From Thermoanaerobaculia bacterium (GTDB taxonomy: Bacteria > Acidobacteriota > Thermoanaerobaculia > Gp7-AA8): DNA of 49,533 nucleotides. Below, piece by piece: positions 1-49,533 of the stretch (the first letter of the stretch is position 1; each line of letters starts with the position of its first letter). The position numbers and the translations under genes were made by a program. Location: contig JADGNY010000041.1 in NCBI GenBank assembly GCA_017883235.1, positions 1 through 49,533 of the forward strand, given 5' to 3'. A model generated the notes under the pieces. The model did not search any database. It saw only the letters and a program-made list of their open reading frames with translations, and was not told where the DNA came from.

Positions 1-73
1 GTAAGGGCGCGGATTGTAACAGACGGAGGTGTGGGTGGTGGGGGCAACGGAGCGCTGGCGTCCCGCCGGCTGG

Positions 74-96
74 CTCGGCGGCGTCTCGCCGCCGAG
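74..96. repeat. Short GC-rich hairpin
   Basis: A perfect 10 bp inverted repeat (CTCGGCGGCG / CGCCGCCGAG) around a TCT loop lies upstream of the small antitoxin-like ORF. It resembles the CGGGCG-TCT-CGCCCG core of the longer palindromic element at 384-467, so it may be a diverged short member of that repeat family. No T-tract follows, so it is unlikely to be a terminator. Confidence 0.5.
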
Positions 97-127
97 GTGC
101 CGGGGGAGTGTGGGAGAATCGGCAGTC

Positions 128-298
128 ATGAGCCGAGACCCTCTCGACAGTCTCGAAGACCTCTCGGAGGAAGAGTGCGATCGGCTCTGGGCGGAAGAGG
201 CGGAACGTAGGTTTGCGGACTACAAGGCGGGCAATATCGAAGCGATACCCGCGGACGAGGTTTTCGCGCACCTGAGAGCTCGTCGCCGGGCTCAATAA
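128..298 (+). CDS. Putative addiction-module (antitoxin-like) protein, short
   Basis: A 56-residue acidic protein starting MSRDPLDSLEDL. Its C-terminal half (LWAEEAERRFADYKAG, then an IPADEVFAHLR segment) resembles the C-terminal half of the 'putative addiction module component' family: a Trp-Glu helix, Arg, a Tyr-x-x-Gly turn, then Pro followed by Glu-Val and Leu-Arg. Those proteins are antitoxins, usually followed by a RelE/ParE-type toxin. The N-terminus is shorter than usual for the family, and no toxin ORF follows; the next 240 bases hold a repeat and then midA. It is therefore an orphan or decaying antitoxin, or a stand-alone regulator. I chose the ATG at 128 because the GTG-initiated extension to 29 runs through repeat-like GC-rich sequence. 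The family call is from memory of motif spacing. Confidence 0.5.
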   Translation: MSRDPLDSLEDLSEEECDRLWAEEAERRFADYKAGNIEAIPADEVFAHLRARRRAQ

Positions 299-383
299 GT
301 CGAGGCGGTCGAACAAACGTCAAGTCGCGGAGCGGCGATGTCTACGTAGCCCACGGCGTGAACGGGCTGTTGAAGAAGTAACA

Positions 384-467
384 CCTGGGAGCGCGGGCGT
401 CTCGCCCGCATTTGATGCTAGGCATCCTGCTGCTTTGAAGCGCGGGCGAGACGCCCGCGCTCCCAGG
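384..467. repeat. Palindromic element with 26 bp perfect inverted repeats
   Basis: The arms at 384-409 (CCTGGGAGCGCGGGCGTCTC...) and 442-467 are perfect reverse complements over 26 bases. They are separated by 32 bases that contain a smaller imperfect repeat (ATGCTAGGCAT). Each arm also holds its own CGGGCGTCTCGCCCG palindrome, so the unit can fold as a long stem or as a cloverleaf. A collapsed copy of the same sequence occurs at 44565-44599 inside a glycosyltransferase gene. This makes it a mobile or REP/MITE-like family, not a one-off terminator. Nothing else is seen between 299 and 537 apart from the likely midA promoter. Confidence 0.85.
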
Positions 468-504
468 GGGCTCCAGACAAGATCACCGTTACCCTTGCGA
501 TGAA

Positions 505-531
505 TTGTGGAGTGTGCGGCCGGTGTAGGAT
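505..531 (+). promoter_or_regulatory. Candidate leaderless promoter for midA
   Basis: A TTGTGG (505-510) and TAGGAT (526-531) pair with a 15 bp spacer precedes the midA ATG at 538. Only six bases separate the -10-like hexamer from the ATG, and no Shine-Dalgarno is visible. Transcription would start at or beside the ATG. Confidence 0.45.
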
Positions 532-537
532 GCTCCG

Positions 538-1662
538 ATGCCCGGCGAGCGATCGCTGTCCGACGTTCTGCGCAACTCACTGAATAATAGTGACTTGCCT
601 TTTCGTGACTTCGTCGAGCTCGCTCTCTATCACCCTGAATTCGGCTACTACGCGCGACCGGAATCGCCGGTCGGACGGGAAGGGGACTTCATCACGTCCC
701 CTCTGCTCAGCCCCGTATTTTCGTTCGCTCTCGGCAGACTCATCGATGAATTCATGAGCCGCTCGGGCGACGCTGTGTGGCAGGTCGTGGACATCGGATG
801 CGGGGATGGCGCGCTCATCCGTGCATTGGCTCAGGGGGCCGGGGGTCGGGGGTCGGGGATCGGAGAAAGACCTTGCGCCTTCTTCGGCGTCGACCGCAAC
901 CTCGGCCGCGCCCAACCGCAGCCGGACGTCACCTACGCCACTTCTCTCGGCGATATCCCTCCCGCTGAGGCCCGTCTCATCATTAGTAATGAGCTGTTCG
1001 ATGCGTTGCCCTTCGCGCGGCTGGTTCAGCGGGGGGAGGAGCTGCACGAACTGTGGGTGACGGAGCGGGACGGTGCTCTCGACTGGACCGAGCACGAGGC
1101 GGATGCGCGGTATGACGAATACTTCGCGGAGCGCGGCATCGAGCTGGACGATGGTCAGTTTGCCGATGTCTCGCTCGAATGGCCGGCGCTTTACGGCGAC
1201 CTTTGCCGATTCGTGCAGCGGGGGCTGATCGTCACCTTTGACTATGGGCTGCCGCAGACGAAGCTCTTTCGCGGGCGGATGCGGCGCTTCGGAACGGCGG
1301 CGGCGTATTCGCGGCATCGCGTCAGCCGCGACCTTCTCGTCAATCCCGGGGAACAGGATCTGACGGCGCACATCAACTTCGACGATCTCCGCCTTACCGG
1401 AGAGAGACAGGGCTTCGCCAGCCGTTTCTTCGATATCCAGGCGAAGTTCCTCCTCGCTCTCGGCGCGGCGGAGCACGAGTTGCTGAAACCGGTCGGAGAG
1501 GTTACCGTCGACAACGCGGAGGACGGCATGGCGTTGCTCGAAGCCCGCGACGATGCCCGGAGGCTCATCCTTCCGGATGGGATCGGAGCCGATATCCGCG
1601 TGCTCGTGCAGGAGCGCGGGATGGGGCGCGAGGAGTGGGGTTTTCAAACGAAACTGTTCTGA
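538..1662 (+). CDS. midA: MidA/NDUFAF7-family SAM-dependent methyltransferase
   Basis: A 374-residue protein of the MidA/NDUFAF7 family (COG1565). The N-terminal segment ([20 protein letters not shown], then [13 protein letters not shown]) and the SAM-binding loop [15 protein letters not shown] are family hallmarks. They are followed by [14 protein letters not shown] and a [11 protein letters not shown] strand. Human NDUFAF7 dimethylates an arginine of NDUFS2, the NuoD homologue, and is needed for complex I assembly. Here the gene lies 78 bp upstream of nuoA, and the downstream NuoD keeps the HRGTEKL loop that is probably the target. A G-rich direct repeat (about 833-862) adds a Gly-rich [10 protein letters not shown] loop right after the SAM motif, which looks like a low-complexity insertion. 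The ATG at 538 is preferred; it sits six bases after a -10-like hexamer. Confidence 0.85.
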
Positions 1663-1685
1663 CTCGCGGGCACCTCAACGAATGG

Positions 1686-1713
1686 TTGACTCCTGTCAGT
1701 CGGCGTTTACAAT
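1686..1713 (+). promoter_or_regulatory. Sigma70-type promoter of the nuo operon
   Basis: TTGACT (1686-1691) and TACAAT (1708-1713) are separated by 16 bp in the midA-nuoA gap. A start site near 1720 would give a leader of about 20 nt before the nuoA ATG. This is the only clear promoter between midA and the long nuo-atp gene train. Confidence 0.7.
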
Positions 1714-1740
1714 ACCGGCGGTCTTTCGGACGGGCGAAAA

Positions 1741-2090
1741 ATGGCGAACTATTCAGTGCTCCTGGTGGCCGCGGCCATCGTTATCTCCCTCCCCGTACTG
1801 ACTTTGTTCGTCATTACCCCGCTCGTCCGCGCCTCGCGGGGCGGCAAGGTCAAGCTGGAGCCGTACGAGTGCGGCATTCCGGCCAGCTCGCTGGCCATCG
1901 ATCATCGTTTTTCGGTCCGCTACTTTCTGATCGCCGTCCTCTTCATCGTCTTCGACGTCGAGACGGTCTTCCTCTTCCCCTGGGCCATCCGCTTCAAACA
2001 GCTCGGCTGGTTTGGCGCGATCGAGATGGGGGTCTTCCTGGCGATCCTGCTTGTCGGGTACGTGTACGCGTGGAAGAGGAAGGTTCTTTC

Positions 2091-2100
<10 letters not shown>
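1741..2100 (+). CDS. nuoA: NADH-quinone oxidoreductase subunit A (NuoA)
   Basis: A 119-residue membrane subunit of complex I. It has three hydrophobic segments (about residues 5-27, 60-80 and 88-110). It carries the family motif YECGIPASS in the loop between helices 1 and 2, with the conserved Cys, and [21 protein letters not shown] with the conserved Asp-Glu pair. NuoA helps form the junction between the quinone-binding connecting fragment and the membrane arm. It is the first gene of the operon, and its end overlaps the nuoB start by 10 bases. Confidence 0.95.
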
Positions 2101-3128
<1,028 letters not shown>

Positions 3129-3131
3129 CCG

Positions 3132-4145
3132 ATGACGGACGCACCGCAGCCACCGCAGCAGTCAAAGCCAGCCGTCCCGGCCGCCCCCGCGGCACCGGCC
3201 GCGCGGAGCGTCGAAGAGATCAAGCGCGATCCGCTCGTGGCGCAGGCGTGCGCGCGTTCCGGCGATGCCATCATCGGCGCGAAGGAATTCGCCGGCGAGA
3301 TATCGCTGACGGTGGCGCGCGATCGCATCGCCGACGTGGCCAGAGCCTTCCGCGACGACGGGTTCAACTATCTCGTCGATCTCTCCGGCGTCGATTACTC
3401 GAAGTACCCTGCCTGGACCGGCGAGCGGTTCGGCGTGTCGTACACGCTCTACTCGTTCACGAAGAACAATCGCGTCCGGCTCAAAGTCACCACGGATGAA
3501 TCGACTCCCATCCCCTCGGTGACCTCGGTGTGGAAGACGGCGAACTGGCATGAGCGCGAAACGTTCGACATGTTCGGCATCGTGTTCGATGGTCATCCGA
3601 ACCTCGAGCGCATCCTGATGTGGGAAGGCTTCAACGGCCACCCGCTACGCAAAGACTTCCCGATCCGCGGCATCGACACCGGCGCGCGCATCTATCCCGA
3701 GGTCTTCCCCGAGGGCGGCGGACCGAAGGCGGGATCGACCGGCAAGGACGTCAAAGACGTCAACATCTACAAAGGCGAGTGGAAGCACTACGGTACGTGG
3801 CCTGTCGCCGAGATCCAGCAGCGCGCAGCTATTGGAGGACAACCGCCCGCGCCGGAGCTGGCCGGAGTCGTTGCCGAAACCGCCAAGCCGACCGAGGAGG
3901 CACCGTGGCACGATCCGGAGAAGGCGCTTCCGGAACGGATGGAACTAGCCAAGGCCGGCAGCCTGAAAGACAAGCTGTTCGCCGCGATGGCCCAGACCGA
4001 CTGCACCGCCTGCGGCTGGGACTGCGAGGGCTACGCCGAGGCGCTGGCCAAGGGCGAAACCAAAGACATCACGCTCTGTGTCCCCGGCGAAGACGAGACC
4101 GAGTCGATGCTGAAGCAGTTGATGGCGGGGGCGGGGAAAGCATGA
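3132..4145 (+). CDS. nuoC: NuoC with the same extra C-terminal Fe-S domain
   Basis: A 337-residue protein. A Pro/Ala-rich N-terminus precedes the 30 kDa complex I subunit domain, recognised by WHERETFDMFGIVFDGHPNL and GHPLRKDFP. It is a separate NuoC, not a NuoCD fusion. After about residue 245 comes a C-terminal domain nearly identical to that of Nuo[21 protein letters not shown] with a fourth Cys in ITLCVPGE (Cys at about 291, 294, 298 and 316). The start lies 3 bp after the nuoB stop. NuoB and NuoC are adjacent in the Q module, so the two extra domains would be brought close together. The cluster type and role are unknown. Intra-operon domain duplication is the simplest origin. Confidence 0.92.
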   Translation: MTDAPQPPQQSKPAVPAAPAAPAARSVEEIKRDPLVAQACARSGDAIIGAKEFAGEISLTVARDRIADVARAFRDDGFNYLVDLSGVDYSKYPAWTGERFGVSYTLYSFTKNNRVRLKVTTDESTPIPSVTSVWKTANWHERETFDMFGIVFDGHPNLERILMWEGFNGHPLRKDFPIRGIDTGARIYPEVFPEGGGPKAGSTGKDVKDVNIYKGEWKHYGTWPVAEIQQRAAIGGQPPAPELAGVVAETAKPTEEAPWHDPEKALPERMELAKAGSLKDKLFAAMAQTDCTACGWDCEGYAEALAKGETKDITLCVPGEDETESMLKQLMAGAGKA

Positions 4146-4148
4146 AGA

Positions 4149-4247
4149 AAGCTCTTAGCTGTCAGCTCTTAGCTCTTAGCAGAACCTGCGCGAGCAGCGT
4201 CATCGACTCGCCGTTCCTAAGAGCTAAGAGCTATGAGCTAACAGCTT
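4149..4247. repeat. Inverted low-complexity repeat between nuoC and nuoD
   Basis: A 31-base block made of AGCTCTTAGCT-like units (4149-4179) is mirrored by its imperfect complement at 4217-4247, with 37 bases between. The transcript would form a long hairpin just before nuoD. The block itself is an internal repeat of roughly 7-10 bp. A short ORF through it reads only repeat and is not considered coding. Confidence 0.85.
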
Positions 4248-4262
4248 GGGCGGGTGGTGGCA

Positions 4263-5378
4263 ATGTTTGACGTTCACGAAATGGAGGTCAACTTCGGTCC
4301 CCAGCATCCGTCGACGCACGGGGTGCTGCGGGTGATTCTGAGGATTGACGGCGAACGGATCATCGACGCCAAGCCGATCATCGGCTACCTCCATCGAGGT
4401 ACCGAGAAGCTGTTCGAGGCCATGTCCTATCCGATGTGCATCCCGCATACGGACCGGATGGATTACGTCGCCTCGGCTACGAACAATCTCGGCTTCGTGG
4501 AGACGGTCGAGAAGCTGATGGGGATCACCAAGCAGATTCCGAAGCGCGCGCAGCTCATGCGCGTGATGCTCAGCGAGCTGCAGCGGATCTCATCGCATCT
4601 TCTCTGGCTGGCCACGCACGCCATCGACATCGGTGCGATGACGCCGTTCTTCTACTGCTTCCGCGAGCGCGAGCAGGTCCTCGATCTCTTCGAGGAGTAC
4701 TGCGGAGCGCGCCTGACGCTGAACTGCATGCGCATCGGCGGCATGCCCGACGATCTGCCGCCGGGCTGGCTCGATGGCGTAGAGAAGTTCGTCGACAAGT
4801 TCGAGGATGCCGTCGACGAGTACGAGTCGCTGCTGACGAACAACCGCATCTGGAAAAAGCGCACCGTCGGTATCGGCGTCATCTCACCGGAGGATGCCAT
4901 CGATTGGGGCATCACCGGCCCGCCGCTGCGCGGCTCTGGCGTCGAATGGGATCTTCGGCGCGCGCAGCCTTACGAGTGTTATCCGGAGCTGAAGTTCGAG
5001 ATCCCGATCGGCAAGAACGGCGATACCTACGACCGCTATCTGGTCCGGATGGAAGAGATGCGGCAGTCGAACTGGATCCTCAAACAGTGCATTCCGCTCG
5101 TGAAAAAAACGCCGGCAGGCGACATCAAGGCGAAAATCTCGCGTGTGGTGCGGCCCCCGGAGGGCGAGGTCTATCACTCCATCGAGTCGCCGAAAGGGGA
5201 GCTGGGCTACTACATCATTTCCGACGGCAAATCGCAGAGCGCCTATCGCTGCCACGTGCGCCCGCCGTCATTTGTGAACCTGCAGGCGCTGCCCGCGATG
5301 GCGAAGGGACACCTTGTCTCGGATCTGGTGGCGTTGATCGGGACGATTGATATTGTTCTGGGCGAGGTGGACCGATGA
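4263..5378 (+). CDS. nuoD: NADH-quinone oxidoreductase subunit D (NuoD)
   Basis: A 371-residue 49 kDa-type subunit that forms most of the quinone cavity. Landmarks are FGPQHPSTHGVLR with the quinone-site His, GYLHRGTEKLFE near residue 45, the PHTDRMDYV segment, and the C-terminal DLVALIGTIDIVLGEVDR. The Arg of HRGTEKL corresponds, as I recall, to the site dimethylated by NDUFAF7 in mammalian NDUFS2, which ties in with midA upstream. The ATG at 4263 (MFDVHEMEVNFGP) fits the family better than the GTGs at 4254 and 4257. A GGTGGTGG tract just before it may act as the ribosome site. The 117 bp gap from nuoC is filled by an inverted repeat. Confidence 0.95.
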   Translation: MFDVHEMEVNFGPQHPSTHGVLRVILRIDGERIIDAKPIIGYLHRGTEKLFEAMSYPMCIPHTDRMDYVASATNNLGFVETVEKLMGITKQIPKRAQLMRVMLSELQRISSHLLWLATHAIDIGAMTPFFYCFREREQVLDLFEEYCGARLTLNCMRIGGMPDDLPPGWLDGVEKFVDKFEDAVDEYESLLTNNRIWKKRTVGIGVISPEDAIDWGITGPPLRGSGVEWDLRRAQPYECYPELKFEIPIGKNGDTYDRYLVRMEEMRQSNWILKQCIPLVKKTPAGDIKAKISRVVRPPEGEVYHSIESPKGELGYYIISDGKSQSAYRCHVRPPSFVNLQALPAMAKGHLVSDLVALIGTIDIVLGEVDR

Positions 5379-5382
5379 GACA

Positions 5383-5529
5383 AACCAGAAACCAGAAACC
5401 AGAAACCAGAAGGCAGAAATCGTGGCCGAGCGAAGCATTTGAAACCAGAAACCAGAAACCAGAAACCAGAAAGGCTTCGCTCAGCCGCCATTTCTGGTTT
5501 CTGGTTTCTGGTTTCTGGTTTCTGGTTTC
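5383..5529. repeat. AAACCAG heptamer repeat array with inverted arm between nuoD and nuoH
   Basis: Heptamers of the type AAACCAG are repeated in tandem at about 5383-5413 and 5441-5472. The complementary array (TTTCTGG units) fills 5491-5529. GAGCGAAGC and GCTTCGCTC form a further complementary pair inside. The nuoD-nuoH gap is almost entirely this element, which would fold into a very long hairpin in the operon mRNA. All reading frames through it are repeat-derived. Confidence 0.92.
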
Positions 5530-5544
5530 AACAGGGGTGGCGCC

Positions 5545-6717
5545 ATGACGCAAGACTTACTGCTCCGCTACCTCATCTGGCCCCTCGTCAAGTTCCTGGT
5601 CGCGTTCATCATCGTGCAGGTCATCGTCGCGGCGATGAACTGGGTGGAGCGCCGGCTGCTCGGACTGATGCAGGCTCGGCTCGGACCGAACCGCGTCGGC
5701 CGTGAATTCGGGATTCCGTGGGGACTGGCGCAGATCGTCGCCGACCCGATCAAGTTCATCCTGAAGGAAGACATCGTTCCCTCGAGCTCCGAGAAGGTTG
5801 CCTACTTCCTCGGGCCGATGCTGCCGCTGATTCCGGCCTTCCTGGTCTTCTGCCTGATCCCGTACGGTCCGCCGCCGACGTTCGTGGTGACGCACGTGAA
5901 CGTCGGTCTGCTGCTGATCCTGGCACTGACGTCGACCGGCGTCTACGGCATCATCCTTGGCGGCTGGGCGTCGAACAACAAGTACTCGCTCATGGGCGGG
6001 CTGCGAAGCGCCGCGCAGATGGTGTCGTATGAGGTGCCGTTCGGCCTGTCGATCGTCGGCGTGCTGATGCTCTGCGGCAGCTTCGACCTGGTGCACATCA
6101 TCAATTACCAGGCAGACCACATCTGGAATCTCTTCCCGCAGCTCATCGCCGCGTTCATCTTCCTGGTGGCCATGAACGCGGAGAACAACCGCACGCCGTT
6201 CGACCTGCCGGAAGCGGAGTCGGAGCTCGTAGCCGGCTATCACACTGAGTACTCGGCGATGAAGTTCGCTTTCTTCATGCTGGCTGAATATTCGTCAATG
6301 ATGGTCAACTGCTGTCTCATGGTCAGCCTTTTCTTCGGCGGCTGGACCATGGCCATCAACGGGTACGGCCTGACCACCGGCGTGCTTCGCGGCATGGGCC
6401 TGCTCGGCGGCATCCTCGGTGCGCTGATTTTCATCACCAAGGTGATGGTCTTCATGCTGATGTACATCTGGTTCCGCGCCACCTTCCCGCGCTTCCGCTT
6501 CGATCAGCTCATGGATCTGGGATGGAAGTGGATGATTCCGCTGGCACTGGCGAACATCGCCGTCACCGCCATCGTGGTGCTTCTGGGCGACCAGTTCGAT
6601 TTCCAGGGAGAAGTAGTGCTATCGATCGCCGGGGCGGCGATCATCGTGTTTACGCTGATTCTATTGCTCCGGCCGCGCGCAAAGGTGACCCATGCACGTC
6701 GAGTATCCGAAGCCTAG
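5545..6717 (+). CDS. nuoH: NADH-quinone oxidoreductase subunit H (NuoH)
   Basis: A 390-residue, roughly eight-helix membrane subunit that contacts the quinone tunnel. Family signatures visible are ERRLLGLMQARLGPNRVG near residues 34-51, the EVPFGLSIVGVLM stretch, and NRTPFDLPEAESELVAGYHT, a glutamate-rich loop of the E channel. It ends in a short basic tail. The start ATG follows AGGGGTGG, a usable ribosome site placed right after the repeat array. Its last 26 bases overlap the nuoI start. Confidence 0.95.
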   Translation: MTQDLLLRYLIWPLVKFLVAFIIVQVIVAAMNWVERRLLGLMQARLGPNRVGREFGIPWGLAQIVADPIKFILKEDIVPSSSEKVAYFLGPMLPLIPAFLVFCLIPYGPPPTFVVTHVNVGLLLILALTSTGVYGIILGGWASNNKYSLMGGLRSAAQMVSYEVPFGLSIVGVLMLCGSFDLVHIINYQADHIWNLFPQLIAAFIFLVAMNAENNRTPFDLPEAESELVAGYHTEYSAMKFAFFMLAEYSSMMVNCCLMVSLFFGGWTMAINGYGLTTGVLRGMGLLGGILGALIFITKVMVFMLMYIWFRATFPRFRFDQLMDLGWKWMIPLALANIAVTAIVVLLGDQFDFQGEVVLSIAGAAIIVFTLILLLRPRAKVTHARRVSEA

Positions 6718-7222
6718 GTGGACCGACAAGTTTCTTCTCCTCGACATGCTCGAGGGGTTGAAGACTACCTTTCGGGAGCTGTTCAAACCGAAGGTGACGA
6801 TCCGCTATCCGGAAGAGCGGCTCGAGCCGGCCAACCGCTTCCGCGGCATGTTCAAGTTTTCCTTCGACCGCTGCATCGCCTGCAAGCTCTGCGCGCTGGC
6901 CTGCCCGATCGACATCATCTACATCGACGTCCACGACGAGCAGCGCGAAGTCGACGGCAAGATGAAGAAGCTCAAGGTCCTGGACCGCTACGACATCGAC
7001 GTGAAGCGCTGCATGTTCTGTTCGCTCTGCGAAGAGGCCTGCCCGACCAAGCCGAAGTCGATCTGGCTGACGACGAAGACCTACGAGCTGGCCACCTACG
7101 ACCGCAGCGATCTCTATTTCAACATGCAGCAGCTCGAGTACTGGGAAGGGCGGCCGGAGTACGCCGGGCTTCCGGCCGATGAGTCACTGGAGACGAAGAA
7201 GATCGAGGGAGGGACGGCATGA
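6692..7222 (+). CDS. nuoI: NADH-quinone oxidoreductase subunit I (NuoI)
   Basis: A 176-residue ferredoxin-like subunit holding clusters N6a and N6b. The two motifs CIACKLCALACPIDII and CMFCSLCEEACPTKP each give the three-plus-one Cys arrangement for a pair of 4Fe-4S clusters. In canonical complex I it passes electrons from NuoG to NuoB. No nuoG is present here, so its electron source in this organism is open. The gene overlaps nuoH by 26 bp and nuoJ by an ATGA. Confidence 0.95.
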   Translation: MHVEYPKPRWTDKFLLLDMLEGLKTTFRELFKPKVTIRYPEERLEPANRFRGMFKFSFDRCIACKLCALACPIDIIYIDVHDEQREVDGKMKKLKVLDRYDIDVKRCMFCSLCEEACPTKPKSIWLTTKTYELATYDRSDLYFNMQQLEYWEGRPEYAGLPADESLETKKIEGGTA

Positions 7223-7887
7223 GTCCAGCCCTGCTCGTCTTCGCGCTCGTCGGCACCGTGGCGGTTGCGGCTTCGATCCTGGTCGTGGCCATGAGGAACC
7301 CGGTGCACTCCGCGCTCTTTCTGCTCCTGACGTTTCTCTGCGTGGCCGTGCTCTTTGTGATGAAGGACGCGGAGTTCGTCGGTGCGGTGCAGGTGCTGGT
7401 CTACGCCGGCGGCATCATGGTGCTCTTCCTCTTCGTGGTCATGCTGATCAACGTCCGCCATCTGCCCGACGAGCGGGTCCTTTCGAATTTCTGGAAGGGT
7501 GGCTTCGCCGTCGGCCTGGCGGTGTTCATCCTCTTCTTCACGCTGGTGCGGCCCGGCGTGTACCACGATCCGGTATCGAGCGATAAGGCGCTGCGCTCGA
7601 CGTATACGTATCGCCATCGCAAGGTGAAGCAGCCGGACGGCACGGTCGTCCGCAAGCTGATCCGCCGCGGCAAGGTCGTCGGTAACTCCGAGGCCGTGGG
7701 GATGGCGTTGTATACCGACTACCTCGTCCCGTTCGAAGTGGCCTCGCTCTTCCTGCTCGTGGCGATGATCGGTGCGATCGTCATCGGAAAGCGCGAGCTG
7801 TCAGCGATCGAAGAGGAGAACGTGCCGGCGTACATGCTCGAGCGCGTCGAGACGGAACACGCAGTGAAGGGGGGCATGGGTGCCTGA
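7219..7887 (+). CDS. nuoJ: NADH-quinone oxidoreductase subunit J (NuoJ)
   Basis: A 222-residue antiporter-linked membrane subunit with five hydrophobic segments. The pi-bulge helix region FVGAVQVLVYAGGIMVLFLFVVML is the family signature. A hydrophilic loop of about 50 residues, basic (RHRKVKQPDG, KLIRRGK), lies before the last helix and is longer than in E. coli NuoJ. The start overlaps the nuoI stop as ATGA, which suggests coupled translation. Confidence 0.93.
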   Translation: MSPALLVFALVGTVAVAASILVVAMRNPVHSALFLLLTFLCVAVLFVMKDAEFVGAVQVLVYAGGIMVLFLFVVMLINVRHLPDERVLSNFWKGGFAVGLAVFILFFTLVRPGVYHDPVSSDKALRSTYTYRHRKVKQPDGTVVRKLIRRGKVVGNSEAVGMALYTDYLVPFEVASLFLLVAMIGAIVIGKRELSAIEEENVPAYMLERVETEHAVKGGMGA

Positions 7888-8194
7888 CGCCATTCCGAGC
7901 ACCGAGGCCTATCTGATGCTCTCGGGGACACTCTTCGCCGTGGGCCTGGTCGGCGTGATCATCCGCCGCAACATGATCACCGTCCTCATGGCGGTCGAGC
8001 TGATGATGAACGCGGTCAACATCAACCTCGTCGCCTTCTCGCATCGTTTCGCATCGCTGGAAGGACAGATCTTCGCGATCTTCATCATCACCGTCGCGGC
8101 GGGGGAAGCCGCTGTCGGCCTGGCCATCATCATCCAGTTGTATCGTCTCAAGAGCTCGATCAATGTCGACGACGCGAGGTCGCTGAATGGTTAG
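7880..8194 (+). CDS. nuoK: NADH-quinone oxidoreductase subunit K (NuoK)
   Basis: A 104-residue three-helix membrane subunit. It keeps the helix-2 glutamate in the segment LMAVELMMNAVNINLVAF and the second glutamate in VAAGEAAVGLAIII, both part of the proton path. It starts at a GTG that overlaps the end of nuoJ by 8 bp. After its stop the operon is interrupted by a 102 bp tandem repeat. Confidence 0.94.
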   Translation: MPDAIPSTEAYLMLSGTLFAVGLVGVIIRRNMITVLMAVELMMNAVNINLVAFSHRFASLEGQIFAIFIITVAAGEAAVGLAIIIQLYRLKSSINVDDARSLNG

Positions 8195-8200
8195 GAACTT

Positions 8201-8608
8201 CATCCTGACGGAGCGCGAAGCGAACCGTCAGGATCTCCGGTGGCGCCGCGCAGTCGGTGGTTTCAGCGCAGCTCTCGCGGTTCCACCGGAGATGGACCAC
8301 CCCATCCTGACAGTGAGCGAAGCGAACCGTCAGGATCTCCGGTGGCGCCGCGCAGTCGGTGGTTCCAGCGCAGCTCTCGCGGTTCCACCGGAGATGGACC
8401 ACCCCATCCTGACAGTGAGCGAAGCGAACCGTCAGGATCTCCGGCGGCGCCGCGCAGTCGGTGGTTCCAGCGCAGATCTCGCGGTTCCACCGGAGATGGA
8501 CCACCCCATCCTGACAGTGAGCGAAGCGAGCCGTCAGGATCTCCGGTGGCGCCGCGCGGCCGGTGGTTTCAGCGCAGATCTCGCGGTTCCACCGGAGATG
8601 CTGACGAT
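8201..8608. repeat. Four tandem 102 bp repeats between nuoK and nuoL
   Basis: The sequence CATCCTGAC recurs at 8201, 8303, 8405 and 8507, so the period is exactly 102 bp with only a few substitutions between copies. Each unit contains two nested inverted repeats: ATCCTGAC...GTCAGGAT, with GAGCGAAGCGAACC between, and CTCCGGTGG...CCACCGGAG. Because 102 is a multiple of three, every frame stays open and produces spurious repeat ORFs, including a false N-terminal extension of NuoL. This explains the whole 453 bp gap. Confidence 0.95.
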
Positions 8609-8647
8609 GCGCTGCGCGCCTCGCAGCATTGGGGGGCAACAACAGGC

Positions 8648-10816
<2,169 letters not shown>

Positions 10817-10831
10817 GGGGAACGACCGAAG

Positions 10832-12427
10832 ATGGGCATTCTCAACATCGTCACCTATATCCCGCTGATCGGCGCGATCGTCATCCTTTTCTTCGTTCGA
10901 AAAGAGAATAGCGTAGCCATCCGCTACACGGCCACGTTCTTCGCCGTCATCGACTTCGTCGCCTCGCTTTACCTCTGGTTCAACTTCGATCCGAAGGGGT
11001 CCGGCGCCGCCATGTGGCAGTTCCGGTATGTGCGTGAATGGATTCCGTCGCTTGGCGTGCGGTACGAATTCGGCATCGACGGCATCGCCCTCCTGCTCAT
11101 CCTGCTGACGACGTTCATGGGCATCATCGCCGTGGTCTCGTCGTACGCGGCCATCGATCACCGGCAGAAGGAGTACTACATCCTGCTGCTCCTCCTGCAG
11201 ACCGGCATGATCGGCACGTTCTGCGCGCTGGACTTCTTCCTCTTCTACGTCTTCTGGGAAATCATGCTCGTGCCGATGTACTTCATCATCGGCATCTGGG
11301 GCGGCCCGCGGAAGCTGTACGCCGCGATCAAGTTCTTCCTCTACACGCTGACCGGATCGGTGGTGATGTTGCTGTCGATCGTGGCGCTCTACTTCTTCAA
11401 CGACGGCGGCATTCCGTTCCTGAACATCAAGGGCCTCGGGAACGCGGCCAGCTTCTCCATGCTGCAGTACCACGAGATCGGCCACCTCATCCCGCCGACG
11501 CTGCAGTTCTGGATCTTCCTCGGCTTCTTCCTCGGCTTCGCCATCAAAGTGCCGATGTTTCCGTTCCACACCTGGCTGCCCGATGCCCACGTTGAGGCGC
11601 CGACTGCCGGCTCCATCATCCTGGCGGCCGTCCTGCTGAAGATGGGCACCTACGGCTTCGTGCGAATCGCACTGCCCATCCTGCCGGACGCCACAAAGCA
11701 GCTCATCGTCCCGATCGTGGTCTTGTCGATCATCGGCATCATCTACGGCGCACTGGTGTCCCTCGTGCAGAAGGACATGAAGAAGCTGGTTGCGTACTCA
11801 TCGGTCTCGCACCTCGGTTTCGTCATGCTGGGCATGTTCGCGCTCAACCCGATGGGCCTCAAGGGCTCCGTGCTGCAGATGATCAACCACGGCATCTCCA
11901 CGGGCGCGCTCTTCCTTCTGGTCGGCATCATCTACGAGCGGCGGCACACGCGCATGATCGCGGACTACGGCGGGCTGGCCAAGCAGATGCCGGTGTACGC
12001 GACCCTGTTCCTCATCGCCGCGCTTTCGTCGATGGGACTGCCGGCGCTCAACGGGTTCATCGGCGAGTTCACCATCCTGCTCGGCGCCGCGAACCGGTCC
12101 ATCGTCTGGGCTTCCTTCGCCTCGGCCGGCATCGTCCTCGGCGCGGCCTATCTGCTCTGGCTCTACCAGCGCGTCTTCTGGGGCCCGCTCGACAACCCCG
12201 CGAACAAGAACCTTCCGGACGTCAACCGGCGGGAGCTGGGGATGCTCCTGGCGCTTGTCTTCCTGATGGTCTGGATCGGGATCAAACCGGCCGTCTTCTT
12301 CGACGTCATCGAAGAGCCGGTCAACTACATCGTCCGCAAGGTCGATCCGACCTACTTTGACAAACAGCCGCTGACGTATCCGCCGGCCGCGCCCGTCGTC
12401 GCCAGCGCGGTCGAGACCACACGATGA
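10832..12427 (+). CDS. nuoM: NADH-quinone oxidoreductase subunit M (NuoM)
   Basis: A 531-residue antiporter-like subunit with about 14 helices. Signatures are FYVFWEIMLVPMYFIIGIWGG (helix-5 glutamate), FPFHTWLPDAHVEAPTAGS, and KKLVAYSSVSHLGFVMLG with the conserved Lys. It pumps protons with NuoL and NuoN. It starts 15 bp after nuoL, preceded by AAGGGGAACGACC. Its stop overlaps the nuoN start as ATGA. Confidence 0.95.
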   Translation: MGILNIVTYIPLIGAIVILFFVRKENSVAIRYTATFFAVIDFVASLYLWFNFDPKGSGAAMWQFRYVREWIPSLGVRYEFGIDGIALLLILLTTFMGIIAVVSSYAAIDHRQKEYYILLLLLQTGMIGTFCALDFFLFYVFWEIMLVPMYFIIGIWGGPRKLYAAIKFFLYTLTGSVVMLLSIVALYFFNDGGIPFLNIKGLGNAASFSMLQYHEIGHLIPPTLQFWIFLGFFLGFAIKVPMFPFHTWLPDAHVEAPTAGSIILAAVLLKMGTYGFVRIALPILPDATKQLIVPIVVLSIIGIIYGALVSLVQKDMKKLVAYSSVSHLGFVMLGMFALNPMGLKGSVLQMINHGISTGALFLLVGIIYERRHTRMIADYGGLAKQMPVYATLFLIAALSSMGLPALNGFIGEFTILLGAANRSIVWASFASAGIVLGAAYLLWLYQRVFWGPLDNPANKNLPDVNRRELGMLLALVFLMVWIGIKPAVFFDVIEEPVNYIVRKVDPTYFDKQPLTYPPAAPVVASAVETTR

Positions 12428-13902
12428 CCTGGAACGACATGGTCTATCTCCTGCCGGAGATCATCCTCACGGTCGGCGCATGCGTGATGCTGCTCGTGCC
12501 GGTCATGGGCGCGCGCGGCGCGAGACTGTCCGCGAAATGGATGATGATCGCCGTTCTGGCCATCACGGCGGGATCGCTCATCGTCTGCTCCCACGCCGTC
12601 GAGACCATCGATCAGTCGCGCCAGTTGCAGGCGATGTTCGCTCTCGACCCGTTCTCGATCTTCTTCAAGCTGCTCTTCATCGCCGCCATCGCCATGCTGG
12701 TGATGATGTCCGACGACTTCCTCAAGGAATCGCGCTATTCGCCGTGGGAGTACTACTCGCTCCTCGGTTTCGCCCTCTGCGGCATGATGTTCATGGCCTC
12801 GGGCGTCCACCTCATCACCATCTACATCGGCCTCGAGCTGCTGTCACTCTCGAGCTACATCCTGGCGGGCTTCTACAAGAGCGAGTTGAAGTCCACCGAG
12901 GCGGCGATGAAGTACTTCATCCTCGGGGCGGTCAGCTCGGCCATCCTGCTGTACGGAATCTCGCTCATCTACGGCGTCTGCGGCTCGCTCAACCTGCTCG
13001 ACATCGCCGCCGCCATGTCGACGATCGTCACCAACGACGCGCTGATGCTCGGGATCATGCTGCTCGGCGCGGGGCTCTGTTTCAAGATCGCCGCGGTGCC
13101 GTTCCATGTCTGGACGCCCGACGTCTACGAAGGCGCGCCGACGCCGATCGCGGCGTTTCTCTCCACGGGCTCCAAAGCGGCGGCCTTTGCCATCTTCGCG
13201 CGCATCTTCTACGTCGGCCTGCACGACTTTCATCTCGAGTGGAACTACGTTCTGGCCACGATCTCCGCGCTCTCGATGATCCTCGGCAACTTCGCCGCGA
13301 TCACGCAGGACAACGTCAAGCGGATGCTCGGCTACTCATCGATCGCGCACGCCGGCTACGTTCTGCTCGGTATCATCTCGCTCAATACGCTCGGCCTGCG
13401 CGGCATTCTGGTCTACTCGATCGTCTACATCTTCGCGAACCTCGGCATCTGGTCGACGGTGCTGATGCTCCGCCGCCATCAATACGCAGGCGAGCGGGTC
13501 GATGACTTCGAAGGACTCAGCCGCCGTGCGCCGCTCTGGGCGTTCGCCATGGTCATCTTCCTGCTTTCACTCGGCGGTATCCCGCCGACGGCAGGATTCA
13601 TCGGCAAGTACTTCCTCTTCGCGGCCGCCGTGCAGGCCGGCTTCGGCTGGCTGGCCGTCATCGCAGTGCTGATGTCCGCGGTGTCGATGTTCTACTACCT
13701 CCGGCTCGTAGTGGCCATGTATCTGCGCGAGGGAGTCGAGGCGGAGTTCGCAATTACGCCGGCGCTCAAGATCGTGGCCGGAATCTGTCTCATCGTTACC
13801 CTCGCTCTGGGCATTCTTCCTGGACGGATGATCGACAAGGTCATCAAGGCATCCGATCATGTTGCCGCGCGCGCCGCGCTCACGCCCTATGCCGGACGAT
13901 AA
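12424..13902 (+). CDS. nuoN: NADH-quinone oxidoreductase subunit N (NuoN)
   Basis: A 492-residue antiporter-like subunit. It has IYIGLELLSLSSYILAGFYK (helix-5 glutamate), FHVWTPDVYEGAPTPIAAFLS, and KRMLGYSSIAHAGYVLLG, the standard NuoN set. It is the last complex I gene. Its final 14 bases overlap the start of atpZ, so complex I and the ATP synthase Fo genes appear to share one transcript. Confidence 0.95.
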   Translation: MTWNDMVYLLPEIILTVGACVMLLVPVMGARGARLSAKWMMIAVLAITAGSLIVCSHAVETIDQSRQLQAMFALDPFSIFFKLLFIAAIAMLVMMSDDFLKESRYSPWEYYSLLGFALCGMMFMASGVHLITIYIGLELLSLSSYILAGFYKSELKSTEAAMKYFILGAVSSAILLYGISLIYGVCGSLNLLDIAAAMSTIVTNDALMLGIMLLGAGLCFKIAAVPFHVWTPDVYEGAPTPIAAFLSTGSKAAAFAIFARIFYVGLHDFHLEWNYVLATISALSMILGNFAAITQDNVKRMLGYSSIAHAGYVLLGIISLNTLGLRGILVYSIVYIFANLGIWSTVLMLRRHQYAGERVDDFEGLSRRAPLWAFAMVIFLLSLGGIPPTAGFIGKYFLFAAAVQAGFGWLAVIAVLMSAVSMFYYLRLVVAMYLREGVEAEFAITPALKIVAGICLIVTLALGILPGRMIDKVIKASDHVAARAALTPYAGR

Positions 13903-14137
13903 CGACAGCGATCGCGGTAAAAAGCTCCGCCAGAACGAAACGCTCCTCGAAGCCTCGTCCATCGGATTGATGTTTCCGATTGCCATGGCCCTCGGCTACG
14001 GCTGGGGGTGGGGGATGGACAAGCTCTTTCACACCAGCCCGTGGCTGACGTGGATCTTCACCGGACTCGGTGTCATCGCCGCGTTCGTCAACCTTTTCCG
14101 GATTGGACTGCGGAACGATGACGGCAGTTCAGGATGA
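13889..14137 (+). CDS. atpZ: AtpZ/AtpI-like ATP synthase accessory membrane protein
   Basis: An 82-residue protein with a charged N-terminus (MPDDNDSDRGKKLRQNE) and two hydrophobic segments (SIGLMFPIAMALGYGWGWGM and WLTWIFTGLGVIAAFVNLFR). This matches the small AtpZ/'ATPase gene 1' family found at the head of Fo operons, proposed to help c-ring assembly or Mg2+/Ca2+ handling. The ATG at 13889 overlaps nuoN by 14 bp. An upstream ATG at 13859 would add ten residues that read through nuoN. Confidence 0.75.
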   Translation: MPDDNDSDRGKKLRQNETLLEASSIGLMFPIAMALGYGWGWGMDKLFHTSPWLTWIFTGLGVIAAFVNLFRIGLRNDDGSSG

Positions 14138-14507
14138 GTCGCCCGAGGTCGTCCTGCGTCGCATCCGGCGCATCGCCCTTGCCTCCTGGGGGGTCTTCAC
14201 CATACCGGTCCTGATCACCGGCGGCTGGCGCGGATTGATCGGATTGACTTGCAGTGGTCTGGTCACTATGATCAATTTCCTTTGGTTGGAGGAGGTCGTC
14301 GAGGCACTGCTCCAGCCGACGCGCAGGCATCTCGGGAGATCGACGCTGGTTATTCTGTCGCGCTTCGCTCTCCTCGGTGTGGCGCTTTCGGTCACAATCT
14401 TCGTAGCTCGTATCAATGCCGTAAGTGTGCTGCTGGGGTTCTCGGTAGTGGTGGTGGGAATCATGGGTGAAGCTGTGTATTCGACATTCCGAAGCTTCGC
14501 CGAATAG
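14118..14507 (+). CDS. atpI: ATP synthase subunit I-like protein
   Basis: A 129-residue membrane protein with four hydrophobic segments, preceded by an acidic start (MTAVQDESPEVVLRRIRRI). Size, topology and position between atpZ and atpB fit the ATP synthase I / AtpI family. These proteins aid assembly or stability of the c-ring. It overlaps atpZ by 20 bp and ends 6 bp before atpB. Sequence in this family is weakly conserved, so the call rests largely on context. Confidence 0.65.
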   Translation: MTAVQDESPEVVLRRIRRIALASWGVFTIPVLITGGWRGLIGLTCSGLVTMINFLWLEEVVEALLQPTRRHLGRSTLVILSRFALLGVALSVTIFVARINAVSVLLGFSVVVVGIMGEAVYSTFRSFAE

Positions 14508-14513
14508 AGATCG

Positions 14514-15221
14514 ATGGAACACGAAAGCTCAATCCTTTACGCACCGGTCAACAAGCTCTGGCACAGCGTGCAGCACAGCTTTGCCTGGGACATCCCCGAT
14601 CACGTGGTCATGGCTCTGCTGGTCCTGCTGATCAGCGCCATCGTCTTCCCGCTCATGGCGCGGAAGATCAGCCGTGAAAAGCCCAGCCACTTCCAGCAGA
14701 TGCTCGAGGTAGTCGTGAGCGGACTCAAAGATCTGCTGCGCGACATCATCGGCCACGAAGGCGACCGCTACCTCTACATCATCGGTTCCTTCGCCGCCTT
14801 CATCTTCATCTCGAATATCTTCAGCCTCTTCTTCTTCCTGCAGCCGCCGACCAGCAATCCCAACACGACCTTCGGGCTCGCTGTCTGCGCATTCCTCTAC
14901 TACAACTGGCAGGGCATCCGGACACAGGGAATCGTGCACTATCTGAAGCACTTCATGGGGCCTGTGCTCCTTCTGGCGCCGCTGATGATCCCCATCGAAA
15001 TCATCGGCCATCTGGCGCGCATCCTCTCTCTGGGGATGCGCCTGTTCGGCAACATCTTCGGAGAGCACGCCGCCACCGGCATCTTCATGGGGATGCTCCC
15101 CTTCATACTGCCCTGGCCGATGATGGGCCTTGGCATCTTCGGGGCCTTCCTGCAGACCTTCGTCTTCATCATGCTGTTGATGGTCTACATCGCCGGGGCC
15201 ACGGTCGTTGAAGAGCACTGA
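14514..15221 (+). CDS. atpB: F-type ATP synthase subunit a
   Basis: A 235-residue membrane subunit forming the ion half-channels of Fo. The conserved helix HLARILSLGMRLFGNIFGEH contains the essential Arg (residue 176 here) that faces the c-ring carboxylate. Further helices follow up to the acidic C-terminus VEEH. It is preceded by atpI and followed after 47 bp by atpE. The b, delta, alpha, gamma, beta and epsilon genes are not in this window, so Fo and F1 are split between loci. Confidence 0.93.
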   Translation: MEHESSILYAPVNKLWHSVQHSFAWDIPDHVVMALLVLLISAIVFPLMARKISREKPSHFQQMLEVVVSGLKDLLRDIIGHEGDRYLYIIGSFAAFIFISNIFSLFFFLQPPTSNPNTTFGLAVCAFLYYNWQGIRTQGIVHYLKHFMGPVLLLAPLMIPIEIIGHLARILSLGMRLFGNIFGEHAATGIFMGMLPFILPWPMMGLGIFGAFLQTFVFIMLLMVYIAGATVVEEH

Positions 15222-15250
15222 TTCGCTATTGATGACTCACAAGAAACTCA

Positions 15251-15258
15251 GGAAAGGA
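15251..15258 (+). promoter_or_regulatory. Strong ribosome binding site of atpE
   Basis: The sequence AAAGGAGG ends ten bases before the atpE ATG. It is by far the strongest Shine-Dalgarno in the energy gene train, in keeping with the need for many c subunits per complex. Confidence 0.8.
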
Positions 15259-15268
15259 GGATAGGTTA

Positions 15269-15604
15269 ATGAGCAAGTTCAAAATCGTCTTGATGGCTCT
15301 GGTGATCGTTCTGATGGCCGGCGCGGTGTTTGCGCAAGCCACGCCGCAAGACCCGATTACCCAGGCCACTGCCGCGAAGTCGGGAGTGCGCTGGGGCGTA
15401 CTGGCCGCGGCATTCGTTCTCGGTATCGCCGCCGCGGCGGGCGCCATCGGTCAGGGCCGCGCCATTGCCGCATCGGTCGAGGGCATCGCCCGCAACCCGG
15501 GTGCGGCAGGCGCAATCCGCCTGTCGATGATCATCGGTCTCGCCCTCATCGAGTCGCTGGTCATCTACTCGCTGCTGATCGCGTTCTTCGTCTACAAGCT
15601 GTAA
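15269..15604 (+). CDS. atpE: F-type ATP synthase subunit c with N-terminal signal-like extension
   Basis: A 111-residue c subunit, about 30 residues longer than usual. The extra N-terminus ([20 protein letters not shown]) looks like a cleavable signal peptide; such extensions are known for a few bacteria, for example Aquifex. Two membrane helices follow. The ion-binding positions are Gln62 (GAIGQG), Glu95-Ser96 (ALIES) and Tyr100. A Gln...Glu-Ser...Tyr set is shared with Na+-binding c-rings such as Ilyobacter, although the Thr that follows Ser there is Leu here. Ion choice therefore cannot be settled from sequence. A strong hairpin with a short T-run ends the operon. Confidence 0.95.
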
Positions 15605-15628
15605 CTCTCACGCACAGCGCGGCACGGC

Positions 15629-15659
15629 GGCCCAGCGGATCAGATCCGCCGGGCCGTTT
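15629..15659. terminator. Terminator after atpE, shared with the convergent small gene
   Basis: The stem GGCCC-a-GCGGATC pairs with GATCCGC-c-GGGCC across a single-base loop and is followed by GTTTGTGTTTC. It lies between atpE and the oppositely oriented 55-codon gene and can serve both. Confidence 0.75.
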
Positions 15660-15672
15660 GTGTTTCCGGACA

Positions 15673-15840
15673 TCAGATGCGCGGCTTCGATTTTGCCACC
15701 GAGGCGATGATGCCGATACCGAGCAACGCCAGCGTGCCGATGGCGATCCAGAGCGTCGGTACGCCCAGCATGTGCGCGGCGATGGCAAGCGCGATGATCA
15801 GGATGACCCAGCCGAGGACCGAGAGATTGAACCAGTTCAC
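15673..15840 (-). CDS. Small two-helix membrane protein (55 aa)
   Basis: A 55-residue protein starting MNWFNLSVLGWVILIIALAI and ending in VAKSKPRI. It has two hydrophobic segments (about residues 7-25 and 29-47) joined by a HMLGVPTLW turn, and a basic C-terminus. The GTG start at 15840 has GGAGG six bases upstream. The family is not recognised. It converges on atpE and shares its terminator. The intact frame, ribosome site and membrane pattern support a real gene. Confidence 0.7.
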   Translation of the reverse strand: MNWFNLSVLGWVILIIALAIAAHMLGVPTLWIAIGTLALLGIGIIASVAKSKPRI

Positions 15841-15927
15841 GGAGTACCTCCGTGAAGGGACTCAGCAATGGCGGTGCCTGAACCCAGAGACCATATTGCG
15901 GAAGTTCCTCGAACGTGCCTGATCGAT

Positions 15928-16200
15928 GATGCGCATCCAGAAATCCTGAATGCGCATTCAAGATCGCTGGATGTGCATCCAGAAAGTCTGGATGCGTATC
16001 CAAGAAGTCTGGATGTGCATCCAGAAAGTTTGGATGCGCATTCAAGAATCCTGGATGTGCATCCAAGAAGTCTGGATGCGTATCCAGAAAGTCTGGATGC
16101 GCACTCAAGAATCCTGGATGTGCATCCAGAAAGTCTGGATGCGCATTCAAGGATCCTGGATGCGCACACAGGAATCGATGATGCGCAGAGAGGAAAGCGG
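15928..16200. repeat. Thirteen 21 bp palindrome-rich tandem repeats
   Basis: Exactly 13 units of 21 bp fill this interval. The typical unit is GATGTGCATCCAGAAAGTCTG, with alternating variants (GATGCGTATCC, GATGCGCATTC). Across unit borders the sequence CTGGATG-TG-CATCCAG recurs as an inverted repeat, so the array is a string of small dyads. All six frames stay open and yield heptad-repeat peptides with strong bias, none with a plausible start context. There are no unique spacers, so it is not a CRISPR array. Confidence 0.95.
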
Positions 16201-16278
16201 TCGATTAAAGGAACATTTGTGACTGCCCTGTGACCTTTTCCTGCTCAGCACGTCTGAGTAGATAAGTATCGATACCTC

Positions 16279-16374
16279 CCCGCCAGCGTGTCGCTGACGG
16301 GTACAGAACCGGTTCGAATTGGCTAACCCACTGATCCACGCGGGGTTGTGGTGAGTCTGTCCCGCGTGGTTTTT
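16279..16374 (+). promoter_or_regulatory. Structured leader ending in an intrinsic terminator (candidate attenuator)
   Basis: Two hairpins precede the gene at 16386. The first (16279-16301) pairs CCCGCCAGCG with CGCTGACGGG, with one mismatch and a TGT loop. The second pairs CCACGCGGG (16336-16344) with CCCGCGTGG (16361-16369) over a 16-base loop and runs directly into TTTTT, the form of a Rho-independent terminator. The ribosome site GAGGA of the next gene starts two bases after the T-run. This layout suits transcription attenuation or a short independent RNA. No known riboswitch class is recognised. Confidence 0.55.
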
Positions 16375-16385
16375 CGAGGACAATC

Positions 16386-17060
16386 ATGCGAAAAACAAGA
16401 GAGAGTGTTGTCAAGACGACTAAAACCAGTACGGCCCGGACAGCCGTCGGGGCCGCCCCCTCCGCCGACGGATCGACGCAGGATGTCGCCACTCAGGTGA
16501 TGGGACTGCTCGACCAGATCGAAGCCCTCATCCCCGGTTTCCTGCATTACGATACGAATGACGCCAAACGCGTTGCCGCCGTGGCACGCTTTGCACCCGA
16601 CCTCGTGCCACAGGTCATCACCACGGTAACCGCGCTCCCTCCGGTCGGCGGCGTGAACATCTTCGACGTCGAAGGCGGCAAGGCGGCGCTGGCGTTCAAC
16701 GAAAACTTGCAGCCGGTCGTGCAGCGGCTGTCATCGTTGCTCGACGGCGTCCAGTTCACCGTCGACAGCCAGCTGGCCCGGGCGGCCACCCAGGCGTTGT
16801 CGACTTATGCGTGGGCCAAGAAGCACGCCAAAGGTCCCGACGGCGTCGCCCTCCGTCCGTATCTGGATGGGATGACGCGCACGATCAAGAAGGTCCTGAA
16901 TCGCCGCAAACCATCCGCATCGACGCCTGCCCCTCCATCCACGCCGGCGCCTCACGCGCAAGGTTTCCTGGCTCCCAATCTGGCCCAGGCCGGAGCGGAT
17001 ATCGACGATGACCTGCCTCAGGACTTCCGCGAGGCGCTCGAAGAGGCTGTGAGAGATTAG
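16386..17060 (+). CDS. Uncharacterised protein with Pro/Ala-rich linker
   Basis: A 224-residue protein of no family I recognise. A basic, Thr-rich N-terminus (about 1-30) precedes a mostly helical region (about 33-175) with PGFLHYDTNDAKRVAAVARF and ALPPVGGVNIFDVEGGKAAL. Then comes a Pro/Ala linker (PSASTPAPPSTPAP) and an acidic tail (DIDDDLPQDFREALEEAVRD). No signal peptide or membrane segment is visible. The ATG has GAGGA five bases upstream and sits right behind an intrinsic terminator. It lies just upstream of the peptide-export operon on the same strand, but a 200 bp gap with its own candidate promoter separates them. Confidence 0.6.
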   Translation: MRKTRESVVKTTKTSTARTAVGAAPSADGSTQDVATQVMGLLDQIEALIPGFLHYDTNDAKRVAAVARFAPDLVPQVITTVTALPPVGGVNIFDVEGGKAALAFNENLQPVVQRLSSLLDGVQFTVDSQLARAATQALSTYAWAKKHAKGPDGVALRPYLDGMTRTIKKVLNRRKPSASTPAPPSTPAPHAQGFLAPNLAQAGADIDDDLPQDFREALEEAVRD

Positions 17061-17065
17061 TTTTG

Positions 17066-17090
17066 GGTTGCTGGGTTGCTGGGTTGCTGG
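17066..17090. repeat. GGGTTGCT simple repeat
   Basis: Three near-perfect copies of an 8-base unit (GGGTTGCT) lie just after the stop of the preceding gene. They belong to the same style of low-complexity intergenic repeat seen in the nuo gaps. Nothing coding is visible between 17061 and 17259. Confidence 0.7.
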
Positions 17091-17194
17091 CTGATCTCGC
17101 GGTCGCGCAGATTGCTGGCAACTCGGCAACCTGGCCACTCGGCGGAGCCGGCCGCACGATGCTCGTAAGACGATTCGATGACGAGGGAACGGCA

Positions 17195-17223
17195 TTGACT
17201 TCCTGCCTTGGGTCGCCTCAAAT
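17195..17223 (+). promoter_or_regulatory. Candidate promoter of the export operon
   Basis: TTGACT (17195-17200) and TCAAAT (17218-17223), with a 17 bp spacer, lie upstream of the HlyD-like gene GTG at 17260. The -10 is weak but the -35 is good. Confidence 0.45.
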
Positions 17224-17259
17224 GCCGGGATTCCGAATCCTTCCTCGGCTTTCCCGACA

Positions 17260-18408
17260 GTGGCGACATCTTTCTCGCGCACGCTCCGCGCATTGAACGA
17301 TGGCGCGCCAAGACACATCCGCGTCGTGGCGGTTGTGCTGGCGTTGCTCGGGGGCTGGATCGTCTGGGCATTGGCAGGGCGCGTCTCGATTGTGGCTGTA
17401 TCGAAACGGGCGCGCTTCGAGTCCCGGCGGGCAGTTCGGCAGATCGCCATTCCCGTGAATGGCCGTATCACCAGCATTAACATCGCTCTGGGGCAGCGCG
17501 TCAATCGAGGGGACGTGCTCATCGAGCTCGACACTGCCGATGTCATGATTCGCCGCGGTAAGGCGGTCGGTGATATCGATCACCTCAGTCGCCGCATCGA
17601 GGCGGTCAACGCACAGATCTCGGCGGCGCATGCGCTGGCGACGGCGCAGACGAACGCCGCCGTGGCGAAGTTGCGGCAGGCTCGCGAGAGCCGTATCGAA
17701 GCAGGGCACCTCGCTGAGATCGAGTCGGCGAAGGCTGATCGCCTCGGCCGTCTGGGGCAGCAAGGCCTCGTGCCGCCGAGTGACGCCGCCGAGGCTCGCA
17801 GCCGTGCCGACGCCGAACGAGCAAAAGGACGCGGACTCGCCGCGGCCGAGGACGAAGTGGCAAAGGAACAGGCCGAGGCCATCTCCACCGCCGAGGCCAA
17901 GGTGCGCTCGCTCGACAGCGATCGAATTGACCTCCAGGCGCAACTGGCCGCTGATCAATCCGCGGTGAAGCAGGCCGATGTCGACCTGGAACGCCTTCGC
18001 GTCCGCGCTCCGGCCGATGGACGCATCGGCAGCTCGGCCGAGCTACGTCCAGGCGCGTGGGTTGTCGAAGGGACCGTGGTTGCGTCGATCGTTCCCATCG
18101 AGCCGATGGAGGTGGCGGCCTGGTTCGCTGTTGACGACATGCCCCTTCTGCACACCGGCCAGAGCGCGTCCATCTGGCTCGATGCCCTCGGCCGCGGAGG
18201 ACGGCGCCGCTTCGCCGCGACGGTCACAGGGATCGAGCGCGACCCGAGCGGAAGCGACTTCCGTGTCACGTTGCGCCTTCTGACGATTCCACCCGCTGGC
18301 TCCGCCATCGACCAGGGCTTCCCAGCGACGGTGACAATTGACGTACAGCGCCTCTCGCCGTTCGACGCATTGTTGCGTGCGGCCGGCATGCTGCCGGCGG
18401 CGAAGTGA
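17260..18408 (+). CDS. HlyD-family periplasmic adaptor (membrane fusion protein)
   Basis: A 382-residue adaptor protein. One N-terminal membrane segment (about residues 20-42) is followed by a lipoyl-like half-domain (IAIPVNGRITSINIALGQRV, then GDVLIELDT). A long Ala/Glu/Arg-rich coiled coil (about 105-240) follows, then the second lipoyl half (LRVRAPADGRIG) and a beta-barrel region to the C-terminus. This is the architecture of HlyD/EmrA-type proteins that bridge an inner-membrane ABC exporter to the outer membrane. The GTG start lacks a clear ribosome site. Its stop overlaps the next gene as GTGA, so it is the partner of the following transporters. Confidence 0.88.
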   Translation: MATSFSRTLRALNDGAPRHIRVVAVVLALLGGWIVWALAGRVSIVAVSKRARFESRRAVRQIAIPVNGRITSINIALGQRVNRGDVLIELDTADVMIRRGKAVGDIDHLSRRIEAVNAQISAAHALATAQTNAAVAKLRQARESRIEAGHLAEIESAKADRLGRLGQQGLVPPSDAAEARSRADAERAKGRGLAAAEDEVAKEQAEAISTAEAKVRSLDSDRIDLQAQLAADQSAVKQADVDLERLRVRAPADGRIGSSAELRPGAWVVEGTVVASIVPIEPMEVAAWFAVDDMPLLHTGQSASIWLDALGRGGRRRFAATVTGIERDPSGSDFRVTLRLLTIPPAGSAIDQGFPATVTIDVQRLSPFDALLRAAGMLPAAK

Positions 18409-21014
18409 GCGACTCAATGCGAGCGCGCTTCTTCGTTCCGGAAACGATTCAGACCTCCGCGGTTGACTGCGGCCCCGCCGCCCTCAAGTCGCTGCTCGAA
18501 GGTTTTGGCATCAGCGTCAGCTATGGCCGCTTGCGTGAAGCGTGTCAGACAAGTCTCGATGGCACGTCGATCGATACCATCGAGCTGGTTGCCGGCGAGC
18601 TAGGCCTGGACGCGCAGCAGGTAATGATTCCACCCGACTACCTGGCGCTCGACGACACGGTTCTCCCCGCGGTCGTGGTGACACGCCTTCCCACCGGCTA
18701 CACGCACTTCGTCGTCGTGTGGCGCAAGGTGGGCCCGTTCTTCCAGATCATGGACCCAGCCTCTGGCCGCCGGTGGGTGCGCATCCGCGATTTCCTCGCC
18801 AGCGTGTACGTTCATCGCCACATCGTGCCTGCTGATAGCTGGCGCGAATGGATGTCGTCGGATGAGGCGACGCGGGTGTTGCAACGGCGCATCACGTCGT
18901 TTGGTGGCGAGCAATTTGCGCGCGCTATCACCGATCGGCAATTGCGCGAAGCTGGCTGGCTTCCGCTGGCACGGCTCGATGGGGCCACGCGGCTGACGGA
19001 TGCGCTGGTGCGCAATGGAGCGGTGCGACGAGGGGCCGAAGCGGAGCGGCTGTTGGAAGCATTCCTTACGACCGAGGACACGATCCCGGAACCCTATTGG
19101 TCGGTGTCTGCCGCGCAGGGTGATCAAGTAGTCCTTCGCGGCGCGGTGCTGATTCGCATCAGCCGAGTGTCAGGCGAGGCCGCTGCCGAAACGACGAATG
19201 GCGAGCTTGCAGCCGCCGTGCGCGAGCCGCGCGTGCGTCCGCTTGCGCGGGCTCTGGCGCTGCTCGCGCCTGCCACGCGAAGGGCCTTGCCGCTTGCTGC
19301 GATCGCGGCGCTGGTCCTCGGAGTTACCTCGGTCGCCGAGGGTCTGCTCTTTCGATCGCTGTTCGATTTCGTCGCCGATGTCGGATTGCCGCAGGAACGG
19401 CTCGTGGCTATTGGCGCGTTCGCGATCCTGGCTGTGCTTCTGGTCACGCTCGACTACGCCGTCACCAGCCGTGTGGTGGCGTGGGGACGCGAGCTGGAGG
19501 CGCGGTTCGCGGCGGCTCTCTTCGGCAGACTGGCCTCGCTCCGCAGCGACTACTTCGGAAGCCGCCTCGTCTCCGACATGGCCGAGCGAGCGCACGCCAT
19601 CAACGAGCTTCGATCGCTGCCGTTTCTTCTGTCGCGCGCGCTGCGTAGCACGTCGACGTTCGCGATCACGCTGGCCGCCCTCATTTATCTGATGCCGCGG
19701 GCGAGCGTCACGCTCGCCATCGGCGCGCTGGTGCTGCTTGGAATTGCGTTCTCGTTCGCGCCGATCTTTGCGGAGATCGACCTTCGGGCCCGGACACATA
19801 GTGGCGGTCTGACGCGCTTCTACCTCGATGCATTGGCTGGTCTGGGTGTGATCCAGGCCCACTCCGCCGAGCGCGTCGTGCGCAGAGAGCATGAGTCGCT
19901 GATGACCGACTGGGTGCGCGCACTGCGGCGCCAGATTGCCGCCGCGGTATCGCAGACGACGATCCTGGCCGTGGCCGGATTTGCGCTGACGGCGGTGCTA
20001 ATCCGCCGGTACCTCGGGTCGGTCGAAGATCCCGGCGGCGTGCTGCTCATCGCATACTGGGCGCTCAACTTGCCAGCCGTCGCCGCCGAGATCGCCCAGG
20101 CTCTGCAGACGTGGGCCAGCCAGCGATCGGTCATCCTGCGGCTTCTCGAACCGCTCGATGCGCCGGCGGAAGAAGCAGCTATCGCTCTTCCTGATGACGC
20201 AGAGGCGCACGGCGTTGCGATCGAGTTTCGCGGCGCTGTCTTCGCCGCGGCCGGACACGAGATTCTTTCCGGCATCGATCTGGCCATACCGGCAGGGGCG
20301 CGCGTCGGTATCGTGGGCTCGTCCGGCGCTGGTAAGTCGACGCTCGTAGGCGCACTCCTCGGATGGATGCAGCCAAGCGCGGGGCAGGTGCTCGTCGACG
20401 GCGTCCACCTCACGCCCGCCCGTATCGCCTCGCTTCGCCGGGAGACTGCCTGGGTCGATCCCGCGATCCAGCTTTTCAATGTGCCGATGGAGGAAAACAT
20501 CCGCTACGCATCCGGCGCTGATGACGTGGCCCGGCTGCCGTTCGCACTGAACGAGGCCGAGCTGTACGAAGTGCTGCAGCGCATTCCCGATTCGCAGATG
20601 CCGCTCGGTGAAGGCGGCGGGATGCTCTCGGGCGGGGAAGGACAGCGCGTGCGCGTGGCGCGGGCGCTGATGCAGGCGCGGCCACGGATGGTCATCCTCG
20701 ATGAGGCCTTCCGCGGAATGGATCGCACCATGCGGAACGATCTGCTGCGGCGCTGCCGGCGGCTGTGGTGCGATGCGACGTTTCTCTTCGTGACGCACGA
20801 CGTCGACGAGACGGCTGACTGCGACCGTGTCGTCGTCATGCAGGCTGGCCGCGTCGTCGAGTACGACACCCCCGATGCGTTGATCGCGCGCGGAGACTCG
20901 CTTTACAACCGGATGCGTGAATCGAGCCGCGGCATTCGCGATGAAATCTGGGGAAGTCCGATGTGGAGGCCTTTCGAACTTCGCAACGGGCACATGGCGG
21001 AGGGTGCGCCGTGA
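18405..21014 (+). CDS. Peptidase C39-containing ABC exporter (PCAT)
   Basis: An 869-residue bacteriocin or peptide-type exporter. Residues 10-145 are a C39 cysteine peptidase with all key residues in place: Gln16 in ETIQTS, Cys22 in VDCGPAAL, His101 in GYTHFVVV and Asp117 in IMDPASGR. Such domains cut leader peptides after a Gly-Gly type motif during export. An extra segment of about 120 residues (about 150-270) of unknown role separates it from the six-helix membrane domain (about 285-560). The ATPase has Walker A GSSGAGKST (about 638), signature LSGGEGQR (about 741) and Walker B MVILDE. It starts at a GTG overlapping the HlyD stop and ends overlapping the next transporter. Confidence 0.93.
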   Translation: MSDSMRARFFVPETIQTSAVDCGPAALKSLLEGFGISVSYGRLREACQTSLDGTSIDTIELVAGELGLDAQQVMIPPDYLALDDTVLPAVVVTRLPTGYTHFVVVWRKVGPFFQIMDPASGRRWVRIRDFLASVYVHRHIVPADSWREWMSSDEATRVLQRRITSFGGEQFARAITDRQLREAGWLPLARLDGATRLTDALVRNGAVRRGAEAERLLEAFLTTEDTIPEPYWSVSAAQGDQVVLRGAVLIRISRVSGEAAAETTNGELAAAVREPRVRPLARALALLAPATRRALPLAAIAALVLGVTSVAEGLLFRSLFDFVADVGLPQERLVAIGAFAILAVLLVTLDYAVTSRVVAWGRELEARFAAALFGRLASLRSDYFGSRLVSDMAERAHAINELRSLPFLLSRALRSTSTFAITLAALIYLMPRASVTLAIGALVLLGIAFSFAPIFAEIDLRARTHSGGLTRFYLDALAGLGVIQAHSAERVVRREHESLMTDWVRALRRQIAAAVSQTTILAVAGFALTAVLIRRYLGSVEDPGGVLLIAYWALNLPAVAAEIAQALQTWASQRSVILRLLEPLDAPAEEAAIALPDDAEAHGVAIEFRGAVFAAAGHEILSGIDLAIPAGARVGIVGSSGAGKSTLVGALLGWMQPSAGQVLVDGVHLTPARIASLRRETAWVDPAIQLFNVPMEENIRYASGADDVARLPFALNEAELYEVLQRIPDSQMPLGEGGGMLSGGEGQRVRVARALMQARPRMVILDEAFRGMDRTMRNDLLRRCRRLWCDATFLFVTHDVDETADCDRVVVMQAGRVVEYDTPDALIARGDSLYNRMRESSRGIRDEIWGSPMWRPFELRNGHMAEGAP

Positions 21015-23089
21015 GCGATCGATTCAACGAAATCGCCTGGCCAATCGAGCGCGTGGGCGAAGCGATCGAAGCCGTTGCGCGTGCGCGGCATTGGCTCGCG
21101 CATGACACCTTGAGCGCGACGCCTGCCTCGATCGAGCGGGCCGCGGGGGCAGCCGGCGTGGAAGCAGAAGCCGTCTCGCTTCGCTACGCCTCGGTCGATG
21201 GTGAACTGCGTGCGCTCGGCGCCGCCATCATCATCGTGGCCGCGGGCGTTCTGTCAATCGTCCGCACGGACGCCCGGTACGCCAACGTATTGACGCCCGA
21301 TGGGCGCCGCGTCGCGGTACCGCTGTGGCGCCTTCGCCAGGCCATTTGCACAAACGTGGAGGAGAGGTTCTCGCCGGACGTCGATCGTGTACTGGCCATG
21401 AGCGGCATTGCCGGCAACCGACTGAAGAGCTCACGCGCGGCCATGTTGCGGGAGCTTGTCGGCGATGCTCCGGTGGGCGAGCTTTGGGTTATCCGGCCGC
21501 GGCCCGAGAACGTCCGCGCGGTCGTTCGCGATGCCCGTCTTCTGAGAAAGGCGCTGGTATTCCTCAGCGTGAACGCCGCCGAAATGCTGCTCTTCGTCCT
21601 CTCATGGTGGATCCTCGGACTGATGGCGTTCGATACCCGCTCGCTGGACACGCTGTTCGCGCTCTGGCTGCTGGCTGTCGTCACCATCGTTCCGCTTCGC
21701 GCGGCAGGCGTCGTGGCTGCGCGCTCGCTGGTGGTCGAAGCCGGCTCGGTCATCAAACGGCGCATCCTGCTCGGCGCGTTGAAGCTCACGCCCGATGAGG
21801 TGAACGGCAAAGGCGTCGGAACGTTTCTCAGCCACGTGCTGGAGTCCGGCGCCGTGGAGGCCCTCGGTACGAGCGGCGCGTTCGCGGGGCTGACCTCGAT
21901 CATTGCCGGGGCATTCGCGATCTATGTCCTGAGCCGGGGCGCCGGCGGCGTCTGGCATGTCGCGCTGTATCTGGTCTGGATACTCCTCGCGGCCGCGATC
22001 ACAGTGCGCTTCGGGCTGACGCGGGCGGCCTGGACGGAGGCGCGTTTCGCGCTGACGGGACACGTCGTCGAGAACATGACCGGCCACAAGACCCGGCTGG
22101 CGCAGAAACCGGCCGATGAGCGCAACAGCGGAGAGGACCTCCGGCTGGAGGAGTACATTGCCACGGAGGCGGCCTTCAACCGTAGCGCTGTGTCGCTCGA
22201 TGTTCTGCGCAGGCTCTGGCCGTGGGCAGGTCTGTTCGCACTCGCCCCAATCGCCGCCACCGGCAGCGCGTCGGCGGCTTCACTCGCCGTGGCGGCGGCG
22301 GGCGTTCTCCTCGGTGAGACTGCGTTGATGCAGTGGACCGACGCGACGGCCGGGATGGCCGCGGCGCTCAGCGCGTGGCGGCGGGTGGCGCCTTTCTGGC
22401 GCGCCGCCGATCGCGAATCACCATCCGGTAGCGTGGCGCTTCAGCCGCTGCTCGATGCGCCTGCAACTGGCGATTCACTGCCTCTGCTGCACGCGACGTC
22501 GCTCACCTATCGCCACGCGCGCCGTGATGCGCCGGCCCTCGAGCAGGTGGATCTCACGGTGCGGCGCGGCGACCGCATCCTGCTTCGCGGTCCGTCGGGC
22601 TCCGGCAAGTCGACGCTCTCGGCACTCCTGAGCGGCGTGCGTCCACTGCAGTCGGGCCTTCTGTTTTTCCGAGGACTCGACGTGGCCAGCGTGGGCGTTG
22701 AGAACTGGCGGCGCCGCGTGCTTCTCGCGCCGCAGTTTCACGCCAACCATATCTTCATCGGCACGCTCGCCTACAACCTGCTGCTCGGCGGCACCTGGCC
22801 GGCGTCGCCGTCCGATCGGGAGGAGGCGCGCGCAGTTTGCCGCGGCCTGGGATTGGGCTCACTCATCGACAGCATGCCGCTCGGTCTCGAGCAGCCGGTT
22901 GGGGAGACAGGATGGCAACTAAGCCACGGCGAGCGGACCCGCGTTTTTCTGGCTCGTTCGATCCTGCAGAAGCCGGCGCTGACCATCCTCGACGAGACCT
23001 TCGCCGCGCTCGATCCGGCAACGCTGGCGGGCTGCATGCGTTACGTGCTCGATCACAGCGAGACGTTGATCGTGGTCGCGCATCCGTGA
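21011..23089 (+). CDS. Second ABC transporter with degenerate peptidase-like N-terminus
   Basis: A 692-residue ABC transporter. The N-terminal domain of about 170 residues has a C39-like strand pattern (LGAAIIIVAAGVLSIV, then NVLTPDGRRVAVPLWRL) but lacks the catalytic Cys and His. It thus resembles the degenerate domain of bacteriocin transporters that bind but do not cut substrate. Membrane segments follow (about 180-460), then the ATPase: Walker A GPSGSGKST (about 527), an altered signature LSHGERTR (about 637) and Walker B LTILDE. Paired transporters, one with and one without peptidase, also occur in the NHLM-type peptide export systems. The GTG at 21011 overlaps the previous stop as GTGA. 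Confidence 0.85.
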   Translation: MSDRFNEIAWPIERVGEAIEAVARARHWLAHDTLSATPASIERAAGAAGVEAEAVSLRYASVDGELRALGAAIIIVAAGVLSIVRTDARYANVLTPDGRRVAVPLWRLRQAICTNVEERFSPDVDRVLAMSGIAGNRLKSSRAAMLRELVGDAPVGELWVIRPRPENVRAVVRDARLLRKALVFLSVNAAEMLLFVLSWWILGLMAFDTRSLDTLFALWLLAVVTIVPLRAAGVVAARSLVVEAGSVIKRRILLGALKLTPDEVNGKGVGTFLSHVLESGAVEALGTSGAFAGLTSIIAGAFAIYVLSRGAGGVWHVALYLVWILLAAAITVRFGLTRAAWTEARFALTGHVVENMTGHKTRLAQKPADERNSGEDLRLEEYIATEAAFNRSAVSLDVLRRLWPWAGLFALAPIAATGSASAASLAVAAAGVLLGETALMQWTDATAGMAAALSAWRRVAPFWRAADRESPSGSVALQPLLDAPATGDSLPLLHATSLTYRHARRDAPALEQVDLTVRRGDRILLRGPSGSGKSTLSALLSGVRPLQSGLLFFRGLDVASVGVENWRRRVLLAPQFHANHIFIGTLAYNLLLGGTWPASPSDREEARAVCRGLGLGSLIDSMPLGLEQPVGETGWQLSHGERTRVFLARSILQKPALTILDETFAALDPATLAGCMRYVLDHSETLIVVAHP

Positions 23090-23093
23090 AACG

Positions 23094-23117
23094 AGGCCTG
23101 GGGTGTGCCCCAGGCCT
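23094..23117. terminator. Hairpin between the exporter operon and the convergent peptide gene
   Basis: A perfect 10 bp stem (AGGCCTGGGG / CCCCAGGCCT) with a TGTG loop lies 5 bp after the exporter stop and 11 bp after the stop of the convergent 16-codon gene. The T-tract is poor on both sides (CGTTTC on the minus strand), so it may serve as a weak bidirectional terminator or 3' stabiliser. Confidence 0.6.
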
Positions 23118-23127
23118 TGGGGTGAAA

Positions 23128-23178
23128 CTAATCGCCAACCAACACGCCGCCTGCTTTCACATCGGTCTTGACGTTCAC
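23128..23178 (-). CDS. 16-residue peptide, candidate export substrate of the C39 transporters
   Basis: The product is MNVKTDVKAGGVLVGD. The GTG start is preceded by AAGGAGGTGAT, an 11-base perfect match to the 16S rRNA tail, five bases from the start codon. An in-frame TGA inside that Shine-Dalgarno rules out a longer form. A consensus promoter lies about 95 bp upstream and a strong hairpin follows the stop. The Gly10-Gly11 pair is where a C39 peptidase might cut, leaving VLVGD, but the usual hydrophobic -4 residue is Lys here. The gene converges on the exporter operon with a 38 bp gap. The combination of signals argues strongly for a translated gene. That it is the exported substrate is inference. 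It could instead be a leader peptide or a cytoplasmic micropeptide. Confidence 0.7.
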   Translation of the reverse strand: MNVKTDVKAGGVLVGD

Positions 23179-23179
23179 C

Positions 23180-23190
23180 TGAAATCACCT
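23180..23190 (-). promoter_or_regulatory. Extended perfect Shine-Dalgarno of the peptide gene
   Basis: Read on the minus strand the sequence is AAGGAGGTGAT, complementary to the full anti-Shine-Dalgarno tail of 16S rRNA. Together with the in-frame TGA it contains, it fixes the start at the GTG just downstream. No other gene in the window has so long a match. Confidence 0.8.
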
Positions 23191-23271
23191 CCTTGACTTC
23201 CACATGGATTGAGATGCCCCGAACCAAGGACGTGGTTCTCGCGGCAATCTCTTTTCTGGTGGAAGACCATC

Positions 23272-23299
23272 ATTCTATGGCCAGACCAGCGCATGTCAA
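23272..23299 (-). promoter_or_regulatory. Consensus sigma70 promoter of the peptide gene
   Basis: On the minus strand TTGACA (23299-23294) and TAGAAT (23277-23272) are separated by 16 bp. A start site near 23265 gives a leader of about 85 nt and a transcript of about 175 nt ending at the hairpin. The full-consensus -35 is matched in this window only by the secG promoter. Confidence 0.75.
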
Positions 23300-23405
23300 A
23301 AGAGGGGCTTCGCCGGATCGCTTCAAACACACCAAAACCGCGATAAACCGGGGGAAGCGTAGCGATTTTGATGTACCAAAACCTCCTGCCCCCGAGTTGT
23401 GCTCA

Positions 23406-23442
23406 CAAAACAAGAAGAGCCGGCGAACATCGCCGGCTCTTC
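23406..23442 (-). terminator. Intrinsic terminator of the HTH-TPR-secreted protein operon
   Basis: On the minus strand a 12 bp stem (GAAGAGCCGGCG / CGCCGGCTCTTC) with a 5-base loop is followed by TTGTTTTG. It lies 25 bp past the stop of the secreted protein gene and separates that operon from the peptide gene promoter downstream. Confidence 0.85.
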
Positions 23443-23466
23443 GCGTTCGGTTGCGTGTGAGGTTTG

Positions 23467-24504
23467 CTACTGCGTGCTCAGCATCTTGTCGATCGCGGCA
23501 AGAGCTGCTTCGGCCGGGAACCGGGCATCGATGGCGATCGACTTCACGGACGTCCATGCTCCATTCGCGTACGTGATGTAGCTGAGCGAGGTCTCGCCGG
23601 CATTCGCGAAGACGAGCCTGTCGGATCGCTCGATGACCGTGATGGGTCCCTTCCAGTCGGCGTTGAAGGTTGGCGGAGCGGCCAGGCTGCGAGGCTTGGG
23701 GCCATTTCCGCCGCCGCCGGTGTTGCCGACCGGAATGTGAATGCGCACATCGGCGATCGGGTGGAGGGTTACTCCATGGATCGTGTTCGAGCGCGTGTCA
23801 CCGAAGATCACATCGACGGCGCTCTGCATGGGCGAGCTGACGATCGCTGGATGACGGAGGAGCTCCTTGTTAAATGTCGGATCGACCTTGTTGTAGGCAT
23901 CATCGGTCGCGGTCACGAACTCTTCGAGCGAGTGGGGCTCGATCGACGTAAGGGCGCCCTTCTCGATCGTCAAAAGGGCATAGCGCGCTTCTTCCGTCTT
24001 TCCTGAGTCCTGCCACCACACGGCATGCAGCAGAAGCGCCGGAACATCAGCGTAGGAGCCATCAGACTGGAGCTGGGAAACGCGGCGCGTAATCCCGAGG
24101 CGCAGATTGCTGCGGGAGAGATACGGCTCGGTGTCGATCGAGACCGCGGGCTGCCACTTGCCACCGTGGTACGAGGCCAGCAACAACTCGCTCGAGTAAC
24201 CGTCGTTCGAGTGCAACCAGAGGACAAAAAGGGTATTGGAATCGGAGTCGTAGGCCAGGACGCCGCCGAAGTGGTAGCCCGATGACATCGACTCCGGTAC
24301 GTACAGCAGACTGACATCGTCGCCGTTCCGCACGGTAAGCGCGAGTGTCTGCGATGCGTCCATCGAGGTGGTTGGCGGCGGAGTCTGCGCCTCGAGCGTG
24401 TAGATCGTTCCGCCGGGCGTGACGACCACGTCGCGATCGGCAACCTGGGCGAAAGCGGCTGCGGCAGAGAAAGCCAGGGCGAACGAAACCAGAAGACGTT
24501 TCAT
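23467..24504 (-). CDS. Secreted protein of unknown function (345 aa)
   Basis: The protein begins MKRLLVSFALAFSAAAAFAQ, a clear signal peptide, so the mature protein is periplasmic, outer-membrane-associated or secreted. The rest is rich in beta-type segments (YHFGGVLAYDSDSNTLFVLWL, SSELLLASYHGGKWQPAVS), suggestive of a beta-propeller or sialidase-like fold, with a Gly-rich loop (NTGGGGNGPKP) near residue 270. No catalytic motif is recognised. Its ATG overlaps the TPR gene stop as ATGA. It is thus the third gene of a coupled operon with the HTH and TPR genes and ends in a strong terminator. Confidence 0.75.
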   Translation of the reverse strand: MKRLLVSFALAFSAAAAFAQVADRDVVVTPGGTIYTLEAQTPPPTTSMDASQTLALTVRNGDDVSLLYVPESMSSGYHFGGVLAYDSDSNTLFVLWLHSNDGYSSELLLASYHGGKWQPAVSIDTEPYLSRSNLRLGITRRVSQLQSDGSYADVPALLLHAVWWQDSGKTEEARYALLTIEKGALTSIEPHSLEEFVTATDDAYNKVDPTFNKELLRHPAIVSSPMQSAVDVIFGDTRSNTIHGVTLHPIADVRIHIPVGNTGGGGNGPKPRSLAAPPTFNADWKGPITVIERSDRLVFANAGETSLSYITYANGAWTSVKSIAIDARFPAEAALAAIDKMLSTQ

Positions 24505-25382
24505 AGTTTTAGGTTGATCATCGACCGGAGATCGATCGCAAACAAAAGACTCTTCAGATGGCGGAACTGCGGGTAGAAGCGTGCCAGCTCCTCGAAGTGT
24601 TGCTCTGCCGCTTCGATGTCACCCATCTTGTAGGCGGCTTCGCCGAGAAGGTAGTGCGCGTTCCGGACCTGACGAGGCTCGCATGCCAGGTCGAGAGACA
24701 TTTCGCCGTAGCCACGCGCCGTCTCGTACTGATCGAGATCGAGATAGCCGTAGCAGAGATCGACGTAGGCATCCGATTTCAGATGTTGTGACGCGATCTG
24801 ATCGATCACGCTGTGCAGCAGACGAAGACCTTCGCGGGTATCGCCGCTGATCAGCTTGTTGTATCCGAGGTTGCCGACGATAGCCACGTGGCTGAAGGAG
24901 TGCTCCGTGCGGTCGTTGACTTGCTCGAGGCAGGCAAGGGCCTGCTCGAAGCACTCGATCGCACTCGCGAACTGCGAGTCAAGCTCGTAGACCATTCCGA
25001 GCTCGTTGAGCGCGGCCAGCTTCCAGAACGTTTGCTCGGCCTGGGTTGCCGCTTCCAGTGCGATCTGACCGTAGAAGATCGCACGCTTCGTTTCGCTCGT
25101 CAGGCGGTGTGTGTACATCAGCGCGTACGACGAGAGGAACGTGTGATGCGGGTTGCGGCGCCGCATCAGGATCATCGGAAGCGCCTTCACTTCCGGGCCT
25201 GTGCGCTCGGCCGCGATCAGGGCATGCCCCTTGTTGATCGTGATCAGCTCGCGGACTTCTTCGTCCGTGGCCAGTGTCAGCGCCTCGTCGTACATGGCGA
25301 GCGCATCATCGAATTCTTCTTCACGGACCTTCGCCAGAGCATCCTGGCGCAGCTCCTCAATGCGGCTGTTCAGCTCAGACAT
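24501..25382 (-). CDS. TPR-repeat protein
   Basis: A 293-residue soluble protein made largely of tetratricopeptide repeats. Units such as FDDALAMYDEALTLA, FASAIECFEQALACL, YETARGYGEMSLDLA and IEAAEQHFEELARFY mark the helix pairs. The ATG at 25382 (MSELNSRIEELRQD) overlaps the stop of the upstream HTH gene by 8 bp (ATGTCTGA). An earlier in-frame start at 25403 would overlap further and is less likely. An HTH protein translationally coupled to a TPR protein is a split version of the HTH-TPR layout of RRNPP peptide-responsive regulators. Whether it binds a peptide is not shown by sequence. It may simply be a partner of the regulator. Confidence 0.8.
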   Translation of the reverse strand: MSELNSRIEELRQDALAKVREEEFDDALAMYDEALTLATDEEVRELITINKGHALIAAERTGPEVKALPMILMRRRNPHHTFLSSYALMYTHRLTSETKRAIFYGQIALEAATQAEQTFWKLAALNELGMVYELDSQFASAIECFEQALACLEQVNDRTEHSFSHVAIVGNLGYNKLISGDTREGLRLLHSVIDQIASQHLKSDAYVDLCYGYLDLDQYETARGYGEMSLDLACEPRQVRNAHYLLGEAAYKMGDIEAAEQHFEELARFYPQFRHLKSLLFAIDLRSMINLKL

Positions 25383-25740
25383 CGTCACCCTCGCTCTCCC
25401 CATTGTCTGAATCCCACGAGCCGTCCTCTTCCTGGGCGCGCTTGAATTCGATGAAGCTTTCCACTTCCTTCTGCGCCGTCGGGCTGAGGCTGCGGTACTT
25501 CTGCACCACCGTCTCGGTACGGTTCCCTTCGTCGAAGAAGTCGCCGATGCTCATGTCGAACGTACCCAGGATTTTCAGCAGAGTGTCCAGACCGACTTTG
25601 TACTCACCCTGTTCCATCCGGGAGAGGTCTGACTGATGGACGCCGATGCGATCGGCGAGCTCCACCTGGGTCAGCTTGCGCTGCCGGCGAAGCTGGCGGA
25701 TCTTTCGTCCGACGAGCTCGAGCTGTGCTGGCTTATTCAT
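25375..25740 (-). CDS. Xre/Cro-type HTH transcriptional regulator
   Basis: A 121-residue protein with an N-terminal helix-turn-helix of the Xre type (residues about 8-65): IRQLRRQRKLTQVELADRIG, then VHQSDLSRMEQGEYKVGLDTLLKIL. The C-terminal half is acidic and ends in EDGSWDSDNGESEGDDV, with no sensor domain. It is first in a coupled operon with a TPR protein and a secreted protein. The divergent intergenic region toward the ABC-2 permease is only about 60 bp, so both genes could share operator sites. Confidence 0.88.
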   Translation of the reverse strand: MNKPAQLELVGRKIRQLRRQRKLTQVELADRIGVHQSDLSRMEQGEYKVGLDTLLKILGTFDMSIGDFFDEGNRTETVVQKYRSLSPTAQKEVESFIEFKRAQEEDGSWDSDNGESEGDDV

Positions 25741-25751
25741 GAGGGGTTTCG

Positions 25752-25779
25752 TTGACTTTTATGCTGCGGGAACCATAAA
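25752..25779 (+). promoter_or_regulatory. Candidate promoter of the ABC-2 permease in the divergent gap
   Basis: TTGACT (25752-25757) and CATAAA (25774-25779), with a 16 bp spacer, lie between the divergent HTH and permease genes. They support a permease start downstream of 25785 and not the longer ORF that runs into the HTH gene. Confidence 0.45.
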
Positions 25780-25798
25780 CTCAGGGCAATCTACGGTC

Positions 25799-26590
25799 TT
25801 GCAGCCTCGCTGTCAAGTCCAGAGGGTCCCGAAAACGTATAAAAATGTCCACCTCCTCCGGGAACTCGTCAAAAGAGACTTCCACGCGCGCTTCACCGGC
25901 TCCGCCCTCGGCGTTCTCTGGGCGGTCCTGCAGCCGCTGAGTCTCGTCATCCTCTATTGGTTTGTCTTCACGTACATGTTCACCCGCGGGCCGGCGGCGG
26001 AGAACAAGCACTACATCGACTTTCTGATCGCGGGCCTGCTGCCGTGGCTCGGGTTGAACGAGGGGATCATCCGGTCGACGACGAGCATCGTCGACAACGC
26101 GCCGATGGTCCGCCGCCTGGCGTTCCGCAGCGAATTGCTCGTTCTCGTCCCGCATGCGTCGGCGATGATCTTCGAATCGATCGCCCTCGGTCTTTTCGGC
26201 GGGTTCCTTCTGATCCGTGGTCTGTCGCTTCGCAGCCTGTGGTTGCTTCCCTTCGCGCTCGTGCTGCAGTTCGCGATGCAGGTGGGAGTGGGCTGGTTTC
26301 TCGCGGCGAGCTACGTTTTCTTCCGCGACCTGATGCCGATCCTCGGATTCGTGCTCTCGGTCCTTTTCTATCTCAGCCCGATTCTCTATCCCGTCGCCGG
26401 ACGCTTCGAGCGGTTCTTCGTATGGAATCCGATGACGCCCCTCGTCGGTTTGTTCCGGAGCGCCATGCTGTCCGTGGCGTTACCTGCGGCCGGTTCGATC
26501 GTATTCCTTCTGATCGTGGCCGCGGGACTCTTCACCGGTGGTCTGCTTTTTTTCCGCCGGGCGCAAGCAACCCTGGCTGATCTCATTTGA
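25799..26590 (+). CDS. ABC-2 type polysaccharide export permease (Wzm-like)
   Basis: A permease of about 263 residues. The amphipathic N-terminal segment (LLRELVKRDFHARFTGSALG, then LGVLWAVLQPLSLVILYWFV) and six membrane helices are typical of Wzm/TagG/KpsM transporters that export O-antigen or capsule. The likely ATPase partner is the Wzt-like gene at 34640, 8 kb downstream on the same strand; three secreted-protein genes lie between. The start is uncertain. The TTG at 25799 gives the usual family length and lies after a candidate promoter. The ATG at 25738 would add 20 residues overlapping the divergent HTH gene. Confidence 0.82.
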   Translation: MQPRCQVQRVPKTYKNVHLLRELVKRDFHARFTGSALGVLWAVLQPLSLVILYWFVFTYMFTRGPAAENKHYIDFLIAGLLPWLGLNEGIIRSTTSIVDNAPMVRRLAFRSELLVLVPHASAMIFESIALGLFGGFLLIRGLSLRSLWLLPFALVLQFAMQVGVGWFLAASYVFFRDLMPILGFVLSVLFYLSPILYPVAGRFERFFVWNPMTPLVGLFRSAMLSVALPAAGSIVFLLIVAAGLFTGGLLFFRRAQATLADLI

Positions 26591-26622
26591 CGTTACCCGA
26601 CAATCCGAAGCAGGAGAGATGA

Positions 26623-28401
26623 ATGTTCGACAGGAAATTGATTCTTGCAATGTGTGTGGCCGCCGTAGCGCTGATGCCGATTGCATTCGGCCAGGTGCCT
26701 TCCACGCCGGCCGCGGACCAGCCGAAAGCGGCAACTGCGGCCGCCGGCACTGACCAGATTCCGGAGGGCGGTGTTCCGACGTGGATTCACCCCGAGACAC
26801 CGGAACACCGGCGCGACCGGCTCAGCACTGAGGATCCGGGCCCGAATCCCGATCTGAACAAACACTTCTGGCGCTTCGGCAAGTCGTTCCACCTCGAGCG
26901 CTACGAGCGCCGCCTCGCTGCGTACGATCGCGAGGAAGGAACGGTTCGTCCGCTGGGGATGGTGAACTTCGCGTTCGAGATCTACCAGCAGAACGAAAAG
27001 TACGTGTGGGTGTGGATGGCCGATCCGGAGGAGCCGGGGCCGGCAGGGACAACGGGGACCAGCTCCACGCCGGTGCCGAAAAGCCGATACAACGATCTGG
27101 TGATCAAGTTTTTGGAAAAGAGCAGACCGCAGTTCAGCGCGCTCGAGCCGCCGATGAGTGACAAGACGATCCGTTTCGAGGAGGCCTCAGACGGCCTGCC
27201 GAAGGAGGGATCGTGGCGAAACTCCCTTGCCGTAGGCGATATGAACGAAGACGGCTGTCCCGATCTGATCGCGCCGCCGCAGCGTGGTACCTCGAACTAT
27301 CCGGCCATCTTCCTCGGCGACTGCAAAGGTCACTGGAAGATCTGGGACAAGACGAACTTTCCTCATGCGTTCGACTACGGCAGCGCCGTCGTGGCCGACT
27401 TCAACAAAGACGGTCATCTCGATGTCGCCTTCGCCGTTCACCTCACCGGCGTCTTCGTCTACCTCGGCGACGGCAAGGGCAATTTCCGTGAATCGAGCGA
27501 AGGCCTCCCGAAGGACTTCGGCACGCGGCGTCTCGCCGTTACGGATGCAAACAACGATGGCTACCCTGACATCGTGGCGATCTCCGAAGGTCCGAGCGTG
27601 CAGGGAATGGAGAATCCGGTCTACGGCAAGGTGCGTCTCTACCTGAACAAGAAGAAGGGGGCGGAGTGGCAGGGCATCGACGTCGTCCAGCCCGGGGTGA
27701 AGACCGGTGCCGATTGGATCTCCGTCGGGAATTTCAACGGCGACCGCTATCCTGACTTCGTCTTCGGCAGCATGTTCCAGGGAAGCTGGGACATCGTCTA
27801 CGTCAGCAAGGGGCCGAACGAGTGGAAGACCGTCGAAAACGATGGTGACCTGATTCCTTCGCTCGCCTACTACTTCGCCAGTACCGCTGGCAAGTTCTCA
27901 TCGAAAACACGCGATGACGCGATCCTGTCGTACGTGCGCTACTGGCCGACAGATCTCGATGCCGCCATCGTGCCGAAGCCTTCGATCATGGAGATGACGG
28001 CGGTGGATCGCATCTCCTTCACCAAGGATGGTGTGAAGCGGACACCGATCGCTCACTGGAGCGGCCACGAAGGCGTCGCCGGTATGGGGTCGGGCGATTT
28101 TGACGGAGACGGCAATCTCGACATCATCTATACACGGTACAACCCGCGCGAAGCGGTGATCATGCTCGGAGACGGCAAGGGTGGATTTACCCGTGCAAAA
28201 ACCGAGGGGCTCACGATCGCCCCGCAACGGAACTACGACCTCACGGTCGCTGACGTCAACGGCGATGGACTGCCTGACGTGATCGTGATGTACGAGACGT
28301 CCGGCACGTCGTCGCTCAGCGTCAACGACGGCTCGATTCACGTCTTTCTGAACCGTGGACCGATCGCGAAGACGAAGGCTTCGTCACCTGGAAAGAAGTA
28401 A
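26623..28401 (+). CDS. Secreted FG-GAP/VCBS repeat protein
   Basis: A 592-residue secreted protein. The signal peptide is MFDRKLILAMCVAAVALMPIAFG. From about residue 195 it carries at least six FG-GAP/VCBS-type repeats with calcium-binding D-x-D/N-x-D-G loops: DMNEDGCPDLI, DFNKDGHLDVAF, DANNDGYPDIVA, NFNGDRYPDFVF, DFDGDGNLDIIY and DVNGDGLPDVIV. These form a beta-propeller used for adhesion or ligand binding on the cell surface. The ATG has GGAG about eight bases upstream. A GC-rich hairpin follows the stop. Confidence 0.88.
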   Translation: MFDRKLILAMCVAAVALMPIAFGQVPSTPAADQPKAATAAAGTDQIPEGGVPTWIHPETPEHRRDRLSTEDPGPNPDLNKHFWRFGKSFHLERYERRLAAYDREEGTVRPLGMVNFAFEIYQQNEKYVWVWMADPEEPGPAGTTGTSSTPVPKSRYNDLVIKFLEKSRPQFSALEPPMSDKTIRFEEASDGLPKEGSWRNSLAVGDMNEDGCPDLIAPPQRGTSNYPAIFLGDCKGHWKIWDKTNFPHAFDYGSAVVADFNKDGHLDVAFAVHLTGVFVYLGDGKGNFRESSEGLPKDFGTRRLAVTDANNDGYPDIVAISEGPSVQGMENPVYGKVRLYLNKKKGAEWQGIDVVQPGVKTGADWISVGNFNGDRYPDFVFGSMFQGSWDIVYVSKGPNEWKTVENDGDLIPSLAYYFASTAGKFSSKTRDDAILSYVRYWPTDLDAAIVPKPSIMEMTAVDRISFTKDGVKRTPIAHWSGHEGVAGMGSGDFDGDGNLDIIYTRYNPREAVIMLGDGKGGFTRAKTEGLTIAPQRNYDLTVADVNGDGLPDVIVMYETSGTSSLSVNDGSIHVFLNRGPIAKTKASSPGKK

Positions 28402-28412
28402 GGTTCGATTCG

Positions 28413-28443
28413 CGGCCGGGCGGCGAAAACGTCCGCCCGGCCG
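28413..28443 (+). terminator. GC-rich hairpin after the FG-GAP gene
   Basis: An 11 bp stem (CGGCCGGGCGG / CCGCCCGGCCG) with loop CGAAAACGT lies 11 bp after the stop codon. No T-tract follows, so it may be a weak terminator or a 3'-end stabilising hairpin. Confidence 0.5.
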
Positions 28444-28545
28444 TGCCGGCGAATCCTTCTCCGCTCTCGTTTTGGGCATGGTTCGCGCATCGCGACCCTC
28501 GCGGAGGGGGAGGGGCTCCCGAGGGGCACCGGACAGGATTGGTGC

Positions 28546-28660
28546 TTGTGCAGAAGTGCTGTTTCGGTATAATCCACGCGATCTTGTCCAATCAGCCTAT
28601 GTCGTAACCACATAAAAATGCGTTCAAGGCATTGACTTCTGGGTTCAGAGGCAATACTGT
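28546..28660 (+). promoter_or_regulatory. Tandem promoters for the secreted protein gene at 28787
   Basis: Two sigma70-like promoters lie in the 385 bp gap. One has TTGTGC (28546-28551), a 16 bp spacer and TATAAT (28568-28573). The other has TTGACT (28632-28637), a 17 bp spacer and TACTGT (28655-28660). The resulting leaders are about 205 and 120 nt. The rest of the gap shows no convincing gene. Confidence 0.6.
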
Positions 28661-28786
28661 TACTCAAAACTGGAATAGGAAGACAAGTTTTCAAATTCGG
28701 CGCGGGAGGTGATCGTATCGTCGAGAGAGGGTGACCACAATCCGAACAATCAGATTCAAACAATCATCGATGTGTAGGAGAACAGC

Positions 28787-30451
28787 ATGAAAAAATTAAT
28801 GGTTCTGGCCATGATGGCCACCCTCCTGATGGCGGGCTCCGCCTTCGCGATCCAGCGTTCGAGCAGCAATCATCTGACGCCGGTTCCGAACGCGACCTTC
28901 GCATTTGGAGCGCCGGGTATCGCCGCCGGCCCGACGACGACGAACAACGACGACTCGTGCGATATCGGTACCGCACCGGCCGCGACGTTGCTTCTGCCGT
29001 ACTTCGAGGTCGATCCGAATCCGGCGGTTCAGGGTCAGACGACTCTGTTCACGATCACGAACGTCAGCCGCGCGCCTCAGATCGCCCACGTGACGATCTG
29101 GACCGACTGGTCGTTCCCGGTCCTCGACTTCAACATCTTCCTGACCGGCTATGACGTTCAGCCGATCAACCTCTATGACGTCATCGTTCGTGGCGTGGTT
29201 GCTCCTCCGAGCGGCACGACCCCGTTGACGACTCCTGGAACTCTGTCGCTGTCGAACACCACCGGTAACAACAACCTGGTGCTCGCCGGCTCCTTCCCGT
29301 GCACGAACCTGCCGGGCGCTCTGCCCACCAGCCTCGTCACGGCGGTCAGAACCGCTCTGACCACGGGCGTCTTCAACCCGGGCGGTAGTTTCCCGGCATG
29401 CTCCACCGCGGGTGGTGTGCATGCGAACGCCATCGGTTATGTGACCGTTGACGTCGCGGCCGACTGCTCGGTCAAGTTCCCCAGCGACCCGACCTACTTC
29501 GCCGGGCCTTTTGCTGAAATCCTGTTTGATAACGTCCTCATCGGCGACTACGAGCAGCTCGGACCGGCCCCGGCCGGCACTGGCGCTGCCGCCAGCTTCG
29601 ACGGTGGTGGCAACCCGATGGTTCACATTCGCGCCGTACCCGAGGGTGGTGGCGCAGGTATCGGCGGCGGAGCACAGCCGGGAACGAACCTGCCGTACAC
29701 CTTCTATGATCGCTATACCCCGGCCGCCAACCGCACGGCCGATCGTCGTCAGCCGCTGCCGTCGACGTTTGCTGCCCGTTACATCCAGGGTGGCACCGGC
29801 GCGTTTGCCACGAACTACAAGATCTGGCGCGAAGGCCTCACCGGCCCCTCCACCACAACGAGCTGCGCGTCGTACATCAACAACAGCGCGATCCCCATCT
29901 TGGAAATGATCCGCTTCGACGAGAAGGAAACCCCGTTCAGCCTCGGCACGGGTCCGGTCTGCTCGCCTTGCGGCAATCAAACCCCGGTGCTGCCGGAAAC
30001 GTCTTCGACGAACACCACCAGCACGCTCTTCCCGGCCCTCGCCGGAACCGACGTTGGCGGTTGGATGTACCTCAACATGAACAACGGCGGCGCCCCTGTG
30101 TACTCCGTCACGGGTCATCCGAGCGGAATTAGCAGCTCGGGTCCGAGCGTCTTTGGACCAGCGGGTAGCCTCACCACGCCGCGCGCGAGCCAGAACTGGG
30201 TCGTCATCGAGATGTTCGGTAATGTCGGCCTCAACCGTCTGACGGTCGACTTCGACGCCGCATGGCTCGGCAATGGCTGCTCGGCTGCTGCTCTCATCAA
30301 CGGCGGCTCGGCTCTTGGACCGGCCATCGGACCTGCTGGCGGCATCTTTGTCTGCCCGCCGGGACCGGCTGGTGTTCCTGCCCAGGTCCCGATGACCAAC
30401 GGCACGACCACTCAGTGCACCGGCACCAACACGACCCCGAACGTTCCGTAA
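28787..30451 (+). CDS. Secreted protein of unknown family (554 aa)
   Basis: The protein begins MKKLMVLAMMATLLMAGSAFA, a signal peptide. The mature part is rich in Gly, Pro, Thr and Asn and low in charge. It has segments such as TLLLPYFEVDPNPAVQGQTT and APQIAHVTIWTDWSFPVLDF, and several Cys pairs (FPCTNLPG, FPACSTAGG, GPVCSPCGNQ). It looks like a beta-rich surface or matrix protein; no domain is recognised. Tandem promoters, an AGGAG ribosome site and a textbook terminator right after the stop suggest an abundantly expressed single-gene unit. Confidence 0.75.
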   Translation: MKKLMVLAMMATLLMAGSAFAIQRSSSNHLTPVPNATFAFGAPGIAAGPTTTNNDDSCDIGTAPAATLLLPYFEVDPNPAVQGQTTLFTITNVSRAPQIAHVTIWTDWSFPVLDFNIFLTGYDVQPINLYDVIVRGVVAPPSGTTPLTTPGTLSLSNTTGNNNLVLAGSFPCTNLPGALPTSLVTAVRTALTTGVFNPGGSFPACSTAGGVHANAIGYVTVDVAADCSVKFPSDPTYFAGPFAEILFDNVLIGDYEQLGPAPAGTGAAASFDGGGNPMVHIRAVPEGGGAGIGGGAQPGTNLPYTFYDRYTPAANRTADRRQPLPSTFAARYIQGGTGAFATNYKIWREGLTGPSTTTSCASYINNSAIPILEMIRFDEKETPFSLGTGPVCSPCGNQTPVLPETSSTNTTSTLFPALAGTDVGGWMYLNMNNGGAPVYSVTGHPSGISSSGPSVFGPAGSLTTPRASQNWVVIEMFGNVGLNRLTVDFDAAWLGNGCSAAALINGGSALGPAIGPAGGIFVCPPGPAGVPAQVPMTNGTTTQCTGTNTTPNVP

Positions 30452-30478
30452 CTCTAACCCTATTGCAGTTGCCGTACA

Positions 30479-30507
30479 GGCGGGCCGGTTTTCCGGCCCG
30501 CCTTTTT
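30479..30507 (+). terminator. Strong intrinsic terminator
   Basis: A perfect 10 bp stem (GGCGGGCCGG / CCGGCCCGCC) with a TTTT loop is followed by TTTTTC, 27 bp after the stop of the secreted protein gene. Confidence 0.93.
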
Positions 30508-30636
30508 CTTGCCCAACTTTTCGCGTGACAACAGGCGGTCCTTTGAGTAAAATAACAATCCGGCATGTGGCGTTCGCTCGCCTGCGTCGGCGGCGGATCG
30601 CTCTGCCGTGTCATTCGTTTCCACGGAGGAGAGAAA

Positions 30637-33600
30637 GTGAACTCGATTCATCGCAGGTGGTTTTTAGTGTGCTGTCTGGCGTTGATGTCGGTGACTGCCA
30701 CGGTGTACGCGCAGGATTGGCCGCTGCCGGCAGCGACGCCCAACACCGACGTGCTGTGCGCCGGTTGCTATAACGGCAAGGACGGCCTCAAGACCATTGG
30801 CTATCCACCGACACTCAGATTCGTGGGCCGGTTCGTCGATTCGGAAGCGACGGGGGATTACCAGTTTTACTTTCGGACGGCCCGCGCACGCGGTGTCTCC
30901 TTTCTCGAGTCCCCGGACCCAGCGAAGAGCCGCGTCTATATGATGGTCGGAAGCGGCGTGGGCGCCTATACCACCGACACGTTCCTTTCACGGGTGGCCG
31001 CTCACGAAACGCTCTACCCGGCAGCGGCCATCCCGACCCGTCCTTCCAACGCGCGGTCGCCATACAGTGAGCTGTTCCTCTGGTGGGATCAATGGTTTTA
31101 CGCAGAACAGAGCGAACCTCGGTGGGTCATCGAGGGCGGCGATGGAATGGATCGCCTTTATGGAATCGACTACGACGATCGCGGTTATGTCTATATGGCG
31201 TACGGCACGTTCGGGTGGGGCATCGCTCATGACGACTTCGGAACGGGCGCGGACAAGATGCCGAGTGTGTACCAGCATGTTAGCCAGGGAAACGACGTCG
31301 CGCCGGTCACGATCGTTCTCTGCAAGGTTGACGGTCAGTACTACGTTGTCATTACCTCCGGGAGCGCCCAAGCGCAGGTATGGAATGTCACGGACCCGGT
31401 GAACCCTGTAAAAATGAGCGACCTGCCGGGTCGCGCCTTCAATTCCGTTGCGAGAGATGTTTCCGGTTCACGTGTCGCGACCGTTGACGGCAACGGACGG
31501 CTGCAGATCCTTACCACCAGTGCCTTCGTAAATGGTGGCACCCCTCTGATCTCACGCACGCTTGCCGGTGGGGGGTACTGGAACGTAACGACGGACGGGA
31601 CTACTTTCTACGCCCAGTCGTCGATCGCCGGTGTCGAATATATCTCCATAATCAACGGCTCCACGTACGCCGAGACGCAGTTTCCGATCCTGTCAGCAAC
31701 CGGTGCCCCGGTCTCCATGGAATCCGACGGCATCCGGGCTGGCGCGGGCTACTTGGCGATGTGGGGTATCGACCCGTCGATCGGTGGATACAACCTTCGT
31801 CTCTATAAGATTGGTACTGGTGGTGCTCTCTCCGAAATACCGATGGATAATTACTTCATCAAGTATTACGGAGGAGCGTCTCCGGTTGGCTACACGCATC
31901 CATTTCGCGCCACGTTTTGTGATGTTGTGCCCTACAAGCGGGGAGGGAAGACGTACCTCGTCCTCGCAGCGGGGGGCCTCGGTGACCTTTATGAAATCAG
32001 GGCCGGCGATACGTTGACCGCTCACCTCAGCAGCACGCCGACTCCGTTCTACGGGGACCGGCAGACCTTTACCAGCTCCACGGCGTCCAACAATCCGATG
32101 GCGGTGAACTGGGACTTTGGAGACGGAACCCAGGGCTCGACGCTTGCGGGGTCACCGACGATCACACACCAATTCGGAGGCGCTACCGCGGCCGACCTCC
32201 CGTTGACACGGCGGGTCACGGCCACGAGCCAGACGGATTCCACGCTGACCGATTCGCTTACCGTTACCCTGGCCAAGCCTTCGGCCGGTTTCAAGGTCGC
32301 TGCAACAGGCTATTTGTTCCGGTTGCCTGACGCCAGCTCGGCGGCGCAGATCGTAACCAGCGATGAGTTCGCCGACATCTCGGACGGCAACAACGAAGGC
32401 CACTATACGCAGTGGACGCTCGATCAGACGACGACGAAGAAACAGCCGTCCGTCACCACACCGGTCGGCGCCTGCGGACAGCACACGCTCAAATTCGTCG
32501 CCCACTATGGGCCGTATGACCCATCGACGTTCGCCGCGAGTTCTGACGCGCAATTCGCGATCGACTCGGTGACGTACACCGCGAAACCGTTCGCGGTCAC
32601 TGTCCTGGTGCCTCCGGCAAGCACGCCCCCACCAGCGTCCGTCCAATTCACGGCCGCCGTGCGCACGTCATCGCTTCCGGCCGATCTGCCGAATGGTGCC
32701 AATACAGCATGCACCTACGAGTGGGATCTGGTCGACGGGACAAACCCCAACAACAAGCAGGTTCTCAATACGGGCACCAGCGATCTTGGACATATTCCGC
32801 CGAGTAGTCCGGTGCTCACAAGCTCGTTCGCTCCGCTGGGTAAGAAGGTCGTTCTTGTTGTTACCGTGAGCTCCAATGGCGTCGGTTCCGTTTGCAACGC
32901 CGCGGGATTTGCGGCGCAATCCGCCGCGACGGATATTCTGAAAGGGCCGGACCCGGCGCTCGTCGTGACCGGCTGCGCGCACATAGGTGATCCCTGCAAG
33001 GTCACGGTGACCTCGGGGGGTTCGCAAACCGGCTGGTCCTATGACTGGAGCACGACCGGACCTGCTCCGTGCCCGCACTGTGGTGCGCAGCCCGATTTCT
33101 CCCCGGTCTTCACACAGATCGGAACCTACACGGTTACTCTCGTTGCCGCCAATGGAATCGGGTCAGCTACCGCGCAATCCGCGCCGATCTCTGTAGGGCA
33201 GGCCACTTGCGTCGCGCCGCAGGAAGCGAACACCGCCATCGGTTTCAGTGGTGCATCATCGGGCTGCTTCAGCAGCCTCGATACCTGCTCCGCGGGGGAG
33301 ACGATTACCTTCCGTGTTTCCGCATTCGGGTGGTCCATTGGAGATTGCAATACGTATCTGTGGAACTTCGGCGACGGAGCGCAATCGACCGCTGCACAGC
33401 CGACCCACGCATACAGCACCAATGGGCAATACTCGGTGACGTTGGCGCTCACCGGTGGCCTCACTACGGCTCACATTCCGACCTCGGTTACGGTCGGTAG
33501 CGTTGTGCCACCGCCTCCCCCACCACCGCCGCCGCCCCCGCCCGGCTCATGCAGCACGCTGACGGCGCAAACCGCCTACGTCGGCTTTGTTGGCAACACC

Positions 33601-34539
33601 TCGGGATGCACCAGCAACTTCGGCACCTGCAATCCGGCGGAGAGCATCCTCTTTACTCTCTATCCGTCCGGCGCGTACAACTTCGCCTGCCCGTCGTCGA
33701 ACTTCCAGTGGAGCTTCAGCGACGGTGGTAGCGGGACCGGACAGAGCACCAACCATACATTCGGCAGCCAGGGGACGTATACCGCTTCGTGCACGGTCAG
33801 TAACAGTGGCGGAACACAAACTTACACGGCGGCCGTACAGGTTGGAAGTTCTGTGCCGCGAACTTGCGGAACGATGACCCAATCAAACGTTGCTCTTACC
33901 TATAGCGGGATCAACTGCAGTGACGCCGGTGGCGATTGCCAGGCGACGAAGAACGTCGCGTTCGCCGCCGTCGGGAAGGGCTCTACCCCGTACGACTTCA
34001 CCTGTGCACCGCACAACTATTCGTGGACCTTTGGCGACGGCAGCAGCGGCAGCGGCGCCACTCCGACGCACGCGTACGCAAACGCCGGGACGTATACCGC
34101 GACAGTCACCGTTACGCAGGGGGCCCAGAACATCCAGTTCTCTCATGTCGTTACCGTCAGCGGAAGTGGTGGCGGAACCGGCAGTTGCCCGACGATGTAT
34201 CCGGACTCCAACGTGTATGTGACCTTTAATGGGGCGACAAGCCAGTGCCCCTTCGGAGCCAGCGGAGCGTGTAATGTTGGCGAGTCCATATCCTTTACAG
34301 TTCGCACGTTAACTGGGGGGTATGACCTCGGATGCGATACCCATACATATTCATGGGATTTCGGTGACGGTAGCCACTCGACGGACCAGAACCCGACGCA
34401 CGTGTACGAAACGGACGGCACTTACAAGGTAACTTTGCATCTGGCGAATCGGACACAGGCGGTCGATCTCGGGGCAACCGTGAAGGTCGGCACTGGCGTC
34501 TCCGTGCCGCCCCGGCGCCGCGCTGCTGGACGCCACTAG
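30637..34539 (+). CDS. Large secreted protein: beta-propeller plus Cys-containing PKD repeats
   Basis: About 1300 residues. The GTG at 30637 has GGAGGAG five bases upstream and opens a signal peptide (RRWFLVCCLALMSVTATVYA); the ATG at 30565 has no such site. Residues about 45-480 look like a beta-propeller (VWNVTDPVNPVKMSDLPGRA is LVIVD-like). PKD-type domains follow, marked by WDFGDGTQGS, YEWDLVDGT, WNFGDGAQ, WSFSDGGSG, WTFGDGSSG and WDFGDGSHS. The last four form about 110-residue modules, each with four regularly placed Cys. A run of 12 prolines follows the first of these modules near residue 960. The C-terminal tail is basic (VPPRRRAAGRH), with no anchoring motif recognised. Likely a surface adhesin or polysaccharide-binding protein. 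Confidence 0.85.
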   Translation: MNSIHRRWFLVCCLALMSVTATVYAQDWPLPAATPNTDVLCAGCYNGKDGLKTIGYPPTLRFVGRFVDSEATGDYQFYFRTARARGVSFLESPDPAKSRVYMMVGSGVGAYTTDTFLSRVAAHETLYPAAAIPTRPSNARSPYSELFLWWDQWFYAEQSEPRWVIEGGDGMDRLYGIDYDDRGYVYMAYGTFGWGIAHDDFGTGADKMPSVYQHVSQGNDVAPVTIVLCKVDGQYYVVITSGSAQAQVWNVTDPVNPVKMSDLPGRAFNSVARDVSGSRVATVDGNGRLQILTTSAFVNGGTPLISRTLAGGGYWNVTTDGTTFYAQSSIAGVEYISIINGSTYAETQFPILSATGAPVSMESDGIRAGAGYLAMWGIDPSIGGYNLRLYKIGTGGALSEIPMDNYFIKYYGGASPVGYTHPFRATFCDVVPYKRGGKTYLVLAAGGLGDLYEIRAGDTLTAHLSSTPTPFYGDRQTFTSSTASNNPMAVNWDFGDGTQGSTLAGSPTITHQFGGATAADLPLTRRVTATSQTDSTLTDSLTVTLAKPSAGFKVAATGYLFRLPDASSAAQIVTSDEFADISDGNNEGHYTQWTLDQTTTKKQPSVTTPVGACGQHTLKFVAHYGPYDPSTFAASSDAQFAIDSVTYTAKPFAVTVLVPPASTPPPASVQFTAAVRTSSLPADLPNGANTACTYEWDLVDGTNPNNKQVLNTGTSDLGHIPPSSPVLTSSFAPLGKKVVLVVTVSSNGVGSVCNAAGFAAQSAATDILKGPDPALVVTGCAHIGDPCKVTVTSGGSQTGWSYDWSTTGPAPCPHCGAQPDFSPVFTQIGTYTVTLVAANGIGSATAQSAPISVGQATCVAPQEANTAIGFSGASSGCFSSLDTCSAGETITFRVSAFGWSIGDCNTYLWNFGDGAQSTAAQPTHAYSTNGQYSVTLALTGGLTTAHIPTSVTVGSVVPPPPPPPPPPPPGSCSTLTAQTAYVGFVGNTSGCTSNFGTCNPAESILFTLYPSGAYNFACPSSNFQWSFSDGGSGTGQSTNHTFGSQGTYTASCTVSNSGGTQTYTAAVQVGSSVPRTCGTMTQSNVALTYSGINCSDAGGDCQATKNVAFAAVGKGSTPYDFTCAPHNYSWTFGDGSSGSGATPTHAYANAGTYTATVTVTQGAQNIQFSHVVTVSGSGGGTGSCPTMYPDSNVYVTFNGATSQCPFGASGACNVGESISFTVRTLTGGYDLGCDTHTYSWDFGDGSHSTDQNPTHVYETDGTYKVTLHLANRTQAVDLGATVKVGTGVSVPPRRRAAGRH

Positions 34540-34565
34540 CTGCAAATCCAACGGAACACCATCCT

Positions 34566-34599
34566 AAAGTGGCGGGCTCCGGCCCGCCACTTTCTTTTT
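34566..34599 (+). terminator. Strong intrinsic terminator
   Basis: A 12 bp stem (AAAGTGGCGGGC / GCCCGCCACTTT) with a TCCG loop is followed by CTTTTT, 26 bp after the PKD gene stop. It separates this gene from the polysaccharide operon starting at 34640. Confidence 0.93.
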
Positions 34600-34626
34600 G
34601 CGCGATGGTTTTACCGCTCCGGTCCG

Positions 34627-34632
34627 TACAAT
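34627..34632 (+). promoter_or_regulatory. -10 element of a likely leaderless transcript
   Basis: TACAAT ends seven bases before the ATG at 34640 and no ribosome site is visible. A good -35 is not evident. This favours 34640 over the in-frame ATG at 34631, which overlaps the hexamer. Confidence 0.45.
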
Positions 34633-34639
34633 GTCTGCG

Positions 34640-35865
<1,226 letters not shown>

Positions 35866-35869
<4 letters not shown>

Positions 35870-36915
35870 CGTCGATCTCGCTGCTGGTCATCAACTACCA
35901 CTCGGCCTCCCTTGCCGCTGACGCCATCCGCACGGCGCGCGATACGTCGTCCGGGCCACTGCAAACGGTTGTCGTCGACAACAGTGACGACCCCGTGGAA
36001 GTGGAGGCGTTGCGCGGCATCGCGGACGTGGTGATCGCGGCGCCGCGCAATCTGGGTTACGCCGGCGGCATCAATGCCGGCCGCCGGTCGTGCGACGGCG
36101 AGGTCATCGTCGTCTCCAATCCCGACGTCCAATTCGGCGAACATGCGATCGATCGGCTTGCTGACGCAGGTGCCGCCGTCGCCGGGCCTGCTCTTTTCTG
36201 GGATGAGGCGCACCGGTGGATGCTGCCCCCGGCCGATCTGCAGACGAGGAGCGAGGTCCTCGACCGCGTGTTTGCCAGCCGTTCGCGCACCTGGGCAGGA
36301 AGGCGCGGCCGGCGGCGCTTCGCCGCGCGCGTCGCCTTCTGGTCGATCGACAAGCCGACTCGTGTCCGTGCACTCTCCGGCGCTGTGATGGCGGTCCGCG
36401 CTGCCGCGCTCGATGCCGCTGGTGGTTTCGACGAACGCTTCGCCCTCTACTTTGAAGAGAACGACTTTCTTCGCAGGGTTCGAGGCGAGGTCGTGTACGT
36501 CCCCGCCGCGCGCTGCCGGCATTTGTACAACCAGAGCGCCGCTGGCTCGAGCGAAGCGCCGGCACTGTATGCGCAGTCGGAGGAGCGGTACCTTCGGAAG
36601 TGGGGCGGGCTATTCGCGAAGAGATTCGAACAACATCGACCCGACTCCCTGAACCAACCCTCTGCAAACGGCCGGATTGGAGAGGCCGCCCTCCCTTTCG
36701 GCAGCGACAGCGTCGTCATCGAAGCGTCGCCGCTTAGGAGCTTCGAGACCGCCGCGGGTCACTTCGGCAACGACGTTGTGGACATTCCTGACGACATCTG
36801 GAGCACGTACCGCGGAGAGGTCCTTTACCTGCGCGCGGTCGACCGGCGCAGCGGACGCGTACTCCATTCGTGGGCCAAAGATAGGAGTCTGCGCGGTAGA
36901 ACGATGGAGCGATGA
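35866..36915 (+). CDS. Family 2 glycosyltransferase (rhamnosyltransferase-like)
   Basis: A 349-residue GT-A fold enzyme. Visible motifs are SISLLVINYHSASLAADAI at the N-terminus, TVVVDNSDDP, the RNLGYAGGINAG loop, VSNPDVQFG as the metal-binding region, and ALSGAVMAVRAAALDAAGGF then FALYFEENDFLRRV as the acceptor-side motif. This is the WbbL-type layout of enzymes adding rhamnose or similar sugars to lipid-linked glycans. It overlaps the Wzt-like gene by ATGA. After about residue 245 the C-terminus is less conserved. Confidence 0.85.
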
Positions 36916-36960
36916 TGGTGGCCGAGCCTTGGGCAACCAGCGCAGCCGGCCGTGCCGGCC

Positions 36961-36966
36961 TAGAAT
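36961..36966 (+). promoter_or_regulatory. -10 element of a likely leaderless transcript
   Basis: TAGAAT ends six bases before the ATG at 36973. The gap from the preceding gene is 57 bp and also contains a GCCGGCC...GCCGGCC inverted repeat. No Shine-Dalgarno is seen. Confidence 0.4.
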
Positions 36967-36972
36967 ACAGGC

Positions 36973-38469
36973 ATGAGCTCGACGAGCGTTTCGGTCCTGG
37001 TCCCGCTGATGGGACCGTCGGCTGAGCTGCCATCGACGATTGAAGTGGTTGAGCGTTACCTGCAAACCACCGGTTTCGCGTTCGATATCCGCGTGCTCGA
37101 CCGGCGGGATGGTGCCGATTACGGTGCGATGATCCGGCGTGGCGCGGCGGACGCCGGTGGCAGTGTCATCGTCATCGTCGATCAGGATCTGCCGTACCCG
37201 GTCAGCGCGATTGGCGACGCTGTCGCGTTGATCGAGTCGGGTGCGGCGGATGTGGTTTTTGCTCGGAGATCCGGCTGTCGGGACAGCATCGTCTTCCGTT
37301 CGCTTCTCGTGGCCATCCTCCCCGATCCATCGCTGCATCTGAAAGCATTTTCCGCCGAGGCGGCCAGGCTGCTGATTCCCGAATCGAAGCTGCGTGGTGG
37401 CGGGTTCGACCTGGAAACAGCCTACCTTGCCAACAAGTATGGCTTCCGAATCGAGCGCCTGAACGTGCATGCGGAGGCGGCGTCGGCGAAGAGGACGTTC
37501 GATTTCTGGCGAGGTGTCGCGGCCTCCGTTGCGATTAGGATGACCGATCGGAGGAATGGCTACCGCGCGCCGCGTCGCTGTCCGGTCTGTTTCTCCAATG
37601 AAGTATGGAACTTCGATCAAATCCCCGGCAACGTGGTTCGCGCGTGCAGCCGCTGCAAGTGCCGCTACCTCGGCCGTTTCGATGTCGACGACGACAGGCG
37701 CCCTGTGCGCCGCGTTCTGCGGGCGCAGCCGGCGCCAGTGGAGATCGGTGAGGAGACGTTGCACCGAGGGCTGGCGCGGGTGAAGACCAGTCAGCGCCGC
37801 CTTGCCGCACTCCGGCGTCACCTCACCTCGCGCGCGCGGGTCCTCGAGATCGGTGTCGGGGATGGGAGCTTTGGCGATGCTGCCGCCCGCGAGCTCGAAT
37901 ACGTCGGTATCGACCGGGCCGCGGCAGCAGCGCGTGCGGCGCGTGCTCGCGGGCTCGACGTCTATTGCTCCACCGTACCGAACTTCGTAAACACAGGACC
38001 GGCGTTCGACGCCATCGTCCTCTTTCACGTTTTCGAGAATATGGCCGATCCACACGATGCGTTGGCGCGCATGAAGGATCTTCTCAAGCCCGGCGGGGTG
38101 CTGTTGTTATCGACCTTTGATACGGAAGGGCTGGTCTACCTCGTCACCGAGCGGCGGTGGATGACGCAGAACTTCCGCACGCACCTCATCCTCTACTCGC
38201 GTTCCGCGCTCATCGAGTTGCTCGAGCACTCCGGATTCGAGATCGTCAGCATCGGTGCGGAGCTGGCCTATCGCGATCACCGTTTTCTGCGGCATTCCGT
38301 TGCCATGCGTTGGCCGGGGCTGACGCCGCTCGTTCGGATGCTGCTGAAGATCCTACCGGATCCGCTCCTGGTTTCCTCGGGGTCGATCCGCATCGTGGCG
38401 AAGCGCCGCGCCGGATCTCCGATCAACTTCCGCGCGATCCGCTCCGTCGAGCCGACGCATGCCCGTTGA
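36973..38469 (+). CDS. Fusion of GT2-like domain, zinc-ribbon and SAM methyltransferase
   Basis: A 498-residue protein in three parts. Residues 1-190 resemble a family 2 glycosyltransferase fold (SVSVLVPLMGPSAELPSTIE, then VIVIVDQDLPYPVS with a D-x-D-like site) but lack much of the usual acceptor region. Next comes a small zinc-ribbon-like segment (CPVCFSNEVWNF, then ACSRCKCRYLG), as often found ahead of sugar methyltransferases. The C-terminal half is a class I methyltransferase: VLEIGVGDGSFGDAA for SAM and VLFHVFENMADPHDAL at motif IV. It probably modifies a glycan end, for instance by O-methylation. The glycosyltransferase part may be structural or inactive. Confidence 0.78.
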   Translation: MSSTSVSVLVPLMGPSAELPSTIEVVERYLQTTGFAFDIRVLDRRDGADYGAMIRRGAADAGGSVIVIVDQDLPYPVSAIGDAVALIESGAADVVFARRSGCRDSIVFRSLLVAILPDPSLHLKAFSAEAARLLIPESKLRGGGFDLETAYLANKYGFRIERLNVHAEAASAKRTFDFWRGVAASVAIRMTDRRNGYRAPRRCPVCFSNEVWNFDQIPGNVVRACSRCKCRYLGRFDVDDDRRPVRRVLRAQPAPVEIGEETLHRGLARVKTSQRRLAALRRHLTSRARVLEIGVGDGSFGDAAARELEYVGIDRAAAAARAARARGLDVYCSTVPNFVNTGPAFDAIVLFHVFENMADPHDALARMKDLLKPGGVLLLSTFDTEGLVYLVTERRWMTQNFRTHLILYSRSALIELLEHSGFEIVSIGAELAYRDHRFLRHSVAMRWPGLTPLVRMLLKILPDPLLVSSGSIRIVAKRRAGSPINFRAIRSVEPTHAR

Positions 38470-39460
38470 CGCGCGCTTTACCAGCCGCCCCTTCAACACG
38501 GGGGACGAAGAACAGATCCTGGCCCTTTTTGCGCGCGCCTTTCCGCACGCCACGCGGGGAATCGATCACTTTCGGTGGGAGTATCAGCGCAATCCGTTCG
38601 ATAACGAACGCATCTCCCTGACGTTCGATGACGCCGGCCGGCTCGTCGCGCAATACGCGGGCTATCCGGTGCGGATGGTCGACGATGGCCGCGACCTCGT
38701 CGCGCATCAGATTGGCGACATCATGACCGATCGTTCCGTTCGCCAGGTCGGCCGTGGCCCCACCAGCATCCTGGCGCGAACGGCGCAGCACTTCTACGAC
38801 GCTTTCTGCCGCGGGAAGGTAGCCTTCAACTACGGGTTCACGACTGCCGCTCATCGCGAGCTTTCCGTGCGGTTTCTCGGCAGCGATGCGGTCGAGCCGG
38901 CCGCGTATCGCGTTCGTGAGCTCGGGCGCAATCCTTTCCCGCCGATCACGCGCCGCGAGCGGTGGCCGCGCGGGTGGCAACTGGAGCTGGTCAAGAGCGT
39001 CGGTATTGAATTCGATCGCTTCTTCGACCGTGTTGCGCCGGCCTATCGCTTCCTGGTGCGTCGTGATGCGCGGTATCTCCGGTGGCGTTACCTGGAGTGT
39101 CCCGACGTCCCGTACTTCCTGGTCGCCATTCGCAAATGGCGGCGTCTCGTGGGCTGGAGCGTCTTCGGCGTGCGTGACGCGCGGCTGGCGTGGGGAGACG
39201 CGCTCTTCGACCGGAGGTACCCGGAGGCGGTGGGGGTGCTCTTGCGTCACGTCGTGCCTAGCTACCCCGTAGACCGCATCGACGGCTGGTTTTCGCGCAG
39301 GCCGGCCTGGTTCGACGCGATTTTGCGTGAGCTGCAATTCGAATCACGGCCTGATCCGCAGGATCTGTCGCTCATGTGCGTGCCGTTCGAGTTGCCGGAC
39401 GCCAGTGCGCGCATCCTCGAGGGGCTCTACTACACGTACGGGGACGGCGATCTTTTTTAG
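38459..39460 (+). CDS. GNAT-family N-acetyltransferase, Eis-like
   Basis: A 333-residue protein. The N-terminal region (RPFNTGDEEQILALFARAFP, then ISLTFDDAGRLVAQYAGYPV) is a GNAT acyltransferase core of the kind seen in polysaccharide-cluster acetyltransferases. The QVGRGPTSILARTAQHF stretch resembles the acetyl-CoA binding region. The C-terminal half (RYLRWRYLECPD, then YFLVAIRKWRRLVGWSVFG) repeats the pattern, suggesting a double GNAT fold. It overlaps the previous gene by 11 bp. The substrate is unknown; an amino sugar of the exported glycan is a fair guess. Confidence 0.72.
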   Translation: MPVDARFTSRPFNTGDEEQILALFARAFPHATRGIDHFRWEYQRNPFDNERISLTFDDAGRLVAQYAGYPVRMVDDGRDLVAHQIGDIMTDRSVRQVGRGPTSILARTAQHFYDAFCRGKVAFNYGFTTAAHRELSVRFLGSDAVEPAAYRVRELGRNPFPPITRRERWPRGWQLELVKSVGIEFDRFFDRVAPAYRFLVRRDARYLRWRYLECPDVPYFLVAIRKWRRLVGWSVFGVRDARLAWGDALFDRRYPEAVGVLLRHVVPSYPVDRIDGWFSRRPAWFDAILRELQFESRPDPQDLSLMCVPFELPDASARILEGLYYTYGDGDLF

Positions 39461-39550
39461 AGGGTTGCGATGGCCAGCGTCGTGCATGGCACTTCCGGTC
39501 GGTCAGCAGCCGCCCAGCAATCGATAGAATGGAGCATTCGTGAGCCTTGC

Positions 39551-39967
39551 ATGAGCAATCTTCAGCCTCAGAACGCCAACGGCGGGAAGCGGGTCGCGGA
39601 TGTCGACCGGAAGCGGATCCTCGTGATCGACGACGATCTGCCTCTGCGGGGCATGCTCGCCGCCGCGCTTCGTCAGGCCGGCTTCAAGGTACTGCTGGCC
39701 AGTGATGGCGGGGAAGGGCAGCGCGCGCTGGCCATTCATCACCCCGATGTCATCCTTCTGGATCTGGCTATGCCCGGCGTCAACGGCTGGGACTTTTTGC
39801 AGCGCCTGAAAGAGACCGGTTATCTCGGCACGATTCCGATCATCGTTCTTTCCGCGCATCTGCATGTCGAACCGCAGGCGATCCTGCAGTTGGGCGTCTC
39901 CGCGATCCTGCCTAAGCCGTTCAATCTCCCTGAGCTGATCGATCTCGTCGAGCACCTCTCACCGTGA
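39551..39967 (+). CDS. Single-domain response regulator (receiver)
   Basis: A 138-residue receiver domain with no output domain. Acidic pocket residues Asp27 and Asp28 (ILVIDDDLPLR), phosphoacceptor Asp71 (VILLDLAMPG), the Ser of IIVLSAH and Lys of ILPKPF are all present, so it should be phosphorylatable. I chose the ATG at 39551 because TAGAAT at 39525-39530 lies upstream of it. The ATG at 39470 would add 27 residues with low-complexity character. No histidine kinase is encoded in the window. It overlaps the next methyltransferase as GTGA. Confidence 0.82.
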   Translation: MSNLQPQNANGGKRVADVDRKRILVIDDDLPLRGMLAAALRQAGFKVLLASDGGEGQRALAIHHPDVILLDLAMPGVNGWDFLQRLKETGYLGTIPIIVLSAHLHVEPQAILQLGVSAILPKPFNLPELIDLVEHLSP

Positions 39968-40611
39968 CGACGGAAGATCTGGCCGGCCGGATCGCCGCGC
40001 TCTATCCGACGCGCTTTCTCCGCATCTATGTTCGATCCAAAATCCGGATCGATCCGGTTTATGCGGCGGTCTTCGAGCGGATTGGCCAGGGCAGCGAGCC
40101 ATTGCTCGACATCGGATGCGGGATCGGCATTCTCGCGCTCTACCTGCGCGCGCGGGGTTTCCGCGCGCCCATCCGCGGAGTCGATCACGACGACCGGAAG
40201 GTCGCCATCGCCAGAAGCGTCATGCCCGAGGCGACGACGTTCAGCGTCGCGGACGCGCGGGCGGCGATCGACCCCGGCGGCACGATCGTGCTGCTCGATC
40301 TGCTGCATTACTTTCGCGGGGATGAACAGGCGCACATCCTCGAATCCGCGGCCAGGAGCGCCACGACCGTGATCATTCGCGATGGCATTCGCGACGGAAG
40401 CTGGCGCTACCGGCTCACGTACCTGCAGGAGATGTTTTCGCGCCTGATTCGTTGGCTGCGCGCGGAGCGGCTTCATTTCCCGACGCGCGATGACGTGATG
40501 CGTCCGTTCGACGGTTTCGATGCCGAGGTTGCGCCGCTGTACGGGCGAACGCCGTTCAACAACTATCTCTTCGTCTTCAGGCGTTCAACGGCCGGGACCA
40601 CGAAGGAGTAG
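39964..40611 (+). CDS. Class I SAM-dependent methyltransferase
   Basis: A 215-residue protein. The SAM-binding motif LLDIGCGIGILALYL (about residues 47-61) is followed by the acidic strand end in IRGVDHDDRK and motif IV in IVLLDLLHYF. The C-terminal region (FPTRDDVMRPFDGF) has no recognised acceptor domain. The GTG start overlaps the receiver gene stop. Its last 49 bases overlap the 3' end of the convergent polysaccharide deacetylase gene. Presence in the glycan cluster suggests a sugar or lipid acceptor. Confidence 0.8.
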   Translation: MTTEDLAGRIAALYPTRFLRIYVRSKIRIDPVYAAVFERIGQGSEPLLDIGCGIGILALYLRARGFRAPIRGVDHDDRKVAIARSVMPEATTFSVADARAAIDPGGTIVLLDLLHYFRGDEQAHILESAARSATTVIIRDGIRDGSWRYRLTYLQEMFSRLIRWLRAERLHFPTRDDVMRPFDGFDAEVAPLYGRTPFNNYLFVFRRSTAGTTKE

Positions 40612-41318
40612 CCTCGGCCTTGCAGCTCGTCGACGACGCGGCTGATGCAGGCGACGGAGAAGGCCCGCCCCTGGTGCATGACCACGATCGACCCCGCGCC
40701 GGTGCGCGGCACGATGCGGCGGACGACGCGCTCGACGTCATCACCGAACGAATCGAATCCTCGCACGCTCCAGCCGACGAGCGTCAGGCCGCGGCGAGCC
40801 AGGATCGGATGGACGAATGGGTTTTTCATCCCGACAGGCGCGCGAAAAAGGGCCGGACGGCCGCCGGTGATCGACTCCAGCACCGCCGAGCACTCGTCCA
40901 CCTGCGAGGAGATGGCCGAGGGGAACAGGCACCAGAACGAGCCGGAGGGGTGCGTCTGTGAATGATTGGCAACCGCGTGACCCCGCGCCAGCATCAACCG
41001 TATGAGATCGGGCCGCCGCGCGGCCAGCGATCCCTTCACGAAGAATGTCGCCTTGACGCCGCGCTCGTCGAGCGAATCGAGGAGGGGTTGCGTATCGTCG
41101 GTCGGGCCGTCGTCGATCGTGAGCCACACCTCGTTCGATGGCGAATCAAAACTGGTGATGACAGGCCCCAGCCACTGCGAGTTCGGCCGGAGGGTCGGCC
41201 AGAGCACGAGCGCATGCGAAAGAGCGAGCACGCCGATCGCCGCGAGCCATGAATGCGGCCACAGCACGGCCAGGATGACGGGCGCGATGCAGGCGAAGCC
41301 GAGAATCAGCGCACGCAT
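40563..41318 (-). CDS. Polysaccharide deacetylase (NodB homology)
   Basis: A 251-residue membrane-anchored deacetylase. Two hydrophobic segments cover residues 5-45. The NodB domain follows: EVWLTIDDGPTDDTQPLLD with the catalytic Asp-Asp pair, GHAVANHSQTHPSG with the metal His residues, and RAPVGMKNPFVHPIL and IVVMHQG near the C-terminus. It would remove N- or O-acetyl groups from a surface glycan. It is last in a six-gene minus-strand operon and overlaps the upstream membrane protein gene by 13 bp and the convergent methyltransferase by 49 bp. Confidence 0.87.
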   Translation of the reverse strand: MRALILGFACIAPVILAVLWPHSWLAAIGVLALSHALVLWPTLRPNSQWLGPVITSFDSPSNEVWLTIDDGPTDDTQPLLDSLDERGVKATFFVKGSLAARRPDLIRLMLARGHAVANHSQTHPSGSFWCLFPSAISSQVDECSAVLESITGGRPALFRAPVGMKNPFVHPILARRGLTLVGWSVRGFDSFGDDVERVVRRIVPRTGAGSIVVMHQGRAFSVACISRVVDELQGRGYSFVVPAVERLKTKR

Positions 41319-41845
41319 CGTTCTTCCGCGGACTGTACGCTGCCGCGCAGCAGCCAGAGGATGACCGCGGCAACACTATTGAGGAGAAGGATTGCAAAGA
41401 AGAGCCACGCCACGAAACGTGCCCAGCTCCGGGTTGTGGCAACGTATGACGATGCGATCAGCAATAGCGCCATCGTAATCACGGAAACGATCTTGATGTG
41501 GTTCCCGTCGCCGATGAAAGCTCGCAGAATCGATCCGCCGAGCACGATCGGAAGATGGATGGCGGCCGCGGCGAGCGGCACCGAAAGGACGATCGACAGC
41601 GGCAGCGCGAAGGGGAGCGACGCCGCGATGTAGCAGGCCGTCGTGGCGAAGGCCCAGAACGCGGTGAGATGCATCTCCACGGCCGTCTGATCGCGATCGA
41701 TCGAAAGGATCAGATGTTCCGGACGTTCCACCGCGGACCGGGCCCGGCCCAAGAGGATGTATCCGATCAACCGGGCCACGGCGAACCGGTGCCGCGACGG
41801 GAGCCGGCGGGCGTCGGGGCGATCGATGACAACGTTCAGCATCAT
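41306..41845 (-). CDS. Multi-pass membrane protein of unknown function
   Basis: About 179 residues with four hydrophobic segments, for example AFWAFATTACYIAASLPFAL and VSVITMALLLIASSYVA. The start is at an ATGATGA overlap with the acyltransferase stop (ATG at 41845 or 41842). The longer in-frame form lies inside the acyltransferase gene. No family is recognised. Its place between an acyltransferase and a deacetylase suggests envelope glycan or lipid handling. Confidence 0.65.
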   Translation of the reverse strand: MMLNVVIDRPDARRLPSRHRFAVARLIGYILLGRARSAVERPEHLILSIDRDQTAVEMHLTAFWAFATTACYIAASLPFALPLSIVLSVPLAAAAIHLPIVLGGSILRAFIGDGNHIKIVSVITMALLLIASSYVATTRSWARFVAWLFFAILLLNSVAAVILWLLRGSVQSAEERCVR

Positions 41846-42738
41846 CGCGCCGGCTCCGGCCAGTAGGGCTCGAATGTGAACCATTGGAACCAGCATTCCT
41901 GAACGACGCGTTCCAGCTCCGCCATCCACTGCTCGACCGCGCGGGCGAAATCGTCGTCGCGGTTCCGGCTGCGCGTGATCTCGATCGGCCGCGACGTCAT
42001 CAGCCGGTACCGGCGCCGTCCCAGTCGTACGACGAAGACCGGATAGATCGGTACGCGTGCGGCCAGGGCGAGTGCGAAAGGGCCGGCCGGCACGGTCGTC
42101 GGTTTGCCGAAAAGTGTCGCCGGCAACGAACTGATCGAGCCGGTCACGCGGTCGCCCTGAATGGCCACGATGCCACCCTCGCGGATGGTCTCCAGCAGAT
42201 CGAGCGCTAATTCAGTTGCTCTGGTGTTGAACTCGATGCGAAGACTGTCTACACCGTGGTGCTCTTCGAATTCGCGCGTCTGCGGATCGGCTTCCGGCGC
42301 GCGCACCATCACGATCCGGCGCGTCGACGTCTCGGAGAAGAGATGCGCGCCGAGGTCATAGCTGCCCATGTGCGCGGTCAGCAGGATCGCCCCCTGGCGC
42401 GTCTGCATATCCTCGAAATACTCCCTGCCGGTGAACTCCCAGTCGGGAATCGTTCGCAGCTCCTTGAAGCGCACATTGTCCGCGATCGTCCAGGCATAGT
42501 TCCAGAAGACGCGATAGCAGCGAAACAGGTTTGCGATCGCCAGCGAGCCGGGCTTGATCACCTTCAGATTGCGCATCACGCCGCGCCGGCCGGGTCCCCA
42601 CACCAGGAAGAACGTGGACCAGAAAGCCATGACGATCGGCTCGGTCCATGGCGGCACATTCAGCACGGCGAAGCGAAGCCCCTGTCGCCAGAAGACACCG
42701 CGCACGAAAAAACGACGCCACCAGACCGACCGCGTCAC
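41842..42738 (-). CDS. LpxL/HtrB-family lipid acyltransferase
   Basis: A 298-residue inner-membrane acyltransferase of the lipid A late acyltransferase family. LLTAHMGSYDLGAHLF provides the H-x4-D-like catalytic motif (H-M-G-S-Y-D), followed by IVAIQGDRV and the substrate-binding stretch FGKPTTVPAGPFALALA. An N-terminal hydrophobic segment (PIVMAFWSTFFLVW) anchors it. The GTG at 42738 overlaps the upstream GT2 stop as GTGA; the longer frame to 42951 is out-of-frame GT2 sequence. Membership in a glycan operon points to acylation of lipid A or a glycolipid. Confidence 0.85.
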   Translation of the reverse strand: MTRSVWWRRFFVRGVFWRQGLRFAVLNVPPWTEPIVMAFWSTFFLVWGPGRRGVMRNLKVIKPGSLAIANLFRCYRVFWNYAWTIADNVRFKELRTIPDWEFTGREYFEDMQTRQGAILLTAHMGSYDLGAHLFSETSTRRIVMVRAPEADPQTREFEEHHGVDSLRIEFNTRATELALDLLETIREGGIVAIQGDRVTGSISSLPATLFGKPTTVPAGPFALALAARVPIYPVFVVRLGRRRYRLMTSRPIEITRSRNRDDDFARAVEQWMAELERVVQECWFQWFTFEPYWPEPAR

Positions 42739-43910
42739 TTCCGCATGATATCGGAGAGCGTCCGTTCGACCGCCGGCAACGACGGACGCAGAAGATCGAA
42801 GAGCGCACCGTTCATGAGTGCCCGGTCGCCGGGATAGGTGGCCACGATCTGCAACGGAAAACGCTCGAAGATCTCGGCATCGCATCGGCGCCGCAGCCGT
42901 TGCACGATGATTCGTTTGGCGGCGATGCGGTCGCCGTGCGCGACGATCCATTCGAAGGCGCGGAACTGCATCGTCGTCAGCGGATCATCGATCGCCGCCA
43001 GCGGCTTCGCGCCGAAGAGCTTCCGCCGTGCTCGGGCGAAAAGGCCGCGGGATGACCTCGACGTCTTGGAGAACGGCTCACGCGTCAATTCGGCGGCGTT
43101 GGCGTTGCGGGTGGTGGCGTAATGGTGGAGGCGCGCCAGGAAGGTGAAGAAAAGCGCGCCCGAGACGTCGTGAAGCGATTCGTAGTTTTTCAACGCGGTC
43201 TGCAGAGCGTTGCGCTCGAAGAGAACGCCGCGTTCGAAGTCGCCCAGCCTCTGGCTCGTCGCGCTCGACTTGTGGCGGACGACGGCGCGCGGCTCGTACA
43301 GAACGCGGAAACCGGCCAGCCAGGATCGCCAGCCGAAGTCGACGTCCTCGAGGTAGGCGAAATAGTCGTCGTCGAATCCGCCGAGGGCGAGGAGAGGCTC
43401 GCGGCGGGAAATCATGTTGCCGCCGCAGGCAAAGAGGATCTCGGCCCCGGCCGCCGGCTCCTGGCGCGATGCCAGCGGGTAGCGGAAGCCGTCCTGGAAG
43501 GCGTGTCCGTCGAATGTCAGCGCGCCGCCGATGAAATCGATCAGCTCTCCTGACGGGTCGACAATCTTTCCGCCGGCGGAGACGACGTCGTCCGGGGCGT
43601 TCTCGATGGCGTCCACCAGCGAGGCCAGCCAGCCTTGCTGCGGAACTGCATCGTTGTTGAGGAAGACCACATTGCGCGCGGGTGAGCGGACCAGCGCCGC
43701 GGCAAGGCCGCCGGTGAAGCCATGGTTCGCGCCGAGGGGGAGCAGGCGAACGGCCGGGTAGCGGCCGGCGATTGCGCCGATGCTGCCGTCGGTCGATCCG
43801 TTGTCGACGACCGTGATCATCGCGCCGTCGAAACGCTGCGACGACACCGCGTCGAGACAGGCCAGCGTGTCGTCGCGGCTGTTCCAGTTGACGACGATGA
43901 CGTCAACCAC
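42735..43910 (-). CDS. Family 2 glycosyltransferase
   Basis: A 391-residue GT-A enzyme. It has VDVIVVNWNSRDDTLACLD, TVVDNGSTDGS, the GANHGFTGGLA loop, VVFLNNDAVPQQGWL as the nucleotide-sugar site, and FDDDYFAYLEDVDFGWRSWL, the E-D-x-D-like acceptor motif of rhamnosyl-type enzymes. The GTG start lies 8 bp after the GT4 gene stop. The C-terminal 140 residues are helical and basic. The sugar is not known. Confidence 0.88.
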   Translation of the reverse strand: MVDVIVVNWNSRDDTLACLDAVSSQRFDGAMITVVDNGSTDGSIGAIAGRYPAVRLLPLGANHGFTGGLAAALVRSPARNVVFLNNDAVPQQGWLASLVDAIENAPDDVVSAGGKIVDPSGELIDFIGGALTFDGHAFQDGFRYPLASRQEPAAGAEILFACGGNMISRREPLLALGGFDDDYFAYLEDVDFGWRSWLAGFRVLYEPRAVVRHKSSATSQRLGDFERGVLFERNALQTALKNYESLHDVSGALFFTFLARLHHYATTRNANAAELTREPFSKTSRSSRGLFARARRKLFGAKPLAAIDDPLTTMQFRAFEWIVAHGDRIAAKRIIVQRLRRRCDAEIFERFPLQIVATYPGDRALMNGALFDLLRPSLPAVERTLSDIMRK

Positions 43911-43918
43911 CGGCGCGT

Positions 43919-45187
43919 TCAGGACGATCCTCCGATGCGGCGTTTGATGCGTTCCAGGAACGAGCGTGAGCGCTCCGGCACCTGCATGCTCGCCGCAAAC
44001 GCCTCCTTCCGCGGATCAGCGTACGGTTGGCGGACGAAGTCGACCAGCGGATGCAGCGTATGCGGCCACTGATGCTCGTCGACGAAGCGCCGCGCTCCTT
44101 CGCGCATGCGCTCGTTGCCCAGCACGCGTACCAGCGCGTTCGCGAAATCCTCCGGCGACGCTGAATGAACGACCTCTCCCGCGCCGTAGCGGATCAGCAG
44201 CTCATCGGTGCCGGGCGCGCTGCTGGTTACGATCGGCAGTTGGCCCCACAGGTAGTCGTAGACCCTCGTCCGCATCGAGAGGTCAGTCTCGATCGATTGC
44301 GGGAACGTCAGCAACGCCGCGCCGAATCGGCCGTAAAACGCGGCGCGCTGTTCGTAAGCAACCCATGGCTCGAAGCGGACGAAGTCGTATCCCTTTCGTT
44401 TGGTGTGCTCGATCGCCTCGGCGAGCTTTCCCTGTGGCGTCAGCGACGGGTTCGGATGTGTCGTAAACGTCAGCGTCACATCCGGCAATGACGCGCGCGC
44501 GATGGCGACCGCTTCGATGGCCAGTATCGGGTCGTACCAGTCATAGATGCCACCAAACAGAACTCCTGGGAGCGCGGGCGAGACGCCCGCGCTTCCAGGA
44601 GGAGGTACCCCAAACGGCGCGATGCGGATCAAGGCGTCGAAATGCGGATCGTTCCCGAAGGCGATCGGATTTACGCGGCCGGCGGCGAGCAACGCGCCGA
44701 GGTAGAAAAGGCGCTGCGCTTCAGACGCGCAGAGGAAGAGATCGCCGCGCAGCAGCGACTGCATCAAGGTCGCATGATCGTGCGTGAAGACCCCGGCGCC
44801 GTGTGCCGGGTAGTAATGCAGATTCTCGATGATGAACGGGTCGTACAGATCGACGACCGTCGGGATCGGCGATCCATGTGCGAATCCCTGCCCGAATCCC
44901 TGCCCGAATCCCTGCCCGAATCCCTGCCCGAATCCATGTCCGAAAAGATCATTTGCCGCGTGCCCCTGCACCACCACCACCTCCGCCTCGCTCGTGTGGC
45001 GATGCAGACTCTCCGGTGTGATCTCGCCGGCGCGGCAGCCGGAGACAGATCCGGCGTCGCGCGAGAGGAGCGTCACCTCGTGCCCGTCGGCCAGAAGGAC
45101 GTTCGCCATCTCCAGGAAACGGATGCCGATCCCCGCCGGCTGGCGATGGCCAAGCGGTTCCGGGCATACGAGCAGCGCACGCGTCAT
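43919..45187 (-). CDS. Family 4 glycosyltransferase carrying two in-frame repeat insertions
   Basis: About 422 residues with a GT-B fold. The N-terminus is TRALLVCPEPLGHRQPAGIG, and the C-terminal donor domain contains QLPIVTSSAPGTDELLIRYG with the E-x7-E-like region. The ATG at 45187 overlaps the upstream stop as ATGA. Two oddities lie in frame. One is a 12 bp tandem repeat coding for FGQG units (about 44880-44938). The other is a 35-base palindrome (44565-44599) read as PPPGSAGVSPALPG, a copy of the element at 384-467. Both probably sit in surface loops, since the frame stays intact. Confidence 0.82.
   Translation of the reverse strand: MTRALLVCPEPLGHRQPAGIGIRFLEMANVLLADGHEVTLLSRDAGSVSGCRAGEITPESLHRHTSEAEVVVVQGHAANDLFGHGFGQGFGQGFGQGFGQGFAHGSPIPTVVDLYDPFIIENLHYYPAHGAGVFTHDHATLMQSLLRGDLFLCASEAQRLFYLGALLAAGRVNPIAFGNDPHFDALIRIAPFGVPPPGSAGVSPALPGVLFGGIYDWYDPILAIEAVAIARASLPDVTLTFTTHPNPSLTPQGKLAEAIEHTKRKGYDFVRFEPWVAYEQRAAFYGRFGAALLTFPQSIETDLSMRTRVYDYLWGQLPIVTSSAPGTDELLIRYGAGEVVHSASPEDFANALVRVLGNERMREGARRFVDEHQWPHTLHPLVDFVRQPYADPRKEAFAASMQVPERSRSFLERIKRRIGGSS
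44565..44599. repeat. Short in-gene copy of the palindromic element
   Basis: CCTGGGAGCGCGGGCG, an AGA loop, then the complement (one mismatch). It equals the two outer arms of the element at 384-467 joined without the 32-base centre. It is translated as part of the glycosyltransferase on the minus strand. Confidence 0.88.
44880..44938. repeat. 12 bp tandem repeat inside the GT4 gene
   Basis: The unit GAATCCCTGCCC is repeated four times with flanking partial copies. On the coding strand it gives FGQG units. Being a multiple of three, copy-number change would keep the frame. Confidence 0.9.
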
Positions 45188-47061
45188 CCGCGCCCTTTCA
45201 CCCGCTCGACGATCGTGTGCAGCTTCCACGTCCGCGACCGGAAGATGGTGTCGAGCAGGTTCTGCAGGCGTGCCACCTCGGTATACAGCGCGCCGTTCGT
45301 CCGGTGCATCTCAGCCACGGCCGTTTGACTCGCGGCAAAGGCAGGCTCGAGCTCCGCCACGCGCGCGACCGCGACGTAACGTTCGCTGTTCGACAGGCTC
45401 AACGCGCCGCGGATTTCCACGTTGGCTCCTTCGAGGTGGCTGATGCGCATCATCGTCTCGTTGATCCGTTCACTGAGCGCGCCGATCTGGGCGATGAGCG
45501 ATTGTTTGTCGCGTTCCAGGCGCGCCACCTCCTGCTCGATCCGGCCGCGCGCGCCCCGCGCTTCGACCAGATCGCCCTCGATTGCGGTCGTGCGCCGTTT
45601 CTCACGTTCGAATACGTTCGCCAGGAGGTTCTCGCCCATCAGCGCGGCGTGTTTGCGCCAGACCTGCAGCTTCGCATTCCGGAAGACCGGGGAGCCCTCG
45701 GGATTGGCCATCACCACCGACCCGCCCCCTTTGATGTGCCGGATCTCGCAGGTGATGCGCGGCACGCGGACGAAATCGCCACGCTGGGCCAGTCGAATCA
45801 GAAAGTCCCAGTCCTCGAACAGGTCGAAGGCCGGATCGAACCCGCCGAGGTAGAGGAAGTCGGCGCGGCGGAAGAGAAGCGTCGGAAGAGGGACGTAGTT
45901 GTCGAGGAGGAGCAGTTCGCGATCGAAGTCGCGCGCGTAGATGCGCATCGTCTCGCGGTTCGAACCGTCGATGAACGCGGACACGGCATCGCTGTACCAT
46001 CCGATCGTGCATCCGGCGGCATCTGATCCGTTGGCCGTGTCCGACAACGTAGATAGATGCTCGGAGTAGTGAAGGTCATCGTCGTCGAGAAAGGCGATGT
46101 AGCTATTCGTCGCGGCGCGCACGCCGGCATTCGCGGCCTCGGAGCGTCCGCGCGACGTCTCATGCTCGACGAGGGTCACGCCTTCGAATTCAGGCCGCGC
46201 ACCGCCGTCGTTGACGATGACGATTTCCGCCGGATACCCCGACGCCCGGATCGATGCGACCGCCTCGGCGAGGAGCGCCGGCCGGTCCTTCGTCCGGACG
46301 ATCACGCTGATCGGCAACGGCTCGTGAACGATCTCGATGCGCCGGGGTCCCATCGATTCGCGCAACGCGCTGAATGGCGTCGTGCGCAACGACGGAAGCG
46401 CGGTCGTCCAATACGCCTCGGCGAACTTGACGTGCGCCGGGAGCGTCATCGATCGCCAGGCATTGAAGCCGCGCGCGTACGACGTGTAATCGCGGATCGC
46501 CGTCTGCGATGCATGCGCCTGAATCGCCGCGTACTTCGTGTCGGCGACCGTTGTGATGTCAACCAGCGCGTTCGGCCGTAACGGCGCGCTGACCTCATAG
46601 AACGCGACGCGCGCCACACCCAGATCCGCGAAGAGTACCGGGTCACGCGCGATGAGATTGCAGAACGCGCGCGAGAGAGCTATGTGATCAGGATGGATCT
46701 CGAGCGGACTGGGGACGGCGATCAGGTCCGGCTTCCACGCGGCGAGGATCGCCGCCAGCCGGCCTTCGAGCTCGCGTGCGCTCGCGAGCTCGCGGTCAGG
46801 AAACCGCAGAAACTCGATTGTGGCATCGCCGAGGAGCGCCAGGGCCGCGCGCGACTCCGCCTCGCGTTGCGCACCGTCGCCGGCTTGCGCTCCATCGGTC
46901 GCTACGACCACGTGCACGGGGCGGCCATCGCGCAGATGAAGCGCCACCAGTCCGCCGCAACCGATGACTTCGTCGTCCGGATGCGGCGACAGGACCAGGA
47001 GGCGCTGGCCGCGTAAGTCCTGCGGCTCGAATGGAATCGCCTCCGCTTCGGGCATGATCAT
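45184..47061 (-). CDS. Fusion: PIG-L/LmbE deacetylase, GT2 glycosyltransferase, coiled coil
   Basis: 625 residues. Residues about 15-225 are a PIG-L/LmbE-type N-acetylglucosamine deacetylase: LVLSPHPDDEVIGCGG gives the zinc ligands His and Asp-Asp-Glu, and PLEIHPDHIALS the second His motif. Residues about 250-480 are a family 2 glycosyltransferase (ISVIVRTKDRPALLAEAV, then AFLDDDDLHY, then DLFEDWDFLIRLAQ). Residues about 495-600 are a coiled coil. Deacetylation and sugar transfer in one chain suggests a glucosamine-containing product. First gene of the minus-strand operon; its start is divergent from the GGDEF gene with a gap of only 38 bp. Alternative start ATG at 47055. Confidence 0.87.
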   Translation of the reverse strand: MIMPEAEAIPFEPQDLRGQRLLVLSPHPDDEVIGCGGLVALHLRDGRPVHVVVATDGAQAGDGAQREAESRAALALLGDATIEFLRFPDRELASARELEGRLAAILAAWKPDLIAVPSPLEIHPDHIALSRAFCNLIARDPVLFADLGVARVAFYEVSAPLRPNALVDITTVADTKYAAIQAHASQTAIRDYTSYARGFNAWRSMTLPAHVKFAEAYWTTALPSLRTTPFSALRESMGPRRIEIVHEPLPISVIVRTKDRPALLAEAVASIRASGYPAEIVIVNDGGARPEFEGVTLVEHETSRGRSEAANAGVRAATNSYIAFLDDDDLHYSEHLSTLSDTANGSDAAGCTIGWYSDAVSAFIDGSNRETMRIYARDFDRELLLLDNYVPLPTLLFRRADFLYLGGFDPAFDLFEDWDFLIRLAQRGDFVRVPRITCEIRHIKGGGSVVMANPEGSPVFRNAKLQVWRKHAALMGENLLANVFEREKRRTTAIEGDLVEARGARGRIEQEVARLERDKQSLIAQIGALSERINETMMRISHLEGANVEIRGALSLSNSERYVAVARVAELEPAFAASQTAVAEMHRTNGALYTEVARLQNLLDTIFRSRTWKLHTIVERVKGRG

Positions 47062-47084
47062 GGCATCGGATTATAGGTGGTCCG

Positions 47085-47090
47085 TATAAT
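47085..47090 (+). promoter_or_regulatory. -10 element upstream of the GGDEF gene
   Basis: A perfect TATAAT ends nine bases before the GTG at 47100. No ribosome site is present between them, which suggests a leaderless or near-leaderless transcript. The -35 region is not consensus. Confidence 0.55.
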
Positions 47091-47099
47091 TCACCATCC

Positions 47100-48104
47100 G
47101 TGAGACATGACGAGCAGCAAACGATCGCCGGGGTTCTATCGCTGATCCGCGAGCTTACCGGCTCCGCGACGCGCGCGGACAACATCGGCGACCTCTTCGT
47201 CTCGTCGTTCCGTGCGCTCGATCACGCCATCGATTTCGACCTCGCCGCCGCGGTGATGATCGAACAGAACCTCGACCTCTACGTCGTCACGCGCGAGGGG
47301 GCGGGGTCGCTGGTGGGGCCGCCGCTCATCGACAGCATTCGCCGGACCCTGGAGATGATGATTCCCGTCTCGTTTGCGGCCACGGACGTCGTCGTCAAAG
47401 CGGAGCGAAGCGATCTGCCGCGGCGCGGCGATGGCGATAGTCTCGCGCACTCCACGCACGCCATCATCGCCGTCGAGAACCGCAGCAGCGGCGTGTTGCT
47501 GGTCTATCGTGCCGAACCCTTCGATGAGCAGGAGCGGCAGATCGTCGAGATCTTCGCCGCACAGGTAGCGCTCCTCATCGGCCAGATGAACGCGCGCGAA
47601 CAGATTCAGGGACTGGCCGATACCGACGACCTCACCGGGATCGCGAACAAACGCTACTTCCGCCGGCAGTTGCCGCAGGAGATGGAGCGGGCCCGGGTCT
47701 ACTCGCTGCCGCTGGCGTTGCTGATGTTCGACATCGATGACTTCAAGGCCATCAACGACAGTTTCGGCCATACCGTCGGCGATGTCGTGCTCTCGGAGCT
47801 CTGCGGCGCCGTGCGCGAGACGCTGCGTCCGCCCGATCTCTTCGCCCGTTTCGGCGGCGACGAGTTCGCTATCATCCTGCCCCACACGGACCTCGGCGGC
47901 GCCTGCTCCGTGGCCGACCGGATCATGCAGAAAGTGCGCATGCTGGCCATTCCGGCCGATGACGAAGGAGTCATCCGCTGCTCCATCTCGCTCGGTATCG
48001 CCGACTATAGGAGCGCGGACTCGACCTCGAGCGATGTCATCCGCCGTGCCGATGAACGGCTGTACGACGCGAAGAGGGCAGGGAAGAACCGGTACTCGGC
48101 GTAG
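47100..48104 (+). CDS. Diguanylate cyclase with GAF-like sensor domain
   Basis: A 334-residue protein. Residues about 1-165 form a GAF-like sensory domain (FDLAAAVMIEQNLDLYVVTR, then AIIAVENRSSGVLLVYRAEP). Residues about 172-334 are a GGDEF domain: DDLTGIANKRYF, DIDDFKAINDSFGH, and an intact active site RFGGDEFAI (GGDEF at about 252-256). RPPD five residues before GGDEF is a complete inhibitory I-site, so product feedback is expected. It makes cyclic di-GMP, a common signal for surface polysaccharide and adhesin control, and its gene is divergent from the glycan operon. Confidence 0.92.
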   Translation: MRHDEQQTIAGVLSLIRELTGSATRADNIGDLFVSSFRALDHAIDFDLAAAVMIEQNLDLYVVTREGAGSLVGPPLIDSIRRTLEMMIPVSFAATDVVVKAERSDLPRRGDGDSLAHSTHAIIAVENRSSGVLLVYRAEPFDEQERQIVEIFAAQVALLIGQMNAREQIQGLADTDDLTGIANKRYFRRQLPQEMERARVYSLPLALLMFDIDDFKAINDSFGHTVGDVVLSELCGAVRETLRPPDLFARFGGDEFAIILPHTDLGGACSVADRIMQKVRMLAIPADDEGVIRCSISLGIADYRSADSTSSDVIRRADERLYDAKRAGKNRYSA

Positions 48105-48110
48105 GAACCG

Positions 48111-48285
48111 CTGTCATCCTGAGGCGGCGGCAGCCCCGGAGGGGCAGAGCGCGCCGAAGGACCCCCAAGTTGTATCCCGGTTGGGCGGCGGAATGGTCGA
48201 TAGCCCCCGCCCTTTCCGGGTTGCAGGCTGGGGGTCCTTCGGCGCGCTCTGCCCCTCCGGGGCGGCCGCCGCCTCAGGATGACAG
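48111..48285. repeat. 175 bp MITE-like element with 57 bp inverted repeats
   Basis: The arms at 48111-48167 (CTGTCATCCTGAGGCGGCGG...) and 48229-48285 are reverse complements with a single mismatch, and enclose 61 bases. No transposase is present and no clear target duplication is seen. ORFs through it are products of the palindrome on each strand. It fills the gap between the GGDEF gene and tpiA, ending 22 bp before the tpiA start. Confidence 0.92.
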
Positions 48286-48309
48286 TGGGGAAGCGTAAAC
48301 TTCGCCGTG

Positions 48310-49056
48310 ATGCCCAACCGCTACCTGATCGCCAATTGGAAGATGAATCTCCCGCCCGAGGGGATGGACGCGTTTCTCGGCGCGATGGAGGATGCCGATG
48401 TTGCCGTGGCGCCGCCCTACGTCTACCTCAAAGACGTTGTGACCAGCGCGCCGAAGAACGTTCTCGTTGGCGCGCAGAACTGTGCCGATCAGAAATCGGG
48501 AGCCTTCACCGGCGAGGTCTCGGCGGACATGCTGCGCGACTGCGGCGCGCGCTTTGTCATCGTCGGACATTCCGAGCGGCGCAACGTCTATGGTGAGAGC
48601 GATGCGCTCATCGCGCGCAAACTCGCTCTGGCGATCGATGCGGGACTGATGCCCGTCCTCTGCATCGGTGAGAACCAGGCGCAGCGCGATGGAGGTTACG
48701 CCACGGCGTTCTGCTCGGATCAGCTCCGGGCCGCTGCCGTGCCGCAGCTCGCGAACGCCTCGGAGGTCGTCATCGCCTATGAGCCTGTCTGGGCCATCGG
48801 CACCGGGCGGAATGCCACCGGAGAGATGGTCGCGGAGATTGCCGCGGCCATCCGCGATGCCCTCGGACGCTTCTGGCCTGCCGACCTGGCGCGGCGTGCG
48901 CCGGTGCTCTACGGGGGCAGCGTAACGCCGGACAACGTCGATGACCTTCTCGCGCGCGGGGAGATCGACGGCTTTCTCGTCGGCGGAGCGAGTCTCGATT
49001 CGAAGAAGTTTCTGGCGCTGGCCGGGGCGATGAAGACGAGATTCGCAACTCAGTAA
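48310..49056 (+). CDS. tpiA: Triosephosphate isomerase
   Basis: A 248-residue TIM-barrel enzyme that interconverts dihydroxyacetone phosphate and glyceraldehyde 3-phosphate. All catalytic residues are visible: Asn9 and Lys11 (IANWKMN), His87 (IVGHSERR) and Glu158 (AYEPVWAIGTG). The phosphate-gripping LYGGSV and DGFLVGGAS are also present. The start is the ATG at 48310 or the GTG just before it at 48307. A TAAACT hexamer lies at 48296-48301, directly after the inverted-repeat element, with no ribosome site. secG follows after 77 bp. Confidence 0.96.
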   Translation: MPNRYLIANWKMNLPPEGMDAFLGAMEDADVAVAPPYVYLKDVVTSAPKNVLVGAQNCADQKSGAFTGEVSADMLRDCGARFVIVGHSERRNVYGESDALIARKLALAIDAGLMPVLCIGENQAQRDGGYATAFCSDQLRAAAVPQLANASEVVIAYEPVWAIGTGRNATGEMVAEIAAAIRDALGRFWPADLARRAPVLYGGSVTPDNVDDLLARGEIDGFLVGGASLDSKKFLALAGAMKTRFATQ

Positions 49057-49063
49057 CCTCGCC

Positions 49064-49092
49064 TTGACACTCGAGCCCGTTCCGGGAAGAAT
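49064..49092 (+). promoter_or_regulatory. Promoter of secG and probably tRNA-Leu
   Basis: A full-consensus TTGACA (49064-49069) and AAGAAT (49087-49092) are separated by 17 bp, leaving a leader of about 35 nt before the secG ATG. Confidence 0.65.
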
Positions 49093-49133
49093 TCGCCCCC
49101 TTGCCCCGTTAGCAGCATCGCTTCGGAGAATCC

Positions 49134-49424
49134 ATGACCGTACTTCTTGTCGTACTTCACGTCCTCATCAGCCTCTTCCTGATCCTGGTCGTCCTTCTGC
49201 AGCAGGGGAAGGGTGCGGATCTCGCGGGCGCGTTCGGTGGCGGCGGATCCCAGACCGCATTCGGCGCGCGCGGCGCGACGACGCTCCTTCACAAACTGAC
49301 GACGGCGTTCTTCATCCTCTTCGTCATTACCTCGATGTCGCTGGCGATCCTTCAGGCTCGCCCGCGCTCTTCGGTCATGAGCGGCAGCGCTCCCTCGGCG
49401 CCTGCCACCCCAGCCAAGAAGTAG
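49134..49424 (+). CDS. secG: Preprotein translocase subunit SecG
   Basis: A 96-residue two-helix membrane protein. The first helix with VVLLQQGKGADLAGAFGGGG and the loop TAFGARGATTLLHKLT are SecG hallmarks. A short Ser/Ala/Pro tail ends in PAKK. SecG assists SecYEG-dependent export. The tpiA-secG-tRNA-Leu order is found in many bacteria. Confidence 0.94.
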   Translation: MTVLLVVLHVLISLFLILVVLLQQGKGADLAGAFGGGGSQTAFGARGATTLLHKLTTAFFILFVITSMSLAILQARPRSSVMSGSAPSAPATPAKK

Positions 49425-49443
49425 TCGCAGCCGTTCTTTTCAA

Positions 49444-49528
<85 letters not shown>

Positions 49529-49533
49529 AAAGA

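Follow-up and report, generated by a model that had tools for sequence, protein, structure and literature searches.

A previously undescribed family of microproteins is encoded in genomes of the class Thermoanaerobaculia, and its members are probably the substrates of a three-gene exporter that carries an active-type C39 peptidase. One of them is the product of a 16-codon gene in the window, by which we mean the whole 49,533-nucleotide stretch of DNA analysed here; about 30 related microproteins were found in other genomes of the class. As judged from their sequences, each peptide would consist of a 10-residue leader and a core of 5–8 residues or longer, and the C39 peptidase would trim the leader so that the core is secreted, perhaps as a signal. 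A literature search found no earlier description of the family.

The 16-codon gene and the exporter operon

The 16-codon gene is convergent with the exporter operon and 38 bp separate it from the stop codon of the second ABC transporter gene (Table 1). Its promoter has 11 of 12 sigma-70 matches, with one such promoter found against 0.1 expected in shuffled sequence. The perfect 11-nt Shine-Dalgarno sequence occurs as an exact copy once in the whole window (chance 0.01), while the next-best match among the 1253 possible ORFs of 10–40 codons is 7 nt long. The hairpin between the two transcription units was not called by a strict terminator scan because it has no long T run; with its weak T run, it is probably a terminator shared by the gene and the operon. 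The first-pass annotation had listed the promoter, the 11-base Shine-Dalgarno sequence, the GTG start locked by a TGA, the 16 codons and the 3′ hairpin, and had placed the gene 38 bp from a convergent HlyD/C39/ABC operon; all of these were borne out, the operon with the help of Pfam. We conclude that the ORF is a real gene. A search of its own genome for exact DNA relatives returned only the gene itself.

Table 1. Positions of the peptide gene, its signals and the exporter genes in the window
Feature	Position	Strand	Basis or remarks
HlyD-family periplasmic adaptor	17260–18408	plus	Pfam HlyD_3, 2.7e-15
C39 peptidase-containing ABC exporter (C39-ABC)	18405–21014	plus	Pfam; catalytic Q16, C22, H101, D117
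Second ABC transporter	20963–23089	plus	Pfam; N-terminal C39-like domain without conserved catalytic Cys
10-bp GC-rich hairpin	23094–23117	minus	between the convergent 16-codon gene and exporter operon
16-codon gene MNVKTDVKAGGVLVGD	23128–23178	minus	GTG start (23178–23176), TAG stop (23130–23128); putative leader MNVKTDVKAG, presumed core GVLVGD
11-nt perfect Shine-Dalgarno sequence AAGGAGGTGAT	23184–23194	minus	upstream of the 16-codon gene
In-frame TGA fixing the start codon of the 16-codon gene	23185–23187	minus	read directly
Sigma-70-type promoter TTGACA-N16-TAGAAT	23272–23299	minus	TTGACA 23299–23294, TAGAAT 23277–23272

The first ABC protein combines a C39 domain with an ABC transporter, as in the PCAT exporters, and its catalytic Q, C, H and D are invariant in all 19 C39 domains aligned (the window and 18 relatives), in keeping with the earlier description of the exporter as of the active type. 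Its predicted structure has a pLDDT of 91, and structure comparison matched the modelled C39 fold to the peptidase domains of LahT, PCAT1 and ComA. The C39 domain and the membrane part are separated by an extra conserved domain of ca. 110 residues (residues ~143–255; window 18830–19170), in which a Trp and an Arg are invariant in the 19 sequences aligned. The N terminus of the second ABC protein (window 21008–21400) also resembles C39-like domains (3b79 and 6mpz in Foldseek), with a middling score (VIA Z of ~8 over 110 residues), and sequence comparison found no conserved Cys in this domain. The Walker A motif and an LSHGE signature are kept in the same protein. The exporter may pair an active with an inactive C39 protein in a heteromer. 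The order of HlyD, C39-ABC and an ABC protein without active peptidase is that of the NHLP/N11P cassettes.

The peptide family and its association with the exporter

The relatives of the 16-codon gene are short ORFs directly behind a Shine-Dalgarno sequence and a start codon, and nearly all follow the pattern M-x-[VI]-[KRQN]-T-x-[VIL]-K-A-G with a variable tail. A search pattern anchored on the Shine-Dalgarno sequence, with codons 2, 5 and 6 left free, gave 13 matches in 10 of the 147 genomes of the class and none when the pattern was reversed. All 13 are 15–35 residues long and conform to M-x-[VI]-K-T-x-[VIL]-[KR]-[AS]-G, with Thr at position 5 even though the pattern did not require it. A looser pattern, run over 20 exporter-positive genomes, gave 46 matches compared with 5 in the control, further members among them. 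When a position-specific score was applied to the fetched loci, members with a Shine-Dalgarno sequence scored at least 16 bits and the next candidates ~9 or less; this profile scan added members beside the exporter operons of G439, G452 and G355, in addition to the member next to the operon of G477. The search patterns were built from the window's sequence and missed distant members. An initial degenerate search of the phylum, with K-T/S-x-VKAGG, had given mostly chance matches in long ORFs because it required GG. No family in Pfam or NCBIfam matched the longer members, which were the ones scanned (the 16-mer is below the 20-residue minimum), and the plasmid and phage collections gave no match.

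In a set of 30 members, the lengths range from 15 to 59 residues (median 19), with 26 of them at 15–30 and 29 at 15–38 residues. Within the leader, T5 is present in 29, V, L or I at position 7 in 30, K8 in 29, A9 in 29 (S in the other) and G10 in all 30. The codons for T5, A9 and G10 vary between members, so conservation is at the level of the residues. Examples are MKVKTKVKAGLAPTCGCGARGKGDHKPSYLGRHTR of G059, found by a degenerate leader search directly upstream of the orthologous operon on the same contig, with the same arrangement in its congener G420, and MQVKTKVKAGFDLEDY and MKVKTNIKAGADAWD, which carry the tails FDLEDY and ADAWD. Peptide genes also occur in tandem (L134, positions 9969 and 10076, in G468; L216, positions 1277 and 1430, in G422), as in the pair MQVKTNLKAGPDISN followed by MKVQTSVKAGPRIIINP. 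In G355, 1.2 kb upstream of HlyD, a 93-residue protein (L177, 12638–12919) contains four tandem VRTGVKAGG-P-[VFY]-LQHNK units and, going by these repeats, is a multi-unit form of the precursor.

That the ORF arose by chance with lucky signals, or is a decayed gene, has in its favour its mere 16 codons and its absence from other members of its own genus (G001 and G002). This reading is refuted by the family, with about 30 relatives, conserved residues under different codons and near-empty controls; together with the Shine-Dalgarno sequence and the association with the exporter, this leaves it a negligible probability. Selection within the peptides was also compared, since the first-pass annotation had regarded equal accumulation of synonymous and non-synonymous changes as evidence against function. 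The outcome was mixed. A pair of 16-residue orthologues with identical six-residue tails differs in three synonymous and one non-synonymous codons between diverged flanks, and a pair of 35-residue orthologues shows 11 synonymous and 8 non-synonymous differences, whereas paralogues diverge freely, and chiefly in the tail.

Of the 147 class genomes, 19 have an orthologue of the C39 domain (E of 1e-52 or better); the next matches, in the 12 genomes examined, were at ~1e-9 or weaker. In a set of 60 related genomes, full-length C39-ABC orthologues were limited to two, and a protein search of the genome_contigs collection with C39-ABC returned only distant ABC proteins. In the single search anchored on the Shine-Dalgarno sequence, all 10 genomes with strict peptide matches were among the 19 with the exporter, and none was among the 128 without it (Fisher 9.7e-11 by genome; 1.4e-6 by genus, with 7 genera all inside 13 of 70). 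Outside the class, G119 has both exporter and peptide. The looser search, which was run in exporter-positive genomes only and hence kept out of this test, placed a member in 16 of the 19; none was found in G410, G435 and G441. Neither exporter orthologue nor peptide was found in G001 and G002, and the module is therefore sporadic in the window's genus. The genes next to the window's operon (for a TPR protein, a secreted protein and an ABC-2 permease) also follow the operon of G410 (L176, 14796–18047), where those for the TPR and secreted proteins are oriented opposite to the operon.

A peptide gene lies within 4 kb of the HlyD/C39-ABC/ABC operon in 8 of the 19 exporter-positive genomes; the nominal chance of 3e-14, calculated for two uniformly placed members in each genome, is indicative only. 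In the window and in G452 (14 bp) the gene follows the operon and is convergent with it; in G059 (151 bp), G420 (103 bp), G440 (85 bp) and G439 (102 bp) it precedes the operon and reads in the same direction; and in G355 (1.2 kb) and G477 (3.7 kb) it is farther upstream. The first-pass annotation had asked whether the tiny ORF is conserved beside orthologous exporters, and it is, at 14–151 bp in five other genomes and at 1.2–3.7 kb in two. Its suggestion that the peptide is the exporter's substrate is likewise supported, the class-wide search having found the peptide in exporter-carrying genomes only. In the largest genomes most family members are not beside the operon.

The four genomes in which the ORF precedes HlyD by 85–151 bp, in the same orientation, would also suit a cytoplasmic regulatory peptide, or a translated leader (attenuator), that controls the exporter and is not its cargo. 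We consider this very improbable, since the ORF is downstream and convergent in the window and G452, a promoter of its own precedes the window copy, copies distant from the operon are numerous, and a conserved N terminus with a variable tail is the reverse of what arrest or attenuator peptides show. The peptides could instead be RiPP precursors, their tails modified by an enzyme encoded elsewhere before the same exporter removes the leader. The operon's NHLP/N11P-like layout and the Cys, Ser or Thr in some tails (LAPTCGCG... in G059 and G420) are compatible with this, but tails such as ADAWD, PDISN and FDLEDY offer few modifiable residues and no known RiPP modification enzyme was seen among the neighbours scanned with Pfam. 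Clustering of the exporter-flanking ORFs, which was swamped by reverse-strand shadow ORFs, indicated no modification enzyme either, and no consistent accessory gene beyond the operon was seen near the peptides. On balance, we regard modified precursors as rather unlikely.

Proposed cleavage, export and role

C39 peptidases read hydrophobic residues at positions −4, −7 and −12, and their known sites end in GG, GA or GS (PMC10885120, PMC6363468); classical double-glycine leaders have ~24 residues (PMC2887384). The first-pass annotation had taken a Gly-Gly pair as the cut site, VLVGD as the product and a Lys at −4 as atypical. Such a cut, after KAGG, would indeed leave VLVGD with K at −4 in the window member, which does contain GG. 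But only 2 of 30 members have Gly at position 11, and what is conserved at the end of the leader is K-A-G, so the pair is not a feature of the family. A cut after KAG is likely on this alignment and would yield GVLVGD rather than VLVGD; the residue at −4 is then V, L or I in 30 of 30 members, and the atypical Lys drops out. At −2/−1 the family has A-G in 29 of 30 and S-G in one, at −7 it has K, Q, R, N or T, and a 10-residue leader has no position −12.

Substrates that are cut have GG and characteristic residues at −7 and −12, which this leader lacks; together with the Cys-less C39-like domain of the second ABC protein, this could mean that the peptides are exported intact, or bound by C39 without cutting as with the C39-like domain of HlyB. 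Catalytic Q, C, H and D would, however, hardly be conserved without proteolysis, and they are kept in all 19 aligned first ABC proteins, so intact export appears improbable.

The comparisons make trimming and secretion of the peptides by the pump the most likely course of events. The 16-codon gene would encode a minimal export precursor, whose leader, M-x-V/I-K-T-x-V/L/I-K-A-G, would be recognized by the C39 peptidase of the adjacent exporter. This Cys protease would cut after AG, or possibly after GG in the window member, and C39-ABC, the Cys-less second ABC protein and HlyD would carry the tail of 5–8 residues (here GVLVGD) out of the cell, with a TolC-type channel, presumably encoded elsewhere, completing the path. 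A single exporter would serve several precursors, some adjoining the operon and others elsewhere in the genome. The tails, being very short, variable and unmodified-looking, would suit a pore-forming bacteriocin less well than a secreted signal peptide, and it is from their 5–8 residues that we infer a signal role; perhaps the exported peptides act as chemical signals. Tentatively, they could be among the smallest dedicated export precursors known, several linear signals per cell leaving through one heteromeric C39 exporter, in a pheromone-like language of a Gram-negative phylum that was possibly borrowed by phages.

A short ORF with a Shine-Dalgarno sequence, MKVKTGVKAGQSTSDILD, is present at 4378–4434 of a 12.8-kb IMG/VR contig (L087), although, by our estimate, IMG/VR probably yields about as many pattern matches as chance would. 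The tail of this ORF is similar to QSTTGILE of G440, a tail that the search did not require. The contig also carries genes for a phage portal, head protease and major head protein; no exporter gene was found in its 12.8 kb. IMG/VR scans with VKT-VKAG patterns otherwise returned mostly unrelated long proteins. By analogy, a phage copy of this kind may recall arbitrium.

If the proposed export is correct, the family provides candidate signals of 5–8 residues for bacteria with little-known peptide communication, and a handle on the minimum size of a C39 leader. Because ordinary annotation applies length limits that genes this short do not reach, a whole layer of secreted peptides may be missing from genomes.

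Comparison with known systems

Short linear pheromones of the RRNPP type (SHP, Phr and PapR) and the arbitrium peptides of phages have final products of 5–8 residues. The presumed cores here are of the same size, but those peptides are not known to be C39 substrates. The RRNPP class is described in PMC7595303.

With the double-glycine peptides of Gram-positive bacteria (ComC/ComA, class II bacteriocins), the system shares an active C39 peptidase fused to an ABC exporter and a hydrophobic residue at −4. The classical leaders differ in their length, in the hydrophobic residues at −7 and −12 and in the GG, GA or GS at their end (PMC10885120, PMC2887384, PMC6363468).

The NHLP/N11P systems (cassette TIGR03794/03796/03797; Haft 2010, PMC2887384) differ in that their leaders average 70–83 residues and end in GG, compared with 10 ending in KAG here. 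The present leader is too short to be nitrile-hydratase-like or Nif11-like, and the longer members gave no above-cut-off family. The exporter proteins also score far below the cut-offs of the three models (196.5 vs 853.3, 31.2 vs 156.2 and 103.5 vs 709.4 bits), and, unlike that of NHLP/N11P, the second ABC protein begins with a C39-like domain. Both nevertheless share the set of HlyD, C39-ABC and a second ABC protein, and in both the precursor family was found through co-occurrence with the cassette. In both, moreover, a genome holds several paralogous precursors, often at sites distant from the exporter, with a conserved leader and a variable tail (PMC2887384).
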